DNA from: Calditrichota bacterium
GTDB lineage: Bacteria > Zhuqueibacterota > Zhuqueibacteria > Zhuqueibacterales > Geothermadaptataceae
Length of the DNA: 64,000 nucleotides
Assembly: GCA_008501765.1 (NCBI GenBank)
Contig: QQUE01000013.1
Span: forward strand, 1-64,000
Reading direction: 5' to 3'
Shown: positions 1 to 64,000 of the stretch, piece after piece
How positions within the stretch are numbered: the stretch's first letter is position 1
Layout: each line of letters starts with the position of its first letter
The notes under the pieces: generated by a model
Seen by the model: only the letters and a program-made list of their open reading frames with translations
Told to the model about the DNA's origin: nothing
Database searches by the model: none
Translations under genes and position numbers: made by a program

Positions 1-100
<100 letters not shown>

Positions 101-111
101 ATCTCTATAAA

Positions 112-145
112 AAAGGGCTCTTGCCATAAACAAGAGTCCTTTTTG
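112..145 (+). terminator. Rho-independent terminator of the rRNA operon
   Basis: The arm AGGGCTCTTG and the arm CAAGAGTCCT form a 10-bp stem with one G-U pair and a 7-base loop, followed by a run of T. It sits about 15 bases after the end of 5S rRNA, as expected for the end of an rRNA operon. Confidence 0.88.
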
Positions 146-177
146 CGTTTCAGAATAAAGCCCCCCAAAAACAAACT

Positions 178-387
178 TCAATTCGTGAAAAAATCAAATA
201 TGTTGCCTAAAGTGCTCGTATCCCCTTTGTAAATTTCTGTATATCCACAGTTTGTACAGGTAACAGTAAAAAATTTTTTATTCTGAACATCAAATATTTT
301 TGCGAAACCACCACCGACCGCACGAAATACATCTGTTTCATACTCAAAACCATTGCATTTTGAACACTGAAATTGCTTCTGGACCAT
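178..387 (-). CDS. Small zinc-ribbon nucleic-acid-binding protein (COG3478/DUF2082 type)
   Basis: This is a 69-residue protein with two CxxC knuckles, CSKC at residues 8-11 and CTNC at 44-47, which form a zinc ribbon. The motifs KFFTVTCTNCGYTE and GGGFAKIFDVQNKKF match a widespread family of small Zn-ribbon proteins predicted to bind nucleic acid; no precise role is known. The ATG at 387 is preceded at good distance by a strong GGAGGG ribosome site. It is a single gene on the minus strand between the rRNA terminator and the divergent CotH gene. Confidence 0.82.
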   Translation of the reverse strand: MVQKQFQCSKCNGFEYETDVFRAVGGGFAKIFDVQNKKFFTVTCTNCGYTEIYKGDTSTLGNIFDFFTN

Positions 388-607
388 GCTTCCCTCCGAG
401 TTTTATTAATTTTCACTATTGGTATTAATATTCTCACAAAAATGTTATCGAATTTGATCATTGATTAATTACGCCATGATAAATCATGAGTTGCAATAAA
501 GTTAATCAAATAAAAATATTGAAATACGCAAATCTTACAACATTATGAAAATCGAAAGACAAAATGCCGAAACTCTATTCAAATACCTTTTAATCAGGAT
601 AAATTGA

Positions 608-3553
608 ATGAACAGGTTTTTTCTATTAGCTTTGTTTTTTACTTTTCTACCCATAAAAATAGCTGGGCAAGAAATAGTAATTAATGAGTTTATGACTTCA
701 AATTCAGTAACTGTAATGGATGAAGACGGCAGCTTCCCAGACTGGATTGAAATTTACAATAAGAGTAATAGCCCAATTTCTCTAAAAGCTTTTAGTCTGA
801 CGGATAACAGAAATGAACCATTTAAATGGACATTCCCGGAAATTGAAATCGGTGCGGGCGAAATACACCTGGTGTTTGCTTCAGGAAAAAACAGGAGCGG
901 AACCCATACAAATTTCAAATTAAGTTCAACAGGCGAAAGTATTTATTTAATTTCACCAATCGGGGCATATGTGGATAGCATAAATTTTGGTGAAATACCG
1001 ACAGACGTCTCATTTGGCCGGGAAACTGATGGCAGTGATAAGTGGAATTATTTTCGCAAGCCAACACCGGGGAAAAGCAATACCACACCCGGTTCGGGTA
1101 TTTTACGGGTTGGCATTCCTGAATTTTCACTACAGGGCGGGTTATACACGACATCCCAAAATCTCATCTTAACCGGAACCGCACCGGGAGATACGATTTT
1201 TTATACACTCAATGGCACACTTCCTGATGAAAACGCGAGCATCTTTGTATCTCCAATTAATCTTACACAAACGACCGTGGTGCGCGCGCGATTGCAGGAA
1301 TCAGGTGTTTTATCTGAAAATGTTGCAGTGCAAACTTTTATTTTCGATAAAGAGACAAATCTCCCGGTCATCTCTCTCGTAATGAGTCCCGATGATCTGT
1401 GGAATGATACGACAGGGATTTATCTGAATTGGGAAAGTAACAGAGAAATCCCCGTCCACCTCGAATTTTTTGAACCAGATAAAACAGGTAAGTTTACACT
1501 TGATGCAGGGATGAAAATATTTGGAGGGTGGAGCCGGCATTTCCCACAAAAATCTTTTGCCATATTTGCGCGTAAAAAATATGGCGCTTCGAAAATTAAT
1601 TACCACCTATTTCCAGATCGGGAAATTGATCAATTTGAGTCGTTTATTTTAAGAAATGCGGGCGGAAATTTTGGCGCTTCGCATTTTCGTGATGCCCTGC
1701 AACATCAATTATTGGCCAAAGTGGATATCGAAACCCAGTCTTATCGCCCGGCAGTCGTCTACTTGAATGGAGTTTATTGGGGAATTCTGAATCTCCGCGA
1801 AAAAATTAATGAACACTACCTTGAATCTCACCATGGTGTTTTGAAAGAAAATCTTCATATGTTGGAGAATGATGGGGAGATAATCCACGGCGTAAATTCG
1901 CATTACACTGCGCTGATTACCTTTTTACAGACTCAGGATATGGCTCTCGGGAAGAATTATGAGTATGTAAAATCGCAACTTGAGATCGACAATTATCTGA
2001 ATTATTTAACCACGCAGATTTTTTATGCCAATGTCGATTGGCCGGGGTGGAATCTTAAGTTTTGGCGGCCGAACAGCACCAGGGGCAAGTGGCGATGGAT
2101 AATTTTTGATCTTGACGATGGTTTTTCCTGGGGGGATCCTGTAGATTTCGGCTATGAAAATATGTTTGATTTTGCTACGGCAACGAATGGTGATGAGTGG
2201 CCAAACCCGCCATGGTCGACTTTGATTTTACGAAAAATGCTGAATAACACCGATTTTAAGCATGATTTATTAAATCGATTTGCTGATAATTTGAATACTA
2301 TTTGGCGGCCAGAAAACATCCTCGTACAAATCGATTCGATGCAAAATCAGCTCAGAACAGAAATGCCACATCACATCGATCGCTGGCAAAATGAATTCAC
2401 AGAATGGGCGATGTCCATGGAATCATGGAATGATTATGTTGATGAATTGCGTGAATTCAGCCAGATACGCACAACAACTTTGCACCAGGAAATACTATCT
2501 GAGTTTGCAATCGCAAGTGTAACTTCTTTGACGATAAAACAGACATCAAGAGCTGGGCAGGTCCGCGTTAATAATAATTTAGCAATTGAAGAATCGAGCT
2601 GGAATGGCCAATATTTTCATGGAATTCCAATTACGGTCACTGCTGTTGCTAAACCGGGATTCCGATTTAAATCGTGGCAGGGTGACCTCGATGGAAATAA
2701 TGCATCCAGAGAATTGATGGTTGGTGATAGTACTCGCATTGTCGCCCATTTTGAAGAAGACACAGCAGTAACCAATCAGGTCGTCTTTAATGAAATAAAT
2801 TATCACTCCCATCCAAATTTTGACTCTGGGGACTGGTTTGAACTTTTTAATAATAAAGATGAGGCTGTAGACTTATCTGGGTGGATTTTTAAGGATGCCG
2901 ATGATTCGCATATTTTTACTTTTCCACAGGCGACAATTTTAAATTCAAATGATTTTCTTGTTGTTTGCCGGGATACACTGTCGTTTGCCACCATGTTTCC
3001 AGCAACCAATTTCCTGCCTGCTCAGTTTGATTTCGGTCTCAGCAACAGCGGTGAGCTTTTGCGATTGTTCGATCAATTCGGAATTTTACAGGATTCTTTG
3101 ACGTATAGCGACAAATTACCGTGGCCAGCAGCGGCAGACGCGGGCGGCTCGACACTAAGTTTGATACAGCCAATCCTGGACAACTCTGCCCCCGAAAACT
3201 GGATAGCCTACTCGGATCACGGTACCCCGGGTGTGGTTAATCAGAAAACAAATGCTGGGACTGGTGATGATTTGCATTCTGTGCCACAAAAATTTCATTT
3301 GACACAAAATTATCCCAATCCTTTTAATCCTTCAACAACCATCTCGTTTTCACTGCCTTCGCGGGAGAAAGTTGAACTTACGATTTACGATCTGCTTGGC
3401 AAAAAAGTAGCTGTACTCGTTAACGTATCCTTAAATGCAGGGACCTATGATTTTACCTGGCAGCCTCACAGCAATGTCGCTTCCGGAATTTACGTTTATA
3501 AAATTCAGGCTGGAAATTTTAGCCAATCTCGAAAAATGTTATACCTTAAGTGA
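608..3553 (+). CDS. Secreted CotH-kinase/lamin-tail protein with type IX sorting domain
   Basis: The 981-residue protein has a signal peptide (residues 1-20) and a lamin-tail domain (about 21-130, motif INEF). A chitobiase-like FN3-associated segment follows (about 170-245), then a CotH kinase-like domain (about 250-620, with NGVYWGILNLRE and IIFDLDDGFSWG). The rest is an InlB-like repeat (about 645-730), a second lamin-tail domain (about 742-865) and a C-terminal sorting domain (about 895-981, NYPNPFNPSTT). CotH proteins are atypical kinases known from spore coats; in FCB bacteria they occur in large cell-surface proteins of unknown substrate. Export through the type IX system and attachment at the surface are inferred from the C-terminus. 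An AGGA precedes the ATG. A second protein of similar layout lies at 57702-60767. Confidence 0.85.
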   Translation: MNRFFLLALFFTFLPIKIAGQEIVINEFMTSNSVTVMDEDGSFPDWIEIYNKSNSPISLKAFSLTDNRNEPFKWTFPEIEIGAGEIHLVFASGKNRSGTHTNFKLSSTGESIYLISPIGAYVDSINFGEIPTDVSFGRETDGSDKWNYFRKPTPGKSNTTPGSGILRVGIPEFSLQGGLYTTSQNLILTGTAPGDTIFYTLNGTLPDENASIFVSPINLTQTTVVRARLQESGVLSENVAVQTFIFDKETNLPVISLVMSPDDLWNDTTGIYLNWESNREIPVHLEFFEPDKTGKFTLDAGMKIFGGWSRHFPQKSFAIFARKKYGASKINYHLFPDREIDQFESFILRNAGGNFGASHFRDALQHQLLAKVDIETQSYRPAVVYLNGVYWGILNLREKINEHYLESHHGVLKENLHMLENDGEIIHGVNSHYTALITFLQTQDMALGKNYEYVKSQLEIDNYLNYLTTQIFYANVDWPGWNLKFWRPNSTRGKWRWIIFDLDDGFSWGDPVDFGYENMFDFATATNGDEWPNPPWSTLILRKMLNNTDFKHDLLNRFADNLNTIWRPENILVQIDSMQNQLRTEMPHHIDRWQNEFTEWAMSMESWNDYVDELREFSQIRTTTLHQEILSEFAIASVTSLTIKQTSRAGQVRVNNNLAIEESSWNGQYFHGIPITVTAVAKPGFRFKSWQGDLDGNNASRELMVGDSTRIVAHFEEDTAVTNQVVFNEINYHSHPNFDSGDWFELFNNKDEAVDLSGWIFKDADDSHIFTFPQATILNSNDFLVVCRDTLSFATMFPATNFLPAQFDFGLSNSGELLRLFDQFGILQDSLTYSDKLPWPAAADAGGSTLSLIQPILDNSAPENWIAYSDHGTPGVVNQKTNAGTGDDLHSVPQKFHLTQNYPNPFNPSTTISFSLPSREKVELTIYDLLGKKVAVLVNVSLNAGTYDFTWQPHSNVASGIYVYKIQAGNFSQSRKMLYLK

Positions 3554-3709
3554 TTGATATATAAATATTTACTAGCGTTGATTTTGGAATTCTAAATTGT
3601 AGAAGTACTTACTCTATCTCGCGTATGTACAGAATTAGGATGTTTAAAAATTGTGCATTGTAATCTGTTAAATTATAGAATATTATGTTTTTCTGTTTGA
3701 GAATGGCGA

Positions 3710-4915
3710 TCAGTTTTCTGGTTTGAAAGAGTCAACTACAATTTGGTGAAAACGGGATTGGCTGCTTTCTACAGAATATTTTTCATTAGAAGATTGGCGA
3801 TCCATTTTCACTTTACTGGCAATCCACTTTTCAACTACAGCCGCTAATTTTTCTACCGGTGTCTTGGCACTAAGTTGTTCTCCAAGCTTCAAAGATTGTA
3901 TTCGCTGGCTGTTCCAAAATTGTTCGAAATGGACGGGAAAACAGAGGACCGGGATTCCGTGTGAAATGGCCTGATAAATAGTGCCATTTCCACCGTGGCA
4001 AATTACCAGATCAGTTTGGGGGAGGACGTACGAAAAATTGAGAAACGGAGCATATTGTATATTTCTCTGGCTTATATCAGGGGAAACGGGACTAGTGAAA
4101 ATAAAGTCGTATTCAGCAAATAGAGGATGCGCAAACATTTTGAAGTTTTTGAAATTCCCGGAGCTCCCGCAGGAAACGAGCACTTTATTCTTTGCTTTGC
4201 CCTGAAATTTTATGGAAGATTTAATTCTTGTCGGCATTTTTAGATAAAGAGGGCCAACAGAGAAATAGTTCTCCGGGATTTTCTTTTGCAGTGGAAATAA
4301 TTCAGGATCATCACAAATGAGGTTGAGATCGCCTTCCAGTTCATCCTGATAATTTTGTGGTTTTAAGTTTAAATTATAAGCTTTGCGAATCCTACGAAAT
4401 GGTCGGTGAATGCGTTTGAATGCGCTCCGTTCACCGGCGCGAAGCATCCAATTATAAAAACGAACGGGTGTTTTATCTCGGAATTGAAACGCCGGATGGG
4501 ATGGGGGGAGTTCCCTGGTAAATTTATAGAATTTTGAAATATAGGCATTCGACAAAGCTAAAAAAGTAGTTTTGGTTATTTCTGCAGCCATTTTTAATGT
4601 AGGTGCAACATCTCCTAAAACAAAGGCAGGTTGCAGATCTTGAATTACCTGGACTTGGCCCATAAAAATATCTTCTAATATTTTATGCTGCAACCAGGAA
4701 AAATCGAATTGTTCAGCACACTCCATTACATAATTTGCATCAAAATTTTTGCACGGAAACATGGAAAAACCAAACTGCGCCACCAGATTTGCGTACCTTT
4801 TTGAGTACACAAACTGACAATCAAATTCATTCTCGATCGCTTTTGCGAGCATGAGACAGCGTGAGTAATGGGAGAGCAAATCAAAAGGGAAAAATAGTGC
4901 AACTGGTTTATTCAT
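3710..4915 (-). CDS. GT1-type glycosyltransferase, last gene of the carotenoid operon
   Basis: The product is about 401 residues of GT-B fold. The donor-binding signature of GT1/MGT enzymes is near residues 306-338: CHGGNGT, then HGIPVLCFPVHFEQ. The N-terminus MNKPVALFFPFDLLSH resembles the acceptor-domain start of this family. I use the ATG at 4915, which overlaps the end of the lycopene cyclase gene by 8 bases and so suggests translational coupling; a longer frame to 4951 would lie wholly inside that gene. Context suggests that it glycosylates the hydroxylated carotenoid, as CrtX does with zeaxanthin. That substrate is inferred, because GT1 specificity cannot be read from sequence. Confidence 0.8.
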   Translation of the reverse strand: MNKPVALFFPFDLLSHYSRCLMLAKAIENEFDCQFVYSKRYANLVAQFGFSMFPCKNFDANYVMECAEQFDFSWLQHKILEDIFMGQVQVIQDLQPAFVLGDVAPTLKMAAEITKTTFLALSNAYISKFYKFTRELPPSHPAFQFRDKTPVRFYNWMLRAGERSAFKRIHRPFRRIRKAYNLNLKPQNYQDELEGDLNLICDDPELFPLQKKIPENYFSVGPLYLKMPTRIKSSIKFQGKAKNKVLVSCGSSGNFKNFKMFAHPLFAEYDFIFTSPVSPDISQRNIQYAPFLNFSYVLPQTDLVICHGGNGTIYQAISHGIPVLCFPVHFEQFWNSQRIQSLKLGEQLSAKTPVEKLAAVVEKWIASKVKMDRQSSNEKYSVESSQSRFHQIVVDSFKPEN

Positions 4916-5606
4916 TTGACTGTCGGGATTCCCGTGATAGAAAATGTTCAAATAACACGATGTTTAGTAGAATCATAAAAAAGGCATAAATAAAATCGTC
5001 TGCTGGAATTGTAAATATACGCACTCCAAGATTTTCCAGATCATTATACCAGACTACAGAATTTGGGATAAATGATCCGGTTAAAATACCATTAACCAGT
5101 AAAAATGGGAGAAGGAGAGCCAGAAAAGAGATGTAAAAACGGGTCAAATTGACCAAGCGAAAATGTGCTGTGATTGCCAGTAAAAGAAAACTATAAATTG
5201 TGACCAATCCCGTATAAAGCCGTGTGATATTAAAAATAAAGAGGGTAAAGAAAAAAATCAGCAGCAAAATGGTATAAATGTTCGATTTCCTTTGGAATAT
5301 CTGCGGATCAATCACATTTTCGACACATGCGTAAGTGAAAACGCAGGCGTAGGGTATACACACAAAAAATAGCCATTCTTCAAGGGGTAAATTCAATATA
5401 AAATAACCTGTGGTATAATGTGTATTAAATCCCCAAACACCAAGATAGGTGTACAATATATCCCATACCAACATGAAAGCCCCACTGATAATCAACGATT
5501 TCGAAAGGGCTTTCCACTTCTTGTAAAACATGATTTTAGGATGAAATGAGAAGAGAAACGGGATCGAAATTGTGCCCAGATTGAGGATGAGGTAGAGGGA
5601 TTTCAT
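4908..5606 (-). CDS. crtYcd: Lycopene beta-cyclase, fused CrtYc/CrtYd type
   Basis: This is a 232-residue integral membrane protein with six or seven hydrophobic segments. It carries the two signatures of the heterodimer-type lycopene cyclases in one chain: PLEEW (residues 74-78) in the first half and PADDFIY (201-207) in the second. The family converts the ends of lycopene to beta-ionone rings, giving beta-carotene, without the Rossmann fold of CrtY/CrtL. The start at 5606 forms an ATGA overlap with the crtZ stop, which decides it against an upstream ATG at 5675 inside crtZ. Single-chain versions are common in Bacteroidetes and archaea. The product feeds CrtZ, encoded just upstream. Confidence 0.87.
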   Translation of the reverse strand: MKSLYLILNLGTISIPFLFSFHPKIMFYKKWKALSKSLIISGAFMLVWDILYTYLGVWGFNTHYTTGYFILNLPLEEWLFFVCIPYACVFTYACVENVIDPQIFQRKSNIYTILLLIFFFTLFIFNITRLYTGLVTIYSFLLLAITAHFRLVNLTRFYISFLALLLPFLLVNGILTGSFIPNSVVWYNDLENLGVRIFTIPADDFIYAFFMILLNIVLFEHFLSRESRQSNE

Positions 5607-6079
5607 TTGTAAATTTTTTTTCGTTTCAGGATATCCTGCCACACATGTATCGGAACGAACAACATCCCAAAACATTCACCATGATATTTTCCAGTGTGCT
5701 TGTGATGCAGCCTGTGTGCACGCCTAAGGCCGGCAATGTAAATATTTTTGGATTGCGATAGTATGCGCAATCGCTGGTGGATTATCAGGTCATGGACGAG
5801 TAAATAGGCGATACCATAAGCGCTGATTCCAATTCCCACCATTAAGAGATGCTCATAGGCTGGATTTATAAAACCGAAATAAATTAGCGCAATTCCAGGC
5901 AGGGCAAAAAGAATGAAAAACAAATCGTTGCGTTCGAAAAAACTGGATTTATCCGGTTGATGATGGTCACGGTGAATTGACCAGAATGGCCCGTGCATCA
6001 CGTATTTGTGTGTTAGCCAGGCGATGGCTTCCATGCCGAGAAAGCCGCCGCAAAAGTATAAAATATTTTTTAATTCCAA
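5603..6079 (-). CDS. crtZ: Beta-carotene hydroxylase
   Basis: The 158-residue membrane protein belongs to the fatty-acid-hydroxylase superfamily. All four histidine boxes of the di-iron site are present: HKYVMH (24-29), HRDHH (36-40), HDLIIH (96-101) and HRLHH (122-126). The enzyme adds 3-hydroxyl groups to beta-carotene to make zeaxanthin through cryptoxanthin. The start is read as TTG at 6079, directly after the stop of the gene upstream; a GGAGGG ribosome site lies about 8 bases before it, and no ATG in frame would keep the first histidine box. It overlaps the cyclase gene by 4 bases. Confidence 0.9.
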   Translation of the reverse strand: MELKNILYFCGGFLGMEAIAWLTHKYVMHGPFWSIHRDHHQPDKSSFFERNDLFFILFALPGIALIYFGFINPAYEHLLMVGIGISAYGIAYLLVHDLIIHQRLRILSQSKNIYIAGLRRAHRLHHKHTGKYHGECFGMLFVPIHVWQDILKRKKIYK

Positions 6080-6631
6080 TTAAATACCCTCCATTGCTAA
6101 ACCAGCTTGCCGAATGACTTTTAAGTCGTTTTGTTCTGCTTCACTGCAAAAATCCGAGGCTTCAAGAAAAGTAAGAATTCGGTGACGTAAATCGGGGTCG
6201 ATTACCGTTTGCTCTTTACGTAGATATTCAAAAAGCTTTTGCTTATCGGTTGTGATTTGTGATCGATAATGGAGAAACTTGGGAGCTTTTGTTTGAATCG
6301 TGAAGCGTAAATAGTTTAATTCAACAACTGCCGGTGCGGTATCGATGGCTTTTTTAAGTAATTTTTTTCCTTTTTTGAAAGATTTCCAGCGGGAGAATGG
6401 ATTAAAAGAATAGCGGCTTTTTAAAAAATAACCAACAGCTTTGTAACCCGAAATTGTGGGTGAAGCCTTTATTTCCTCTTCTTCAAGATGCAGCAAAAAT
6501 TCGTTAAACATATCTTCATTTTGTGCTGCTTTCACATACATATTTCGCGTTTTTACAAGTAGGGAATCTTGTGCAGAAACCGTATTCAGAAATATGCCGA
6601 ATAATAATTGAACGAAAAATATTGATTTCAT
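6080..6631 (-). CDS. Unknown secreted protein within the carotenoid operon
   Basis: The 183-residue protein has a signal peptide (about residues 1-20, ending VSA-QDS). The mature part is helical and charged, with a lysine-rich stretch near 80-95 and two cysteines, neither in a lipobox. I recognise no domain. It is locked into the operon: its ATG overlaps the crtB stop as ATGA, and its stop abuts the crtZ start. That position predicts co-expression and a role linked to carotenoids, for example in envelope placement or membrane organisation, but nothing in the sequence shows a biochemical activity. I am fairly sure the gene is real because of the tight coupling. Confidence 0.75.
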   Translation of the reverse strand: MKSIFFVQLLFGIFLNTVSAQDSLLVKTRNMYVKAAQNEDMFNEFLLHLEEEEIKASPTISGYKAVGYFLKSRYSFNPFSRWKSFKKGKKLLKKAIDTAPAVVELNYLRFTIQTKAPKFLHYRSQITTDKQKLFEYLRKEQTVIDPDLRHRILTFLEASDFCSEAEQNDLKVIRQAGLAMEGI

Positions 6632-7464
6632 ACCAGTCCCAATCTATAACCAAGGTACGACCGAATTAGTATGATTATCTTTTTGTAACGCGGGAGCCGA
6701 AAGCGGCGTTTTATCAATGCTTCAGATGGTGCCCGGCAAATCATTTTAAATAATGAGAAATAATAAACATAAGCGAGATAAACACCAAACCGGGCTTCCC
6801 GGGGAAGATTGCGTATTCCGCACGTGCTTGCTTTGAAATCGGCTGCAATTTCTATTTCGATTTCTTTCTTTTCCCGGTCGGTGAGTGCATCAAAATTCAC
6901 ATTGGGAAAATAGGAGCGGTTCAAATCCTGCAAATCTTCCTTCATATCTCGTAAAAAGTTCACTTTCTGGAATGCCGCGCCGAGGCGCATGGCGGGTGAT
7001 CTTAATCGCTCATATTGCATTTTATCACCATTACAAAATACATGCAGGCACATCAGCCCAACAACCTCGGCTGAACCGAGAATATACGTATCAAAATTTT
7101 CGCGGGTGTAGTTTTGTTGGACTAAATCCATTTCCATACTTTGCAGGAATGTCTCGATAAGTTCCGGGTTAACATTGTATTCGTTTACCGTTTCCTGAAA
7201 GCTATTCAGCACCGGATTTGAACTGATTCCCTGATTGATTGCCCGATACGTTTGAGTTTTGTATTCGGTGAGAATATCAGCCCGCGGAAAATCCAAAAAG
7301 CTATCAACAATTTCATCCGCCAACCGCACGAAACCGTAAATCGCATAAATCGGTTTGTGAATAGAACGGTGCAGACATTTTATCCCCAGTGAAAAGCTGG
7401 TGCTGTAGGCATGTGTTACAATCTTGCTGCTCTTGTAAGATACGTCATCAAATAGTGATTTCAT
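6628..7464 (-). CDS. crtB: Phytoene synthase
   Basis: The 278-residue protein belongs to the squalene/phytoene synthase family. It joins two geranylgeranyl diphosphates into phytoene, the first committed step of C40 carotenoid synthesis. Both Mg-binding aspartate motifs are visible: ADEIVD (residues 49-54) and NFLRDMKEDLQD (169-180). The ATG at 7464 overlaps the crtI end by 17 bases; a TTG two codons earlier is possible but less likely. The gene overlaps the following unknown gene by 4 bases. No GGPP synthase (crtE) is in the window, so the precursor must come from elsewhere. Confidence 0.93.
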   Translation of the reverse strand: MKSLFDDVSYKSSKIVTHAYSTSFSLGIKCLHRSIHKPIYAIYGFVRLADEIVDSFLDFPRADILTEYKTQTYRAINQGISSNPVLNSFQETVNEYNVNPELIETFLQSMEMDLVQQNYTRENFDTYILGSAEVVGLMCLHVFCNGDKMQYERLRSPAMRLGAAFQKVNFLRDMKEDLQDLNRSYFPNVNFDALTDREKKEIEIEIAADFKASTCGIRNLPREARFGVYLAYVYYFSLFKMICRAPSEALIKRRFRLPRYKKIIILIRSYLGYRLGLV

Positions 7465-8932
7465 TTTCAATGGCTTCCTTTACGAGATTTGCGGCAATTT
7501 CACCTGAGATTAGGCTGGGAGGAACTCCCGGGCCTGGAACGGTGAGTTGCCCGGCAAAATATAAATTTCTTACTTTTTTACTCTTCATTTTTGGTTTCAT
7601 TAGCGCTGTTTGTTTAAGGGTATTTGCCAGACCGTAGGCATTTCCCTTAAAAGCGTTATAATCATTGGCAAATTCGTTGACAGAATACGTCCTTTTAAAT
7701 ACAATCCGTGGTCGGATATCATGCCCTGTCAGGTGGGCAAATCGTGCGGTAATATTTTGGAAAATACGCTCATGCTCAGAATGCGAATTTTCGAGGCCAG
7801 CAGCAATTGGCACGAGAATGAATAAATTTTCACAGTCCGGCGGCGCTACTGTTGCGTCAGATTTAGACGGGCAACAGACATAAAATAAGGGATTTGCGGG
7901 CCACCGGGCTTCGCTGTAAATCGCATCAAGGTGGCGATCAAAATTTTGATCAAAGAAAAGCGTGTGGTGGCGCAGGGAACCTATTTTGCCTTTGATGCCG
8001 AGGTAAAAAATTAAGCACGAAGGTGCAAGAACACGTTTATCCCAGTAGGATGGGGTGTATCTCCGCCATTCCGGCGCGAGCAATTTTTGTTCAACATGAT
8101 GGTAATCCGCGGCAGCAACCACATAATCAACGTCAATGTTCTCTCCATCGACCCGCAATGATGTTGCTGTACCTGATTCAATATTGATACCAGTCACATT
8201 TGCATTCTCGTGAATTTGCACATTTAAGTTGCGGGCAACATGAACCATGGCATTGATTAACGAATTGAGACCACCAGTGGGATACCAGGTTCCGAGCGAA
8301 TGTCCGGCATAATTCATAATAGTGTAAAGGGCTGGTATATTTTGGGGCGTCCCACCCAAAAATAGTATGGGAAATTCTAAAATTCGCAATAGCCGGGGAT
8401 CAGAAAACTGGCTTCTGGTATGGCTGGCGAAAGATTTAAAAATATTGAATTTCAGGGAATGATAAATCAGCAGGGGATCGCAATACTCCGAAATTTTTTC
8501 ACCTGATTTAAAGATCACATCCTTCATTACCATGTGGTAATTAAAAGCGGCCCGTTCCAACAAATTTTCAAGTTTTTGGCCAGCGCCGTATTCAGTCGAT
8601 TCAAAAAGGTTTATTAATTTTGTTTCATCATCTGGAATTTCCCAATAGTCTCCGAGCCCAAAATAGGCAGAAAAAGCAGGATCCAGCCGCTGCAACTCTA
8701 AAAGTGCGTTAACATCCGCGCCCAATTTCTTAAAAAATCTGTCAAAAATTTCAGGCATCCAATACCAACTTGGCCCCATATCAAACTTGAACCCCTGCGC
8801 TGTGAAAACCCGGGCACGTCCGCCAAGGCTGGAATTTTTCTCGAAAACAGAAACGTGATGGCCTTGCTGGGCTAAAAAAGCAGCTGCGGAAAGACCTGAA
8901 AATCCGGAACCGATGACAGCAATTTTTTTCAT
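7448..8932 (-). CDS. crtI: Phytoene desaturase
   Basis: The 494-residue FAD enzyme belongs to the CrtI family. The dinucleotide-binding fold starts at the N-terminus (GSGFSGL, residues 8-14), followed by EKNSSLGGRA and DMGPSW. The C-terminal signature is FAGQLTVPGPGVPPSLISGE. The enzyme turns phytoene into lycopene by successive desaturation. It is the first gene of the leftward operon and reads from a strong promoter at 9055-9083. The leader between that promoter and the ATG is about 115 bases, longer than usual, and its ribosome site is weak. No separate carotene ketolase or second desaturase is present in the locus. Confidence 0.93.
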   Translation of the reverse strand: MKKIAVIGSGFSGLSAAAFLAQQGHHVSVFEKNSSLGGRARVFTAQGFKFDMGPSWYWMPEIFDRFFKKLGADVNALLELQRLDPAFSAYFGLGDYWEIPDDETKLINLFESTEYGAGQKLENLLERAAFNYHMVMKDVIFKSGEKISEYCDPLLIYHSLKFNIFKSFASHTRSQFSDPRLLRILEFPILFLGGTPQNIPALYTIMNYAGHSLGTWYPTGGLNSLINAMVHVARNLNVQIHENANVTGINIESGTATSLRVDGENIDVDYVVAAADYHHVEQKLLAPEWRRYTPSYWDKRVLAPSCLIFYLGIKGKIGSLRHHTLFFDQNFDRHLDAIYSEARWPANPLFYVCCPSKSDATVAPPDCENLFILVPIAAGLENSHSEHERIFQNITARFAHLTGHDIRPRIVFKRTYSVNEFANDYNAFKGNAYGLANTLKQTALMKPKMKSKKVRNLYFAGQLTVPGPGVPPSLISGEIAANLVKEAIENEITI

Positions 8933-9026
8933 TAGAAAGTTTTTTCAGTTTGAGGTGATCGACTAAATCTGTGTATTTTGCATTGGTGAATAAAAAAATA
9001 TTTTGAGTTAAAAAAACTAAAATAAC

Positions 9027-9043
9027 GCGCAAAACGCTCATTT
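9027..9043. promoter_or_regulatory. Putative CarH operator, copy 1
   Basis: This is the 17-bp sequence GCGCAAAACGCTCATTT, repeated without mismatch at 9092-9108. The core GCG-N5-CGC is a short inverted repeat. Copy 1 lies just downstream of the predicted start of the crtI transcript (about 9048, reading leftward), where a bound repressor would block elongation or open-complex formation. Assignment to the neighbouring CarH-like regulator is an inference from position and repetition. Confidence 0.65.
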
Positions 9044-9054
9044 AATTTTAAGGT

Positions 9055-9083
9055 ATAATATTTATTTCAATAATTAAAGTCAA
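9055..9083 (-). promoter_or_regulatory. Predicted sigma-70 promoter of the crt operon
   Basis: Reading leftward, TTGACT (9083-9078) and TATTAT (9060-9055) are separated by exactly 17 bases, close to the primary sigma consensus. The predicted start is near 9048, about 115 bases before the crtI ATG. The promoter lies between the two copies of the 17-bp repeat: one is immediately upstream of its -35 element and the other immediately downstream of its start point. Confidence 0.6.
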
Positions 9084-9091
9084 GCAAAAAA

Positions 9092-9108
9092 GCGCAAAAC
9101 GCTCATTT
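9092..9108. promoter_or_regulatory. Putative CarH operator, copy 2
   Basis: This second exact copy of GCGCAAAACGCTCATTT is in the same orientation and 65 bp from copy 1. It sits between the -35 element of the crtI promoter (9078-9083) and that of the predicted carH promoter (9112). One bound site could therefore affect both divergent transcripts, giving autoregulation as well as control of the carotenoid genes. Function is inferred. Confidence 0.65.
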
Positions 9109-9111
9109 TTC

Positions 9112-9140
9112 TTGTTTCGTTCAATCGCCTTTACTATATT
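9112..9140 (+). promoter_or_regulatory. Predicted promoter of the carH-like gene
   Basis: TTGTTT (9112-9117) and TATATT (9135-9140) are 17 bases apart. The predicted start near 9147 leaves a short leader with an AGAAGG ribosome site before a GTG at 9166. This argues against translation starting at the in-frame TTG at 9112, which would lie inside the promoter. Confidence 0.5.
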
Positions 9141-9165
9141 CGTTCTTAAAAAGAAGGGTGTGATT

Positions 9166-10032
9166 GTGCAGGCAACTATTCAATACTTCAATAGCATTGA
9201 CGCAGCGAAAATTCTCGGGGTCAATGTTTCAACTATCAAAAGGTGGACGCTGGAGGGGAAATTGGAATGCGTGACTTCCTCGGGCGGGCACAGAAAATTT
9301 TTATTTGCGCATTTTGTCAATTTTTTGCAGCAAAATCAGAAAAAGATTGCGAAATCTGATTTTTTTCCCCTATCAAGAAAAGCGCATTCCAGGCTGGTAT
9401 GGCATATTCTCAAAGGAAATTATGACGCAGTAGTACAGCCGATGCTCAAGTATGCCCTTAAATTTGACCGTGGGATGGTGCATAATATTTTGAATTGCTT
9501 TAGCCTGGCACAACATCCAATCAATGAAATTTTCGATCATGTGCTCACGCCAGTTTTACATCAAGTCGGTGATTTGTGGGAAAGAGGCGAAATATCAATA
9601 TTTGACGAGCATTTTGCTTCCCAGGCAATTCGTGATGGCTTGGCACGCATGCAGGGTGGATTGAAAGCTCCGGATAAAATTATTGGCAACGTCTTTTGCC
9701 TGAATATGTCGTCGGAATTGCATGACATTGCATTAAAAATGGTGGATCATATTCTGGAAATGCGCGGATTTAATATATTTTTTAGTGGGCAAGTCTCCCC
9801 TTCATTTGATGTGCACAGAATAGTTACAAAAATTCAGCCCGTACGCATTTATGTATCATCTACTTATGTTGCAAACAAATCTATGATTCAAATGGAGTTC
9901 GATCGCATAGTTGAAAGCTGCAACCCACATAATATCACAATATTCGTGGGCGGCCGGGGATTTGATGTGATAAATTACGATCCGCAGCGGGTGCAACGAC
10001 TGCACACTTTCAAAGAAGTCGCGATTGTGTAA
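9166..10032 (+). CDS. carH: CarH/LitR-like B12-dependent light-sensing MerR repressor
   Basis: The 288-residue protein has an N-terminal MerR-type helix-turn-helix (about residues 8-60, AAKILGVNVSTIKRWTLEGKLE, truncated from the left by its reading frame). A helical B12-binding cap and a cobalamin-binding Rossmann domain follow (about 170-285). The CarH hallmark W-x9-EH is complete: W138, E148, H149. The expected lower cobalt ligand is H186 in ELHDIA. In CarH proteins adenosylcobalamin drives a tetramer that represses crt genes in the dark, and light breaks the Co-C bond and releases DNA. I chose GTG 9166 because AGAAGG lies at good spacing and a promoter occupies the upstream extension. The last Gly of ExHxxG is Ala here. 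Confidence 0.85.
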   Translation: MQATIQYFNSIDAAKILGVNVSTIKRWTLEGKLECVTSSGGHRKFLFAHFVNFLQQNQKKIAKSDFFPLSRKAHSRLVWHILKGNYDAVVQPMLKYALKFDRGMVHNILNCFSLAQHPINEIFDHVLTPVLHQVGDLWERGEISIFDEHFASQAIRDGLARMQGGLKAPDKIIGNVFCLNMSSELHDIALKMVDHILEMRGFNIFFSGQVSPSFDVHRIVTKIQPVRIYVSSTYVANKSMIQMEFDRIVESCNPHNITIFVGGRGFDVINYDPQRVQRLHTFKEVAIV

Positions 10033-10236
10033 AAGTTTTTAAGCAGCTTCAACTGGCAGATGTGGTGATCGTGCATGGAACCTATGGGCTGCAAAATTAT
10101 TAGCCTGAAATATAATATCATTTATTTAGGTTGCGATGGATTATCGGCGCTTTGGCAATTATTAATAGAGCCGAATCCTTAAAGCCCCGTTCCAAACTGC
10201 ATTTTCATAGTTGAAATCCAATTGCCACCAGAACGC

Positions 10237-11112
10237 TCAGTCCTGTTGATTTTTTCTTTCCAAAAACTTATAGATTGCAGCAAAATCCAACCGGCTGAGT
10301 CCGCTCTTGTTTGCATCGGCATATAATTCTTTTGCCAGATTGACGAGGTACAACGGTTGTTTATTTTCATAGGCAGTTATCGCAGCCAAATGTAAATCTT
10401 TGTGCATCCATTCCAGAGGGAACTGGACATCATAGTCATCTGCGCGAATCAATTCGGCTTTGGATTTTGTAAATGGCGCTGCGACAACAAGGTTGGGTAA
10501 AATATCCAATAGAAAATCTTTGGCAATTCCCATTTTTTCTCCCAACAAAACAGCCTCGCTGAATATCAGCATTGATTGCGCAACCATCATGTTGACCAGC
10601 ATTTTAAAGGAAGCTCCCTTGCCTGTCTCACCGATGTGCACAACTTTGTTTCCCATATATTTTAAAATCGGTTCGATTTCATTCACCACCGAATTTTCAC
10701 CACCCACGAAATAGACCAGTTCCGCATTTTGAGCTTGTGGTTTGGTTCCGGCCACGGGTGCATCCACAAAGCGGATTCCGTACTTTTGTGCTTCCTTGCC
10801 GGCTAAAATACTGAAGCTTGGATTTACAGTCGTGCAATCCACCCAAAGCGCATTTTTTTTCATGGCAGCCAGGCAGCCGTCTTCACCAAAAAAGAGAGTC
10901 TCAACAACTTCCGGGGTCGAGAGCATGCTGAAAACAAGGTCCGCATCTGCAACGGCTTCAACTGCTGAATCAGCAACTTTGGCTCCTTCTTTTTCCAAAG
11001 CGATTATCGGGGCTTTTGAACGATTATGTACGGTCAAATCGACGCTATTTTTCAATAGATTCGACGCCATGCGGCTACCCATAATTCCTAATCCAAGAAA
11101 TGCTATTTTCAT
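10237..11112 (-). CDS. NAD(P)-dependent beta-hydroxyacid dehydrogenase
   Basis: The 291-residue enzyme belongs to the 3-hydroxyisobutyrate dehydrogenase / GLYR1 family. The N-terminal Rossmann fold has GLGIMG (residues 7-12). The substrate motif DAPVAGTKPQA (117-127) and the GKGASFK-MLVN segment follow, with the catalytic Lys170 and Asn174. HNRS after the second strand suggests NADP(H). Members reduce or oxidise small beta-hydroxyacids or semialdehydes such as succinic semialdehyde, glyoxylate and 3-hydroxyisobutyrate; the exact substrate is not readable. It stands alone on the minus strand, convergent with carH, with a 204-base gap in which I see no clear terminator. Confidence 0.87.
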   Translation of the reverse strand: MKIAFLGLGIMGSRMASNLLKNSVDLTVHNRSKAPIIALEKEGAKVADSAVEAVADADLVFSMLSTPEVVETLFFGEDGCLAAMKKNALWVDCTTVNPSFSILAGKEAQKYGIRFVDAPVAGTKPQAQNAELVYFVGGENSVVNEIEPILKYMGNKVVHIGETGKGASFKMLVNMMVAQSMLIFSEAVLLGEKMGIAKDFLLDILPNLVVAAPFTKSKAELIRADDYDVQFPLEWMHKDLHLAAITAYENKQPLYLVNLAKELYADANKSGLSRLDFAAIYKFLERKNQQD

Positions 11113-11221
11113 CTTTCACTATCCTTATTAATTTTTTTAGAGATAATTATTTGATCTGTTAAAATTAACAATCAAATCAGATATTAAAATAAACTGCCTT
11201 AATTTATTTGATTGAACCAGT

Positions 11222-11809
11222 TTAAGATTCTCTGTTCAGGCTCTTGCGTGTTTTACTGAGAAATTCCGGCGTCATGCCTAAATAGGATGCCAGCATATAT
11301 TGCGGCACTCGACGAACAATTTCCGGATATAACTTATTAAAATCCCGGAATCTTTCGGCGGCGGTTTGCCCTAAATTCGACAGAATTCTACGCTGCGCAA
11401 ATGCGAAAGATTTTTGGGCAATCATTCTAAAATAGCGCTCAAATATTGGATTTTGTGCACAGAGCATCTCGACAGCATTGTATTCCATCTGCATAATCAA
11501 TCCGTCTTCCAGCGCTTCAACAAAAAGTGATGCCGGTGTTTGGGAAATATAACTGTTAAAATCACTGATAAACCAGTCTTCGATGGCAAATTGAATTGTG
11601 TGTTCCGCTCCATTTTTATGGATGAAATAAGCCCGGAAGGCCCCTTTCTCAACATAGCTTTGGTGCGCACACACAAAACCGGGTTGCACGATGAATTGCC
11701 TTTTTTTAACTCTTCGTTTCATTAAAATGGCAGATAATGCACCCTCATCTTCAGCGCTTAAATCAACATGTCTGCGAATGTTGGCGAAAATGGTTTGATT
11801 TTCATTCAT
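11222..11809 (-). CDS. Crp/Fnr-family transcriptional regulator
   Basis: The 195-residue protein has an N-terminal cyclic-nucleotide-binding-like jelly roll (about residues 20-115) and a C-terminal helix-turn-helix (about 160-190, VPQYMLASYLGMTPEFLSKTRKSL). It matches the short Crp/Fnr-like regulators common in Bacteroidetes, which lack the FNR iron-sulfur cysteines and often lack a full cAMP pocket. The ligand is unknown. It lies upstream, in the leftward direction, of the dehydrogenase at 10237-11112 and could regulate it, but a 109-base gap separates them. Confidence 0.85.
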   Translation of the reverse strand: MNENQTIFANIRRHVDLSAEDEGALSAILMKRRVKKRQFIVQPGFVCAHQSYVEKGAFRAYFIHKNGAEHTIQFAIEDWFISDFNSYISQTPASLFVEALEDGLIMQMEYNAVEMLCAQNPIFERYFRMIAQKSFAFAQRRILSNLGQTAAERFRDFNKLYPEIVRRVPQYMLASYLGMTPEFLSKTRKSLNRES

Positions 11810-11836
11810 GAAAGGTATTCTTATTGATTGTGCGTG

Positions 11837-12748
11837 TTATTTTTTATCTAAAATCACATTGAGAAACTCGGGCAATCCATGAAAATGATCGATGTGATCA
11901 GGAGCGCTGTTTCCTGCAAAGCCAAGTATTGTGAGCCCATTTTGATGCGTTTCACTCAACAATTGCATGCCGTTTGGCCCCCATTTAAGGACAGAATCTC
12001 TTTGCAGATTCAACGATTTAATCATGTAGTCGGCGGTTTCGGTGGTGCTCGCATAGGTGCCGGGAAATATCTCGGAATGGGTGATCAACATTTTTTTCTG
12101 GTCGGCCAAAGCTAAGCGGCCAAATTTTATGAAGTCAGCCAATTTTTCACTGTTCAGAGAACCACCTTTTGCCAAAACCTGGCGGGTTGGAACGTAATCT
12201 GTGTGTAGCCCATCCAATAAAATTATTCCATTTATTCGTTTCAGGTGATTTTTTAAAATCGCCCGCACTGCACCATAACCGGCGCTAAATGAACTCAAAT
12301 ATATCTGTGGTGATTTTCTTTCAATCGATTTTCTCGCTGAAACTGAATCGAGAATTGTCTCAATCAATGCGGGGAAGGCAGTGGGTTTTTCAAAAGCATG
12401 TTCGTACACCGAGGAACCAAAGCCAAGATTCGCGACGGCCAAAATCAATGGTTGAGAGGCATTGTAAACCGCGTTCTCAGGTACATATTTGGATCCATGA
12501 AAATGAATAAGCAGGTCCGGATTATTTGATTCCAGCGCGTTATCTGCAACAAAAACAGCGACGGGTTTTGGCAGTGGCTCACTCAAAATGAACGACAGGC
12601 CGGGCAGTTTTTTATCGGCGATGCGTGCGTGTGTACGAATCGAATCGCGCATGGGCGAGGGATACTGATTCATTTGGCGCACAGAAGTAGTTTTTTCCGT
12701 AGTGCAACCAAGAGCAAAAATCAAAAATAGTAATACTGGAAGTCGCAT
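11837..12748 (-). CDS. Lipoprotein, alpha/beta-hydrolase fold
   Basis: The 303-residue protein starts with a lipoprotein signal peptide (lipobox ALGC, Cys15). The rest looks like an alpha/beta hydrolase. HFHGS near residue 83 would be the oxyanion segment, the nucleophile elbow FSAGYG gives Ser155, and a late DHIDHFHG gives a candidate catalytic His. It is probably an esterase or similar enzyme at the outer or inner membrane facing the periplasm; the substrate is unknown. Its stop is 27 bases upstream of the Crp/Fnr ATG, so the two may be one leftward transcript. Confidence 0.7.
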   Translation of the reverse strand: MRLPVLLFLIFALGCTTEKTTSVRQMNQYPSPMRDSIRTHARIADKKLPGLSFILSEPLPKPVAVFVADNALESNNPDLLIHFHGSKYVPENAVYNASQPLILAVANLGFGSSVYEHAFEKPTAFPALIETILDSVSARKSIERKSPQIYLSSFSAGYGAVRAILKNHLKRINGIILLDGLHTDYVPTRQVLAKGGSLNSEKLADFIKFGRLALADQKKMLITHSEIFPGTYASTTETADYMIKSLNLQRDSVLKWGPNGMQLLSETHQNGLTILGFAGNSAPDHIDHFHGLPEFLNVILDKK

Positions 12749-12874
12749 ATTTTAGTGCTCAATTTGGTGATACAGCAAGCGATAATCAACTTTAGGAAGA
12801 TACGTTATTTATACCTTGATTTCAATTATTTCAGCAGCAAATGACTTGCATTGAAGCGATGGTGTTGTGCGCGA

Positions 12875-13873
12875 TCAACGAATCGAAATAATTACATTTC
12901 CTTTTTTCTGCCCGGACTCGAAGTATCTGTGTGCGTCAACAATTTCTTCCAATGGAAACCTTTTATCAATAATTGATTTAATTTTCCCGGCTTCAATAAG
13001 CTCTTTGACAAAATTGAGGTCTTCGGCTGTTTCAGGAGCCAGTGCACAAATGACTTTTTTGCCGCCGGTGATTTTTGTCCACAACATTTGTAATAATTGC
13101 TTCATTTTAAAACTGGCTAAAAGGTAGTTCCCGTTTTCATTTAATAATTTTTTGCATTGCGAGAACGCGCTTTTGCCCAGGATATCGAAAATCAGATCAA
13201 AGCTTTCAGCGGAATCAGTAATATCTTCTTTGGTGTAGTCAACCACTTTTTCAGCGCCCAGCGATTTCACAAATTCCAATCTTGGGGTGCCACAAACGCC
13301 GGTAACCACAGCGCCAAAGTGATTTTTCGCAAGCTGTACCGCGGCGGAGCCGATGCTGCCGGATGCGCCGTTGATCAGAACTTTTTGCCCGTTTTTAATA
13401 TTTGTGTGTCTCAGTAAACTTAACGCGGTTATGGCGCCGTACGGAACACTGGCGGCTTCCTCAAATGTCATATTCGCCGGTTTAGTTGCCACTGCACCGG
13501 TTTCCGGCATACACAGATATTCGGCATTTGCCCCCATGTTCATGCCGCGATAGCCAAAGACAGCATCTCCCGCTTTGAATCGTTTCACATCTTTGCCGAT
13601 GGTTTCAATTTCCCCGGCAAATTCACTACCCAGTATTTTTATCCTCGGTTTTCTGATGCCGACGGCGATTCGAGCAAAGAGCCAGAATATGAAAGGCATC
13701 GAAAAAGTCCGGGGGGTGAGGCTTTTAAAATTTCGAACTGTGATATCCCCGAAATTGAGCGAAGTTGCGTGGATTTTTATCAGAACTTCATTGTCCTTGG
13801 GCGTGGGTTTTTTTACTTTTTTAAGTTGAAGGACCTCCGGTTGTCCGTATTTATCGATCACGATTGCTTTCAT
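12875..13873 (-). CDS. Zinc-independent MDR-family NADPH:quinone oxidoreductase-like enzyme
   Basis: The 332-residue protein has the GroES-like N-terminal domain of medium-chain dehydrogenases (about residues 10-120, [18 protein letters not shown]) and a Rossmann domain with [17 protein letters not shown] (about 168-184). Cysteine ligands for structural zinc are absent, placing it with quinone oxidoreductase / enoyl reductase relatives rather than alcohol dehydrogenases. It would use NADPH to reduce quinones or enones in the cytoplasm; the substrate cannot be told. It begins the leftward group that runs down to 10237, with gaps of about 110-130 bases between some members. Confidence 0.83.
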
Positions 13874-14334
13874 ATTTCTCCTCTAAAATTGTTTTGTTGC
13901 GGGCAATTTCAGAATGCACTACGGTAATAATTTGCAACGGTTGCGTGCACCTGCATGTTGGTATATTTTTTTTTGATCGGTGGGCAATAGGCATATTTTG
14001 AACTCTTAAATTCGGTAATTCTGACCGGTAAAGTAATGCACTAAAATAGGCAGGTAGATTTTTAGTGAAAGTAAGGCTGCAGCAAGAATTTAACAAATTT
14101 ATTCTAAATATAATTTCAAGTAAAAACAAGGTTTATCGAACAAAAAAGCAGCATAAAAAGCCAAATGGAATTTCAGCTTGATACCAAAATTTAGTGAAAG
14201 GTTGACTATCGCAAATCTTCCAAATATTTTACTCGGATTCCAGCATAATTTTTTTATCTTTCTTGCAAAATAGGCGGAACGGATTGGGGCTTAATATTGT
14301 TTGCAATGGCTGGTGTTGGAATGTAGTTTTAGAT

Positions 14335-14405
14335 GGGATTTACAGGATGGAACAGGAATAAGACAGTAATGTAAATGTAATCCAGAAAATCCGGTTTATC
14401 CTGTC
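14335..14405. repeat. Intergenic inverted repeat, family A copy 1
   Basis: The left arm GGATTTACAGGATGGAACAG and the right arm AATCCGGTTTATCCTGTC are imperfect reverse complements. The same arms (GGATTTACAGGATAAACAGG and AATCCTGTTCATCCCGTC) recur at 18567-18632. The element contains no gene. Such arms can fold into a long imperfect hairpin in RNA. Confidence 0.65.
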
Positions 14406-14434
14406 AAAAGAATAAAGCAAACTCGACGCGCCGC

Positions 14435-14455
14435 GCCCTTCGACATGCTCAGGGT
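14435..14455. repeat. Short hairpin-like intergenic motif
   Basis: The segment CCCTTCGACATGCTCAGGG can form a small stem (CCCT/AGGG) with an internal TCGA-type core. Near-identical words are familiar from intergenic repeats of many bacteria. It lies about 50 bases before hslV and has no obvious role. Confidence 0.35.
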
Positions 14456-14502
14456 ACGATTGACAGAAAATAACTTAAAGAAAAATAAAAGGCATTTAAC
14501 TT

Positions 14503-15042
14503 ATGCAAGAAAATCAATTTCACGCGACGACAATTTTGGGTGTACGCCACAAAGGTAAAGTGGTGATGGCTGGCGACGGACAGGTAACCTGGGGCAACAC
14601 AATTTTTAAAGGACAGGCCCGGAAAGTCCGAACAATGCACCAGGGGCAGGTTTTGGCTGGTTTTGCCGGCGCTGCTGCCGATGCGTTTACTCTTTTCGAA
14701 AAATTTGAGCAATTTTTAGAATCAGCCCGCGGCAAATTGGATCGGGCGGCAGTGGCGTTAGCAAAAGAATGGCGCACTGACAAGTTTTTACGCCGCCTGG
14801 AAGCGCAGCTTATTGTTATGGACAAAGACAATACATTTCTTATTTCCGGCAATGGCGACATCATCGAGCCGGATCACGAAGTCATCGCCATCGGTTCCGG
14901 CGGCGGATTTGCACTGGCGGCGGGTCTTGCATTGGTACAAAACGCGGATCTCGATGCCCGAACAATCGCTGAAAATGCCATGAATATTGCCGCAGATATT
15001 TGTATTTACACCAATCATAATTTGACAATCGAGGAACTTTAG
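14503..15042 (+). CDS. hslV: ATP-dependent protease HslVU, peptidase subunit
   Basis: The 179-residue protein is a proteasome-type threonine peptidase. After a short propeptide (MQENQFHA) the mature chain would begin [10 protein letters not shown], with Thr9 as the catalytic nucleophile. [27 protein letters not shown] and the late [11 protein letters not shown] are family signatures. Twelve subunits form the double-ring core that degrades proteins unfolded by HslU. An AAAAGG ribosome site precedes the ATG. hslU follows after one base, so the two are co-translated. Confidence 0.95.
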
Positions 15043-15043
15043 T

Positions 15044-16429
<1,386 letters not shown>

Positions 16430-16445
16430 AATTCGACCGAAAGCA

Positions 16446-16474
16446 CCCGGAGTGTTCCGCTAAATACCTCCGGG
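16446..16474 (+). terminator. Weak hairpin after hslU
   Basis: CCCGGAG (16446-16452) and CTCCGGG (16468-16474) form a 7-bp stem with a 15-base loop, 17 bases after the hslU stop. No T-run follows at once, so it may slow rather than end transcription toward argF. Confidence 0.4.
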
Positions 16475-16582
16475 GCTACTCAGGATGCTGAAGCTCGTCA
16501 TTTTTAAAGTGAATACGCTTAGTAATTACATTAAACATCCACCTATTTCATTTTGTATGAGCGTTTATAAAAAGGTATAACT

Positions 16583-17497
16583 ATGAAAAAAGATTTTATC
16601 AGCATTGCAGATTGGACGAAAGAAGAAATTGTTGATTTTTTGAATCTGGCGACAGATCTGAAAAACAAGCAGCGCAACGGCATAGAACACCACTATCTCA
16701 AAGGAAAAACATTAGCTATGTTTTTCATGAAACCATCGATGCGTACCCGTGTTTCTTTTGAGGTTGGTATGTACCAATTGGGCGGTCATGCCCTGTATTT
16801 GGGACCGGCGGAAATCGGTATGGGCAAGCGCGAATCAGTCGAAGATGTCGCACAGGTCACTTCGCGCTACTGCGATGGAATTATGGCACGGGTTTTTGAG
16901 CACAGTTATGTCGCCGGACTGGCCAAATCGGCAAGCGTGCCGGTGATCAACGGGTTGTCGGATTTGCTGCATCCCTGCCAGATTATGAGTGATATGCTGA
17001 CGGTTATGGAAGTAAAAGGCCGCTACGAAGATGTGCATATTGCCTGGATAGGGGATGGTAACAATGTCTGCCACTCGTGGATAAATTTGGCCTCGCGTTT
17101 GCCATTCAAATTGAGCATTGCAACGCCGCCCGGTTATGAGCCAAACGCACAGATTTTAGCCGACGCCCGCAATGCCGGGATAAGTGAAATTACGGTCACC
17201 AATTCAGCTGTGGAAGCGGCCACAGGCGCTGATGCACTTTACGGCGATGTCTGGGCGAGCATGGGCCAGGAAGAAGAAAAAGCGGCCAGATTGAAACTTT
17301 TTGAAGGATTTCAGATCAATGATGCGCTCTTTTCCCACGCCAATGAGGATGCTATTTTTCTGCACTGTCTTCCCGCCCACCGCGGCGAGGAAGTCACCGC
17401 CGAAGTGATGGATGGACCGCGTTCTGTGGTTTTCGATCAGGCGGAAAACCGCATGCATTTGGAGAAAGCATTGCTGGCAAAGTTGATGGGTAATTAA
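16583..17497 (+). CDS. argF: Ornithine carbamoyltransferase
   Basis: The 304-residue enzyme transfers a carbamoyl group from carbamoyl phosphate to ornithine, giving citrulline in arginine synthesis. The carbamoyl-phosphate loop SMRTRVSFEVG (the usual STRTR with Met for Thr), HPCQIMSD and the ornithine-loop HCLPAHRGEEV are present. The segment YQLGGHALYL supports ornithine rather than N-acetylornithine transfer. It is separated from the rest of the arginine pathway, none of which is in the window. Confidence 0.9.
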   Translation: MKKDFISIADWTKEEIVDFLNLATDLKNKQRNGIEHHYLKGKTLAMFFMKPSMRTRVSFEVGMYQLGGHALYLGPAEIGMGKRESVEDVAQVTSRYCDGIMARVFEHSYVAGLAKSASVPVINGLSDLLHPCQIMSDMLTVMEVKGRYEDVHIAWIGDGNNVCHSWINLASRLPFKLSIATPPGYEPNAQILADARNAGISEITVTNSAVEAATGADALYGDVWASMGQEEEKAARLKLFEGFQINDALFSHANEDAIFLHCLPAHRGEEVTAEVMDGPRSVVFDQAENRMHLEKALLAKLMGN

Positions 17498-17577
17498 AAT
17501 ATAAATGCGGTTCCAGACTTCATTAGCCTGGGATCGCACTTTCCTTCCAAACTTAAATCTACAAATTGCAATAATTT

Positions 17578-18555
17578 ATGGATAAAATCCAAATAACACA
17601 ATTCACACCTGAAAACGCAACCGAATGGGATGCGTTTATCGAATCCAGCAACAACGGCACACTATTTAATCAGCGCACTTTTTTAAATTACCATCCCGCC
17701 GACCGCTTTATCGACAAATCGCTGCTTTTTTATAAAGATGGCCGTTTGCTCGCGATACTGCCGGCAGCCTTGCGTCCCACAGATGAGCAGAAAATCCTGC
17801 GCTCCCACGCCGGAGCCAGCTACGGTGGCATCATCGTGCGTCCAGATACTTCACTGCGCGACACCGAACGTGTGATCAAATCGCTTCTCACATATAGCAA
17901 AAAGGCCGGATTTGGCGGCATCGAACTCACTGTGCCGCCGCTCGTCTACTTGCGCCGTCCGAGTAATTATTACGAATTTCTGTTGTACCAGCATGGTTTT
18001 CGCTATCGCAAACGTGAATTGACCGCCGTTTGTAAATTACATCACGATGCGGAATTTGCGCTGAATCAATTTACTGCCGAATCCCGGCGTGCCGTGCGGC
18101 GTGCCATAAAACTGGGTGTCGAAGTGAAATGGTCGGAGGATTATGCCACATTTTATGAAATTCTCGCCAGTAATTTGCAGTTACGCCACGGCGTCACTCC
18201 AACACACAGTTTGAAAGAGCTCTTATGGCTTGCCGACCATTTTCCGGAAAAAATTCATCTGCTCGCCTCATTTTCTGCTGGGCAAATGTGCGCCGGAACG
18301 GTTTTTTTCGAAGCATGTCCACGCACGACTCTGGCTTTTTACATTAGCCACAATCCGGAATTCCAAAAACTGCGGCCTTTGAATATTTTATTTTATGAGG
18401 CATTTCAACACTACGCAGCCAAGGGATTCGAGTACTTTGATTTTGGTACTTTCACCAATAATATGGAAGTGAACTGGGGATTATCGCGTTTCAAAGAAGG
18501 CTACGGCACGCAGGGGATTTTTCGCGATACATTGCTGCGTGTGTTTGATGAGTAG
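17578..18555 (+). CDS. FemAB/GNAT-like acyltransferase
   Basis: The 325-residue protein resembles the BioF2-like/FemAB branch of GNAT proteins, which carry two GNAT folds. Recognisable segments are WDAFIESSNNGTLFNQ near the N-terminus, SHAGASYGGI in the middle of the first fold and LAFYISHNPEFQKLRPLNILFYEAF with YFDFGTF in the second. Relatives add amino acids to peptidoglycan cross-bridges or act on lipids and polysaccharides. The substrate here is unknown. It lies 80 bases after argF, probably in the same transcript, but no functional link is evident. Confidence 0.72.
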   Translation: MDKIQITQFTPENATEWDAFIESSNNGTLFNQRTFLNYHPADRFIDKSLLFYKDGRLLAILPAALRPTDEQKILRSHAGASYGGIIVRPDTSLRDTERVIKSLLTYSKKAGFGGIELTVPPLVYLRRPSNYYEFLLYQHGFRYRKRELTAVCKLHHDAEFALNQFTAESRRAVRRAIKLGVEVKWSEDYATFYEILASNLQLRHGVTPTHSLKELLWLADHFPEKIHLLASFSAGQMCAGTVFFEACPRTTLAFYISHNPEFQKLRPLNILFYEAFQHYAAKGFEYFDFGTFTNNMEVNWGLSRFKEGYGTQGIFRDTLLRVFDE

Positions 18556-18566
18556 AATTAGTTTTG

Positions 18567-18632
18567 ACCGGATTTACAGGATAAACAGGAAATTGTAATA
18601 TTTAATATCCTGAAAATCCTGTTCATCCCGTC
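18567..18632. repeat. Intergenic inverted repeat, family A copy 2
   Basis: GGATTTACAGGATAAACAGG on the left and ATCCTGAAAATCCTGTTCAT on the right form a long imperfect hairpin between two convergent genes, each within 12 bases of it. The arms match those at 14335-14405. Its position suggests that it may also serve as a two-way transcription stop. Confidence 0.7.
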
Positions 18633-18639
18633 TATTATT

Positions 18640-19461
18640 TTATGGTCTTTTGGGAAATTTTTTAAACTCAGGTTTGCGTTTTTCATTGAAAGCATTGCGC
18701 CCTTCCTGGCCTTCTTCCGTCATGTAAAAAAGCAGTGTTGCGTTACCCGCCAACTCCTGCAGTCCCGCTTGGCCGTCACAATCAGCATTTAATGCTGACT
18801 TTAAGCACCGTATCGCTAACGGCGAATTAGCCAGAATTTCCCGGCACCACTGCACTGTTTCTTTTTCGAGTTCAGCATATGGCACAACTGTATTTACCAG
18901 CCCCATATCCAAAGCCTGTTGCGCGTTGTACTGACGACAGAGAAACCAGATTTCCCGCGCTTTTTTTTGTCCGATTATGCGCGCCATGTAGCTGGCTCCC
19001 CAGCCGCCGTCAAACGAACCTACTTTGGGCCCGGTTTGCTGAAAAATAGCGTTGTCCGCTGCGATTGTCAAATCACAAATCATGTGCAAAACATGGCCGC
19101 CACCAACGGCATATCCTGCTACCATGGCGATCACAGGTTTGGGGCAGGTACGAATATTACGCTGGAAATCGAGTACATTGAGCCGGTGCACACCTTGGTT
19201 ATCCACATAACCGGCGTCGCCACGAATACTTTGATCACCGCCGGAGCAAAATGCTTTCTCGCCCTCACCCGTTAAAATAATTACGCCGATTTCAGCATCG
19301 TCTCGGGCATTGTCGAGGGCGTGGATCATCTCCTTGACGGTCAAAGGACGAAAGGCGTTTCGTACATGCGGCCGATTGATAGTAATTTTGGCGATTCCCT
19401 CACTTTTATGAAATTTTATATCTGTATAATCACCCGATTCATGCCAATTAATTTCGCTCAT
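18640..19461 (-). CDS. menB: 1,4-dihydroxy-2-naphthoyl-CoA synthase
   Basis: The 273-residue crotonase-fold enzyme closes the second ring of o-succinylbenzoyl-CoA in menaquinone synthesis. Signatures are [23 protein letters not shown], the substrate segment [18 protein letters not shown], and the C-terminal [14 protein letters not shown]. The start at 19461 has a GGAAGG ribosome site and agrees with family length; an upstream extension to 19581 would run far into menH. It overlaps the menH end by 14 bases and is the last gene of the leftward men operon. Confidence 0.95.
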
Positions 19462-20290
19462 TTTTTCCTTCCTTCTTAAAAAAAGAGATGAGTATTTCGA
19501 TGAAAATTTTTTGCTGTTCAAAGTGTAAATTGTGCCCGGCGGCGCGAATAATTTGATGACGGCCGTCTGGCAATTTCTCATTTATTTCCCTATTAATATT
19601 TTCAAATTTCTTATCCAGGTCACCAGTGAGAAGCAAAACCGGGTTGGTAATATTATGCAATTCGGGCCATAAATTGGGCATCACACCGGTGCCCATTTTC
19701 CGGAGCGAAAAGATGAGACCTTCGGTGTAAACCGTTTGGCGTACCTTTTTCAGATGGCCCAGTCGCTCATGTTTTCGCAAGCTACCAAACAGCGGCAAAG
19801 TATACCAATAATCCAGAAAATCCTGAAATGGCAACGATTCTAATTTCTGTGCAATTTCGGCATCCTGTTTTATTCGCTGTTGTTTTTCGGCGTCAGTTTG
19901 CAGACCCGGAGATGCTGATTCGAGTACAATTTTATCGAAAAATTTCTGGTAATGTGCCGCGAGATAAAATCCCAACCTGCCGCCCATGGAATAGCCAACC
20001 AAATGTGTCGTGTGAATTCGTAATTCTTTTAATAAATGGATAATGTTTTCAGCACAAACGGGCATCGTATAACCGGATTTGGGTAAATCTCTGCTTTCGC
20101 CGTGACCAGGCAAATCCACCAGCAAGCAACAGTAGTTTTTCGACAAAATCTCCGCCACTGAAAACCAATCCCGCGCCGAACCTAAAAATCCATGCAGAAA
20201 AATAATAACAGGATTTCGGCGATTTCCAAATAAAAAATAACTTAATCCGGATTGTGATTGACCTGATAAAAATGTGGGCGCGGAAGGCAT
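19448..20290 (-). CDS. menH: 2-succinyl-6-hydroxy-2,4-cyclohexadiene-1-carboxylate synthase
   Basis: The 280-residue protein is an alpha/beta hydrolase. [10 protein letters not shown] gives the oxyanion region, [11 protein letters not shown] the nucleophile elbow with Ser, and [10 protein letters not shown] the late catalytic His. In menaquinone synthesis MenH removes pyruvate from the MenD product. The ATG at 20290 starts one base after the menD stop with an AGGA ribosome site. The family is hard to tell from general hydrolases by sequence alone; the position between menD and menB decides the call. Confidence 0.88.
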
Positions 20291-20291
20291 A

Positions 20292-22055
20292 TTAATCCTG
20301 GAAAAATTTATCGACGCTGGCAGCCACTTGTTTTTGAAGTTTCCGGTGGAGCTGCCAATTTTTATCCCGGCTGGTCTCAACTTCGATTATTGCAGATTTT
20401 GTCGATGCGACAAATAATTGATAGGATTCGACGAACGCATCATGCGTGGTCACGCATTTATAATCCAGTGAAAACATTTGTGCAGCCCGCTGAAAATTGA
20501 GGGAATGCGGCGTGCCAAAAAACGGTTCAAAATGCTCAGTGGTTTGCGCGACGGGTAAGAAATTAAATATGCCCCCACCGTGATTATTGCTGATAATTGT
20601 AATGATTTGTTCGTGCGTCTGCGAAAGTAAATAAAATGAATTGAGATCGTGCAATGTTGCCAAGTCTCCAATCAGGACGGTAACTGGAGTGTGCAGTCCG
20701 GCAGCGAACCCGACAGCCGTCGCTAAATTGCCATCGATACCGCTGGCACCGCGGTTGGCTGCAATTTTAATATTTTTACCCGGGAGGCCGGCGACCGTAT
20801 TCATATCCCGGATCGGCATGCTGTTGCCGAGAAATAATCCGCTGTTTTCCGGGATGATTTCAGACAAAGTTCGTGCAAGAAATAGTTCGTTTAATTCTAC
20901 CATTTTTTCAAAATAACTGGTAAGATGGCTGGCGGTCAGGGAATGGGCAGCATTTATTTTTTCTGGTGGCTGCGAGAAAATAAGGTGGCTTTGCAGTGAT
21001 TCACAAAATACGGCGACCGGCAGCTCGAAACGCAACGATATTTTATGATTTTCGTCGCGGCGAAACGGATGGTTGGCAACCAATATATAATTTTCCAAGT
21101 CCGCATGTGCGATAAATTGCGCCAGTTTTTTAGAAACAAGACGGTCGCCGAGCTGAATTACGGTATCGGGTTTAAAATTTCCAATAAATTCTTCTGAATA
21201 GAGCAATTGGTCAAAAAATGGCAGAAACGGTTCGTCAAGGTTTTGCAGGCGCAGGCCGGATTGGATATCCAATGCCACTGGCCAGTTCAATTCCCGGCAA
21301 AATTTTACTGCAGACTGCTGATCTTTTTCACTGCGCATCTCGCCTAAAATAACCAAACCTGAAATAGATGAATTGATGCTTATAGCCGCTTTTTTTACTG
21401 AATCCGGTGACATCTTGCACTCGCCCGGCACGTAACTGGTAAACGGGCTTGTTGCGTCAAGCCATTTTTCAAGCCCTGCGAAATCAACCCGATTTACAGT
21501 ATCATTTTCAAGCGGCGCTAATGGTTCACGAAACATGCAGTTGAGATGCACCGGGCCGGCAGGATTTCGAGTGGCCTGATAAATAGCCTGATCGATGGTT
21601 GTGAGCACAAATTGTGGCGTAATTTCAAGTGTCGGGCAGGGCAGATCAAAGTGCCAGCGAATATAATCTCCATAGATATTTGGCTGGCTGATGGTTTGGT
21701 TGGCCCCGGTATCCCGTAATTCTGCAGGCCGGTCTGCAGACAGAATTATGAGTGGAATATTTGCAGCAGCAGCTTCGACTACCGCGGGCAGAAAGTTAGC
21801 TACGGCGGTGCCGGAAGTGCAAATAAGAACTGCTGGCTTGCCCGTCGCGCGTGCAAAACCGGTTGCGAAATAAGCGGCTGCGCGCTCGTCATAAAATAGA
21901 GAAGTTTTCGCCCATTTATTGTTCGCGGCGGCGAGGGTTAGCGGGGTTGAGCGTGAACCCGGGGAAATACAAAATTGGTCGACACCGTTGCGTACCAGCT
22001 CTTCGACGAGCAAATTGCACCACAGGGCATTCAAATTTGCTGATGAGCGTATCAT
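20292..22055 (-). CDS. menD: 2-succinyl-5-enolpyruvyl-6-hydroxy-3-cyclohexene-1-carboxylate synthase
   Basis: The 587-residue thiamine-diphosphate enzyme adds the succinyl group from 2-oxoglutarate to isochorismate. The N-terminal pyrimidine-binding domain has ISPGSRSTPLTLAA and the conserved Glu of YDERAAAYFATGFAR. The C-terminal cofactor motif begins IGDLATLHDLNSF, with SNNHGGGIFNFLP after it. ATGA overlaps with menF upstream, and menH follows after one base, so the genes are translationally coupled. Confidence 0.95.
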   Translation of the reverse strand: MIRSSANLNALWCNLLVEELVRNGVDQFCISPGSRSTPLTLAAANNKWAKTSLFYDERAAAYFATGFARATGKPAVLICTSGTAVANFLPAVVEAAAANIPLIILSADRPAELRDTGANQTISQPNIYGDYIRWHFDLPCPTLEITPQFVLTTIDQAIYQATRNPAGPVHLNCMFREPLAPLENDTVNRVDFAGLEKWLDATSPFTSYVPGECKMSPDSVKKAAISINSSISGLVILGEMRSEKDQQSAVKFCRELNWPVALDIQSGLRLQNLDEPFLPFFDQLLYSEEFIGNFKPDTVIQLGDRLVSKKLAQFIAHADLENYILVANHPFRRDENHKISLRFELPVAVFCESLQSHLIFSQPPEKINAAHSLTASHLTSYFEKMVELNELFLARTLSEIIPENSGLFLGNSMPIRDMNTVAGLPGKNIKIAANRGASGIDGNLATAVGFAAGLHTPVTVLIGDLATLHDLNSFYLLSQTHEQIITIISNNHGGGIFNFLPVAQTTEHFEPFFGTPHSLNFQRAAQMFSLDYKCVTTHDAFVESYQLFVASTKSAIIEVETSRDKNWQLHRKLQKQVAASVDKFFQD

Positions 22056-23467
22056 CGCGAGGTGATGGCTTTCATAAAATTGGCAATTTTATTTTCGATT
22101 TCTTCCCATTCGCTGGCCGCCACGGAACCTTCCACGATTCCGGCACCGGAAAATAATGAGAGTTGATTGTTCCGAACCAATCCGGAGCGAATGGCAACGA
22201 CAAATTCTGCTTCATTTTGTGAAATATAACCAACTGGTGCAGCGTACCAGCCGCGGTCGAAGTGTTCCAGTTGCCGAATGGCGGCAATCGCCTTTTCTTT
22301 GGGAATCCCACCGACAGCCGGGGTCGGGTGCATGAGTTCGATGATGTGTGCATCGGTAATTCCAGGTGAAAGAATGCCCTGCAACCGGCAACGCAAATGC
22401 TGGACACGCGAGAGTTGCAGCAGGCTTAGCTGATCGTCTGTATCCACCGTCTCACAAATTTCAAGCAAGTTATTTTTGATGCTGTCTAAAACAAATCGAT
22501 GCTCACGAATATCTTTTTCACAAGCCAGCAAGTCGGCGCCAAACTGTTTCGCTTCTGCCGGTGTTGCGCCGCACGGTCTTGTTCCAGCAATCGCTTCACT
22601 TTTAATTTGCAATCCTTTTCGCAAGTAGAGAAGCTCCGGGGAGCCGCCAAGAAAGGCCGAGTTTTCATCAAACTGGAAAAGGAAATAAAAGAGTTTGCTG
22701 TTGGAGTTACGCAGCGTGCTGATCAGTGATACAGAATCGATCTTTTCATCAAACTCGAAAACGGATTTTCTGGCGAGAACAACTTTATCCAGTTGGCGTT
22801 TTTTAAAGGCGTGCAGCGCGGCACTAATATTGGCGTCCCATGCTTCCTCATGCGGAATATCGGTCCTTTTCACAAGAACAGACCTGGATTTCCCGTTTTT
22901 CCCATTTTTGTGGGTTTGAAATTTCTGAGTATCAGCCAGACTTTTTAATATGTACTTTGCTTTTTGCCGGTCATTGAAGTTGCAGATAAGCGAAGTTCCG
23001 TTCTGATCTCTGTGAACTTCGATTGCGGGAATAATGAACCTGTAGGTGCCAAAACTTTGCCATGTTGCATCGTTTTCAAAACATTCGTAAAAGCGAGTTC
23101 CACCGTAAAATCGCAACCCTGGTTGATTTTCAGCCAAAATTTTTTGCAGCCGCTGAAAAAGTGCCGTATAGTCGACATCCGATGTTGCCGAAACCGTGTA
23201 AATTGAGCCTAAACCAGCCATCTCAAATGCCGTGTCGCGGTCAGCCCAGTATATTTTATTTTCGCCTTTTTGATGGCCAAGCCACGCTAAAGGATCCAAA
23301 TCGTGTATGCTGATTTTTATACGGTTAAACGAGAGGGGGGATGCTGTTTGCGGGCGGGCATCAATTTGTTTTGCTATGGCTGCAAGCGCGGATTCAAATG
23401 ATTGGGCCTCACGAAATTGCGGTGCAGTCGTGACATCCTGGTATGTCGGCATGCTATCTTTGTGCAT
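22052..23467 (-). CDS. menF: Isochorismate synthase
   Basis: The 471-residue chorismate-binding enzyme makes isochorismate from chorismate, the entry to the menaquinone branch. The C-terminal catalytic half has AIAGTRPCGATPAEA, LLACEKDIREHRFVLD, MHPTPAVGGIPKEKA and YAAPVGYISQNEAEFVVAIRSG. The divergent N-terminal third is normal for this family. It is the first gene of the leftward operon. Later pathway genes (menC, menE, menA) are not in the window. Confidence 0.92.
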   Translation of the reverse strand: MHKDSMPTYQDVTTAPQFREAQSFESALAAIAKQIDARPQTASPLSFNRIKISIHDLDPLAWLGHQKGENKIYWADRDTAFEMAGLGSIYTVSATSDVDYTALFQRLQKILAENQPGLRFYGGTRFYECFENDATWQSFGTYRFIIPAIEVHRDQNGTSLICNFNDRQKAKYILKSLADTQKFQTHKNGKNGKSRSVLVKRTDIPHEEAWDANISAALHAFKKRQLDKVVLARKSVFEFDEKIDSVSLISTLRNSNSKLFYFLFQFDENSAFLGGSPELLYLRKGLQIKSEAIAGTRPCGATPAEAKQFGADLLACEKDIREHRFVLDSIKNNLLEICETVDTDDQLSLLQLSRVQHLRCRLQGILSPGITDAHIIELMHPTPAVGGIPKEKAIAAIRQLEHFDRGWYAAPVGYISQNEAEFVVAIRSGLVRNNQLSLFSGAGIVEGSVAASEWEEIENKIANFMKAITSR

Positions 23468-23825
23468 TTAAAAATTCAAATTCAGAAATATCTTTTTGCT
23501 ATCAATTCAATCTATTTTAAGAAAATTGCTTTCAGGATACATTTTAGAAAAAATTAAAGTAAGGATTTCTAAACGAAAATGCAACAAGGGCTTTGCAATG
23601 TAAATGGTATCATTTTGAGAAACTTGATTCTCCCCCGACGAACACTTGGTTGCGCATTCGAACGCAGAAATTATTGAGGGGTGTTTTCGAAATCGGCCTG
23701 AATTGCAGTGAATCTCAGGGAGGAAAAATGCCAGTTTAATTTTCAAATAAATTTGCCGGCGCAGGACTATGTGCAAAAATTGTGGCGGTGAAATCACAGA
23801 AATCATTTCTGTGATTTCAAAAAAT
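23468..23825. other. Intergenic region before menF
   Basis: These 358 bases upstream of the men operon have no convincing coding frame. They contain the long palindrome at 23789-23819 next to the end of the STAS gene. I see no clear promoter for menF. Confidence 0.55.
23789..23819. repeat. 31-bp near-perfect palindrome after the STAS gene
   Basis: TGAAATCACAGAAAT is followed after a single base by its exact reverse complement. It lies 6 bases beyond the stop of the leftward STAS gene and may act as its terminator, although no T-run follows in that direction. It could also be a protein site or a cruciform. Confidence 0.6.
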
Positions 23826-24158
23826 TTAGGCCGCCATTGTGGACAGTGCGGTTGTTTGGTTTGGGAAAATCCGCAGAATATTATCCATTTTTGTGAGCTG
23901 TAAAAATTCATGAACGCGGCCGTTGGGGCAGCATATAGAAATTTCGCCAATGCCTTCCACCGCTTCCATGGCTTCGATGATGAAGCCCAGCCCCCGGGTA
24001 TCGATATACAGAATTTCAGATAAATCGAGGAGAATACGGTCGATTCCTGATTTTATAATGGATTGCAATTTATTTGTACAACCGATCGCACCTTCTCTAT
24101 CGAGGCGGCGGGTTATCGGTTTGAGAATAGTGACATTTTCAGTTTTGCGAACAGTCAT
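23826..24158 (-). CDS. STAS-domain protein (anti-sigma factor antagonist-like)
   Basis: The product is about 110 residues and fills one STAS domain. The segment LLDLSEILYIDTRGLGFIIEA matches the region around the phosphorylated Ser of SpoIIAA/RsbV-type proteins (usually DSSGLG); here it reads DTRGLG, with Thr in the target position. Such proteins bind or release an anti-sigma kinase in partner-switching systems. No RsbW-like kinase or PP2C phosphatase is nearby. The ATG at 24158 has a GAAGGA ribosome site; a longer frame to 24251 lacks support. Confidence 0.78.
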   Translation of the reverse strand: MTVRKTENVTILKPITRRLDREGAIGCTNKLQSIIKSGIDRILLDLSEILYIDTRGLGFIIEAMEAVEGIGEISICCPNGRVHEFLQLTKMDNILRIFPNQTTALSTMAA

Positions 24159-24691
24159 CGTTGGTTTCCTTCTACTCCGGTTTCTGGAACAAATAATTAT
24201 CTCAGCAAGGAACACAAATTGGATGCATAATGTTCCCGATATTGGTCTCAAATTGTAATTTTTTTTTGCCGGGTGAGATTTTTGGTCAATTGGCAGATAA
24301 AAATGGATTGAAAAATAGGATGTTTTTTACATTTTTGCAAGAAAAAAAAAGAAAGCTACAGACTCAATATGAAATAAAATTGCCACTGTATTCCGCCATT
24401 TTTCGGGCGGCGGAGAATCCCAGCATTGACAGTCAGGTTGCGGCCAATTTGGTTATGAGTTTTTATTGTTTGTGAAAACAGAACTCAGTCGCTATCTTGC
24501 GACAAAAATAGATGCAGAAAATTAAAATAAATTTGATGAAACCGCAGGTTCCGGTGTAAAAGAAAGTATGTGGAAATATTCTAATCGGGAAAAGCGGAGT
24601 CTGTGAATCCTACGCGACTGATTTTAAACATCGCGTAGGAATTGAGTTTAAAAAGTGCAGTCGGATAAAGTTAAAGCATGAATAAATTGAA
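24159..24691. other. Intergenic region between the STAS gene and the sigma gene
   Basis: These 533 bases between divergent genes have no credible coding frame. They hold a clear 9-bp inverted repeat at 24608-24640, about 50 bases before the sigma factor gene. The promoter of that gene is expected here, but I cannot assign one. Confidence 0.5.
24608..24640. promoter_or_regulatory. Inverted repeat upstream of the ECF sigma gene
   Basis: TCCTACGCG and CGCGTAGGA are exact reverse complements separated by 15 bases. The element ends 51 bases before the GTG of the sigma factor gene, so it may be a regulator site or a hairpin in the leader. Function is unknown. Confidence 0.5.
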
Positions 24692-25279
24692 GTGAAACTG
24701 GCAAAATCCAAAAAAATCGAAGATTTTGAGCTTATAAACAAAGCATGTGCGGGCAACAATGCGGCTTTTGATCAGCTTATGGAAAAATATTTTCCTTTGT
24801 GCTACCGTTTTGCGCGCAAATATGGATTAAGCCCGGAAGACAGTGCTGATGTTCTGCAGGATACATTTATTGCCGCATACAAAGCGCTGGATCGATACAA
24901 TCCAAATTATAAATTTTCTACCTGGATTTTAACTATTTTGCTTAATCGGCTCTCCAACAAGCGCAGGGCATTGCGTCGTGCACGCCGTTATTTTATGCCG
25001 GCAGAAAATGGAAATGTTGAGGAAAATGTACGGTCAAAAATGCATGTTTCAACACCGGAAGACAGTCTTGAAAACACAGAATTACAGCGCCACATAAATC
25101 GGGCAATTCAAAAATTGCCGCAAAAACTGAAATCTGTTTTCATCCTGTTCGAAATCGAGCAATTTAAAATTCGGGAAATTGCAGAAATTTCAGGCATTCC
25201 TGCGGGCACTGTAACCTCACGGTTGCACACCGCCCGCTTGCACTTACGCGCTCAATTGCAGGAATTCTTTAACGCCTAA
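24692..25279 (+). CDS. ECF-type RNA polymerase sigma factor
   Basis: The 195-residue protein has a region 2 domain (about residues 20-90, with DSADVLQDTFIAAYKAL, and KFSTWILTILLNRLSNKRR for promoter melting and -10 contact) and a region 4 helix-turn-helix (about 125-185, FEIEQFKIREIAEISGIPAGTVTSRLHTAR). This is the RpoE/SigW-like class. The start is GTG at 24692, since nearby ATGs are out of frame. It is followed by a membrane anti-sigma candidate and an RseB-like protein, the layout of an envelope-stress system. Autoregulation is likely by analogy, but I cannot point to its own promoter. Confidence 0.92.
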   Translation: MKLAKSKKIEDFELINKACAGNNAAFDQLMEKYFPLCYRFARKYGLSPEDSADVLQDTFIAAYKALDRYNPNYKFSTWILTILLNRLSNKRRALRRARRYFMPAENGNVEENVRSKMHVSTPEDSLENTELQRHINRAIQKLPQKLKSVFILFEIEQFKIREIAEISGIPAGTVTSRLHTARLHLRAQLQEFFNA

Positions 25280-25296
25280 AGTTAGAGGAAAAACCT

Positions 25297-25749
25297 ATGA
25301 ATTTAAAAACTTTTGAAATGGAATTACAGGCCTGGTTAGATGGTTTTAATCCGCAGCTCTCAGCGGAAGCGCAGCAGTTTATGCAACAAAATAGAGCGGC
25401 GCAAAAACTTTACTCTGAGCTCAGGACGATTAAAACGGCCGCTGGAAAATTGATTGATGCGGAGTTAAAACCTCGTGCAATTGGTGCAATTAAAAAAAAT
25501 GTCTGGCACGCATTGCAACCTGAAAATCGATGGTCCGATAAATACACGCGGCCCGCAGTTTTATTAAATTGGCCGCGAACGGCCTCTATGGCCTCCGCAC
25601 TGGCAGCTTGTATTTTTATGATCGTCTGGCTCTGGCCGTCAGGGCAGCCAACATCCGTTGAGCAGGAATATGCTTTTTACCTTGAAGAACACCATATGGC
25701 CTCGGGTGATTTGCTTGCTGCGGAAATTGTGTTAAGTGATTTAAAATAG
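25297..25749 (+). CDS. Putative membrane anti-sigma factor
   Basis: The 150-residue protein has a cytoplasmic helical N-terminal part, one membrane segment (about residues 97-114) and a short acidic C-terminal part outside. It lies 17 bases after the sigma gene and immediately before an RseB-like gene, the position of RseA-type anti-sigma factors. The zinc HxxxCxxC signature of the common ZAS class is absent, and I see no direct resemblance to RseA, so the call rests mostly on topology and context. Confidence 0.6.
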   Translation: MNLKTFEMELQAWLDGFNPQLSAEAQQFMQQNRAAQKLYSELRTIKTAAGKLIDAELKPRAIGAIKKNVWHALQPENRWSDKYTRPAVLLNWPRTASMASALAACIFMIVWLWPSGQPTSVEQEYAFYLEEHHMASGDLLAAEIVLSDLK

Positions 25750-25760
25750 TGATATTAAAG

Positions 25761-26900
25761 ATGAAAAAATATTGGATTAAATTTTCAATCAGATTGCTTG
25801 TCAGTTTTGTTGTTACAGCACCAAATGGAATGATTGGCGCTGAAAAACTCACAGAATCTGATGCACGAATTTTACTGCAAAAATTGCAAATGGCAACTGA
25901 AAACAGCGCTGTTTCGGGTATTTATAACGTGCAGGAACAGCTGCGAGATGGCGAAAAAAATACCGGTTGGCAGATTTATGTGTGGCCGGATAATCGGGCG
26001 GTTTATAAATTTATTCCGGCGGCAGATGATAGCGCAGCACCCCTTATCATTCGCGATGGCGATGACTTATTTTTTAAATCGAGTGATGGAGATTCGCGCC
26101 GTGGTTTAAAACGCCGATTTCACCATTGGTACCACAATCAGCGATTATTTATCGATCCGGAATTATTAGCCCAAAATTATACATTTGAAACCGAGGTGGG
26201 ACCGGAATACCTTGGCCGGGCGACGCAAAGCCTGATAATTTCTTCCGCTTACGAAGGCCGTATGGCAGTGGCGATGCTTTTTGACCGCGAGATAAAATTC
26301 ATTTATCGGACTGATATTAATATCCCATCCAAATCCGGCAAACAACTTTCTCGCAGTCAATTTTGGCAGAATGTTGATCACAGCATTCCGGATTCAACGA
26401 TTTTTTTCGAAGCCAAAAAAGGGACGAAAATTTTCAAAAAACGAAAGCAAGTGCCAACACATTTTTCCAATTTAACAGAATTTTTAGCCGAACACGATGG
26501 CAATTTTCTCTTGCCTAAACATTTACCAACCGGATTTAAATTACACATGATTCGCCGGCTTGATCGCAACGATAATAAAATACTCCATTTTTTATATACC
26601 GATGGTTTGAGCACTATATCTATGTTTCAAGAGTCTCATGGTAAAGAATCCCAGCGCAGCGGTAAACGAAAGCCGAAGGCACTGCTTTCATTTGTCAATG
26701 GAGAATTCGAGGGCCTGCGATTCCGGCTGATGAGTGAGCTCTCACGTGCGGAATTGCTGAAAATAGAAAAAAGCTTGTTTGTGGTAAAAAGGCAGGATAA
26801 AAATCCTTTTTTGCTGTCGATGGCAGGAATTGCTTTAATTATAATGCTCAATATCATCTTTTGGATTTGGTACGCAAAAAGAAACAGTCTGCATTTTTAA
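25761..26900 (+). CDS. RseB/MucB-like envelope-stress sensor with C-terminal membrane anchor
   Basis: The product is about 379 residues with an N-terminal signal sequence. A LolA-like N-terminal domain resembles MucB (about 30-200), and a C-terminal domain has the RseB-like pattern LPTGFKLHMIRR then YTDGLSTISMFQ (about 255-300). In proteobacteria RseB binds RseA and shields it from proteolysis until lipid or outer-membrane stress. This one ends with a membrane segment (about 345-365) and a basic tail, unlike soluble RseB. The ATG at 25761 is preferred; a GTG at 25749 overlaps the upstream stop. Confidence 0.72.
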   Translation: MKKYWIKFSIRLLVSFVVTAPNGMIGAEKLTESDARILLQKLQMATENSAVSGIYNVQEQLRDGEKNTGWQIYVWPDNRAVYKFIPAADDSAAPLIIRDGDDLFFKSSDGDSRRGLKRRFHHWYHNQRLFIDPELLAQNYTFETEVGPEYLGRATQSLIISSAYEGRMAVAMLFDREIKFIYRTDINIPSKSGKQLSRSQFWQNVDHSIPDSTIFFEAKKGTKIFKKRKQVPTHFSNLTEFLAEHDGNFLLPKHLPTGFKLHMIRRLDRNDNKILHFLYTDGLSTISMFQESHGKESQRSGKRKPKALLSFVNGEFEGLRFRLMSELSRAELLKIEKSLFVVKRQDKNPFLLSMAGIALIIMLNIIFWIWYAKRNSLHF

Positions 26901-26943
26901 TGTTGATCAAAATCTAACCTGATCTAATCATAAATTGGGTAAA

Positions 26944-26996
26944 ATGTGCCTGGCACTTAGTTAAATTTATAAAAATCAACGAAGTGCCAGGCACAT
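26944..26996. repeat. Intergenic REP-like hairpin
   Basis: ATGTGCCTGGCACTT and AAGTGCCAGGCACAT are exact reverse complements separated by 23 bases; each arm also contains the self-complementary-looking GTGCCTGGCAC word. Such words are common in REP-type extragenic palindromes. It lies between the sigma cassette and the efflux operon, 44 bases after the RseB-like stop, and could terminate transcription. Confidence 0.7.
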
Positions 26997-27115
26997 CCTC
27001 TGCGCTTTTTGAATCATTCAGGCTAAAAAGATTTTTGTGAATTTTGGAAATAAGAACTTCTAAAAAATAGATTACTAATGAAATATTTTAAAGGTGAATA
27101 ACGGATTCTGAAGAA

Positions 27116-28717
27116 ATGAAAAAACAACTTAAAAACAAAGTCAATTCAACGCTGAGCACAGCTTTATCGCTGTTGGTTTTTATGCTGATTTACAGTGCAT
27201 GCAGTTCGGAAAATAAGGAAAGTGACCCGGCAGGAAACCGGGGGGCGAACGGTGGCGGGATGTCTGCTGGGAAAGCCGCTATTCCGGTACAAACAGCGGT
27301 CGTTGAAAAAGGAGATATCTCCACATTTCTGCTACACACAACAACGATTGAAGCAGAAAAGATGGTGGATGTTGTTGCAAAAGTAGCTGGCCACGTGGTG
27401 AAATTGTACGTGGAAGAAGGCACGCGGGTAAAAAGCGGGCAAATGCTGGCCCAGTTAAATGAGGCCGAACTCAAAATTGAGTTGATTCAGGCGAAGGTAC
27501 GAATGGACACCGATGCCAAAGCATTTGAGCGTTCTAAAAATATGTTAGAAAAAAATCTCATTGCCAAAGAAAATCATGATACCGTTGAAATGCAATATGA
27601 AAGCTCGAAAGCCACATGGGAAGCAGCAAAGTTGAAAATAGAATATACCGAGGTGCGCGCCCCGATTTCCGGAATTATCACCAGCCGGAATATCGAGCTT
27701 GGTCAACGGGTGAATAGCAATGAAACTTTGTTCGCAATCGCCGATTTTGAACCATTGCGCGCCCGGATTTACGTACCGGAAAAGGACATTATACGCGTGT
27801 TTGAGGGCCAGGGTGCCCGCATACAAGCCGATGCTTTGAGCGACAAGGAGTTCTCCGGAAAAGTGACGATGATCAGCCCCGTGGTCGATCCTGCGAATGG
27901 AACTGTTAAAGTAACAATTGATATTGACGGCGCTCAAAAATGGTTAAAACCGGGCATGTTTGCTTCCATTTATATCACAACAGAAAAGCATGAAAATACG
28001 CTGCTCATTCCTAAAAAAGCGATACTTCTGGAAAGTGAAACGGAGCAAGTTTATCTGATGCAGGAGGGGCGGGCTCATAAAGTAGCGCTGAAAGTAGGTT
28101 TCTCCTCCGGTGATGTAATCGAAGTTTTACAAGGGCTCGAAGAAGGGCAACACGTTGTGACCATTGGACAGGATGGGTTGCGGGAAGGTCTGCCAATAAA
28201 AATTGCTGGGAGTCAGGCGGCTCCTGCGCAGATTGCTGAAAAAAGCAAGAAGCCGGCACCAGCAAATAATACAGATAAAAAACCGAATCTTACACAGAAC
28301 GGCTCCCGGCCGGAGACAGCAACAAAAAGTGGTAAAAAATCGAATCCCTCTGCTTCAACCGGTGAACCGACACTGGCAAATGATGACGCCAAAACTAAAA
28401 AATCAGCACCTGTTGACATGCAATTACTGGCGCAATTAGAGAAAGAAATTCTGGAATCGCGGATGGGGCGGCGAATGTACGAAATGAAATTGCAGGAAGA
28501 GCCGCAGATCGAAAATGATCCCGCAAAAAAGATGGCCTATTTTAATGAATTTATTGAGAATATGCTGGCCCGCATCTCAAACCGTGCCCCGGAGGTTGCC
28601 GAAGCTTTCGAAGAAGCTGTTGCCAAAGATCCGGAAATGGAGACGAACTTGCTCAAACAATATCGGTTTTTACGCGAAAAATTGAGCGGCATGCGCGGTG
28701 GTGGCCCCAGGGAGTAA
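27116..28717 (+). CDS. RND efflux periplasmic adaptor (membrane fusion) lipoprotein with long C-terminal extension
   Basis: The 533-residue protein has a lipoprotein signal with lipobox YSAC (Cys29). The HlyD/AcrA-type core covers about residues 50-370: a lipoyl half-motif VVAKVAGHVVKLYVEEGTRVKSGQ, a helical hairpin, the second lipoyl half VRAPISGIITSRNIELGQRV, a beta-barrel, and a membrane-proximal domain near LLIPKKAIL. It would bridge the inner-membrane permeases to an outer-membrane channel. After residue 370 comes a Lys/Pro/Thr-rich linker and then a charged helical region of about 100 residues, which typical adaptors do not have. The two permease genes follow. No TolC-like gene is in the window. 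Confidence 0.87.
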   Translation: MKKQLKNKVNSTLSTALSLLVFMLIYSACSSENKESDPAGNRGANGGGMSAGKAAIPVQTAVVEKGDISTFLLHTTTIEAEKMVDVVAKVAGHVVKLYVEEGTRVKSGQMLAQLNEAELKIELIQAKVRMDTDAKAFERSKNMLEKNLIAKENHDTVEMQYESSKATWEAAKLKIEYTEVRAPISGIITSRNIELGQRVNSNETLFAIADFEPLRARIYVPEKDIIRVFEGQGARIQADALSDKEFSGKVTMISPVVDPANGTVKVTIDIDGAQKWLKPGMFASIYITTEKHENTLLIPKKAILLESETEQVYLMQEGRAHKVALKVGFSSGDVIEVLQGLEEGQHVVTIGQDGLREGLPIKIAGSQAAPAQIAEKSKKPAPANNTDKKPNLTQNGSRPETATKSGKKSNPSASTGEPTLANDDAKTKKSAPVDMQLLAQLEKEILESRMGRRMYEMKLQEEPQIENDPAKKMAYFNEFIENMLARISNRAPEVAEAFEEAVAKDPEMETNLLKQYRFLREKLSGMRGGGPRE

Positions 28718-28765
28718 CAAACGTCCTTGAATTTATAAAATGGATACCAATTTAACGGTTAAATT

Positions 28766-31700
28766 ATGAATATATCAGAATTTGCGGTCAAACGCCCAAT
28801 AACAATGCTGATGATAATCCTCAGCATAATCGTCATCGGTTTGCTGAGCTTGAACCGGCTACCGCTAACATTTTTCCCGGAATTTTCTTCCTCCAATTTA
28901 CGCATTGATGTGCCGTATCCGTCTTCATCGCCGCAGGAAGTGGAACGCCTCATTTCCAAACCGATTGAAGATATGATGGGCACACTCACAAACCTGGAAA
29001 CCATGACCAGTACTTCGGCGAGCACAGGCAGCAATGTCCGGCTCTCGTTTCTGGCGGGTACTGACATGGATTTAGCCTCAGTTGAAGTACGTGACCGCCT
29101 CGACCGGGTGCGTCCGAATTTGCCGAGCGATGTGGACCGAATTCGAATTCGGCGGTGGCAAACCAGCGATATGCCGGTGTTTCAGTTTAGTGTTGCGTGG
29201 AGCAAAAGCAACGACGCACTTTATGATTTGGTCAACAAAATTCTGGTACCGCAAATTCAGCGCATTGAGGGAGTCGCCAACGTTGAAATCCGTGGGATGG
29301 ATGAGCGCAAAGTCCTCGTCGAGCTGGATCTCGAGCGCATGCGTGCCCACAACCTGGATTTTTTCCAGCTCGCTTCCAGTTTAAGGCAGAATAACATCAA
29401 TGTGGCTGGTGGCACTGTTTTGCACGGCAGCCGGAAGTTTTCTGTGCGAACGATTGGCGAGTACCGCACGGTGGATGAAATTGCCAACACCCCCATTCGC
29501 GGGAGCGGACTGGTATTGCGCGATGTCGCTACCGTTAAGTTTGATTTTCCCGAAAAAACGCGCTTTGGGCGTTTGAATAAAAGCGAAGCCGTGGTTTTGC
29601 AAGTTTATAAAGCTTCCACCGCCAATGTCATCGAAGTGGCTGAAAAAAGCCGTCAGTTTATCAACGATCTGAAGAATCAAAAGAGCTATGCCGGGGTGGA
29701 GCTGCAAGTTTATCGTGATCAATCCACAGAAATTAAAAACAGCCTGTTTAATTTAACTTTCGCAGGATTGGTTGGCGCTGTCCTTGCCATTTTTATTCTT
29801 TACTTTTTTCTACGAAAAGTACGCAGCACAATCATCATCGCAATGGCAATTCCCATCTCTATTATTGCTACTTTTTTACTCATGTATATATTACGGTTGG
29901 CACCGTTCAATTCAACGATAACCGTAAATATCGTATCACTTTCCGGGCTTATGTTTGCGGTGGGGATGCTGGTTGACCCGGCCGTGGTTGTGTTGGAAAA
30001 TATTTTTCGTCATAAACAGGAAGAGGAATTGAGCGCCATTGATGCTGCCATTGTCGGGGCAAAAGAGGTGGCTGTGGCCGTCACGGCTGCTGTGCTCACA
30101 ACCGTCATCGTTTTTGTACCGATGCTGTTTATGAATGCTGGTGGGTTCGGCCGTTGGATGGGCGATTTCGGCATTGCCATCGTCGTTGCTTCTGTGGCCA
30201 GTCTGCTGATGAGTCTTACACTCATCCCTTTGGCTTCATCCTATCTTTTTACCGGGCAGGAAAAGAAAAAAAATAAACTCATCGCCAATCTGGGCATCGG
30301 CTATTCGAAAATTATAGGCCGGCTGGTGCGCTTTCCGGTTTCGCTGGTCGTCCTTCTTTTTGGATTAAGTTTATTGGGCGGAACCTGGTATTTGAAAGAC
30401 TTAATCGACCGCGACTGGATGCCGCGGACGCCCTCCCGCCGGATGGATTTAAATGCGGATGTTGACCGCCATTTTTCTGAAGCAGAAGTGCATGCAATTT
30501 TTGATTCACTGGAAACACTTTTGCTGAAGAATAGAGAGCAGTTTGAGATCGAAAACGTCACCACAGATTACCGCAAGCGCGGCGGGCGAATAACGGTCTA
30601 TTTCATCCCGGAAGAGGATGGGGAAAAGAATACCACTGAACTTTACGATGAAATTCGAGCCGGTTTACCTGAGTTTGCCGGAGTTGAGTTTAAAGTTGGG
30701 CGGCGTCACGGCCGCAGTGGCAACGAAGAAGGTGTTTCAATCGAGCTCAAGGGCGAGAGCCTGTCAGTGCTTTCTACATTTGCCGAAGAGATCAGGGAGC
30801 GGTTGCAAGGGATAAAAGGGATAAAAGATATCGATACGTCGCTGGAGCGCGGGGATGAGGAATTGCAAATAAGCGTCGACAGGGTACGCGCGCAAAATAT
30901 TGGATTATCGGCTCAAGACGTGGCACGCTCTATTTCCTCTGCATTGGGTGGCCGATCCACCTCCAAATTCAAAACCCAGGACAAGGAAGTGGATATTCTC
31001 ATGCAATTGGCGGAAGAGGACCGTACTAACCGTCAACAATTGGAAAATATGGCTTTGCAAAACAGCGAACAAAATATGGTTCAGGTTTCTTCTGTTGCCA
31101 ATATGCAGATGCACAAAGGGCCGGAATCCATTGAACGGGAAGATCGGCGCTCGACGGTGACTGTTTTTGCCAATACGGACGAACGTGGCATGTTTTCAGC
31201 CAGCAGGGAAATCAACAAACGACTCGCTGATTTAAAATTACCGCCCGGATACAGTTGGACCCTGGGGAAAAATTTTCGCGATATGCAACAGGGCGAAGAA
31301 GATTCCATGTTTGCAATCTGGTTGGCTATCGTCTTGATTTATATAGTGATGGCCTCCTTGTTTGAATCCTATATTCATCCTTTTACAATTTTATTTTCTG
31401 TGCCTTTCGCCCTCTCCGGTGTTTTTCTGATGTTTTGGCTCACGGATACCAATCTGACGACAATGGGCTGGTTGGGAATCCTTGTTGTTTGTGGTTTGGT
31501 AGTCAACAACGGCATCATTTTGATCGACGCAATCAATAAAAAACGGCGGGCTGGGCTTTCCCGCACCGAGGCCATCACCATCGGTGGAAAAAACCGCGTG
31601 CGGCCAATTTTGATGACTACATTGACAACGATTCTTGGCCTGGCGCCGCTGGTTATCCCGGTTATGTTTCCCCAGATATTTGGGCCGCAGGAAGGGCGGG

Positions 31701-31888
31701 CAGCTATGTACAGTCCTGTCGGAATTGCCATCGTTGGTGGCTTGGTGACCAGCACACCATTAACCCTGTTTATCATCCCGGTGGTCTATGTCTTTTTGGA
31801 TGACCTTAGCATGTGGGCAAAAGCCGTTGTCGATAGATCGATTCAGGTCTCACGCCGGAAAGTGGGCCGAACACAACATGAAATTTAA
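28766..31888 (+). CDS. RND-family efflux permease, first copy
   Basis: The 1040-residue protein is of AcrB/MdtBC type: twelve membrane segments, two large periplasmic loops, and an N-terminal membrane helix at once (SEFAVKRPITMLMI). In the fourth membrane segment the proton-relay aspartate is D404 in MLVDPAVVVLEN. The C-terminal repeats of family motifs include LFESYIHPFTIL and NGIILIDAINKKRRAG. It lies 48 bases after the adaptor, surely in one operon. Proton-driven export of small hydrophobic compounds is the family role; substrates are not predictable. Confidence 0.92.
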   Translation: MNISEFAVKRPITMLMIILSIIVIGLLSLNRLPLTFFPEFSSSNLRIDVPYPSSSPQEVERLISKPIEDMMGTLTNLETMTSTSASTGSNVRLSFLAGTDMDLASVEVRDRLDRVRPNLPSDVDRIRIRRWQTSDMPVFQFSVAWSKSNDALYDLVNKILVPQIQRIEGVANVEIRGMDERKVLVELDLERMRAHNLDFFQLASSLRQNNINVAGGTVLHGSRKFSVRTIGEYRTVDEIANTPIRGSGLVLRDVATVKFDFPEKTRFGRLNKSEAVVLQVYKASTANVIEVAEKSRQFINDLKNQKSYAGVELQVYRDQSTEIKNSLFNLTFAGLVGAVLAIFILYFFLRKVRSTIIIAMAIPISIIATFLLMYILRLAPFNSTITVNIVSLSGLMFAVGMLVDPAVVVLENIFRHKQEEELSAIDAAIVGAKEVAVAVTAAVLTTVIVFVPMLFMNAGGFGRWMGDFGIAIVVASVASLLMSLTLIPLASSYLFTGQEKKKNKLIANLGIGYSKIIGRLVRFPVSLVVLLFGLSLLGGTWYLKDLIDRDWMPRTPSRRMDLNADVDRHFSEAEVHAIFDSLETLLLKNREQFEIENVTTDYRKRGGRITVYFIPEEDGEKNTTELYDEIRAGLPEFAGVEFKVGRRHGRSGNEEGVSIELKGESLSVLSTFAEEIRERLQGIKGIKDIDTSLERGDEELQISVDRVRAQNIGLSAQDVARSISSALGGRSTSKFKTQDKEVDILMQLAEEDRTNRQQLENMALQNSEQNMVQVSSVANMQMHKGPESIEREDRRSTVTVFANTDERGMFSASREINKRLADLKLPPGYSWTLGKNFRDMQQGEEDSMFAIWLAIVLIYIVMASLFESYIHPFTILFSVPFALSGVFLMFWLTDTNLTTMGWLGILVVCGLVVNNGIILIDAINKKRRAGLSRTEAITIGGKNRVRPILMTTLTTILGLAPLVIPVMFPQIFGPQEGRAAMYSPVGIAIVGGLVTSTPLTLFIIPVVYVFLDDLSMWAKAVVDRSIQVSRRKVGRTQHEI

Positions 31889-32362
31889 TAGTGAATCGCA
31901 GCAATTGCATGAAAATTCACTGCCGGCTTTCGTTACTAATAAAAAGATGAATTTAATTTCCAGAACATTACAGTTTGCACAAATGAGTGATTGCTGAAGT
32001 TTTAACTAACCCGCTGTACAAAATGAAAGATTTTCACAAATTTTTTTTTGTTCAGCTTTCTTTGCCCCCAGTTTGTGTTTTTTGCAATACCGGCATCTCT
32101 CTGAACCTGGGTTAAGTGTCAGGATGTTCCGTTATTTCACCCGGTAAAAACCGAAATGACACGTACGAGAATATCTTATTATTTTGTGTAAGTATTTTTT
32201 TTTGCACACGGATTAACTAAGAACGTGATAATAAATTGACAATCGAAATCTCAACACAGAATTGGAAAAAATATACGTGGATGCTCCGAACCACAATAGC
32301 CCTCTCCGGGATATTGAAGCTCACAACCGTAAACCTAAAAATAACAACAAGAATCTAAAAAC
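31889..32362. other. Gap between the two RND permease genes
   Basis: The gap is 474 bases, much longer than the 48 bases between adaptor and first permease. I see no coding frame, terminator or repeat. A TTGACA at 32236-32241 has no -10 at proper distance. The length leaves room for a separate promoter for the second permease. Confidence 0.45.
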
Positions 32363-35300
32363 ATGAAAATAGTTAATTTCTCAATTTCACGCCCGGTGAC
32401 CATTACAATGTTCACTGTTGCTGCGGTCATTTTCGGATTTGTCGCTTTTGATCGTTTACCAATCAACTTACTGCCGGATATTTCTTATCCATCTCTCACA
32501 GTACGCACGGATTATCCCGGCACCGCACCCGGGGAGGTGGAATATCTGATTTCCAAGCCGGTGGAAGAGGCTGTTGGCGTCGTATCCGGGGTGGTTCGAA
32601 CCAGCTCGATCTCACGGCCAGGTATGTCTGATGTCACCCTCGAATTCGAATGGGGCACCAACATGGATTTCGCCTCGTTGGACGTCCGCGAAAAAATGGA
32701 TTTGCTCAACCTGCCGCAAGATGTGGAAAAACCGATTTTGCTGCGCTTCGATCCCTCCCTCGATCCAATTATGCGCGTCGCTTTGGCCGGAGAAGAGTCA
32801 TTGATTTCGTTGCGCTTGCTGGCCGAAGAGCGGGTCAAGCAGGAACTGGAATCGCTCGAAGGTGTCGCCTCCGTTCAGGTTAGCGGTGGCCTTGAAGAAG
32901 AAATTCAAGTCAATGTCAACGAGGGAAAACTGGCGTCGCTTGGCATTTCAATCAATTCGGTAATCAATCGACTGGCGCAAGAAAATGTCAACCTCACCGG
33001 TGGCACATTGAAAGATGGCGAAGCAGAATTTCTGGTTCGCACATTAAATGAATTTACCACCGTTGATGAAATGCACGAAATCGTCGTGGCGATGCAGGGC
33101 GGTGCGCCAATTTTACTGAAAGACATCGCTGAAATCCAGAAAAGCCACAAGGAACGGAAAGTCATCACCCACTTGAATGGGGCTGAATCGGTCGAAATTG
33201 CCATTTACAAAGAGGCCGACAAAAATACGGTAATCGTGGCGGAAGGCGTTAAAACGCAGTTGAACACGATTATCAATGAATTTAAGGAATACAACGTTCC
33301 CATTGCCATGACAATTATCAACGATCAGTCACAATTTATTCAAAGCTCGGTAGACGAAGTTATGAATACGGCAATTTGGGGTGCAATTTTCGCTGTCATC
33401 GTACTTATGCTTTTCCTGCGCAGTTTCAAAAGTACGAGCATTATCAGCCTGGCAATCCCAATTTCAATCGTTGTCACTTTTTTCTGTATGTTTATCGCCG
33501 ATGTTTCGCTTAATATTATGTCCCTGGGCGGCCTGGCGCTGGGGGTGGGCATGCTGGTCGATAATGCCATTGTTGTGCTTGAGGCTATCGACCGCTACCG
33601 CGCTAAAGGCGTGCCGATTGCCGAGGCCGCCAGCAAAGGCGCCAGTGAGGTGGGCAAAGCGGTAATCGCTTCAACTTTAACGACGATTTGTGTTTTTGTA
33701 CCCATTATTTTCGTCGAAGGCATTGCCGGCCAGTTGTTCAACGATCAGGCGTTGGCAGTTACGTTTTCCCTCGGAGCGTCGCTGTTTGTCGCGCTCACGC
33801 TTATTCCGATGCTATCCTCAAAAGAATACAAAGCCAGTCAAATAAATGGAAACGTTGAAAATAAATCCAAAGCAAAGAATTTGGCGAATTTAATTTTTGT
33901 CTCGGCACCAGCCGCATTTCTGGCATCTTTAGGGAAAATTTTCAGCTTTATTACCCAAGGTCTTCAATTTGTTTTTGGACCGATTTTACGCATTTTTGAC
34001 CGCAATTTGAACCGGTTGATTGCTGTTTATCCAGTCTTCCTGGAATATATTCTGAAAAAAAGAACAGCATTCATCGGGGCAACAGTTTTAATGTTTGCCT
34101 TGAGCCTCGCAGGACTTGGGCTGGTCGGAACAGAGTTAATTCCGGAAATTAGCCAGGGCGAATTTTTTATCGATATTAAAATGCAGATCGGAACACCGAT
34201 TGAGGAGACCGACCGTACTGTCAATGAGATTGCAGCACAAATTCAGTCAACGAAAAATTTAGCGAGTGTTTACGCCGTTGCCGGGACAGCGGCGCAAATG
34301 GGATTCAGTTCCACCGAAGAACGGGAAAATCTCGGCCAAATTCACGTCCGTTTGGATGAGGGATTGGTAGGCGATTCCGAGATGCGGGTCATGGAAATTA
34401 TAAGAAAAATACTGGCGGATATCCCCGGAATTGAGTACAAATTTTCCCGGCCGACACTTTTTAGTTTTAGCACCCCGGTCGAAGTGGAAGTGCGGGGCTA
34501 CAATTTACAGGAACTTGAACGCATCAGCCTGCAATTGACGCAGGACATGCGAAAAATCGAAGGCCTGCGCGATGTAAAAGCCAGCACCGAAGGCGGCAAT
34601 CCGGAAGTGCAAATTATATTTAATCGCATGCGAGTCGCCCAAATGGGGCTGGATGTTTCAACAATTGGCTCGATCGTACGCCGCAAAGTGCAAGGCGAAG
34701 TGGCCACAGAGTTTACCCGACAGGATCGCAAAGTGGATATCCGGGTACGGAACCAGGAAGAATTCCGCCGCAATGTCGATGATTTGCGCCGCATGGCGGT
34801 CAATCCCCAGGGAACCGTGCCGATTCCGTTGGCCTCGGTTGCAGATATTGTGCTCGAACGCGGGCCCAGCGAAATTCGCCGCGTCGACCAGGAACGGGTT
34901 GCATTAATTACGGCCAACATTAGCGGCCGCGATTTGGGCAGCATTTCAGCCGATATTCAGGGTAAAATCGATGAATTGCAACTGCCGCCCGATTTCAGAG
35001 TCAAGGTGAGCGGCCAGCAACGGGAAATGGCCACTTCTTTTGATAGCATGAAACTGGCCATCAGCCTGGCTATTTTTCTGGTTTATCTGGTGATGGCATC
35101 ACAATTTGAATCAATCGTGCAGCCGTTTATCATCATGTTTACGATTCCGTTTGCTTTAATCGGTGTGGTTTTAACGTTGCTCATCACGCAAACCCCGATC
35201 AGCGTTGTCGTGCTGATTGGCATAATTATGTTAGCTGGAATTGTGGTCAACAATGCCATTGTGCTGGTGGATTATATCAATCAATTGCGCCGTGAAGGCA

Positions 35301-35542
35301 AGGCCAAGCGGGAGGCCATCAAATTGGCCGGGCAGGTTCGCTTGCGCCCGATTTTGATGACAACGATGACCACGGTACTCGGGCTCCTGCCCATGGCCCT
35401 CGGTTTCGGCGAAGGCGCGGAATTGCGCACACCGCTTGCCGTGACAGTAATCGGGGGTTTGCTCATCGGCACGATTCTGACCCTGGTTGTCATTCCGACG
35501 GTTTATGATGTTGTGGTTAAAGAAAAAATCGATGTCCAATAA
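32363..35542 (+). CDS. RND-family efflux permease, second copy
   Basis: The 1059-residue paralogue of the upstream permease has the same twelve-segment layout. D400 in MLVDNAIVVLEAIDR is the candidate proton-relay residue. The periplasmic loops are intact (YPGTAPGEVEYLISKPVEEAVG, FEWGTNMDFASLDVREKMD), as are the late motifs MASQFESIVQPF and NNAIVLVDYINQLRREG. It may pair with the first permease as a mixed trimer, like MdtB/MdtC, or share the adaptor as a separate pump. A strong hairpin follows the stop by 8 bases. Confidence 0.92.
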   Translation: MKIVNFSISRPVTITMFTVAAVIFGFVAFDRLPINLLPDISYPSLTVRTDYPGTAPGEVEYLISKPVEEAVGVVSGVVRTSSISRPGMSDVTLEFEWGTNMDFASLDVREKMDLLNLPQDVEKPILLRFDPSLDPIMRVALAGEESLISLRLLAEERVKQELESLEGVASVQVSGGLEEEIQVNVNEGKLASLGISINSVINRLAQENVNLTGGTLKDGEAEFLVRTLNEFTTVDEMHEIVVAMQGGAPILLKDIAEIQKSHKERKVITHLNGAESVEIAIYKEADKNTVIVAEGVKTQLNTIINEFKEYNVPIAMTIINDQSQFIQSSVDEVMNTAIWGAIFAVIVLMLFLRSFKSTSIISLAIPISIVVTFFCMFIADVSLNIMSLGGLALGVGMLVDNAIVVLEAIDRYRAKGVPIAEAASKGASEVGKAVIASTLTTICVFVPIIFVEGIAGQLFNDQALAVTFSLGASLFVALTLIPMLSSKEYKASQINGNVENKSKAKNLANLIFVSAPAAFLASLGKIFSFITQGLQFVFGPILRIFDRNLNRLIAVYPVFLEYILKKRTAFIGATVLMFALSLAGLGLVGTELIPEISQGEFFIDIKMQIGTPIEETDRTVNEIAAQIQSTKNLASVYAVAGTAAQMGFSSTEERENLGQIHVRLDEGLVGDSEMRVMEIIRKILADIPGIEYKFSRPTLFSFSTPVEVEVRGYNLQELERISLQLTQDMRKIEGLRDVKASTEGGNPEVQIIFNRMRVAQMGLDVSTIGSIVRRKVQGEVATEFTRQDRKVDIRVRNQEEFRRNVDDLRRMAVNPQGTVPIPLASVADIVLERGPSEIRRVDQERVALITANISGRDLGSISADIQGKIDELQLPPDFRVKVSGQQREMATSFDSMKLAISLAIFLVYLVMASQFESIVQPFIIMFTIPFALIGVVLTLLITQTPISVVVLIGIIMLAGIVVNNAIVLVDYINQLRREGKAKREAIKLAGQVRLRPILMTTMTTVLGLLPMALGFGEGAELRTPLAVTVIGGLLIGTILTLVVIPTVYDVVVKEKIDVQ

Positions 35543-35550
35543 TCGACACT

Positions 35551-35604
35551 CAACACGCAATATCCAGGTATTTGTATTATTTGAAAATTGGATATTGCGT
35601 GTTG
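35551..35604. terminator. Long hairpin after the RND operon
   Basis: CAACACGCAATATCCA and TGGATATTGCGTGTTG are exact 16-bp reverse complements separated by 22 bases, starting 8 bases after the permease stop. It probably ends the efflux transcript. The words TGGATATT recur just after the right arm, so the element may belong to a repeat family. Confidence 0.65.
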
Positions 35605-35629
35605 GATATTGGATATTCAAAAATCAATA

Positions 35630-36637
35630 ATGCTGAAAAAGACAAAAACACCGCTCCTCACGATCCTCCTGATTGTTGCTTGCGGTAGCAATTCAAACGG
35701 CCCCGGTGTGGCAAAAATAGCAGAATGCACGCCAACAGCAATCAATGCTGCCCCAACACAAGGACACGTTCCTGCTGCCTCAAAGTGGCTGTACCAACTG
35801 CAAAACCTTTCCATCGGCGAAATCAAGCAAACTGGATTCGATATCCTGACCATCGATTACTCGGCGGACGGCAGCGACGCCGAAGGCTTTACTGTGACTG
35901 ATTTGGATTCTTTGCATGCTCATAGCAAAACGGCGTTGGCGTATTTGAGCATCGGTGAGGCAGAGGATTACCGATATTATTTTGATGCAAACTGGCTCAC
36001 AACTGCGCCGTGTTGGCTGGGTAAAACAAATCCCGAGTGGCCGGGCAATTACAAAGTGCAGTACTGGGCAGAAGAATGGCAGACTATCGTTCTCGGCTAT
36101 CTCGATAAAATCATCATTGCTGGATTTGATGGTGTGTACCTGGATATTGTTGATGCGTTTGAATATTGGTCCGATGATGAAAATGCAGCCGGACTGGTCA
36201 TCGATGAAGATGTTGCCGCCCAACGCATGATGCAATTTGTCCAGCGAATTGCTCGACACGCCCGCATAACACGAGGTAAAGCAGATTTTTATGTATTCCC
36301 GCAAAATGGCGTGCGAATTCTGTCCTACGATACTTCCGGCGATTTTCAACAAACCATCAGCGGTTTTGGTATCGAAGATTTGTACTACGACGGCACGATA
36401 CCTGTTTCTGATGCTGAAATCCACGAGCGGGAACCGCTTTTAATCGACCTGGTCACAGCTGGGAAAATGGTGCTGCTGGTGGACTATGTCGATGACGGTT
36501 CAGGCTATTCCGGCGCCAACAAAAGCCGTATCGATGATTTCCGCAACAGAGCATTGGCGCGGAGATTTGTTCCGTACGTTGGTAGAGAAGATCGGGAGTT
36601 GGATGGGGTGAATCGAATTGTTGGGGTGCAGGAGTGA
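35630..36637 (+). CDS. Lipoprotein of the GH114 / TM1410 family (endo-alpha-1,4-polygalactosaminidase-like)
   Basis: The product is about 335 residues. A lipoprotein signal (lipobox IVAC, Cys18) leads into a TIM-barrel-like domain. Segments KWLYQLQN, ILTIDYSADG, ALAYLSIGEAEDYR and GFDGVYLDIVDAFEYW match the GH114 / MJ1477-TM1410 family, whose characterised members cut galactosaminogalactan-type polymers. The acidic residues in SIGEAED and LDIVDAF fall where family catalytic acids are expected. I prefer the ATG at 35630, which gives a complete signal peptide, over an earlier frame opening at 35588. It would act outside the cytoplasm, tethered to a membrane; its real substrate is open. Confidence 0.8.
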   Translation: MLKKTKTPLLTILLIVACGSNSNGPGVAKIAECTPTAINAAPTQGHVPAASKWLYQLQNLSIGEIKQTGFDILTIDYSADGSDAEGFTVTDLDSLHAHSKTALAYLSIGEAEDYRYYFDANWLTTAPCWLGKTNPEWPGNYKVQYWAEEWQTIVLGYLDKIIIAGFDGVYLDIVDAFEYWSDDENAAGLVIDEDVAAQRMMQFVQRIARHARITRGKADFYVFPQNGVRILSYDTSGDFQQTISGFGIEDLYYDGTIPVSDAEIHEREPLLIDLVTAGKMVLLVDYVDDGSGYSGANKSRIDDFRNRALARRFVPYVGREDRELDGVNRIVGVQE

Positions 36638-36654
36638 TTTGGGGGTATTCCAAT

Positions 36655-36972
36655 CTAATCATCAAAACCGTACGCAAATAGTAAGGCATCTCTAACCTGT
36701 ACCATTTTTGCAGGTGATAGCTTTGCAATATAACGACCGATTTTCTGTTTCGAAACAGTTTGGATATGATCTAAATTAACAGCGCTCATCTGTTTTAAAC
36801 CATCCATTTCGTTCAAGATGACTTCCGTGGGAATATCTCGAATTGTTGAAGTAATTGGCGCAACAGTCGTTTCACCTAAAAATTGCAATGCAGAGTTACG
36901 CGTTAAAATGAGTACTGGACGGCGTTTGTCGGGTTGCTTAAAAGTAAACCAGCGAATTTCTCCTCGTTCCAC
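36655..36972 (-). CDS. mazF: MazF/PemK-type toxin endoribonuclease
   Basis: The 105-residue protein has the PemK/MazF fold: ERGEIRWFTF at the start, the RRPVLILTRN strand, then TSTIRDIPTEVIL and SAVNLDHIQTVSKQKIG. Members cleave mRNA at short sequence motifs and halt growth when freed from their antitoxin. The start is GTG at 36972, sharing one base with the antitoxin stop (TAGTG), which couples translation. The antitoxin gene lies upstream as usual. Confidence 0.9.
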   Translation of the reverse strand: MERGEIRWFTFKQPDKRRPVLILTRNSALQFLGETTVAPITSTIRDIPTEVILNEMDGLKQMSAVNLDHIQTVSKQKIGRYIAKLSPAKMVQVRDALLFAYGFDD

Positions 36973-37202
36973 TAAATCCCCCAGTCCTGTTCATTTTCCC
37001 AGGATGTAAATGCTTCTTTGTCCACTGGTTTTTTTGCATAGCCCTTTTTGTGCTGCGCTTCTTTTGCCAGAATCTGTTGCTGTTTCAAATAATAGGCGAT
37101 CGAGTTACGAATGAAAGCCGAACGTGTTATTTTTTTTCCATTTATAGCGTGGTCAAGCTCATGGAGCAGTTCTTCGTCTATCGTCATTTGTATGGTTTTC
37201 AT
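36972..37202 (-). CDS. Ribbon-helix-helix antitoxin paired with MazF
   Basis: The 76-residue protein has an N-terminal ribbon-helix-helix DNA-binding domain (MKTIQMTIDEELLHELDHAI, then ITRSAFIRNSIAYYL) and a charged C-terminal tail ending EDW-like (NEQDWGI), which would block the toxin. Such antitoxins also repress their own operon. A perfect 10-bp inverted repeat 64 bases upstream of its ATG is a good operator candidate. Confidence 0.87.
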   Translation of the reverse strand: MKTIQMTIDEELLHELDHAINGKKITRSAFIRNSIAYYLKQQQILAKEAQHKKGYAKKPVDKEAFTSWENEQDWGI

Positions 37203-37265
37203 GCCACATTTTTCTCCATCTTTTTATAGCTATGATTATGTGTAGAATAGGCAATTGCATCATCA

Positions 37266-37296
37266 ATAGCAATTATAAAGTATCGCTAATTGCTAT
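37266..37296. promoter_or_regulatory. Candidate operator of the toxin-antitoxin operon
   Basis: ATAGCAATTA and TAATTGCTAT are exact reverse complements with 11 bases between them. A further half-site word GCAATT lies near 37251. The position between the leftward antitoxin gene and the rightward gene at 37400 fits autorepression by the ribbon-helix-helix protein. Inferred from sequence only. Confidence 0.55.
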
Positions 37297-37399
37297 AGAA
37301 ATACATTCCATTTGCAGAACGCAATAAAAATACCTATCATAAAAACAGCATTTTGTAAATGAATTCAAATCGACTATTTAAATTTTACTGGGAGGGAAA

Positions 37400-38800
37400 A
37401 TGCGAAAAAGGGGATTTGTTTTTCTGTCTTTTTTTCTGCTCACCTGTTTAAATGCACAAACATCCATTGGGATCCGTGATTCTAAAAATATTCAGCCATT
37501 GCTCGATTACCGTTTGCCGACGTGGGGGTACCGGACATTGGAATTGGGTATTAAATTTCAAGGACAGGATTTGAACAGCTCCGAAAGCTATGTCGAAAAT
37601 GCCATCGACACTGGAATGCAAAATTATGTCATCATGATATCACCAAGTTTAGGCTATCACAGGGAGAGCGACACGCGAATTCTTAGCTGGTCTATTTCAA
37701 TGACTCCGTCGTACCGTTTTAGAAAGGAGACGAAGGATTATACTGGCGATGAAAATCTACCAGATAACGAAAGCAGAGAAGAAAAACACAACGATTTTAA
37801 TTTAGTGAATTCAATCGATTTGCAAAATTTTTTTACCAATAAACTTTTTACAGCAATCGGACTCAAGAATAACTTTTCTTACTCAAAAATTAACTCAAGC
37901 CAAACCAAAGCTGCTACTATTAATCACAATTATAAGAATCTTCAAACGCTTATAAACCTGGATATTGGCCTGGGCAGGATTCGTGAGGTGACGCCGGTCA
38001 TCAATGCCCTGCGGTTCCGTGAACGATTTCGCTTTTTGGGAAAAGACGCAGACATTGATGATGCAACCGTTTTGAAAATTGCAGATTACTTTACAAAACA
38101 GTCGGCTTATTGGCGTGTTTTTCAGCGTTCCGATCGCCATTTTTGGCGCGATTTTTACAGTGCATTTCCACAACTTGCGACTGAGTTGACCCCATTTGAA
38201 CATGAATATCTGGTGGAATTTTATCGTGAAAACAATGGCAGACGGTTTAGCGGCTGGCAGGTGAAGAGCGGACTGGAATTGTCACATTCGTGGCGGAGGC
38301 AGAGTATTGACTATCCGCAAAACACCGTTAGTAGTTTTCAATCGCATAATTCAGATATGCGTGGTGGTTTCGTTCATATCAATACAAATTATTATAAAAA
38401 TTTGAATCTGAATCAGATGCTGCATTTTGATGCCGCTCTGCGTTGGGGATCCAATTTGGACGAAAATGCATTCGCTGAAAAAACCGGCAGTATGTCGTTT
38501 TTTACCGAGCATTTGTGGGTAATTCAGGACCGGATCACCGCTGTGACTCGTTTTATTTATACCAAACGCATTGGCGACAAAGAGGAAACTGCAATGGTTG
38601 GTAATTTAAGTAGATATCAAACAAGAGCAACCTCATTTAGCTGGAGCGTGAATTATTTCATCGAAGACCATCTCTCACTGCGAACGACGATTGCCTATAA
38701 AGATAACAAGTTTAAGGGAGATGCTTTTGGCTTTGATCAAATCAAGGATTTGAATATCATAATTGGACTAAATTATTATATCGACCGCAGCCTTTTGTAG
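37400..38800 (+). CDS. Predicted outer-membrane beta-barrel protein
   Basis: The 466-residue protein has a signal peptide (about residues 1-20, ending LNA-QTS). The rest is rich in alternating aromatic and polar residues typical of barrel strands (FSWSVNYFIEDHLSLRTTIAYKD, LNIIIGLNYYI), and ends in a hydrophobic-aromatic strand. I recognise no family. A middle segment (about 200-270) is more globular. A GGAGGG ribosome site precedes the ATG. It is monocistronic, closed by a strong hairpin 8 bases after the stop. Confidence 0.65.
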   Translation: MRKRGFVFLSFFLLTCLNAQTSIGIRDSKNIQPLLDYRLPTWGYRTLELGIKFQGQDLNSSESYVENAIDTGMQNYVIMISPSLGYHRESDTRILSWSISMTPSYRFRKETKDYTGDENLPDNESREEKHNDFNLVNSIDLQNFFTNKLFTAIGLKNNFSYSKINSSQTKAATINHNYKNLQTLINLDIGLGRIREVTPVINALRFRERFRFLGKDADIDDATVLKIADYFTKQSAYWRVFQRSDRHFWRDFYSAFPQLATELTPFEHEYLVEFYRENNGRRFSGWQVKSGLELSHSWRRQSIDYPQNTVSSFQSHNSDMRGGFVHINTNYYKNLNLNQMLHFDAALRWGSNLDENAFAEKTGSMSFFTEHLWVIQDRITAVTRFIYTKRIGDKEETAMVGNLSRYQTRATSFSWSVNYFIEDHLSLRTTIAYKDNKFKGDAFGFDQIKDLNIIIGLNYYIDRSLL

Positions 38801-38808
38801 ATTCCATA

Positions 38809-38838
38809 GTGTGGCATCAAATACAACTGATGCCACAC
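38809..38838. terminator. Two-way terminator hairpin
   Basis: GTGTGGCATCA and TGATGCCACAC form a perfect 11-bp stem with an 8-base loop between two convergent genes that end at 38800 and 38846. Confidence 0.75.
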
Positions 38839-38845
38839 CTCAAAC

Positions 38846-41101
38846 TCACCCTCCAATATACCCCAAATACCGTCCCATCCAGTAGGGCAGCAGCCACTGC
38901 ACACCGGTTCGTTCCGTGCGGCCGCCATTTCCCTGCACAGCCTGCCATGGATTGTTATCCCAGCGCAGAATGCCGCGTTCGCTGGGCGGCAGCAGGCGGT
39001 CGGTTTGTAATTTTTCATATTCCGGCAAACGGGTAAGCCCAACATCTTCGCGTTTGCTGTTGTCCACTGTCCAGCGAATTTGATCTACCGGGGCATCGTA
39101 TAAATAAAACATGGCGTCATCGAATAACGCTTTTTTACCGGTAATTTCACCGTAAATAAAATTAAAATAAGCGCTCTGATCGCCTTTTACCGCTTCCCAC
39201 CACTGCTCAACACTCTGCAGATACATTTTTCGCAGTTTCGCATCTTTTTCATATTCCAACAAAGCTGGAAAAGCCAGCGCCAGCAATTCGTCATCGATGT
39301 GGGTGCGCAGGCTCGGATTGATATTTTTCGGATAAAGGGCGTTCTTTGCAAAACCATGTTTTTCGATCAACTTGTGGTAGTGCTTGTCAAATTTCTTCTC
39401 CCCGGTCATGAAAAACGCCAGTTTGAGATACGACAGCATTTCCACCGAATTGATGCCGCGCTCGGCCAGCCAGTCCGGATCGCCATTCAATTTTTCCGGC
39501 GTCCACACAGCCCATTCCGTCGGTTTGCCGTCCAGATCGCGCAAGGTATAATTGCCTTCGATGACATAATCGACGATTTTGCTCACAAGCTCGGCAACCC
39601 GTTTTTTTTCTTTTTCATCGGCCACGAGTTTGTGATAAACGTAATACCCCCACATGTGCCCGGTCATCTCATCGCTGCTGGTTGTGGCTTTCCACAGCCA
39701 TTTTTTATTTTTCGATAAATGCCAGCGTTTGTGCACCCGTTTTTCCCGCGGATTATTGACATATTGCAACGCCCATTCCTGATCGCTCAGTTTTCGATCC
39801 GGATCTGCCATTTTTGTCCATTCGACTGGAATGACGGTTCGCGCGAAAAATCCTGCAGTTTCGGTGACTGTTTGCAAATAATGCAGGGCTTCAAATGCTT
39901 TTTTTGCATTTTCTCGCGCCTGCGGATTTTTCGTCGCAGCATAGCGATAGGATTCCATGGCGAGATACATGGCTGTGTATTGGCCGTCGTTATCGTCGTC
40001 CAGCGGCGCCCAGGTGCTGGTATCGCCCGGCGTTGTCAGGGCGCACCGACCAACGAGGTAGGGAGGCCGCACATGGCGCGCGTAACAGATATCGAGAATT
40101 TCCGCTGCCTTTTCGGCAAGTGTCATCTTTTTTTGATAAATTGCACTGACGCCACCTTGCGTAGCAATCCACGCCGTGCCGTTTTTATCAAATGCAATAT
40201 CGCGAACATTGTCGTGTATCAGCCAGCGCTTGCTGTGACGAACCGACCATTTTGTCCCATCGAACCGGCTGAGGCCACCCTGTGTACCGACCCACATTTG
40301 GCCATCTGGCGCTTTGGCGATGCAATTCATATCGCTCGATGGCAGACCATCTTTGGCGTGGAAGTTTCGTACATTTTTTCCATCGTGAAAAATGGTGATC
40401 CCCCCGAGTCCTGTCGCCCATAAATCACCGTTTTCGGAAAAAGCAATATCGGCGACGTAGGGCCCGAAAATTTCGTTGACCGTGTCAAAAGTTGCACTCT
40501 TTTTTCCATTCTGATAGAAAAGGCCCATGCCTGTGGCAGCCCAGATTTCACCCATTTCGCTGGTGCGAATACTGCGGACCGCGCGTGAACATGTTATTTT
40601 GTATTTTGCAACTTTATTTCCCGAAACTTTCCACCACCCGTCGGGCCCTGCGGTTAATATAGCATTTTTAAATTGAGTGACGGCTGAAAGTGGACTTTTA
40701 ATCCCGGCAATCTTTAACAGGTTTTCCGGTTGCAAATGTTGGGTTGCGTCAAATTTATATAATCCATTCCACGCGGCAATCCAGGTCGTGCCGGTAGAGT
40801 CACAAAAAATATCAAAGACCGGGCCGCTATTTGTTTCAGAGAACATCGCGAGCCACTTTTTTTCGTTTCTGGGCAGCACAAAAAGGCCTGAGCGCCCACC
40901 GGCCCAGACTCGGTCATTGGCATCGACTGCAATTGTGAGAAGATTATTCGCCGCAGGTGAAATTTGAATTGGGTACGGGGTGTGATATTCCTGCACGAAA
41001 TGTGTGTCTTTTACTGCCTGAGCCGGTAGCGAAATCGGCGATAGTGACAATTGAACGATGAAACTCGTCAATACAATGAATCTAATTTTCATCCCTGGCA
41101 T
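38846..41101 (-). CDS. Secreted beta-propeller protein with C-terminal helical (alpha-toroid-like) domain
   Basis: The protein is about 751 residues with a signal peptide. An N-terminal propeller is built from two-component-regulator-type repeats (about residues 35-310), each with a W-x-G/A-T/G-x-x-G-L signature: VWAGGRSGLFVL, TWIAAWNGLYKF, IWAATGMGLFYQ, LWATGLGGITIF, MWVGTQGGLSRF and AWIATQGGVSAI. The remaining 430 residues are helical and rich in Trp and Tyr, like six-hairpin glycosidase or lyase toroids, with YLAMESYRYAATKNP and FMTGEKKFDKHYHKL. No kinase or membrane part follows, so it is not a hybrid sensor. Two ATGs are possible (41101 and 41092); AAGGAG lies just before the first. Confidence 0.65.
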   Translation of the reverse strand: MPGMKIRFIVLTSFIVQLSLSPISLPAQAVKDTHFVQEYHTPYPIQISPAANNLLTIAVDANDRVWAGGRSGLFVLPRNEKKWLAMFSETNSGPVFDIFCDSTGTTWIAAWNGLYKFDATQHLQPENLLKIAGIKSPLSAVTQFKNAILTAGPDGWWKVSGNKVAKYKITCSRAVRSIRTSEMGEIWAATGMGLFYQNGKKSATFDTVNEIFGPYVADIAFSENGDLWATGLGGITIFHDGKNVRNFHAKDGLPSSDMNCIAKAPDGQMWVGTQGGLSRFDGTKWSVRHSKRWLIHDNVRDIAFDKNGTAWIATQGGVSAIYQKKMTLAEKAAEILDICYARHVRPPYLVGRCALTTPGDTSTWAPLDDDNDGQYTAMYLAMESYRYAATKNPQARENAKKAFEALHYLQTVTETAGFFARTVIPVEWTKMADPDRKLSDQEWALQYVNNPREKRVHKRWHLSKNKKWLWKATTSSDEMTGHMWGYYVYHKLVADEKEKKRVAELVSKIVDYVIEGNYTLRDLDGKPTEWAVWTPEKLNGDPDWLAERGINSVEMLSYLKLAFFMTGEKKFDKHYHKLIEKHGFAKNALYPKNINPSLRTHIDDELLALAFPALLEYEKDAKLRKMYLQSVEQWWEAVKGDQSAYFNFIYGEITGKKALFDDAMFYLYDAPVDQIRWTVDNSKREDVGLTRLPEYEKLQTDRLLPPSERGILRWDNNPWQAVQGNGGRTERTGVQWLLPYWMGRYLGYIGG

Positions 41102-41455
41102 GTGCTCCTTCTTTCTTTGGCTTGAAAAGGAAATTTGAGGTGGAGAGAGATTTTTCAAATTATATCTCTAAAATGATAGACTGCGATGAATTAAATAACA
41201 ATGAAATTAATGAGCGATGACAGTAAATTACATTTTACACGGCATCAGCACCCCTGAATTGATTTTTGCGTTGTTGGTGGTGGAAGGCCTTTCCCAGACA
41301 GTGAATGATTATTGGTGAAATCCCTAATTTTCTTATATTGTGTAGCCAGGTCGTATTTTTTGTCTGGCAAGTTGATGGGATGCGAAGATCGAGTTTTATT
41401 TTAAAATCAGTGTCCTATTGATCCAAATCACCAATTAAAAAGAAGTGAAAGTAAA
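41102..41455. other. Intergenic region between divergent genes
   Basis: These 354 bases upstream of both the propeller gene and the DJ-1/PfpI gene have no coding frame, repeat or clear promoter. Confidence 0.45.
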
Positions 41456-42211
41456 ATGAAACGAATTTTAATCCCTTTACCCACAAAAGATTTTGACCCG
41501 ACTGAGGCTGCCATTCCCTGGAAAATGCTAACGCAAGCAGGTCACGCCGTGGTCTTTGCCACTCCCGACGGAACAAAAGCGGAAGCTGATTTTCGCATGG
41601 TTTGTGGCGCTGGACTCGGCCCATTCAAAAAATTTTTAATGGCTGATAAAAATGGTGTCTCGGCCTACAAATCGATGCACGGTTCCCCCGAATTCGACGC
41701 GCCGATTCGCTATGCAGAAATCGGGGATTCCAATTTTGATGGCTTGATTTTGCCCGGCGGACATGCTCCGGCTGTGAAAGAATATCTGGAATCTTCTGTT
41801 TTGCAAGAATTTATAGCCGGAATGATGGGGGCTGATAAACCGGTTGGCGCTGTTTGCCACGGCGTTGTGCTCGTCGCGCGGAGTATCAATCCCGCCACTG
41901 GCCGCTCGGTTTTGCATGGCCGAAAAACCACGGGACTGCCTAATAAAATGGAGTTGTCCGCATGGGCGTTAACAAAGCTGTGGCTGGGAAATTATTACCG
42001 CACCTACCCGCAAACAGTGCAGGACGAAATAATTGAATCGCTGGCGTCACCGGATGATTATTTTGCCGGGCCGTCTTCGATTTTACGCGACAACCCGGAT
42101 AAGCTTGAGCGTGGTTTTACTGTTTGTGATCGCCGCTATTTATCAGCCCGTTGGCCCGGCGATATACACCGATTTGTCACGGAGTTCCTCCTATTATTGG
42201 AGGAGAATTAA
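41456..42211 (+). CDS. DJ-1/PfpI-family class I amidotransferase-like protein
   Basis: The 251-residue protein has the flavodoxin-like fold of the DJ-1/PfpI family. The nucleophile Cys134 lies in the elbow GAVCHGVVL, and Glu17 in FDPTEAAIPW is in the position that supports that cysteine in Hsp31/glyoxalase-type members. LILPGGHAPAVKEYL is the family strand before it. Relatives act as glyoxalase III, chaperones or peptidases; the choice among these is open. It is monocistronic, closed by a hairpin shared with the convergent gene. Confidence 0.83.
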   Translation: MKRILIPLPTKDFDPTEAAIPWKMLTQAGHAVVFATPDGTKAEADFRMVCGAGLGPFKKFLMADKNGVSAYKSMHGSPEFDAPIRYAEIGDSNFDGLILPGGHAPAVKEYLESSVLQEFIAGMMGADKPVGAVCHGVVLVARSINPATGRSVLHGRKTTGLPNKMELSAWALTKLWLGNYYRTYPQTVQDEIIESLASPDDYFAGPSSILRDNPDKLERGFTVCDRRYLSARWPGDIHRFVTEFLLLLEEN

Positions 42212-42222
42212 TACCGGCAAAT

Positions 42223-42248
42223 GCCCCAAAATCTTGATTAATTGGGGC
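42223..42248. terminator. Two-way terminator hairpin
   Basis: GCCCCAA (42223-42229) and TTGGGGC (42242-42248) form a 7-bp stem between convergent genes ending at 42211 and 42265; AT-rich sequence flanks it on both sides. Confidence 0.6.
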
Positions 42249-42264
42249 AAATATACGCCACAAT

Positions 42265-44055
42265 TTACATTTCACGACCAACCGGATAGAGCAAATAGCT
42301 TTTGTCATAATAAGGACTGCGCTTGTAAAACCAGTACAATCGTGCTCTGGGATTTTTGGCAAATTTCTCATCCTGCAGTGCCTGCTCAAATTCCTTTCTT
42401 AATTCTGGATTTTCTTTGAGCATTTTTTGCGCCAGGGGCTCAATCACATAGGCTTCGATATATTCGGTGGGCTGTAGAATTTCGTGAAAATAGCCCCATT
42501 GAATGAACGAATCATCACTGCGTGGCTCAAGTAATAAAACCAGCAAATCTGCCAGTGCCTGGTCGGTAGTGATGCGGGCTGAACCCGGGGCGAAAGTGGC
42601 TTCATGTTCTTCGATTTTCATCTCATCAATTGCCAGCCGAACCCGGCCTTCGTAAGCAGAGCCTGATACTTTGTATTTCTCTAAGCGGTAGAACTGGGCG
42701 GCAACATTTGTCGGTTTTTGCACAATTTCCATTTTGATGCCATGCAATTGCAATTTTTCGATAATATCGCTGCGGGAGGCCGGCACCCAGTATGCTTTTG
42801 GAAGTTCAATTTGAATTTCCGGTGCCTGTGAGAATATCGGCACACGCGCATTTTTCGGTTTGCCCAACCACTGCACTTCTTCTGTTCCGGAAATTGGCGA
42901 TTGATATTTTTTGTACGCTACACCCAGATAATCCAAGGTATCCGGTATTATTTTGCTGAAGTCGGCAGACCAATTCGGGGGAAGGTTGATTTTTTTCGGG
43001 CGTGCGCTGCGATCCTGCATCGTGGCATTTTGCAAGGATTTGCCATCTTTTGCCAGTCGATCCGCTACCGCCTGGAGAAAAACATAGGTGCCCAAAACGC
43101 GCTGCTTGTAGTTTTTCAAAGAATGATTTTCAATCAAAATCGTGGGGAGATGGCGGCTGTCACCATAACCGTTTGAAAAACGCGCCATGGGTGACCATTC
43201 GACGAGACTGGTTTCCGGATTTTTGTTGTCGCGGGCAAAAATTAGCGGCCCCGGAACATGCCCTTGTTTTCGCAATGCCTTTTGCAGTTCGGGATAAAGT
43301 TCTTTTTTCAACCAGGCGTCAATATTCGGTGAATAGGGAAATTTTGAGGTGCTGCCCCAGGTGATATCGTATTGATAATCAATGCCATCGGTGACATGAA
43401 TATCGATGTATAAATCGACGGCCCATTTCTGGAAAACTTTCAGCAACGCTTGAATTTCCGGTGTCTCGGCTTTGGAATAATCCCGGTTCAAATTTAGATT
43501 GCGGGCATTGGTGCGCCATCCCATTTCCACCGGCCCCCGCTGGTTGACGCGGGCAAATTGCGAGCTGTTTTCATGTCCATCGGGATTGAGAACAGGGATA
43601 AAAAGGATGTTTATTTTATCCAAAACCGAACTATCCTCCAAAACCAGATCACGCAAAAACATCATGCCGGCATCTTTCCCATCTATTTCACCAGAGTGAA
43701 TTCCAGCATGGAAGAGTAGCGTGGCTTTATCGCTTTTTTGCAATTGCTCCGGTTTTTGAATATGTGGTTTTGCAGCAGCGACGAGCCAGAGATCGCGGTT
43801 TTGGCCGCTCTTCCCGATCGGTTGCATCGATAAAAGTGGGGAAGAATCTGCCAGCTTTTGCAGCCAATTAATCGTCGTTTGATAATCCGGCGTTTCCGTC
43901 AGGCCTGATTTTTCCGCGGGAGTTACCCAGGGATGGTTGGCAGCACGCATATATTTTTCGCTTGCACCGGACCATGGCAGCTCGGGCGGCAGAACTTGCG
44001 CTGTTGCGTTTGAGAAATAGCCATAAGTCAATAATAAAAGAAGAAGTCTTTTCAT
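42265..44055 (-). CDS. Secreted M14-family zinc carboxypeptidase
   Basis: The protein is about 596 residues with a signal peptide (LLLLLLTYGYFSNATA). The catalytic domain of M14 metallopeptidases follows: zinc ligands H120 and E123 in GIHSGEIDGKD, the arginine/asparagine substrate motif RTNARNLNLNRDY, and a third ligand H220 in YIDIHVTDG. A C-terminal part of about 270 residues follows, without a recognised domain. It would remove C-terminal residues from peptides outside the cell or in the periplasm. I chose ATG 44055 because it begins the signal peptide; an upstream frame to 44121 adds a polar stretch. Confidence 0.85.
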   Translation of the reverse strand: MKRLLLLLLTYGYFSNATAQVLPPELPWSGASEKYMRAANHPWVTPAEKSGLTETPDYQTTINWLQKLADSSPLLSMQPIGKSGQNRDLWLVAAAKPHIQKPEQLQKSDKATLLFHAGIHSGEIDGKDAGMMFLRDLVLEDSSVLDKINILFIPVLNPDGHENSSQFARVNQRGPVEMGWRTNARNLNLNRDYSKAETPEIQALLKVFQKWAVDLYIDIHVTDGIDYQYDITWGSTSKFPYSPNIDAWLKKELYPELQKALRKQGHVPGPLIFARDNKNPETSLVEWSPMARFSNGYGDSRHLPTILIENHSLKNYKQRVLGTYVFLQAVADRLAKDGKSLQNATMQDRSARPKKINLPPNWSADFSKIIPDTLDYLGVAYKKYQSPISGTEEVQWLGKPKNARVPIFSQAPEIQIELPKAYWVPASRSDIIEKLQLHGIKMEIVQKPTNVAAQFYRLEKYKVSGSAYEGRVRLAIDEMKIEEHEATFAPGSARITTDQALADLLVLLLEPRSDDSFIQWGYFHEILQPTEYIEAYVIEPLAQKMLKENPELRKEFEQALQDEKFAKNPRARLYWFYKRSPYYDKSYLLYPVGREM

Positions 44056-44188
44056 TTGTGGATGCCTTTGATAATTGGAGAAGATCGATTGAATATTTTC
44101 TGTTGTGCGAAAATATAGCAATTACCGGAGTGGGATACAAATTCAATTGTGGGAAATGTTGAAGATTGAACCAGGAGAAGTAAAAATT

Positions 44189-44223
44189 GCCCCTCGCGAA
44201 GCGATAAGTCCATCGCGAGGGGC
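44189..44223 (-). terminator. Strong rho-independent terminator
   Basis: Reading leftward, GCCCCTCGCGA and TCGCGAGGGGC form an 11-bp GC-rich stem with a 13-base loop, followed by CAATTTTTAC. It starts 8 bases after the stop of the delta-60-repeat gene. Confidence 0.85.
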
Positions 44224-44230
44224 GGAAGAA

Positions 44231-45796
44231 TTATTTTACGAGCAACATACGCTTTACTTGTGTCACATTTCCTGCCGTCAGCTTATACAGATAAACACCG
44301 CTTGCAAGCCCTGCCCCATCGAATTGTAAATCATGTTCACCGGCATTTTGAAAGCTGTTAACCAAAGTAGCCGAAAGCTGCCCTGTTGTGTTATAAATGG
44401 TCAATGTGACAAATCCAGCTTTGGCCAGATTGTAATTAATTGTTGTTGACGGATTGAATGGGTTTGGATAGTTTTGTTGGAGTGTAAACTTTACAGGTTG
44501 TGATTTTTCAATGTTTATTCCAGAGGGAACACCTGAATTATTAAATCGTGCGAGAGTAAAAGCATCAAGAAGTCCTTCACGTGATTTTCCCGCGATAACA
44601 AATTTTCCATCGGGCTGCATTACGGCTGCCCAGCCAAAGCTGTAATTCGCACCAATCACTTGTTTGGTAACTCCGTTTGTACCAAAGGCAACATCCAATG
44701 CACCATTGCTCAGGTAGCGAGCAGCCGCATTTACAGCAACCGCTCCTTCATAACTGGTTCCACAAGCGATGAATGTGCCATCACTTAGCGGCAATAATTC
44801 TTCAATTGAATCTCCACCACCAATTTGGCTGACCAATATGCCGTCGCCATCGAAGGAAGTATCAGGTGAACCATCACTGTTAAACCTGGCCAAAACGAAT
44901 GCGAGTGAATTATCTCCACCAACAAGGATTTTACCTGAAGGGAGCACAACAACTTTCTTCGCATTTCCCTGGGCATCACTTATTTTTTTGCCCGCTTCAC
45001 CAAAACTTAGGTCGAGGCTGCCATCGGTGTTGTAGCGAGCCACTGAAAAATAGAGGAATCCTTTCACTTTAGCATATCCTGCCGCGATGATTTTGCCATC
45101 TGCCTGAAGAGCAATAGAGTTTATTGCATCTGCGCCGTTTGCAAAATCAGTGGTCACAATTCCATTCTCGCCAAATCCTGAATCGAGGCTGCCGTCTGAA
45201 AGATAACGAACGAGCGCAAAATCAATATCTAAACTGATGTGCCGCGCGCCGGCTAGAATAATCTTGTCATCACGTTGCACCACGACATCGTACGCATAAT
45301 CTTGCGCCGAACCAACAGGTGTCATCACCCGGCCCTTATTGCCAAATGTTTCGTCAATACTACCATCGGTATTGAGCCTGACTGCTGCAAAATCATTATC
45401 ACTAACATTTATGCCGTATCCAGCCACAATAATTTTTTCGTCTGATTGTAAGTCAACAGCAAAGCCGAAATCAAATGTCGGACCGACAGGTACAATTACC
45501 TTCCCTTGGGTGCCGAAACCATCGCTATCAATCGAGCCATCCGAATTAAAGCGCACGATAGCAAAATCTGTATTTGAACCTGTATTTGCGGTTCCGATCG
45601 CCACAAATTTTCCATCCTTTTGGATTGAAATATCTGTGGCTCCCGTATGCTTTGCACCGACGTGCACAAGAGATTTCCCATTTGTTCCGAAAGAGGAATC
45701 GAGCATTCCGTCCTGTGCAAATAATTGAGTTGCAACCAATGCGATAGCTAGAACCACATTTTTGATTTTGGAAAAGTGTAATAGTTGGATTAGCAT
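44231..45796 (-). CDS. Secreted delta-60-repeat protein with type IX sorting domain
   Basis: The 521-residue protein has a signal peptide (about 1-27), then seven or so repeats of about 55 residues carrying the delta-60 signature, for example NTDGSIDETFGNKGRV, LSDGSLDSGFGENGIV and NSDGSPDTSFDGDGIL, each followed by a QxDGKIIxAG strand. This implies a beta-propeller. The last 85 residues are a sorting domain with NYPNPFNPSTT and a basic tail KRMLLVK. Export through the type IX system is expected. Its role is unknown; such proteins are thought of as surface or released binding proteins. The AAGGAG ribosome site is strong. Confidence 0.85.
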   Translation of the reverse strand: MLIQLLHFSKIKNVVLAIALVATQLFAQDGMLDSSFGTNGKSLVHVGAKHTGATDISIQKDGKFVAIGTANTGSNTDFAIVRFNSDGSIDSDGFGTQGKVIVPVGPTFDFGFAVDLQSDEKIIVAGYGINVSDNDFAAVRLNTDGSIDETFGNKGRVMTPVGSAQDYAYDVVVQRDDKIILAGARHISLDIDFALVRYLSDGSLDSGFGENGIVTTDFANGADAINSIALQADGKIIAAGYAKVKGFLYFSVARYNTDGSLDLSFGEAGKKISDAQGNAKKVVVLPSGKILVGGDNSLAFVLARFNSDGSPDTSFDGDGILVSQIGGGDSIEELLPLSDGTFIACGTSYEGAVAVNAAARYLSNGALDVAFGTNGVTKQVIGANYSFGWAAVMQPDGKFVIAGKSREGLLDAFTLARFNNSGVPSGINIEKSQPVKFTLQQNYPNPFNPSTTINYNLAKAGFVTLTIYNTTGQLSATLVNSFQNAGEHDLQFDGAGLASGVYLYKLTAGNVTQVKRMLLVK

Positions 45797-46142
45797 TTGA
45801 TCTCCTTTTAATTAATGCGATAAAAAATTTATTTGCGCACTTTTGTTAAGTCAAAATTATACTATAATGATAGTTTTGTGAAATTACCCGGAATGCCGGC
45901 CAGCATGGATTCAGTGATTTGAGAATCCCGTTTTCGTACAGTGGATTTTGAGCAGGAGTTATGAAGTGTGTATTAAAAGCTGCTCTTGTTGAGATTCGAT
46001 GATGCAATGCCGAGCTTATTATGCAGGTAGTCTCGTTAATTGAGTATTAGACGCCATATTTCCTGCAAAAAATAATTAAAGTGAACCTTATTCTCAATAC
46101 CGCCGCACTGGTATTTTTATATACCGTAAATCACGTAGAAAA
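45797..46142. other. Intergenic region between divergent genes
   Basis: These 346 bases are AT-rich. A TATAAT at 45863-45868 has no well-spaced -35 element. No coding frame or repeat is seen. Confidence 0.45.
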
Positions 46143-47939
46143 ATGGATATAATTGTGATACTTTTAAAAAAAACAGCGATCATTTTTCTTTTGATCTTTT
46201 TGAATGGGGTGCGGCTCAATGCAGCATCATCAGATAGCCTGCTTTCGGCATTGGAAGCTGCTGATGACTCGACAAAAATTCATCTGCATTTGAAATTGGC
46301 GCAGCATTACAGAGATATAGATTTGAAAATTGGACGAGAGCATGCTGATTTAGCCAGGCAACTTGCCATCACAATTAAGGATTCAGTACAACTGGCAGAT
46401 GCAGAGTTTCTCTTTGGTCTTCAAAGCTTTTTGCTTGGAGATGCAGGAATCGCCTTAGCTGCCTACCAAAAATCTCTTGATTTTTATCTTCGGAATAAAA
46501 TGAATGGCAAGGCCGCATTACTTCTTAACGAAATTGGAACACTCACCAAGAAACATCGCGATCCTAAAGAGGCTTTGGCGTATTTCGCTCAGGCACTCAA
46601 GCTCAGCAAAGCCGCAAATGATACCATCCAAATTAGTAACAGTCTTAATAATTCAGGAATCGTTTTTGAATTTTGGAAGCAATACGATAAGGCGCTTGAG
46701 TATTATTTAGCATCAGCATCTTTAAACGAGAAAATTACTAATTGGGAAGGATTGACTTATAATTATGATAACCTGGCGACCGTTTATTCGCTGCAAGGAA
46801 AATTTGATAAGGCAAAGATCATTTTTTTGAAGGCCATCGAGTTGCGCAAAGCTTCAAATGATATGCGAGGGCTTGGCGTTTTATATAACAATTTAGGCGA
46901 AATGGAGTTAATGCGCCACCATCCTGGAATTGCCAGAGACCACTTTTTCAACGCTTTAGAACTCGCAGTAAAGACAAAGTTTCATGACTTTCGCAAGCAT
47001 ATCTACGCAATGATTTCTGATTCTTATAAGGAACAGTACGATTACAAAAATGCGCTGCACTACCAAATATTACACGTGCAACTAAAGGATTCATTGTTTA
47101 CAGAACAGCGCAGTAAACAAATTTTGGAGCTTGAATCACAATATAATTCTGAAAAGCAGAAACAGCAGATTGAACTTCAAAATGCGCAGATTCAAAGGAA
47201 TTACACATTGATTGCCAGTTTAGCAATGTTACTTCTATTCTCTTTTATTCTGCTTATAATTTATCGTTCGCAACAACGCAGGAAACAAGAGCTGGTGATG
47301 CAGGAAACACAAATTAGTGCCACAATTGCCTCCCAGGAAAAGGAGCGTATACGGATTGCTCAGGATCTTCACGATGGTTTGGGACAACTCATTTCTGCCC
47401 AGCGATTAACCATTCACATTCTGGAGGCTGAAAAAGATGGCGTAAAGATTCGTGAATTGGTCCAAAAATCCGATAAAGTTCTTGATGAAATGCACGAAGA
47501 AATTCGCAATATTTCCTTCAATATTATGCCGACTGTTTTAATTAAAAATGGGCTTATTGGTGGAGTTTGTGAATTTTGCGAAAGAATAAATCAAATTGGT
47601 AAAATTCAAATCGTAGTTCATGAGTTCGGTTTTGATTCCAGGCTGCATGAAACGACTGAAATATCACTTTACCGTGTGATTCAAGAGTGGATAAACAACA
47701 TTTTGAAATATGCCAACGCAAAAAAAATTGAAGTACAACTTACACGTGCGGGGCGTGACCTCACTTTGACTATCGAAGATGATGGAAATGGTTTCGACCC
47801 TGCCGCCATGTATAATTCAAATGGAAATGGCTGGAAAAATATTCAGACACGAATACGCTCGATTCATGGCACGGTTGATGTCGATTCTCGGCCGAATTTT
47901 ACGGGGACAACCTTTATAGCTAACGTGGAGAATTTATGA
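46143..47939 (+). CDS. TPR-containing sensor histidine kinase (HisKA_3 class)
   Basis: The 598-residue protein has an N-terminal signal or membrane segment and six or seven tetratricopeptide repeats facing the periplasm (about residues 40-350). A membrane segment (about 358-377) and a coiled region follow, then a HisKA_3 dimerisation domain with the phosphorylated H410 in IAQDLHDGLGQLISAQ. The C-terminal ATPase has IEDDGNGFDP and GNGWKNIQTRIRSIHG. This is the NarX/DegS-like class that pairs with LuxR-type regulators. The downstream regulator overlaps by 4 bases (ATGA), so they form one two-component system. The signal is unknown; TPRs suggest a protein or peptide ligand. Confidence 0.9.
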   Translation: MDIIVILLKKTAIIFLLIFLNGVRLNAASSDSLLSALEAADDSTKIHLHLKLAQHYRDIDLKIGREHADLARQLAITIKDSVQLADAEFLFGLQSFLLGDAGIALAAYQKSLDFYLRNKMNGKAALLLNEIGTLTKKHRDPKEALAYFAQALKLSKAANDTIQISNSLNNSGIVFEFWKQYDKALEYYLASASLNEKITNWEGLTYNYDNLATVYSLQGKFDKAKIIFLKAIELRKASNDMRGLGVLYNNLGEMELMRHHPGIARDHFFNALELAVKTKFHDFRKHIYAMISDSYKEQYDYKNALHYQILHVQLKDSLFTEQRSKQILELESQYNSEKQKQQIELQNAQIQRNYTLIASLAMLLLFSFILLIIYRSQQRRKQELVMQETQISATIASQEKERIRIAQDLHDGLGQLISAQRLTIHILEAEKDGVKIRELVQKSDKVLDEMHEEIRNISFNIMPTVLIKNGLIGGVCEFCERINQIGKIQIVVHEFGFDSRLHETTEISLYRVIQEWINNILKYANAKKIEVQLTRAGRDLTLTIEDDGNGFDPAAMYNSNGNGWKNIQTRIRSIHGTVDVDSRPNFTGTTFIANVENL

Positions 47940-48553
47940 AAATTCATTTAGTTGATGACCATAAAATTTTGATGGATGGCATCAAAACATTATTGGATAA
48001 TTCAGTAGGCTTGAGTGTGACCGGTTCGAGCGAAACAGCTGAAGCTGCCATCGAAATTCTTTCGAAAAGCCCAGTTGATTTAGTAATTACAGACATGAGT
48101 TTACCCGGAATGGATGGTCTCTCTTTTATTCGAAAAGCAAAACAAATTATGCCTGAAACTAAATTCATCATGCTCAGTATGCACGATGAAAACCATCTTG
48201 TCAGAGAAGTTTTAAAAGAAGGTGTAGCGGGATATGTTCTGAAAAAAGATTCCCACCGCGAATTGCTCGCAGCAATAGAAGCTGTGCAACAAGATGAAGT
48301 CTACATTAGCAATGATTTGAATAAGATATTGATCTCAAATTTCAGTGATGACGCTGTTGAGAAATTGCTCACAACGCGCGAGCGAGAAATTTTATCACTG
48401 ATTATAAAAGAATTCTCCAATAAAGAAATTGCCGCGAGGTTGCACATATCCACGCGTACAGTCGAAACCCACCGTAAAAATTTGTTTAGAAAAACAAAAT
48501 CGAGCACCGTTGTTGGTTTAATAAATTTTGCCTACGCCAATAAATTGGTTTGA
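47936..48553 (+). CDS. LuxR/NarL-family response regulator
   Basis: The 205-residue protein has a receiver domain with the phosphorylated D53 in LVITDMSLPGMDG, the Thr/Ser switch in FIMLSMHDE and Lys in VLKKDS. A C-terminal LuxR helix-turn-helix follows (about 140-200, LTTREREILSLIIKEFSNKEIAARLHISTRTVETHRKNLFRK). It is the partner of the overlapping histidine kinase. The targets are unknown. Confidence 0.94.
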   Translation: MKIHLVDDHKILMDGIKTLLDNSVGLSVTGSSETAEAAIEILSKSPVDLVITDMSLPGMDGLSFIRKAKQIMPETKFIMLSMHDENHLVREVLKEGVAGYVLKKDSHRELLAAIEAVQQDEVYISNDLNKILISNFSDDAVEKLLTTREREILSLIIKEFSNKEIAARLHISTRTVETHRKNLFRKTKSSTVVGLINFAYANKLV

Positions 48554-48657
48554 CAGTTTTCCGGCAATATATTTCTGGTTAACTCTTCAAAACACCAATC
48601 TGGCCACAGAATGTGTGAGGAATTCCCCATATCGAGTTATCGCTAAAATTAAAAAAT

Positions 48658-48682
48658 GCCTGGCCAATACGATCAGCCAGGC
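48658..48682 (-). terminator. Rho-independent terminator
   Basis: Reading leftward, GCCTGGC and GCCAGGC form a 7-bp GC-rich stem with an 11-base loop, followed by ATTTTTTAATTTT. It lies 32 bases after the stop of the large secreted protein gene. Its stem words resemble the arms of the REP-like hairpin at 26944-26996. Confidence 0.75.
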
Positions 48683-48713
48683 GATTATAGTTGCGGCAGG
48701 AAAGCAAATTCGA

Positions 48714-51700
48714 CTATTTGAGCAGCATCATTTTGCGGGTCTGGCTGAATGCATCGGAGCGCATTTGCAAGAAATAAGGTCCGGACGGGAGGAGCTGTCC
48801 GGCATTGTTCAAACCATTCCAGATAATTTCATGATAGCCAGCAGCTTTTTCTTCGTTCGCGAGGAGACGGACGAGCCTGCCAAGTTGATCGTAAACAGCG
48901 ATTTGCACGTAATCTTTTTGCGGCAAACTGAATTTAATGCGTGTTTCTGGATTAAACGGATTGGGGTAGTTTTGCGCAAGTTGAAATTCAACAGGCATTT
49001 CAGCAACCTGCACCGTGTTTTCCTCGACGAACGCTGGTGAACCACTGATGAGTTTCAGCGTTCTTTCAGTGCTTAATTCTGATGCAATGAGCGTATACTC
49101 CTGTTTTTGCAACAAGTTGAACTTCACTCCAAGTTTCTCATCTACAAGATAAATAGATTGTAATTGGGTGACATCTCCAGCCAGATTAAATTTCACATGC
49201 ACATCTTCACCGGGTACCGTGGATGCAACAGCGAACTCCCAAATTTGATCCGATGCTGCGACGGGACGGATATCAGCGCTAAAATGTGTAGCCGGCTGGC
49301 GCCAATCCTGATGCGGAAATGACACGGCGACGTGCCTGCCGATCGCCGGTGGTTCAGCCATGTCGAATTCATCAATTTGATTTTCAGCCCGGCGGTACTG
49401 GCCGGCCCAATTGTGTTCATCGGTGAAATCACCTGCCTGTGCTGATATTTGCAATGTCCATTCACCAGCAGCGAGCGAAACAGCTTCCGGTTTGGTTTTC
49501 TGTGCATGGCTTACGATGGCTTTGGGCTCAATAATCAGATAAATTGGCTCTTCATCATTTTCACGAGTTACATAAAGTGCGTAACCATTCCAGGGTTCGA
49601 GCACATCTGTAATATCCCAGCCAGCCACGTAGGAACGCAATGTCAGATTGGAATTGGAATTGATCAGCCGCAGCGATGATTTATGCACCGGGAAAGCAAA
49701 CGGGGTTGCGATAAAATTCCAGCCCTCATTGAGCGTCAGGGTGTCGGGACAGATTGTGCGAACCGTGGTTCCCATGCCGCCGTCGAAGACAACGCCGCTC
49801 TTTTTCGTGATGATGAAAAATGAACGTCCCGGTTGAAAATCGCGTGCTTCGAGGCCCTCAACCCAGGGATCTCCTTCTGTTTCTGCGATGTAATCGAAGA
49901 AACGCCACTGCGAATCATCGTATCCGCCGAGATCATCCTCGAGAACAGCCGCTACAGCTGGATTCTCGAGCTCATAGGGAACTGAAATCATTTGGTAGTG
50001 CGTCATTTCATTGCCGGATTTAAGTGGCAGCGGGTTGCCCTGGCTGTCAATCGGATGGTCGCTTTGATCAACAATTCTGCTTTGAATCGGAAACCAGATA
50101 TTTTCGCCACTTCCGGTGCTGCATGTTCCTTCTGATTCCGGACCGTAAGCAACCTGTCCAAATTGGTCGGCAGCTTTGAGCCTGTATTCCAGACCGCGCC
50201 GCGTTACCGCTCCCTGCGGAATGGTGACAACAAAACTATCGGTTTCTGCGATGCGCACGGCTTGTGCCGGTGGCTCCTGCGATTCTGCTCCACCAAACCG
50301 GTAATAAACTTCAGCCTGAGAAATGGCTGTTTCGTCTTGAATAAGAACGGTGTCCATAAATGCCTGGCCGATCGTTCCAACCAGCAATTGGCTCGAACGA
50401 ATGCGTGTGATTTCAGGCGGGCAGCCATCAAAACTATAAGGGATAGCCGTGATATTACTGGCGCTGGAGTTGCCGGTGGAATCAACGAGCCACACAAATA
50501 GTGAATCTTCCCCACACTCGATGGAGTTGAATGGAATCGAAACCGTCACCGTATCGTCGTGGGCGCCAAGAGCCCGTTGCACATTATAATCGGATGCCGA
50601 TTCCGGGCGTGCGCCATAATTCCAGCGGACGGCATAGATATCGTTGCGGCCAGTGGATGATTTTTTCGGCAGCAGAAATCGCAGATTAAACGGATGAAAC
50701 CGGCTAAACCATTGTTGTTCGGCAATTGTACGTTCGAGCAAAACCGGCACGCCCGGAACCCGGGTATCGTAATTTAATACAGTGGCAATTGGCGTTGTAT
50801 ATCCGGAATTGCCGGCGCCGTCAACAAACCACAGATAACAATACCAGAGTCCGTTCGTCAAGCGGGAGCGCAATGGCAAATAAATACAGGTGGTGGATTC
50901 ATCCAAGTCGATGGCTCCGCCGAGGCCGAGATCGTTATTTGTGTTCGGTGCTTTCGGCTCGTTGGTGAATTTCCAGCGAATCTCTGCTATGCCGCTGGAC
51001 TCTGTAACCGGTTGCCAGCAAATTCTGATGCTGTCCTGACTGGTATATCCGGCAAAGGTTGTGTTCCAGTTTATAACCAATCCTGGAATTTGTGGCGGCG
51101 GATCGTTGTCGATTCCCCGGCCAAGGAGAATAATCCGCGCATTGCTTTGCGTCGCGTCAGAATTTTGCAGCGTTACGAAATGCCCGATGTATTGCAATGC
51201 TTTAGTGGGTTGAAAAGTAACAAACAGTCTGCTTGAATCCCCAGGTGCGATGGCCCGGTTATAAGAAGATACGGAGAAAATGGCTGGATCAGAGATCGAT
51301 TCTGAAAAAATATAGAGTGTATCACTTAAAGCAGAATCGGCAGCAGGAGTATTATGGATGACAACACTCTGAGTTGAATCTGCACCTAATTCCACATTGC
51401 CAAAATTGAGGCTGCCTGGTTCGATTAATAACCGCGCGCCGTGCGATATGGCACTGATGGGAATATGGTATGTCGTCGGCCGCAATTGCGGAATAATAAT
51501 TGTCAGGCTATCGTCCCAGCGCGCGCGTTCTGTCGTATTAATCCCAACATTGATTGTACGGGAACTTTCGCGCGGAATAACCTGGTTTTGTCCAATATTG
51601 GTGATGAAAAATGGAGAGCCGACGGAAATACTTTGAATCGTGAGATCGTCGCAACCCGGATTCGAAATCTCGAGGGGAACTTGCACCGTATTTCCTGCGA

Positions 51701-52160
51701 GAAAAAATCCGAGGTTTATATGGGATTTATTGAAGGCGACATCGGGCCGGCAAATTTCCAGTGTTGTTGCTGAAATTAACGTGTCCATGGCCACATCAGC
51801 GGAGGACAAGGCGCCGTTTATTCGAAAATAATACAAACCATCACCGCTGCTCGGTAAATTGCTGCTGATGGTAAAATTGCCCTGCCATAGTGTATCGCTC
51901 TCCCAGGCACCGCGGGCCGGAAGTGTGAGGGGAAAATCAGCTGTACTGAGACTGTAATGAATTTCAGGTTCAACATCCGTATTCATTGCGATGTCAAATT
52001 TCAATTCGACAGTCACATCACCGATGCCGGCTTTTTCGACAAGTTGGCCATCGACGAGAAAGACATGTTCGACAACGCGTGGCTTATCCTCTGCGTAAAG
52101 AGATTTATTGAGGAGAAAAACTAATGCTAATATATTAAAAAATAAGATTTTCGTTTTCAT
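48714..52160 (-). CDS. Very large secreted protein with Ig-like domains and type IX sorting domain
   Basis: The product is about 1148 residues with a signal peptide. Two domains of the choice-of-anchor-D / ASH type (about 155-355) have the pattern LNFGNVELGADSTQSVVIHN. Several fibronectin-like stretches with WKF and ISWQP-like patterns follow, then an Ig-like region and the C-terminal sorting domain NYPNPFNPETR, ending KMMLLK. It is probably a surface or secreted multi-domain protein; I recognise no enzyme. The upstream gene (CsgG-like) ends 65 bases before it on the same strand, so the two are probably one operon. I start at ATG 52160; an in-frame TTG at 52166 is weaker. Confidence 0.72.
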   Translation of the reverse strand: MKTKILFFNILALVFLLNKSLYAEDKPRVVEHVFLVDGQLVEKAGIGDVTVELKFDIAMNTDVEPEIHYSLSTADFPLTLPARGAWESDTLWQGNFTISSNLPSSGDGLYYFRINGALSSADVAMDTLISATTLEICRPDVAFNKSHINLGFFLAGNTVQVPLEISNPGCDDLTIQSISVGSPFFITNIGQNQVIPRESSRTINVGINTTERARWDDSLTIIIPQLRPTTYHIPISAISHGARLLIEPGSLNFGNVELGADSTQSVVIHNTPAADSALSDTLYIFSESISDPAIFSVSSYNRAIAPGDSSRLFVTFQPTKALQYIGHFVTLQNSDATQSNARIILLGRGIDNDPPPQIPGLVINWNTTFAGYTSQDSIRICWQPVTESSGIAEIRWKFTNEPKAPNTNNDLGLGGAIDLDESTTCIYLPLRSRLTNGLWYCYLWFVDGAGNSGYTTPIATVLNYDTRVPGVPVLLERTIAEQQWFSRFHPFNLRFLLPKKSSTGRNDIYAVRWNYGARPESASDYNVQRALGAHDDTVTVSIPFNSIECGEDSLFVWLVDSTGNSSASNITAIPYSFDGCPPEITRIRSSQLLVGTIGQAFMDTVLIQDETAISQAEVYYRFGGAESQEPPAQAVRIAETDSFVVTIPQGAVTRRGLEYRLKAADQFGQVAYGPESEGTCSTGSGENIWFPIQSRIVDQSDHPIDSQGNPLPLKSGNEMTHYQMISVPYELENPAVAAVLEDDLGGYDDSQWRFFDYIAETEGDPWVEGLEARDFQPGRSFFIITKKSGVVFDGGMGTTVRTICPDTLTLNEGWNFIATPFAFPVHKSSLRLINSNSNLTLRSYVAGWDITDVLEPWNGYALYVTRENDEEPIYLIIEPKAIVSHAQKTKPEAVSLAAGEWTLQISAQAGDFTDEHNWAGQYRRAENQIDEFDMAEPPAIGRHVAVSFPHQDWRQPATHFSADIRPVAASDQIWEFAVASTVPGEDVHVKFNLAGDVTQLQSIYLVDEKLGVKFNLLQKQEYTLIASELSTERTLKLISGSPAFVEENTVQVAEMPVEFQLAQNYPNPFNPETRIKFSLPQKDYVQIAVYDQLGRLVRLLANEEKAAGYHEIIWNGLNNAGQLLPSGPYFLQMRSDAFSQTRKMMLLK

Positions 52161-52224
52161 TTTCAAGTCCTTGGCATTTGCACAAATGAATGTTATCGGG
52201 ATTTTGTTTCACCGTTCCGGGTGG

Positions 52225-52932
52225 CTAATTGCCTCCGGAAAGTGGTGGCGGACCGGGTAGCGTGATTTTTGTACCCGGATTGTTCGTGTCATCCGGATTG
52301 CTGCTGCTCCCGCCTTGTGCGGCCAATACACCAACACTAACACCGCCTGCTAATGCCAAGCCGATGATAGTCCATTTCTTTTTGCTACTCTTTTTATTAA
52401 GCGTCGAACTTTTGGCAGATGGCGAGCTTGTGAGTGGGCCGGTGGTATTTGAAAGAACCAGCTTTCGGCCGATTTCAACCATTTCATTGGTTAAATCCCG
52501 CAGATCGCCGGGTACGTTTTTGGTGACTTTATTTAATACACGCCCTGTTTTTGTGTGTGTGGTCTGTAAAGCAACAAAGTATCCGCTATACGTGGTATTA
52601 ATCTGCCCATGAACCACAAAATTCGAGCGTAAAGCATAGCCCATTTTTCGTGCGCAAGCAACGTCACTGCACGTGGTTTTTCCGATGCGATTATCCGAGA
52701 GGGTCTGTAATACGGTTTGCACATCAACTGGATTGAATTGCTCCATGCTTTTAAATACCTGAAATAATTTGTATACAGGTTTTAATGCTTCCCCGTCGGC
52801 AATATCCGAATTGAACGGAAGAACGGCAATTTTATAAGTCCTGCCGGGAGCCAATTGGGCCGAGATGGAGTTGGTGAGAAAAAAAAGCATAGAGATAGTA
52901 AGTAGTATTTTATTGATTCTTCCCTGATGCAT
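52225..52932 (-). CDS. CsgG-like secreted protein with membrane helix and proline-rich tail
   Basis: The product is about 235 residues with a signal peptide. A domain resembling the CsgG/TolB-N alpha-beta fold follows (about residues 35-155): YKIAVLPFNSD, VQTVLQTLSDNRIGKTTCSDVACARKMGYAL, FVVHGQINTTYSGYFVALQT. Such domains occur in curli pore proteins and in general outer-membrane lipoproteins. Here a Lys/Ser-rich linker is followed by a hydrophobic helix (about 190-207) and a Gly/Pro-rich end. The ATG at 52932 has a GAAGGAG site; the frame opens upstream to 53040 but without support. Partner of the large secreted protein downstream. Confidence 0.65.
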   Translation of the reverse strand: MHQGRINKILLTISMLFFLTNSISAQLAPGRTYKIAVLPFNSDIADGEALKPVYKLFQVFKSMEQFNPVDVQTVLQTLSDNRIGKTTCSDVACARKMGYALRSNFVVHGQINTTYSGYFVALQTTHTKTGRVLNKVTKNVPGDLRDLTNEMVEIGRKLVLSNTTGPLTSSPSAKSSTLNKKSSKKKWTIIGLALAGGVSVGVLAAQGGSSSNPDDTNNPGTKITLPGPPPLSGGN

Positions 52933-53853
52933 GTCTAATACTCCTTCTTCAAGGTGATTTAGAGAATGAATTTTTTTGAGCGCTGCTAAGTTTTTTGCTC
53001 GCAAGCCGGGTGTCGGCAAAGGTGCGGTACACCATTTCATTGACCGGATGATTCAACCACAGCCGGTTTTCAATGATATTAATCTTTAAACTCAAAAATA
53101 GAACGGTTTCTCTATCTGATTTTCGATTAATGTGTTAAAGTAAAATTCATCCTGAATGACCTGAAAAAAAATGAATATCGCTGGTATTTTTTTTCAGCAA
53201 AGTCCTTTTGGGAAACAAGGCTCAGTTCGAAAAGATTGGAAATTGGTGTCTTGTGATAAGAACTCTGAACTTGTATTTACATAATAAATATCCACTTTTT
53301 TGGATAATGCGCAAAATAGCAAGACTTAATTTGCGAATTATTCGTCGAATTTGACGCTGAAAGAATTAAAGATGTGCCACGAATTTGTTTAAACTGCTTG
53401 CAGGAAAGGTTCGTTCTTGCGGGGAATTGCCGGTAATCAAGGGTGGGATTAATTTTCCATTTTAATTTATTATGATTTTGGATATATTTATCAATTCAAA
53501 TTGAATTCCGGCAGCGGCCTCTGGAAGTCAGTATACGAGAATTATTTTTTTTGATTAAACGAGCCTGAATTTTCAACAGTTCTTATTCATAAAATTTGCG
53601 AAATTAGTGGACAATTATCTATTAATCATAATTTTAAGTATGCTGATCTATTTGGAGAACCAGTTATAGCCTGATATAATTCTCTCGCAGAGGCGCTGAG
53701 AATGACCAAAGGATTTTCAAAATAAAACTCTGTGGACTTCGTGGCTCTGTAAGAGGTTGTTTCCTGCATAAAACTTGATGCCACAATGTTGGGTACTGCA
53801 TATTGTTTTTTAAACAGCGCTAAATTGATTAAACGGCGAAAATCAGGTACAAA
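52933..53853. other. Long gene-poor AT-rich region
   Basis: These 921 bases lie between divergent genes. I see no credible coding frame. An imperfect inverted repeat lies at 53681-53755; the rest is AT-rich with runs of A and T and nothing I can name. Confidence 0.55.
53681..53755. repeat. Diverged intergenic inverted repeat
   Basis: TCTCGCAGAGGCGCTGAG on the left and CTCTGTGGACTTCGTGGCTC with CTGTAAGAGG on the right look like a decayed pair of arms of a CTCTGCG-type repeat. The match is imperfect. Confidence 0.35.
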
Positions 53854-54582
53854 ATGAACAAAGAAAAATTAATTCTGATTCTGAAGTGTGGAATGACATA
53901 TAAGAACTTGCAGCCTGAATTCGGTGATTTTGACGACTGGATTATCGAAGGGATGGGCGCGCAAAAAGAAGACTGTTCCGTGGTGGATGTTTATAAAAAC
54001 CAAAAATTACCTGTGCACGAAAAAATTGCAGCCGTAGTGATTACCGGCGCTCACAGCATGATTACAGATAAAACGGGGTGGTTGGAAAACAGTATCGGTT
54101 GGGTTCGGCAAGCTGTGGAAGAGAAAGTACCGGTTTTGGGTATTTGTTTTGGGCATCAACTATTGGGGCTCTCCCTCGGTGGAAAAGTCGGATTTAATCC
54201 CAATGGACTGGAATATGGCACAGTTCCCATCAAATGTGCTGCGAATAAAAAGCACGATCCATTGTTTCAGGATTTTCCACGCCGGTTTAAAGCACACGTC
54301 TGCCACGCACAAGCCATTCTCCAGATGCCATCCGGAGCAACCCGGCTGGCATCAAGCGAGCTCGATCCGAATCAAATATTGGCTTATGGGGATAATGCCT
54401 GGGGTGTGCAATTTCACCCGGAGTTTTCAGTGCCTGTTGCACGGGAATACATCCGGCAAGATGAGCGGCCCTTGCGGCGCCACGGCAAAAATGTGGAAAA
54501 AATGATAGCGGAAGTTGAGAGCACGCCCCACAGTGCAGAAATTCTGAAAAAATTTCATGCACGTGCTACGAAAACGGAATAA
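53854..54582 (+). CDS. Class I glutamine amidotransferase (GMP-synthase-like domain protein)
   Basis: The 242-residue single-domain protein has the complete triad: nucleophile Cys98 in VLGICFGHQLLG, His188 and Glu190 in WGVQFHPEFS. TGAHSMITDK and CHAQAIL are further family segments. It resembles free-standing amidotransferases such as GuaA-N-like or gamma-glutamyl hydrolases acting on small glutamyl compounds; the acceptor is unknown because no partner synthase is near. It converges with the receiver gene with only two bases between their stops. Confidence 0.85.
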   Translation: MNKEKLILILKCGMTYKNLQPEFGDFDDWIIEGMGAQKEDCSVVDVYKNQKLPVHEKIAAVVITGAHSMITDKTGWLENSIGWVRQAVEEKVPVLGICFGHQLLGLSLGGKVGFNPNGLEYGTVPIKCAANKKHDPLFQDFPRRFKAHVCHAQAILQMPSGATRLASSELDPNQILAYGDNAWGVQFHPEFSVPVAREYIRQDERPLRRHGKNVEKMIAEVESTPHSAEILKKFHARATKTE

Positions 54583-54584
54583 TA

Positions 54585-55067
54585 TCAAATTACTTTTGGG
54601 AATCCAGATTCGATATTTTCGTCGTTAAATAAAGATGGGTAATTTTCCAAATCCATTTTGCTTTGCGAAATAAATTGACCCAAAAGGCTGCGCACCGCTG
54701 TGGTCAGCTCGGATTTTGACCATGGTTTTTCGATGTAACAGTCAATGTGCGCCCGATTTATAGCGAGAATTGTATCCTGGTGTGTTGCCATGCCGGTGAC
54801 AAGAATTTTTCGCAGCGTTGGAAAGCGGGCGTCATCGGTTAACTCGATCAGAAAATCAACTCCATTTTTGCCCGGCATGACATGGTCACAAATAACCAGC
54901 GCGATGGGTTCATCATCAAAATACAAATCATCTATGAGCGATTCTGCCTCCTCAGCCGATTCACAACTGTTGATTATACAATATTTTGAGAATTCTTCCA
55001 GGTCTTTGCGCAACGATGCCAGAATATATCTTTGGTCATCGATGCAAATAATATTCAGTTTTTCCAT
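54585..55067 (-). CDS. Stand-alone receiver-domain response regulator
   Basis: The 160-residue protein is almost entirely a CheY-like receiver: acidic pair ICIDD near residues 8-11, phosphorylated D61 in VICDHVMPGKNG, Thr91 in LVTGMA and Lys114 in IEKPWS. The KPW sequence after the fifth strand is typical of RpfG/PatA-like receivers. No output domain follows, only a 40-residue tail, so it probably acts by protein contact or as a phosphate relay. No kinase is adjacent. Confidence 0.88.
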   Translation of the reverse strand: MEKLNIICIDDQRYILASLRKDLEEFSKYCIINSCESAEEAESLIDDLYFDDEPIALVICDHVMPGKNGVDFLIELTDDARFPTLRKILVTGMATHQDTILAINRAHIDCYIEKPWSKSELTTAVRSLLGQFISQSKMDLENYPSLFNDENIESGFPKVI

Positions 55068-55137
55068 TTAGAAATAAAATCCAATCCTGATTTCTGTATT
55101 TTAAAAATAAATCCATTTGTTTGAAATTCAACCGATA

Positions 55138-56538
55138 CTATTTGTTTTTGCGGCGAAACGTCAAGCAATAGTGGTGAAAAGTGTTGCTCACCCAGGCGTA
55201 ACGATAGCCGAATGGTGCAAGCCGCTGATCGTCCTGGCACCAAAACTGTTCACCGCAATAAATGTAATCGTCTTTCAGCGCAGCAACAATATCCCAGGCC
55301 AACGGGTAAATTACGCCTTGTTTTTTTACATTTTTAACGATAACAGTCATGTAGCTGTCTGGTTTTAATTTTTGCGCCACGAGACGATAGACATCTTTTA
55401 GTAAATCGACAAAAGTTTGATAATCGGCAATATTGCCTGCGTCGTGTGGATTTTCGCTGTACCATCGCTGCAGTCCGGCGTCTTTTCTTTTTTTCTGCGT
55501 TTCAGCACCGCGCATCCGCAGCATGTCCCAATATGGGGGACTGGTGATACAATAATCCATCGCTGGAATATCTTTATACGATTGGTGTTTCGCGGCATCC
55601 CCCTGAATGAGTCGGACTTCAGCCGGTTTTTCAAAGCGTGTGTTGGCGATATTGACAAATTCCGGATTTAATTCGATGCCACATGCTTTTCTTTCACACG
55701 ATTTGGCAGCTATCAATGCCGAGCCGGTGCCGGCCATGGGGTCGAGCACCCAATCACCGGGCTGAGTAAAATTTTTTATGTAACGTTCGATAAGATCTTC
55801 GGGGAATTTGGCCGGATGCAAGAGCACGCCTTTTTCCCGTCGCGGAGGGCGATGGACATACCAGGCATCGGGAAAATTATTTGATTTCAGTTCTGCCTCG
55901 GAAGATTCGTTACCATCCGGGACAGGGAGTTCAAAAGTTAATTTTCGATCCGGCTTATTTTCCTTGCGAAAATGCAAAAAATAAGTTACGCTATTCCGGG
56001 GTGCCCAGCCGAATTGTTTTTCTTCCTGAGAATCATCGCTGTTAACCCGGCAGCCGATCTTTTCATCTTTCTGCAGAAAATACTGACTGAACCATTTGGC
56101 GATCTCCCATGCGATGAGCTGGCTTCCGTTTGCAGAATGGAAATTTTTTACCGCAATGGTGATGTAACCGCGATCAACGAGGTGGTCTTGAATCCAATGG
56201 TTTATTGCTTCTATTTTCGGCTTGGCCGACTGAAGTTGCTCGCCGGTTTCCAGATTCTGGAAATCGAGATAGACATAATCAACCTTGTCAGATATTGGGT
56301 GATCATCGACTGAGAAAAATTCACGGGGATCCCTATTTTCGGCCACAAAATTGTTCAGCAGTTGCGGCGGATAAAATGCAATTTTCCCGGGGTGTCCATC
56401 CTGATAGCGTGCTTTTGTGAAAAATGCCACAAATTCTGCAAGTGGATTTTTTTCCAAAATGAACCAGCTTTTTTGAAATTGCAGCCATTGCCGACTTGTG
56501 AGATCATTCATTCTGTTTTTAGGATCGGGGCCATTCAT
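55138..56538 (-). CDS. DNA methyltransferase (N4-cytosine type), with a degenerate duplicated N-terminal half
   Basis: The product is about 466 residues. The C-terminal half has SAM-binding motif I DPMAGTGS (about 266-273) and catalytic motif TSPPYW (332-337), the S/T-P-P-Y form typical of N4-cytosine methyltransferases. The N-terminal half (about 60-200) has a segment YITIAVKNFHSANGSQLIAWEIAKW that parallels YMTVIVKNVKK...LAWDIVAAL near the C-terminus, so it may be a decayed second copy without its motifs. Start at ATG 56538 is preferred over 56511; a ribosome site is weak for both. No recognisable restriction enzyme is adjacent; an unknown gene diverges upstream. It may be orphan or part of a restriction-modification pair. 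Confidence 0.8.
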   Translation of the reverse strand: MNGPDPKNRMNDLTSRQWLQFQKSWFILEKNPLAEFVAFFTKARYQDGHPGKIAFYPPQLLNNFVAENRDPREFFSVDDHPISDKVDYVYLDFQNLETGEQLQSAKPKIEAINHWIQDHLVDRGYITIAVKNFHSANGSQLIAWEIAKWFSQYFLQKDEKIGCRVNSDDSQEEKQFGWAPRNSVTYFLHFRKENKPDRKLTFELPVPDGNESSEAELKSNNFPDAWYVHRPPRREKGVLLHPAKFPEDLIERYIKNFTQPGDWVLDPMAGTGSALIAAKSCERKACGIELNPEFVNIANTRFEKPAEVRLIQGDAAKHQSYKDIPAMDYCITSPPYWDMLRMRGAETQKKRKDAGLQRWYSENPHDAGNIADYQTFVDLLKDVYRLVAQKLKPDSYMTVIVKNVKKQGVIYPLAWDIVAALKDDYIYCGEQFWCQDDQRLAPFGYRYAWVSNTFHHYCLTFRRKNK

Positions 56539-56853
56539 TGAGCGGCAGTCTCCATGAGTTTTAAAATATTTAACGTGAGTTCGATATAAGAAGAAATGGG
56601 ACAAAACGAATTAATTATAGGATCTAGTCCGAAGGCGTCCCGCCGAGGATAACGCACGAAACGCTCGGCGAGACGCCTTCGCTCTATTATAATTGTGCTT
56701 GGTAAAGAATGTTACAGCTTACATCGAACTCATGTTATTTATATGAAATTTAAAAAAAGCGGTGCACTTTGAAAAGTTTGTAGCGTCTCAAAAATCAATA
56801 TTGAAAAGATAATATTAACAAATTTGCGCGTCCAATGCAAGAGTGGGGAAGAA
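56539..56853. other. Intergenic region between divergent methyltransferase and unknown gene
   Basis: These 315 bases contain the large hairpin at 56630-56681. No other structure or coding frame is seen. Confidence 0.5.
56630..56681. repeat. Long intergenic hairpin repeat
   Basis: CGAAGGCGTCCCGCCGAG and CTCGGCGAGACGCCTTCG are 18-base arms that pair with one mismatch across a 16-base loop. Its GC-rich arms differ from the AT-rich DNA around it, which suggests an inserted repeat element rather than a local regulatory site. Confidence 0.7.
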
Positions 56854-57504
56854 ATGAGAGCTAAAGATATTTTGTGCTTGGCTATTTTACCGGAAGATGT
56901 CGAAAAAGCCGTTAAAAAAGTGTGGCATAATCTGGGTTCGCAATCACAAAATTCACTTCTGCAAGAAATAATGCAGGTCGAAGAAAACATATGCCAACAG
57001 AGCGTATTTTTAGCGCTGCGGCGTTTTCTACGTACCCATGGGATCCGGCACATTTCAAAGAATTCAATACGTACAAACAGCATAATAATTCACAATCAAA
57101 TTATCCGGCTGGTTTTATTTCCGATTAATTGTGGCAATTTAACGGTTGCGCAAATTGTCGAATCACCGGTATTTGTTTCGCCGACGCTTTGGGAAACAAG
57201 AGAAAATTATGACTATTTTCTCTTTGTTTTTATCGATACAGCTTTCAACGTTATTCTACGGACGGAACTTGATAAGCTGGTGCAGAAGAAAAATAGCAAG
57301 GACGATTTTCACCTGAAATTTGATGATCATCGAATGTTTATCACAGCGGCCGTAGACAGAATTGAAATGGCGCAGAAATTTAAAGAAATCAGCCGTGGAA
57401 CACGATGTTTGCAGGTTCCCTACGGGCTTGGGGACAATGTTTACGGTGCAGTGAATAAGGATTTGACACCATTTGTCCGAGTGTTTGACTGGCATGGGGT
57501 TTGA
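56854..57504 (+). CDS. Unknown protein divergent from the methyltransferase
   Basis: The product is about 216 residues. I recognise no domain, signal peptide or membrane segment. The central part is a predicted alpha-beta fold with YDYFLFVFIDTAFNVILRTELDKLV followed by FDDHRMFITAAVDRIEMAQKF, then a conserved-looking end with QVPYGLGDNVYGAVN. ATG 56854 has a GGGGAAG-like ribosome site; the upstream extension to 56824 lacks one. It faces away from the methyltransferase across 315 bases, a common layout for restriction-modification pairs, but I see no nuclease motif such as PD-(D/E)xK or HNH, so this remains a guess. Confidence 0.6.
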   Translation: MRAKDILCLAILPEDVEKAVKKVWHNLGSQSQNSLLQEIMQVEENICQQSVFLALRRFLRTHGIRHISKNSIRTNSIIIHNQIIRLVLFPINCGNLTVAQIVESPVFVSPTLWETRENYDYFLFVFIDTAFNVILRTELDKLVQKKNSKDDFHLKFDDHRMFITAAVDRIEMAQKFKEISRGTRCLQVPYGLGDNVYGAVNKDLTPFVRVFDWHGV

Positions 57505-57701
57505 TTCTGTTATTGTCTCTATTCGATTTTAATAGCCGCAATTTCCTGCTTTTTGCACCGGGTTAAATCTGCAGGTACTATTCAAATAAAAACAAATTTT
57601 TATTGGACTTTCTAATAAAGGCACCGTAACATTAAATCATGCACCTAAATAATTCCGGTGGATTCCCCTTGTCAAATTCAGGCATTTGAAGGGATCACAC
57701 T

Positions 57702-60700
57702 GTGCGAAAAAAAATGTGGATTCATTCCTGTATTCTGCTTTTAATAACGCTGGTAGGTTTCAATCAGTCGTGGGCGCAGACACTTGTAATCAATGAGTTT
57801 CTCGCCTCAAATGATTCGGTGAATCTTGATATCGATGGCGAAGCGAGTGACTGGCTTGAGTTGTTCAATTTTGGTGAAGCCACCGTCAACCTGGCCGGAT
57901 TAAGCCTGACCGATGATCCGGCAATACCGGATAAATGGTTGTTTCCGGATCAAGTGATTGAGCCGCAGAACCATTTGCTCATCTGGGCTTCGGGTAAAGA
58001 TTTGAAGCAGGTGGAGCTCCACACAAATTTTAAACTCAATGCTGGTGGCGAATTCATCGGATTGTACGCGGCTGATGGCAGCGCAATCGACTCGCTGACT
58101 TTTACGGATCAATCGACCGATGTCGCTTTTGGCCGGTTCCTGGATGGCAGTAAAAATTGGCAGTTTTTGCCAACGCCAACTCCCGGTGAAACCAATCAAA
58201 CAGGGGGGACAGTTGAAAATTACAAGATCAAGTTTTCGTGGCCATCGAATGTTTATGCCAACAGACTGCAATTGGAAATTTCCACTATTCCTGAAGGTGG
58301 AAATATTTATTTTTCAACCGACTTTAGCCGGCCAAACCAGTTTTCAAAATTATACCAAAATCCATTAGATTTAAATTCCATCACAATTGTACGGGCGCAA
58401 GTTTTTGACGGCAGCAATGCGCGCAGCGAACTTGAAACGCGAACCTACATCATAAATGATGATCCGCAATTACCGGTTGTTTCGCTGGTCACCGAACATG
58501 AAAATTTATGGGATCCCTTTACAGGAATCTACACAAATTATGAGAAAGAAGGGGATGCCTGGGAACGACCGGCGCGCATCCGCCTGATCGAAAATGGTGA
58601 ATCGAAATTTTCAGCCCCCGTCGGCATCCGGATTCACGGAAACAGTTCACGTTCGACCGATAAAAAGAATTTTCGCGTTTATTTTCGTAGTGAATACGGT
58701 GACACCGATCTCGATTACAAACTCTTTCCACAAAAAGAAATTAACACATTTAAACGCCTAATCTTATACGCGCCTTCCGGTGACCAACCTACCGGCGATT
58801 CGAAGTGGAACATGCTGCACGATGTCCTTTCCCACGCTGTTTTTAATGAAATGGACGGCCTTTTTTCAAGCTGGAAACCGGTCTCGCTCTATTTGAATGA
58901 TGAGTACTGGGGGATTTATTGGCTGCGTGAGCATGTCGATAATTTTTACGCTGAATCCAATTTGGGATACGAAGAAGTCGACATGATGCGTTCGAGCCGC
59001 AGGTGGCAGGCCGACGTGCGCGAGGGCGATCGAGCTTTTTGGGATGAAACGCTGGATTATTTTCGCAACCATTCGTTGAAAAATGAAAGCAATTATGCGC
59101 GTGCGAAAAACGAATATTTGGATATCGAAGACTTTACGGATTACCAAATCATAAATATTTTCTCCGGCAATTGGGATTGGCCGGACAACAATCTCGATTT
59201 TGTCCACGATCGCCTCGGCAGTGATGGGCGTTGGCGGCATATTATGTGGGATACCGGTGCGGCGTGGCGCTGGCAATACGATCACCCAACTCTTGAATGG
59301 GCAACCCGGGATACGGTACGCACAGATATAAAATATAACGACAAAGCCGACGTTTTGTGGAGCACACTCATTCTGCGCCGGTTGCTGGAAAATTGGGATT
59401 ATAAATATTATTTCATCAATCGTTTCGCCGATCTACTCAACACAAATCTGCAATCTGATAAAATACGCGATTTAAAGGAGGAACTCGCGGCCTCGATCCG
59501 TCCGGAAATTTCGCGGGAAGCGAAAAAATGGGATGGCGGCAGCCTCGGCACCTGGGAAAATAACCAGACCGTAATCAACAATTTTATCAGCCGGCGGCCG
59601 GCAATACAGCGAGACCACATCAAAAGTGTGTTCGATCTTTCACATGAAATTACGGTTACAATTGCAGAAAGTGAGGGAGATGGGCACCTCATTTTAAACA
59701 CGATCTCACCGCAGGAATTCCCGTGGAGCGGACGCTATTTCGCCAATGTTCCGGTGACAATTGAGGCCGTTCCGGCGCCGGGTTATCTTTTTGCAGGCTG
59801 GTCGGAGATTTCTGATTCAGAAGATTCAATTATTGTCATTAAAAAAAGCTCGAGCTTTTCGGTGAGCGCAAAATTTACACAACAGCCGCAGGTTATTACA
59901 GCTTTGCAGGTAGATTCTGTCACGACAAATTCAGCACAAATCGGTTGGACGACACGCTTTCCTGCTGGAGCTGAATTAACTTTGTCGGCGGATTCATCGA
60001 CTCAAATGGTTTTGCATGATTCAAGTATGGTAATTACGCACACGCTCAATCCAAGTGGATTGGTCGACGGCACCGAATATACTTTTACCCTGAAAATATT
60101 GGATACCGGGTTTGGCAGCGCAACGGCGGAAGGAAGTTTTAAAACAAAACGACTGATAATTCCACCTGAAATTACCAACATTCAAGTTGACAGTCTCATG
60201 GCAAATGCAGCCCGAATAAGTTGGCAAACCGATCAATTAACGCACGGGTGGATCACATTTGGCATAGATTCTTCAATGGAAATGAAACAATTTTCCGAAC
60301 CCGAGACAACCAACCATTCTGCCTGGCTTACTGAACTCAATCCAAAGAGCACTTACTTTTACCAAGTCGGAGCAAAAAATATAGCAACGGATGATTCAAG
60401 CGTCAGTTCTATTTTAAATTTTACTACCTTGACTCCTTCAGCGGTGGCCGGGAATGACAATGCCGGAATTCCACGTAAATTTTGGGTGAGTCAGAATTAT
60501 CCCAATCCGTTTAACATCGCAACAAAAATCCGGATTGGCGTGCCGGAATCCGGTCATTTGCAGGGTTTAATTTACAACATTTCCGGGCGGCTGGTTTCTA
60601 AAATTGTAGACCGGCATGTGCAAGCCGGTCTTTCTGAGATTAGCTGGAATGGTTTGGATGAATCGGCACAGATTGTCGCTAGTGGGTTGTATTTTGTGCG

Positions 60701-60767
60701 CGTGAGATTTGTTGGAAAATCAGGGAAAGAAGAAAACATGACGAGGAGGCTTTTGCTGCTAAAGTGA
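57702..60767 (+). CDS. Secreted CotH-kinase/lamin-tail protein with fibronectin-like domains and type IX sorting domain
   Basis: The 1021-residue protein has a layout similar to the protein at 608-3553: signal peptide (1-25), lamin-tail domain (about 27-130, INEFLASND), FN3-associated segment (about 168-250), CotH domain (about 255-640, IRIHGNSSRSTDKKNF, LNDEYWGIYWLREHVDNFY and IMWDTGAAWRW), InlB-like repeat (about 665-735), two fibronectin type III-like domains (about 740-905) and the sorting domain NYPNPFNIATK near the end. The start is GTG 57702, with GGGA at good spacing; an ATG four codons later is possible. Its kinase substrate, if any, is unknown. Confidence 0.85.
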   Translation: MRKKMWIHSCILLLITLVGFNQSWAQTLVINEFLASNDSVNLDIDGEASDWLELFNFGEATVNLAGLSLTDDPAIPDKWLFPDQVIEPQNHLLIWASGKDLKQVELHTNFKLNAGGEFIGLYAADGSAIDSLTFTDQSTDVAFGRFLDGSKNWQFLPTPTPGETNQTGGTVENYKIKFSWPSNVYANRLQLEISTIPEGGNIYFSTDFSRPNQFSKLYQNPLDLNSITIVRAQVFDGSNARSELETRTYIINDDPQLPVVSLVTEHENLWDPFTGIYTNYEKEGDAWERPARIRLIENGESKFSAPVGIRIHGNSSRSTDKKNFRVYFRSEYGDTDLDYKLFPQKEINTFKRLILYAPSGDQPTGDSKWNMLHDVLSHAVFNEMDGLFSSWKPVSLYLNDEYWGIYWLREHVDNFYAESNLGYEEVDMMRSSRRWQADVREGDRAFWDETLDYFRNHSLKNESNYARAKNEYLDIEDFTDYQIINIFSGNWDWPDNNLDFVHDRLGSDGRWRHIMWDTGAAWRWQYDHPTLEWATRDTVRTDIKYNDKADVLWSTLILRRLLENWDYKYYFINRFADLLNTNLQSDKIRDLKEELAASIRPEISREAKKWDGGSLGTWENNQTVINNFISRRPAIQRDHIKSVFDLSHEITVTIAESEGDGHLILNTISPQEFPWSGRYFANVPVTIEAVPAPGYLFAGWSEISDSEDSIIVIKKSSSFSVSAKFTQQPQVITALQVDSVTTNSAQIGWTTRFPAGAELTLSADSSTQMVLHDSSMVITHTLNPSGLVDGTEYTFTLKILDTGFGSATAEGSFKTKRLIIPPEITNIQVDSLMANAARISWQTDQLTHGWITFGIDSSMEMKQFSEPETTNHSAWLTELNPKSTYFYQVGAKNIATDDSSVSSILNFTTLTPSAVAGNDNAGIPRKFWVSQNYPNPFNIATKIRIGVPESGHLQGLIYNISGRLVSKIVDRHVQAGLSEISWNGLDESAQIVASGLYFVRVRFVGKSGKEENMTRRLLLLK

Positions 60768-61097
60768 AATCCATATTTTTTTGCAAACGTTACGAAGTGA
60801 ATAAAAATCCAGCAGGATTTTCATTACACAGTAATCCAGTCGATAGAGCTGTGGATGGATAATAAATTATGTTAAGCTAATATTTATGCAAAAATAAATA
60901 CTCGATTCAGATATTTAGATAGTAGATATATTTTGTGGAGGATAAACAGGCATACCCGGTGCTTTGCTTCTACCCCCGGCTAAGAAATCGCCAGTTCCTG
61001 CATGTATCCAAATAAATAAAGATCTTTTTCAACCCGGATGAGTAGATCAATTTATTCCTGCCGGTCTGCTCTATCTTTCTTTTTTTAAGGAGAAAGC
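60768..61097. other. Intergenic region
   Basis: These 330 bases between the CotH gene and the first DUF3857 gene have no coding frame, hairpin or repeat. An AAGGAG ribosome site lies just before the ATG at 61098. Confidence 0.45.
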
Positions 61098-63074
61098 ATG
61101 ACAAGCCAAAAGAAATTTATTCATTGGTGCCTTCTGATCGTCTTTCCATTATTAATTTGTTCACAGATAAGTTTTGCTGGTTTAAAAACTAAATGGGGAA
61201 AAGTAGATAAAAAATATTTACGTATGACAGCGTTTGCCCCAGATACCAATGCCGCTGCCGTCAAAATATTTGATATCGGTGATTTGGAAATAGTCGTTTC
61301 ACGCAGGTTTGAACTATACTTTGAACGTCATTACCAAATCAAAATTCTAAAAGATGCTGGCAAAAAATACGCTGACATCGCGATCCCCTATTGGCATAAA
61401 GATAAAATAGTATCCTTGAAAGCACATACGATTCTTCCTTCTGGTAAAAAACATAAAGTGAAGAAAAAACAAATATTTGATGAAGAAAAAAAAGGAAACT
61501 TTCGCGTTAAAAAAGTGACTTTCCCACAAGTCGTACCAGGTGCAATTATTGAAATTCGTTATAAATTACATAGTGATTATATTACAAACCTCGAGCCCTG
61601 GGTATTTCATGATGAAATTCCGGTGCTCGAATCTCGTGTGGAGCTAAAAATGCTGCCCGGATTCACCTACAATGTGAAAGTTGGCAATGATCCTTATCAC
61701 CTTGTTAAAAAGAGTGAGGAGCAATATTCGACTATTTCCTCCGGCAAACCAAGTATCACAAAAAAGTTTGTCTATACGGCAAAAGACTTGCCTGCTTTAA
61801 AATATGAGCCCTATATCAGCACTATGGAAAATTACCGTGCCCGTGTTGATTTTCTTATTTTGAGTTATCGGGATCCCTATACAAATTACGAATTCGCCAA
61901 GGACAGACAAACATTGGTGAATGAACTGCTGGAAGGCACCCATAAAAACTTTCTCAAACCAACAAATGAAGTAAAAGATTTGGTTGCAGATATTATTGGC
62001 GATGAGCCAGTTCGAAGAATTCAGATAAAATTAATTTTTGAGTACGCGCGTGATAATTTTGATGAAGAGATGTCATATAGTGCAGGTGCTTATGTCCGGC
62101 GGAATCAAAAGGACGTAATAAAAGATAAAAAAGCGACGAATTCTGAACGTAATATGTTTATGCTTTCCATGCTACGCGCAGCAGGATTTAAGGCAGAACC
62201 ATTGCTCATTTCTACCTGGGAGAATGGCTGGATCGATCCAGTATTTCCGTTTCTTACACAATTTAATCGCAGCATCGTGGCCATTAAAATGGGATCGCGT
62301 TTCCAATTTTTGGATGCTAGTAAAAAATTGGGCACCATGCACAATTTACCAGCAGAAGACCTAACATTCCGCGGTTTACTTTTGAAAAAAGATGCCGCTA
62401 AAATAGTTCGAATACCCAACAAAGGGATCAAAAGCATGGAAACTGTTCACTCGGTTGTCGACCTGAATTCTGATGGCAGTCTGAGTGGAAAAACGACGCT
62501 TACATCTGTTGGATATGCTGCCTTCAATCGAAGTATAGAATTGCAAAAAGAAAAAGCAGTCTCTGATTTTATAACAGAACAAATTAGTGGAGATATCGAA
62601 GGCTTTGAAGTTCTGGAATGTGATTCATTACTAAAACCAGTACCCAGTGATACTTTGGAAACACAATTCCAATTTAAAACTGGTGAGGTAGCTGAGATCA
62701 TTGATGATGAAATCTACTTGCAACCTCTGCTGTATTTTGTGCAAAATGAAAATCTTTTTAAAAGTGAAAAAAGATATTTTCCTGTTGAATTTGGGTATCT
62801 GGCAAAATGGGTTGAGCTTAATAGTATCAATCTACCGACTAATTTTGAGGTGCTCGAATTGCCTGAAGCGGCGATGGTCAATTGCGAGTTTTTTACTTAC
62901 CGGTACACTATTATGAAAACGCCTGGGAATGAGCGGCAATTGACCGCTACTCGTTTTTTGAAGTTGAAAAAAGAATTTATTCCTGCGAGCGATTATCATC
63001 GTTTGCGCAATTACTGGTCGCGTATTGTTGATGGTGATCAGCAGAAGTTGATTTTGCAGAAACTACCAAACTAA
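61098..63074 (+). CDS. DUF3857 protein with a transglutaminase-like domain lacking the catalytic residues
   Basis: The 658-residue protein has a signal peptide (about 1-28). A DUF3857 domain (about 55-260) contains FELYFERHYQIKIL, TFPQVVPGAIIEIRYKL and EPWVFHDEIPVLESRVEL. A transglutaminase-like domain follows (about 290-410), then a C-terminal DUF3858-like part. In active members the loop reads G-x-C-K-D; here the aligned segment is TNSERN with Ser349 in the Cys position, and the His of FNHV is Arg391 (FNRSIV). It is therefore probably a structural or binding protein, as is common in FCB homologues. An unfinished gene with a related domain follows at 63296. Confidence 0.75.
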   Translation: MTSQKKFIHWCLLIVFPLLICSQISFAGLKTKWGKVDKKYLRMTAFAPDTNAAAVKIFDIGDLEIVVSRRFELYFERHYQIKILKDAGKKYADIAIPYWHKDKIVSLKAHTILPSGKKHKVKKKQIFDEEKKGNFRVKKVTFPQVVPGAIIEIRYKLHSDYITNLEPWVFHDEIPVLESRVELKMLPGFTYNVKVGNDPYHLVKKSEEQYSTISSGKPSITKKFVYTAKDLPALKYEPYISTMENYRARVDFLILSYRDPYTNYEFAKDRQTLVNELLEGTHKNFLKPTNEVKDLVADIIGDEPVRRIQIKLIFEYARDNFDEEMSYSAGAYVRRNQKDVIKDKKATNSERNMFMLSMLRAAGFKAEPLLISTWENGWIDPVFPFLTQFNRSIVAIKMGSRFQFLDASKKLGTMHNLPAEDLTFRGLLLKKDAAKIVRIPNKGIKSMETVHSVVDLNSDGSLSGKTTLTSVGYAAFNRSIELQKEKAVSDFITEQISGDIEGFEVLECDSLLKPVPSDTLETQFQFKTGEVAEIIDDEIYLQPLLYFVQNENLFKSEKRYFPVEFGYLAKWVELNSINLPTNFEVLELPEAAMVNCEFFTYRYTIMKTPGNERQLTATRFLKLKKEFIPASDYHRLRNYWSRIVDGDQQKLILQKLPN

Positions 63075-63295
63075 AATGATGAATTCTGGAAGGATACTAC
63101 GATTTGTAACTGCGATATTGAGAAAATTATCAGCTGGTAATCATAGTATTTGAGATATTTGGTGATGAATTGAGCATATTCCGTTAGTGTTGAAAGCGTA
63201 AACCTGTTTAGATTTCTGCATTGAAATACTGTGTCGGTTGATCATCAATTTTGCTTATGAAAATTTAAACTATAAAATTCACGGGTGGAAGAATT

Positions 63296-64000
63296 GTGAA
63301 ACAAAAATTTTTAGTTATTGCAATGCTAATTTGCAGCTGCACAAATACTACCTGGAGCCAAACAGAAATCGGTTCTTCGCGCATAATTTCCAGTCAACGT
63401 AAGATAATTATTCAGAGTCAGGATAAAATAATCGTTCATGACAAAAAACGAATTGCTATATCTGATGAGGATAAAAAACGTTTTGCCGGGGATCGGTTTA
63501 CGGAATCGAAATTTGCCCAATTGAAGAAGTTTGAAGCCAGGCTTTTATCAGCGAGCGGGAGTAAAATTAAAGTATTGGACAAGAAAGATATTGAAGAAAG
63601 TACGCTCTCATTCTATTCGATTTACAATGAGCATAAAACTAAATATTACAGTTTGCTACACCCCACTCTACCATATATCTGTGAGAAATACAAAAAGTAT
63701 GAGTTGAAAAGCTCATTTTTTCTTCCCAATTGGGATCCGCAATGGGGGAGTATTGATGTTGAGTATGCCTCATTGGAAATTGTTCTCGAATCTCCTGTTA
63801 AATTTAAATATGTAAATATTGGGGCAATCGATGAACCGCAGATATTTCAGGATAAAAAAGGCCATACACATTATAAATGGGAAGTTCGGGATGTGCTTGC
63901 GTACGAAAGTGAATACCATCGCACACCTGAAGCAACCTTTCAAATTGGTGTGAAACTGTTTGCTGAAGAATTTACTTTGGAAGGTTATCAGGGATCGAGT
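63296..64000 (+). CDS. DUF3857-type secreted protein, cut by the window edge
   Basis: At least 235 codons run open to the end of the window. The start is GTG at 63296, followed by a signal peptide (KQKFLVIAMLICSC, possibly a lipobox, although the spacing is not ideal). Later segments YKKYELKSSFFLPNWDPQWG, YASLEIVLESPVKFKY and HYKWEVRDV resemble the DUF3857 pattern of a strand pair, a conserved Trp and a P-x-E region, in the same order as the upstream protein. It is probably a tandem paralogue of it; the missing C-terminus prevents a check for a transglutaminase-like domain. Confidence 0.7.
   Translation, partial: MKQKFLVIAMLICSCTNTTWSQTEIGSSRIISSQRKIIIQSQDKIIVHDKKRIAISDEDKKRFAGDRFTESKFAQLKKFEARLLSASGSKIKVLDKKDIEESTLSFYSIYNEHKTKYYSLLHPTLPYICEKYKKYELKSSFFLPNWDPQWGSIDVEYASLEIVLESPVKFKYVNIGAIDEPQIFQDKKGHTHYKWEVRDVLAYESEYHRTPEATFQIGVKLFAEEFTLEGYQGSS

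Follow-up and report, generated by a model that had tools for sequence, protein, structure and literature searches.

Paired 9-bp direct repeats as putative operators of a divergent CarH-like regulator between crtI and carH in a Calditrichota bacterium

Introduction

The CarH operators known so far consist of tandem 11-bp nnnnTnnACAn repeats, those of myxobacteria being plastic, and the CarH proteins studied to date act as repressors in the dark (PMC9304148). In the operators of Thermus thermophilus and Bacillus megaterium CarH, three or four such repeats overlap promoter elements. The sensor domain of CtMerR from Chloracidobacterium thermophilum (8JBS/8JBT) is a tetramer in the dark and monomeric in the light, and CtMerR responds to light despite lacking a His at the position of His132 of T. 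thermophilus CarH (TtCarH); no DNA site was given for it, an alternative DNA-binding site being merely suggested (PMC11796333). BldC of Streptomyces (6AMA/6AMK) reads 9-bp direct repeats, AATTXXXX(C), head to tail, with Arg30 contacting the C-G pair (PMC5859096). It is a sensor-free protein of 68 residues that forms extended oligomers on DNA and acts in developmental control rather than in a light response. B12-independent relatives of CarH occur as well, namely CarA of Myxococcus and the class II LitR of Pseudomonas. Searches of an open-access library turned up no description of a CarH operator with 9-bp repeats.

Here we describe the gap between divergent crtI and carH genes of a Calditrichota bacterium, located in a stretch of 64,000 nucleotides that was analyzed as a whole (the window). 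An original prediction, made from the letters of this DNA, had proposed two 17-bp repeats in the gap as binding sites of the neighboring CarH-like protein.

Results

Carotenoid genes and a CarH-like regulator

The gap separates a carotenoid operon on the minus strand from a regulator gene on the plus strand. Genes, predicted promoters, and predicted operator sites were as follows.

3710 to 4951, minus strand: glycosyltransferase (Pfam Glyco_tran_28_C and UDPGT)
4908 to 5675, minus strand: lycopene cyclase (Pfam Lycopene_cyc)
5603 to 6079, minus strand: crtZ-like hydroxylase (Pfam FA_hydroxylase)
6080 to 6631, minus strand: 183-aa ORF of the carotenoid operon, flanked by crtB and the hydroxylase gene, no Pfam match
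6628 to 7470, minus strand: crtB, phytoene synthase (Pfam SQS_PSY)
7448 to 8932, minus strand: crtI, encoding a phytoene desaturase-like protein and heading the predicted target operon (ORF; Pfam Amino_oxidase)
9023 to 9043, plus strand: predicted operator site 1, TAACGCGCAAAACGCTCATTT, with tandem 9-bp direct repeats CGCGCAAAA (9026-9034) and CGCTCATTT (9035-9043)
9055 to 9083, minus strand: predicted crtI promoter, TTGACT-N17-TATTAT (-35 at 9083-9078, -10 at 9060-9055), from a promoter scan (10/12 matches)
9088 to 9108, plus strand: predicted operator site 2, AAAAGCGCAAAACGCTCATTT, with tandem 9-bp direct repeats AGCGCAAAA (9091-9099) and CGCTCATTT (9100-9108)
9112 to 9140, plus strand: predicted carH promoter, TTGTTT-N17-TATATT (9112-9117 and 9135-9140), read from the sequence
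9166 to 10032, plus strand: CarH-like regulator of 288 aa, HTH_17 DNA-binding domain and adenosylcobalamin (AdoCbl)-binding domain

The glycosyltransferase is likely to act in carotenoid glycosylation. ORFs of 190 to 200 aa without an assignment occupied positions similar to that of the 183-aa ORF in relatives (e.g., locus L083, 2639-3223). Adjoining the carotenoid cluster, at 608-3553, the window encodes a 981-aa secreted protein with a C-terminal sorting signal of the NYPNPFNPSTTISFSLP type.

The regulator matched HTH_17 (2e-7) and B12-binding_2 (8e-13) in Pfam, and its closest solved relative, over both the DNA-binding domain and the sensor, was CtMerR (8JBS, E 3e-27). An N-terminal DNA-binding domain of the MerR superfamily is followed by a helical bundle and a Rossmann B12-binding domain at the C terminus. 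When its AF2 model (pLDDT, 86.8) was searched with Foldseek, TtCarH and the CtMerR sensor (5C8D/5C8E/8JBS) were retrieved (TM score on the target, 0.83; 2.2 A). The ligand residues W138, E148, H149, and H186 correspond to W131, E141, H142, and H177 of TtCarH, and these W/E/H/H residues were present in the window protein and in every B12-type relative. The sensor fold and ligand residues are those of T. thermophilus and B. megaterium CarH, as are the position of the gene beside crt genes and the presence of direct repeats, here a predicted operator, at the promoter. The upper ligand His132 of TtCarH is replaced by Glu139 (Arg in CtMerR, which shares the lack of His at this position), and the residue that serves the bis-His light state is accordingly absent. 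Of the light signature, GDLW, EH, and GQVSP are present and the GxxH position reads SELH, with Ser in place of Gly; because of these two substitutions, the photochemistry may differ. A cobalamin adenosyltransferase gene is present in the genome.

The DNA-binding domain is of the HTH_17 (BldC-like) type and not of the classical MerR type. Searched alone, it retrieved CtMerR first, with an alignment over KRW...GGHRRF/KF, and BldC second (6AMA/6AMK, E about 0.002). R26, the equivalent of BldC Arg30, and G40-R43 of the GGHRR/K wing were invariant in 46 proteins. The regulator shares with BldC the HTH_17-like winged helix, this Arg, and, in its putative sites, 9-bp direct repeats arranged head to tail; with 288 aa and a sensor domain, it is not one of the short, DNA-binding-domain-only proteins, oligomerizing through the winged helix, that make up the BldC family.

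Two exact repeats in the gap

As predicted, GCGCAAAACGCTCATTT was found in two exact plus-strand copies, one at 9027-9043 and the other at 9092-9108, whose starts are 65 bp apart. They are the whole set in the 5,917,398-base genome. When the 233-bp gap was shuffled 5,000 times with a Markov model, 5 of the shuffles contained an exact 17-bp repeat. Genomic matches with one or two mismatches lie within genes, and 18 matches to a relaxed pattern were all within other ORFs, except for the two gap copies; the scattering of the 17-mer through the genome that would speak against an operator was therefore not seen, and a dispersed genomic repeat was rejected as an explanation, the near matches being intragenic. 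The window contains just one other 17-mer repeated in direct orientation, TTGATGAAATGCACGAA (33063 and 47482), which is unrelated to the pair in the gap.

A 9-bp unit conserved upstream of carH

The 17-mer is a real repeat but not the basic unit of the site: each site is made of two tandem 9-bp direct repeats, CGCKCAWWW CGCTCAWWW. This unit was first suggested by the DNA upstream of CarH orthologues, of which an alignment-based contig scan gave 60 loci and a single-protein scan none. When CGCTCA-Nd-CGCTCA (d = 0 to 12) was counted in 39 CarH-orthologue loci, most of them from the genome scan, only d = 3, a period of 9, stood out, with 16 exact pairs and 26 with one mismatch (other spacings, 0 to 1 and 0 to 3, respectively). 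Period-9 pairs were also found in 22 more distant loci (17 exact and 25 with one mismatch). A de novo search for exact tandem 6-mers at periods of 7 to 14, from which the window was excluded, ranked GCTCAT/CGCTCA at period 9 on top.

Of 57 carH upstream regions, 38 contained a period-9 site with at most two mismatches in the 250 bp before the gene (shuffled mean, 0.5; shuffled maximum, 2; other spacings, 0 to 6), and the remaining 19 contained none at that threshold. With a 21-column scoring matrix built from 39 sites of other genomes, the window being left out, the two window copies scored 27.3 and 27.2 bits and ranked first (site 2) and second (site 1) among all window positions; the next position scored 11.3 bits, and ten shuffled 64-kb sequences reached 15.6 bits at most. 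The exact window 17-mer recurred upstream of a TonB receptor-carH gene pair on a Neomarinimicrobiota contig (L090).

Written as AWWACGCTC with a period of 9, the window unit shows the BldC-type pattern of an AT-rich tract, N4, and then C, and we infer that it stands in the same register as the BldC site AATTXXXX(C). The likely binder of the 9-bp repeats is the divergent CarH-like regulator. This comparative evidence is strong, and it supports the original proposal that the repeats serve as an operator of the neighboring protein.

Promoter geometry at crtI and carH

The crtI promoter that had been read by eye, TTGACT and TATTAT with a 17-base spacer, was recovered mechanically as the top match of the promoter scan in the gap. 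The -35 and -10 elements of carH fell under the scan threshold, yet their spacing is as in relatives. There, sites resemble WWACGCTCAWWACGCTCAWWT, and the 15-mer is followed, usually after 6 or 8 nt, by TTG(ACA), N17, and TATATT; in the window, the distance from site 2 to the carH -35 element is likewise 6 nt, and the offsets of TTG (+6) and TATATT (+29) from the site agree with those in relatives. The GTG at 9166 is more likely the carH start than the mechanically assigned TTG at 9112, since the latter lies within the -35 element of the promoter read at 9112-9140. Copy 2 overlaps the carH frame solely in its 5' stop-to-stop extension, upstream of the likely start.

The repeats thus flank the crtI promoter and abut that of carH, in agreement with what had been described: copy 2 has the crtI -35 element on one side and that of carH, which it adjoins, on the other, and copy 1 lies just past the predicted crtI start, from about +5 to about +21 of the transcript. 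Five Calditrichota loci (L064, L065, L066, L067, and L072) likewise have two sites per crt-carH gap, spaced by 56 to 58 bp: the -35 elements enclose one, and the other lies just past the crt -10 element; the window layout matches theirs, but at 65 bp and with copy 1 in the opposite orientation. The conserved spacing between site and promoter fits the autoregulatory geometry claimed for an operator next to a CarH-like gene.

From these data, the 17-mers are probably operators of the divergent CarH-like regulator, with dark repression and autoregulation by an AdoCbl-dependent tetramer and relief by light. An unlikely reading is that the regulator binds the repeats as an activator of crt and carH, or in a dual role as activator and repressor, from the site just upstream of the -35 element; many genes do have a single site just upstream of the -35 hexamer, an activator-like position, but known CarH proteins are dark repressors (PMC9304148), and one site, here and in several relatives, covers the region where crtI transcription starts, so that an activator bound there would obstruct polymerase.

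Distribution of the motif and putative regulon

In 27 genomes holding CarH relatives, the strict motif gave 52 matches, versus 0 for a reversed control. Across the phylum of the window, the exact motif was found in 5 of 11 genomes with carH and in 3 of 71 without (Fisher P = 8e-4); two of the latter three matches are intragenic and the third is ambiguous. Sites in relatives lay before or beside genes for crtI, lycopene cyclase, photolyases, microbial rhodopsin, SOUL proteins, MsrA, GTP cyclohydrolase II (riboflavin), TonB receptors, and DUF4397 proteins, the target among neighboring genes being uncertain for some. The search proposed earlier for the motif near crt, photolyase, and B12 genes revealed a wider putative regulon in relatives and none visible in this genome, in which a PF00875 search found no photolyase as a target.

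DUF4397/CHRD secreted proteins preceded by repeat sites occurred in Calditrichota/KSB1 and in one Bacteroidota MAG (L053, 11086-11248; L078, 1701-1724; L081, 9829-9910; L145; L148) and form an unexpected class in a light regulon. Three loci titled Flavobacteriaceae (L104), Deltaproteobacteria (L065), and Ectothiorhodospiraceae (L088) encode proteins near those of Calditrichota or Neomarinimicrobiota and possibly stem from misbinned or mislabelled MAGs.

In 11 CarH-like proteins, nearly all from Neomarinimicrobiota (L103, L104, L106, L107, L110, L112, L113, L115, L116, L118, and L122), the W, EH, and H ligand residues were lost together. These proteins form one branch (100/100 support), which gained a YLCNLQCC-like segment and retains both the DNA-binding domain and the 9-bp operator; genes preceded by the operator include one for a rhodopsin and those for photolyases. 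Hence the operator goes with the DNA-binding domain and not with the cofactor, and its presence need not mean control by B12. Like CarA and class II LitR, the subclade represents B12-independent relatives of CarH; unlike in them, the ligand residues themselves are gone from its proteins, which also contain the extra CC-containing segment.

That many genes other than carH are preceded by sites in relatives, and that some site-bearing genomes have a CarH relative without B12 residues, would suit sites owned by another transcription factor of a light-stress regulon, with carH as just one target. We regard this as less probable still than activation: carH is the most consistent gene behind a site, motif and carH co-occur, a 9-bp head-to-tail repeat is the form read by an HTH_17/BldC-type domain, and domain and site are conserved jointly across several phyla.

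Comparison with the 11-bp operator and with RNA elements

The original prediction had noted that the site differs from known CarH operators, and this was borne out: in the window, a pair of 9-bp CGCTCAWWW repeats lies immediately 5' of the -35 element and another site is located at the start, and nnnnTnnACAn is absent. In the gap, the best match to three canonical 11-bp repeats was 7/12, under the usual shuffled best of 8. Although the sensor domain of the regulator is of the CarH type and the operators of myxobacterial CarH are plastic (PMC9304148), degenerate canonical operators are thus a very improbable explanation, the conserved period being 9 and not 11. In our judgment, the 9-bp repeats represent a new class of operator that belongs to a divergent clade of CarH proteins.

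An origin of the sites as RNA elements (terminators or small hairpins) or as chance or mobile repeats is the least credible reading. A weak hairpin is possible in GCGCAAAACGC and a terminator-like match covers copy 2 on the minus strand, but the hairpin energy barely beats that of shuffles (z, -0.4 to -1.5), the hairpin is missing in relatives, where the direct repeat is the conserved feature, and copies show no genome-wide spread. A hairpin or terminator role was rejected for its energy near that of shuffles and its lack of conservation.

Discussion

In the preferred reading, dark repression by the CarH-like regulator, two HTH_17 (BldC-like) winged-helix domains would read each two-unit site (about AWWACGCTC per unit) head to tail. 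In the dark, AdoCbl would assemble the regulator into a tetramer occupying the site between the back-to-back -35 elements and that over the crtI start. With four DNA-binding domains for the four 9-bp units of two sites, a single tetramer could bridge both. Bound in this way, it would keep RNA polymerase from both crtI and its own gene, carH; light would cut the Co-C bond, the tetramer would dissociate, and the carotenoid operon and carH would be derepressed. We infer binding, control by B12 and light, bridging, and repression rather than activation, the last being preferred for the geometry and the known behavior of CarH proteins (PMC9304148).

More tentatively, and with somewhat less than even confidence, we suggest a separate lineage of light regulators in which a BldC-like reader is joined to a B12 photosensor and, as a tetramer bridging two sites of 9-bp repeats, governs a photo-oxidative-stress regulon of carotenoids, photolyases, rhodopsin, SOUL, MsrA, and riboflavin genes. 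As proposed, it would extend over Calditrichota, KSB1, Neomarinimicrobiota, Ignavibacteriota, Bacteroidota, and Gemmatimonadota MAGs. The B12 site would have been lost once, in surface-ocean Neomarinimicrobiota, with the operator kept and another sensing chemistry taken up.

The repeats provide a concrete candidate DNA target for the CtMerR-like group of CarH-like proteins, and they suggest that B12 photoreceptors use at least two operator grammars, one of 11 bp and one of 9 bp. A second, orthogonal operator would be of use in green-light gene switches. For uncultured phyla, the sites predict light regulons that include rhodopsin and photolyase genes.
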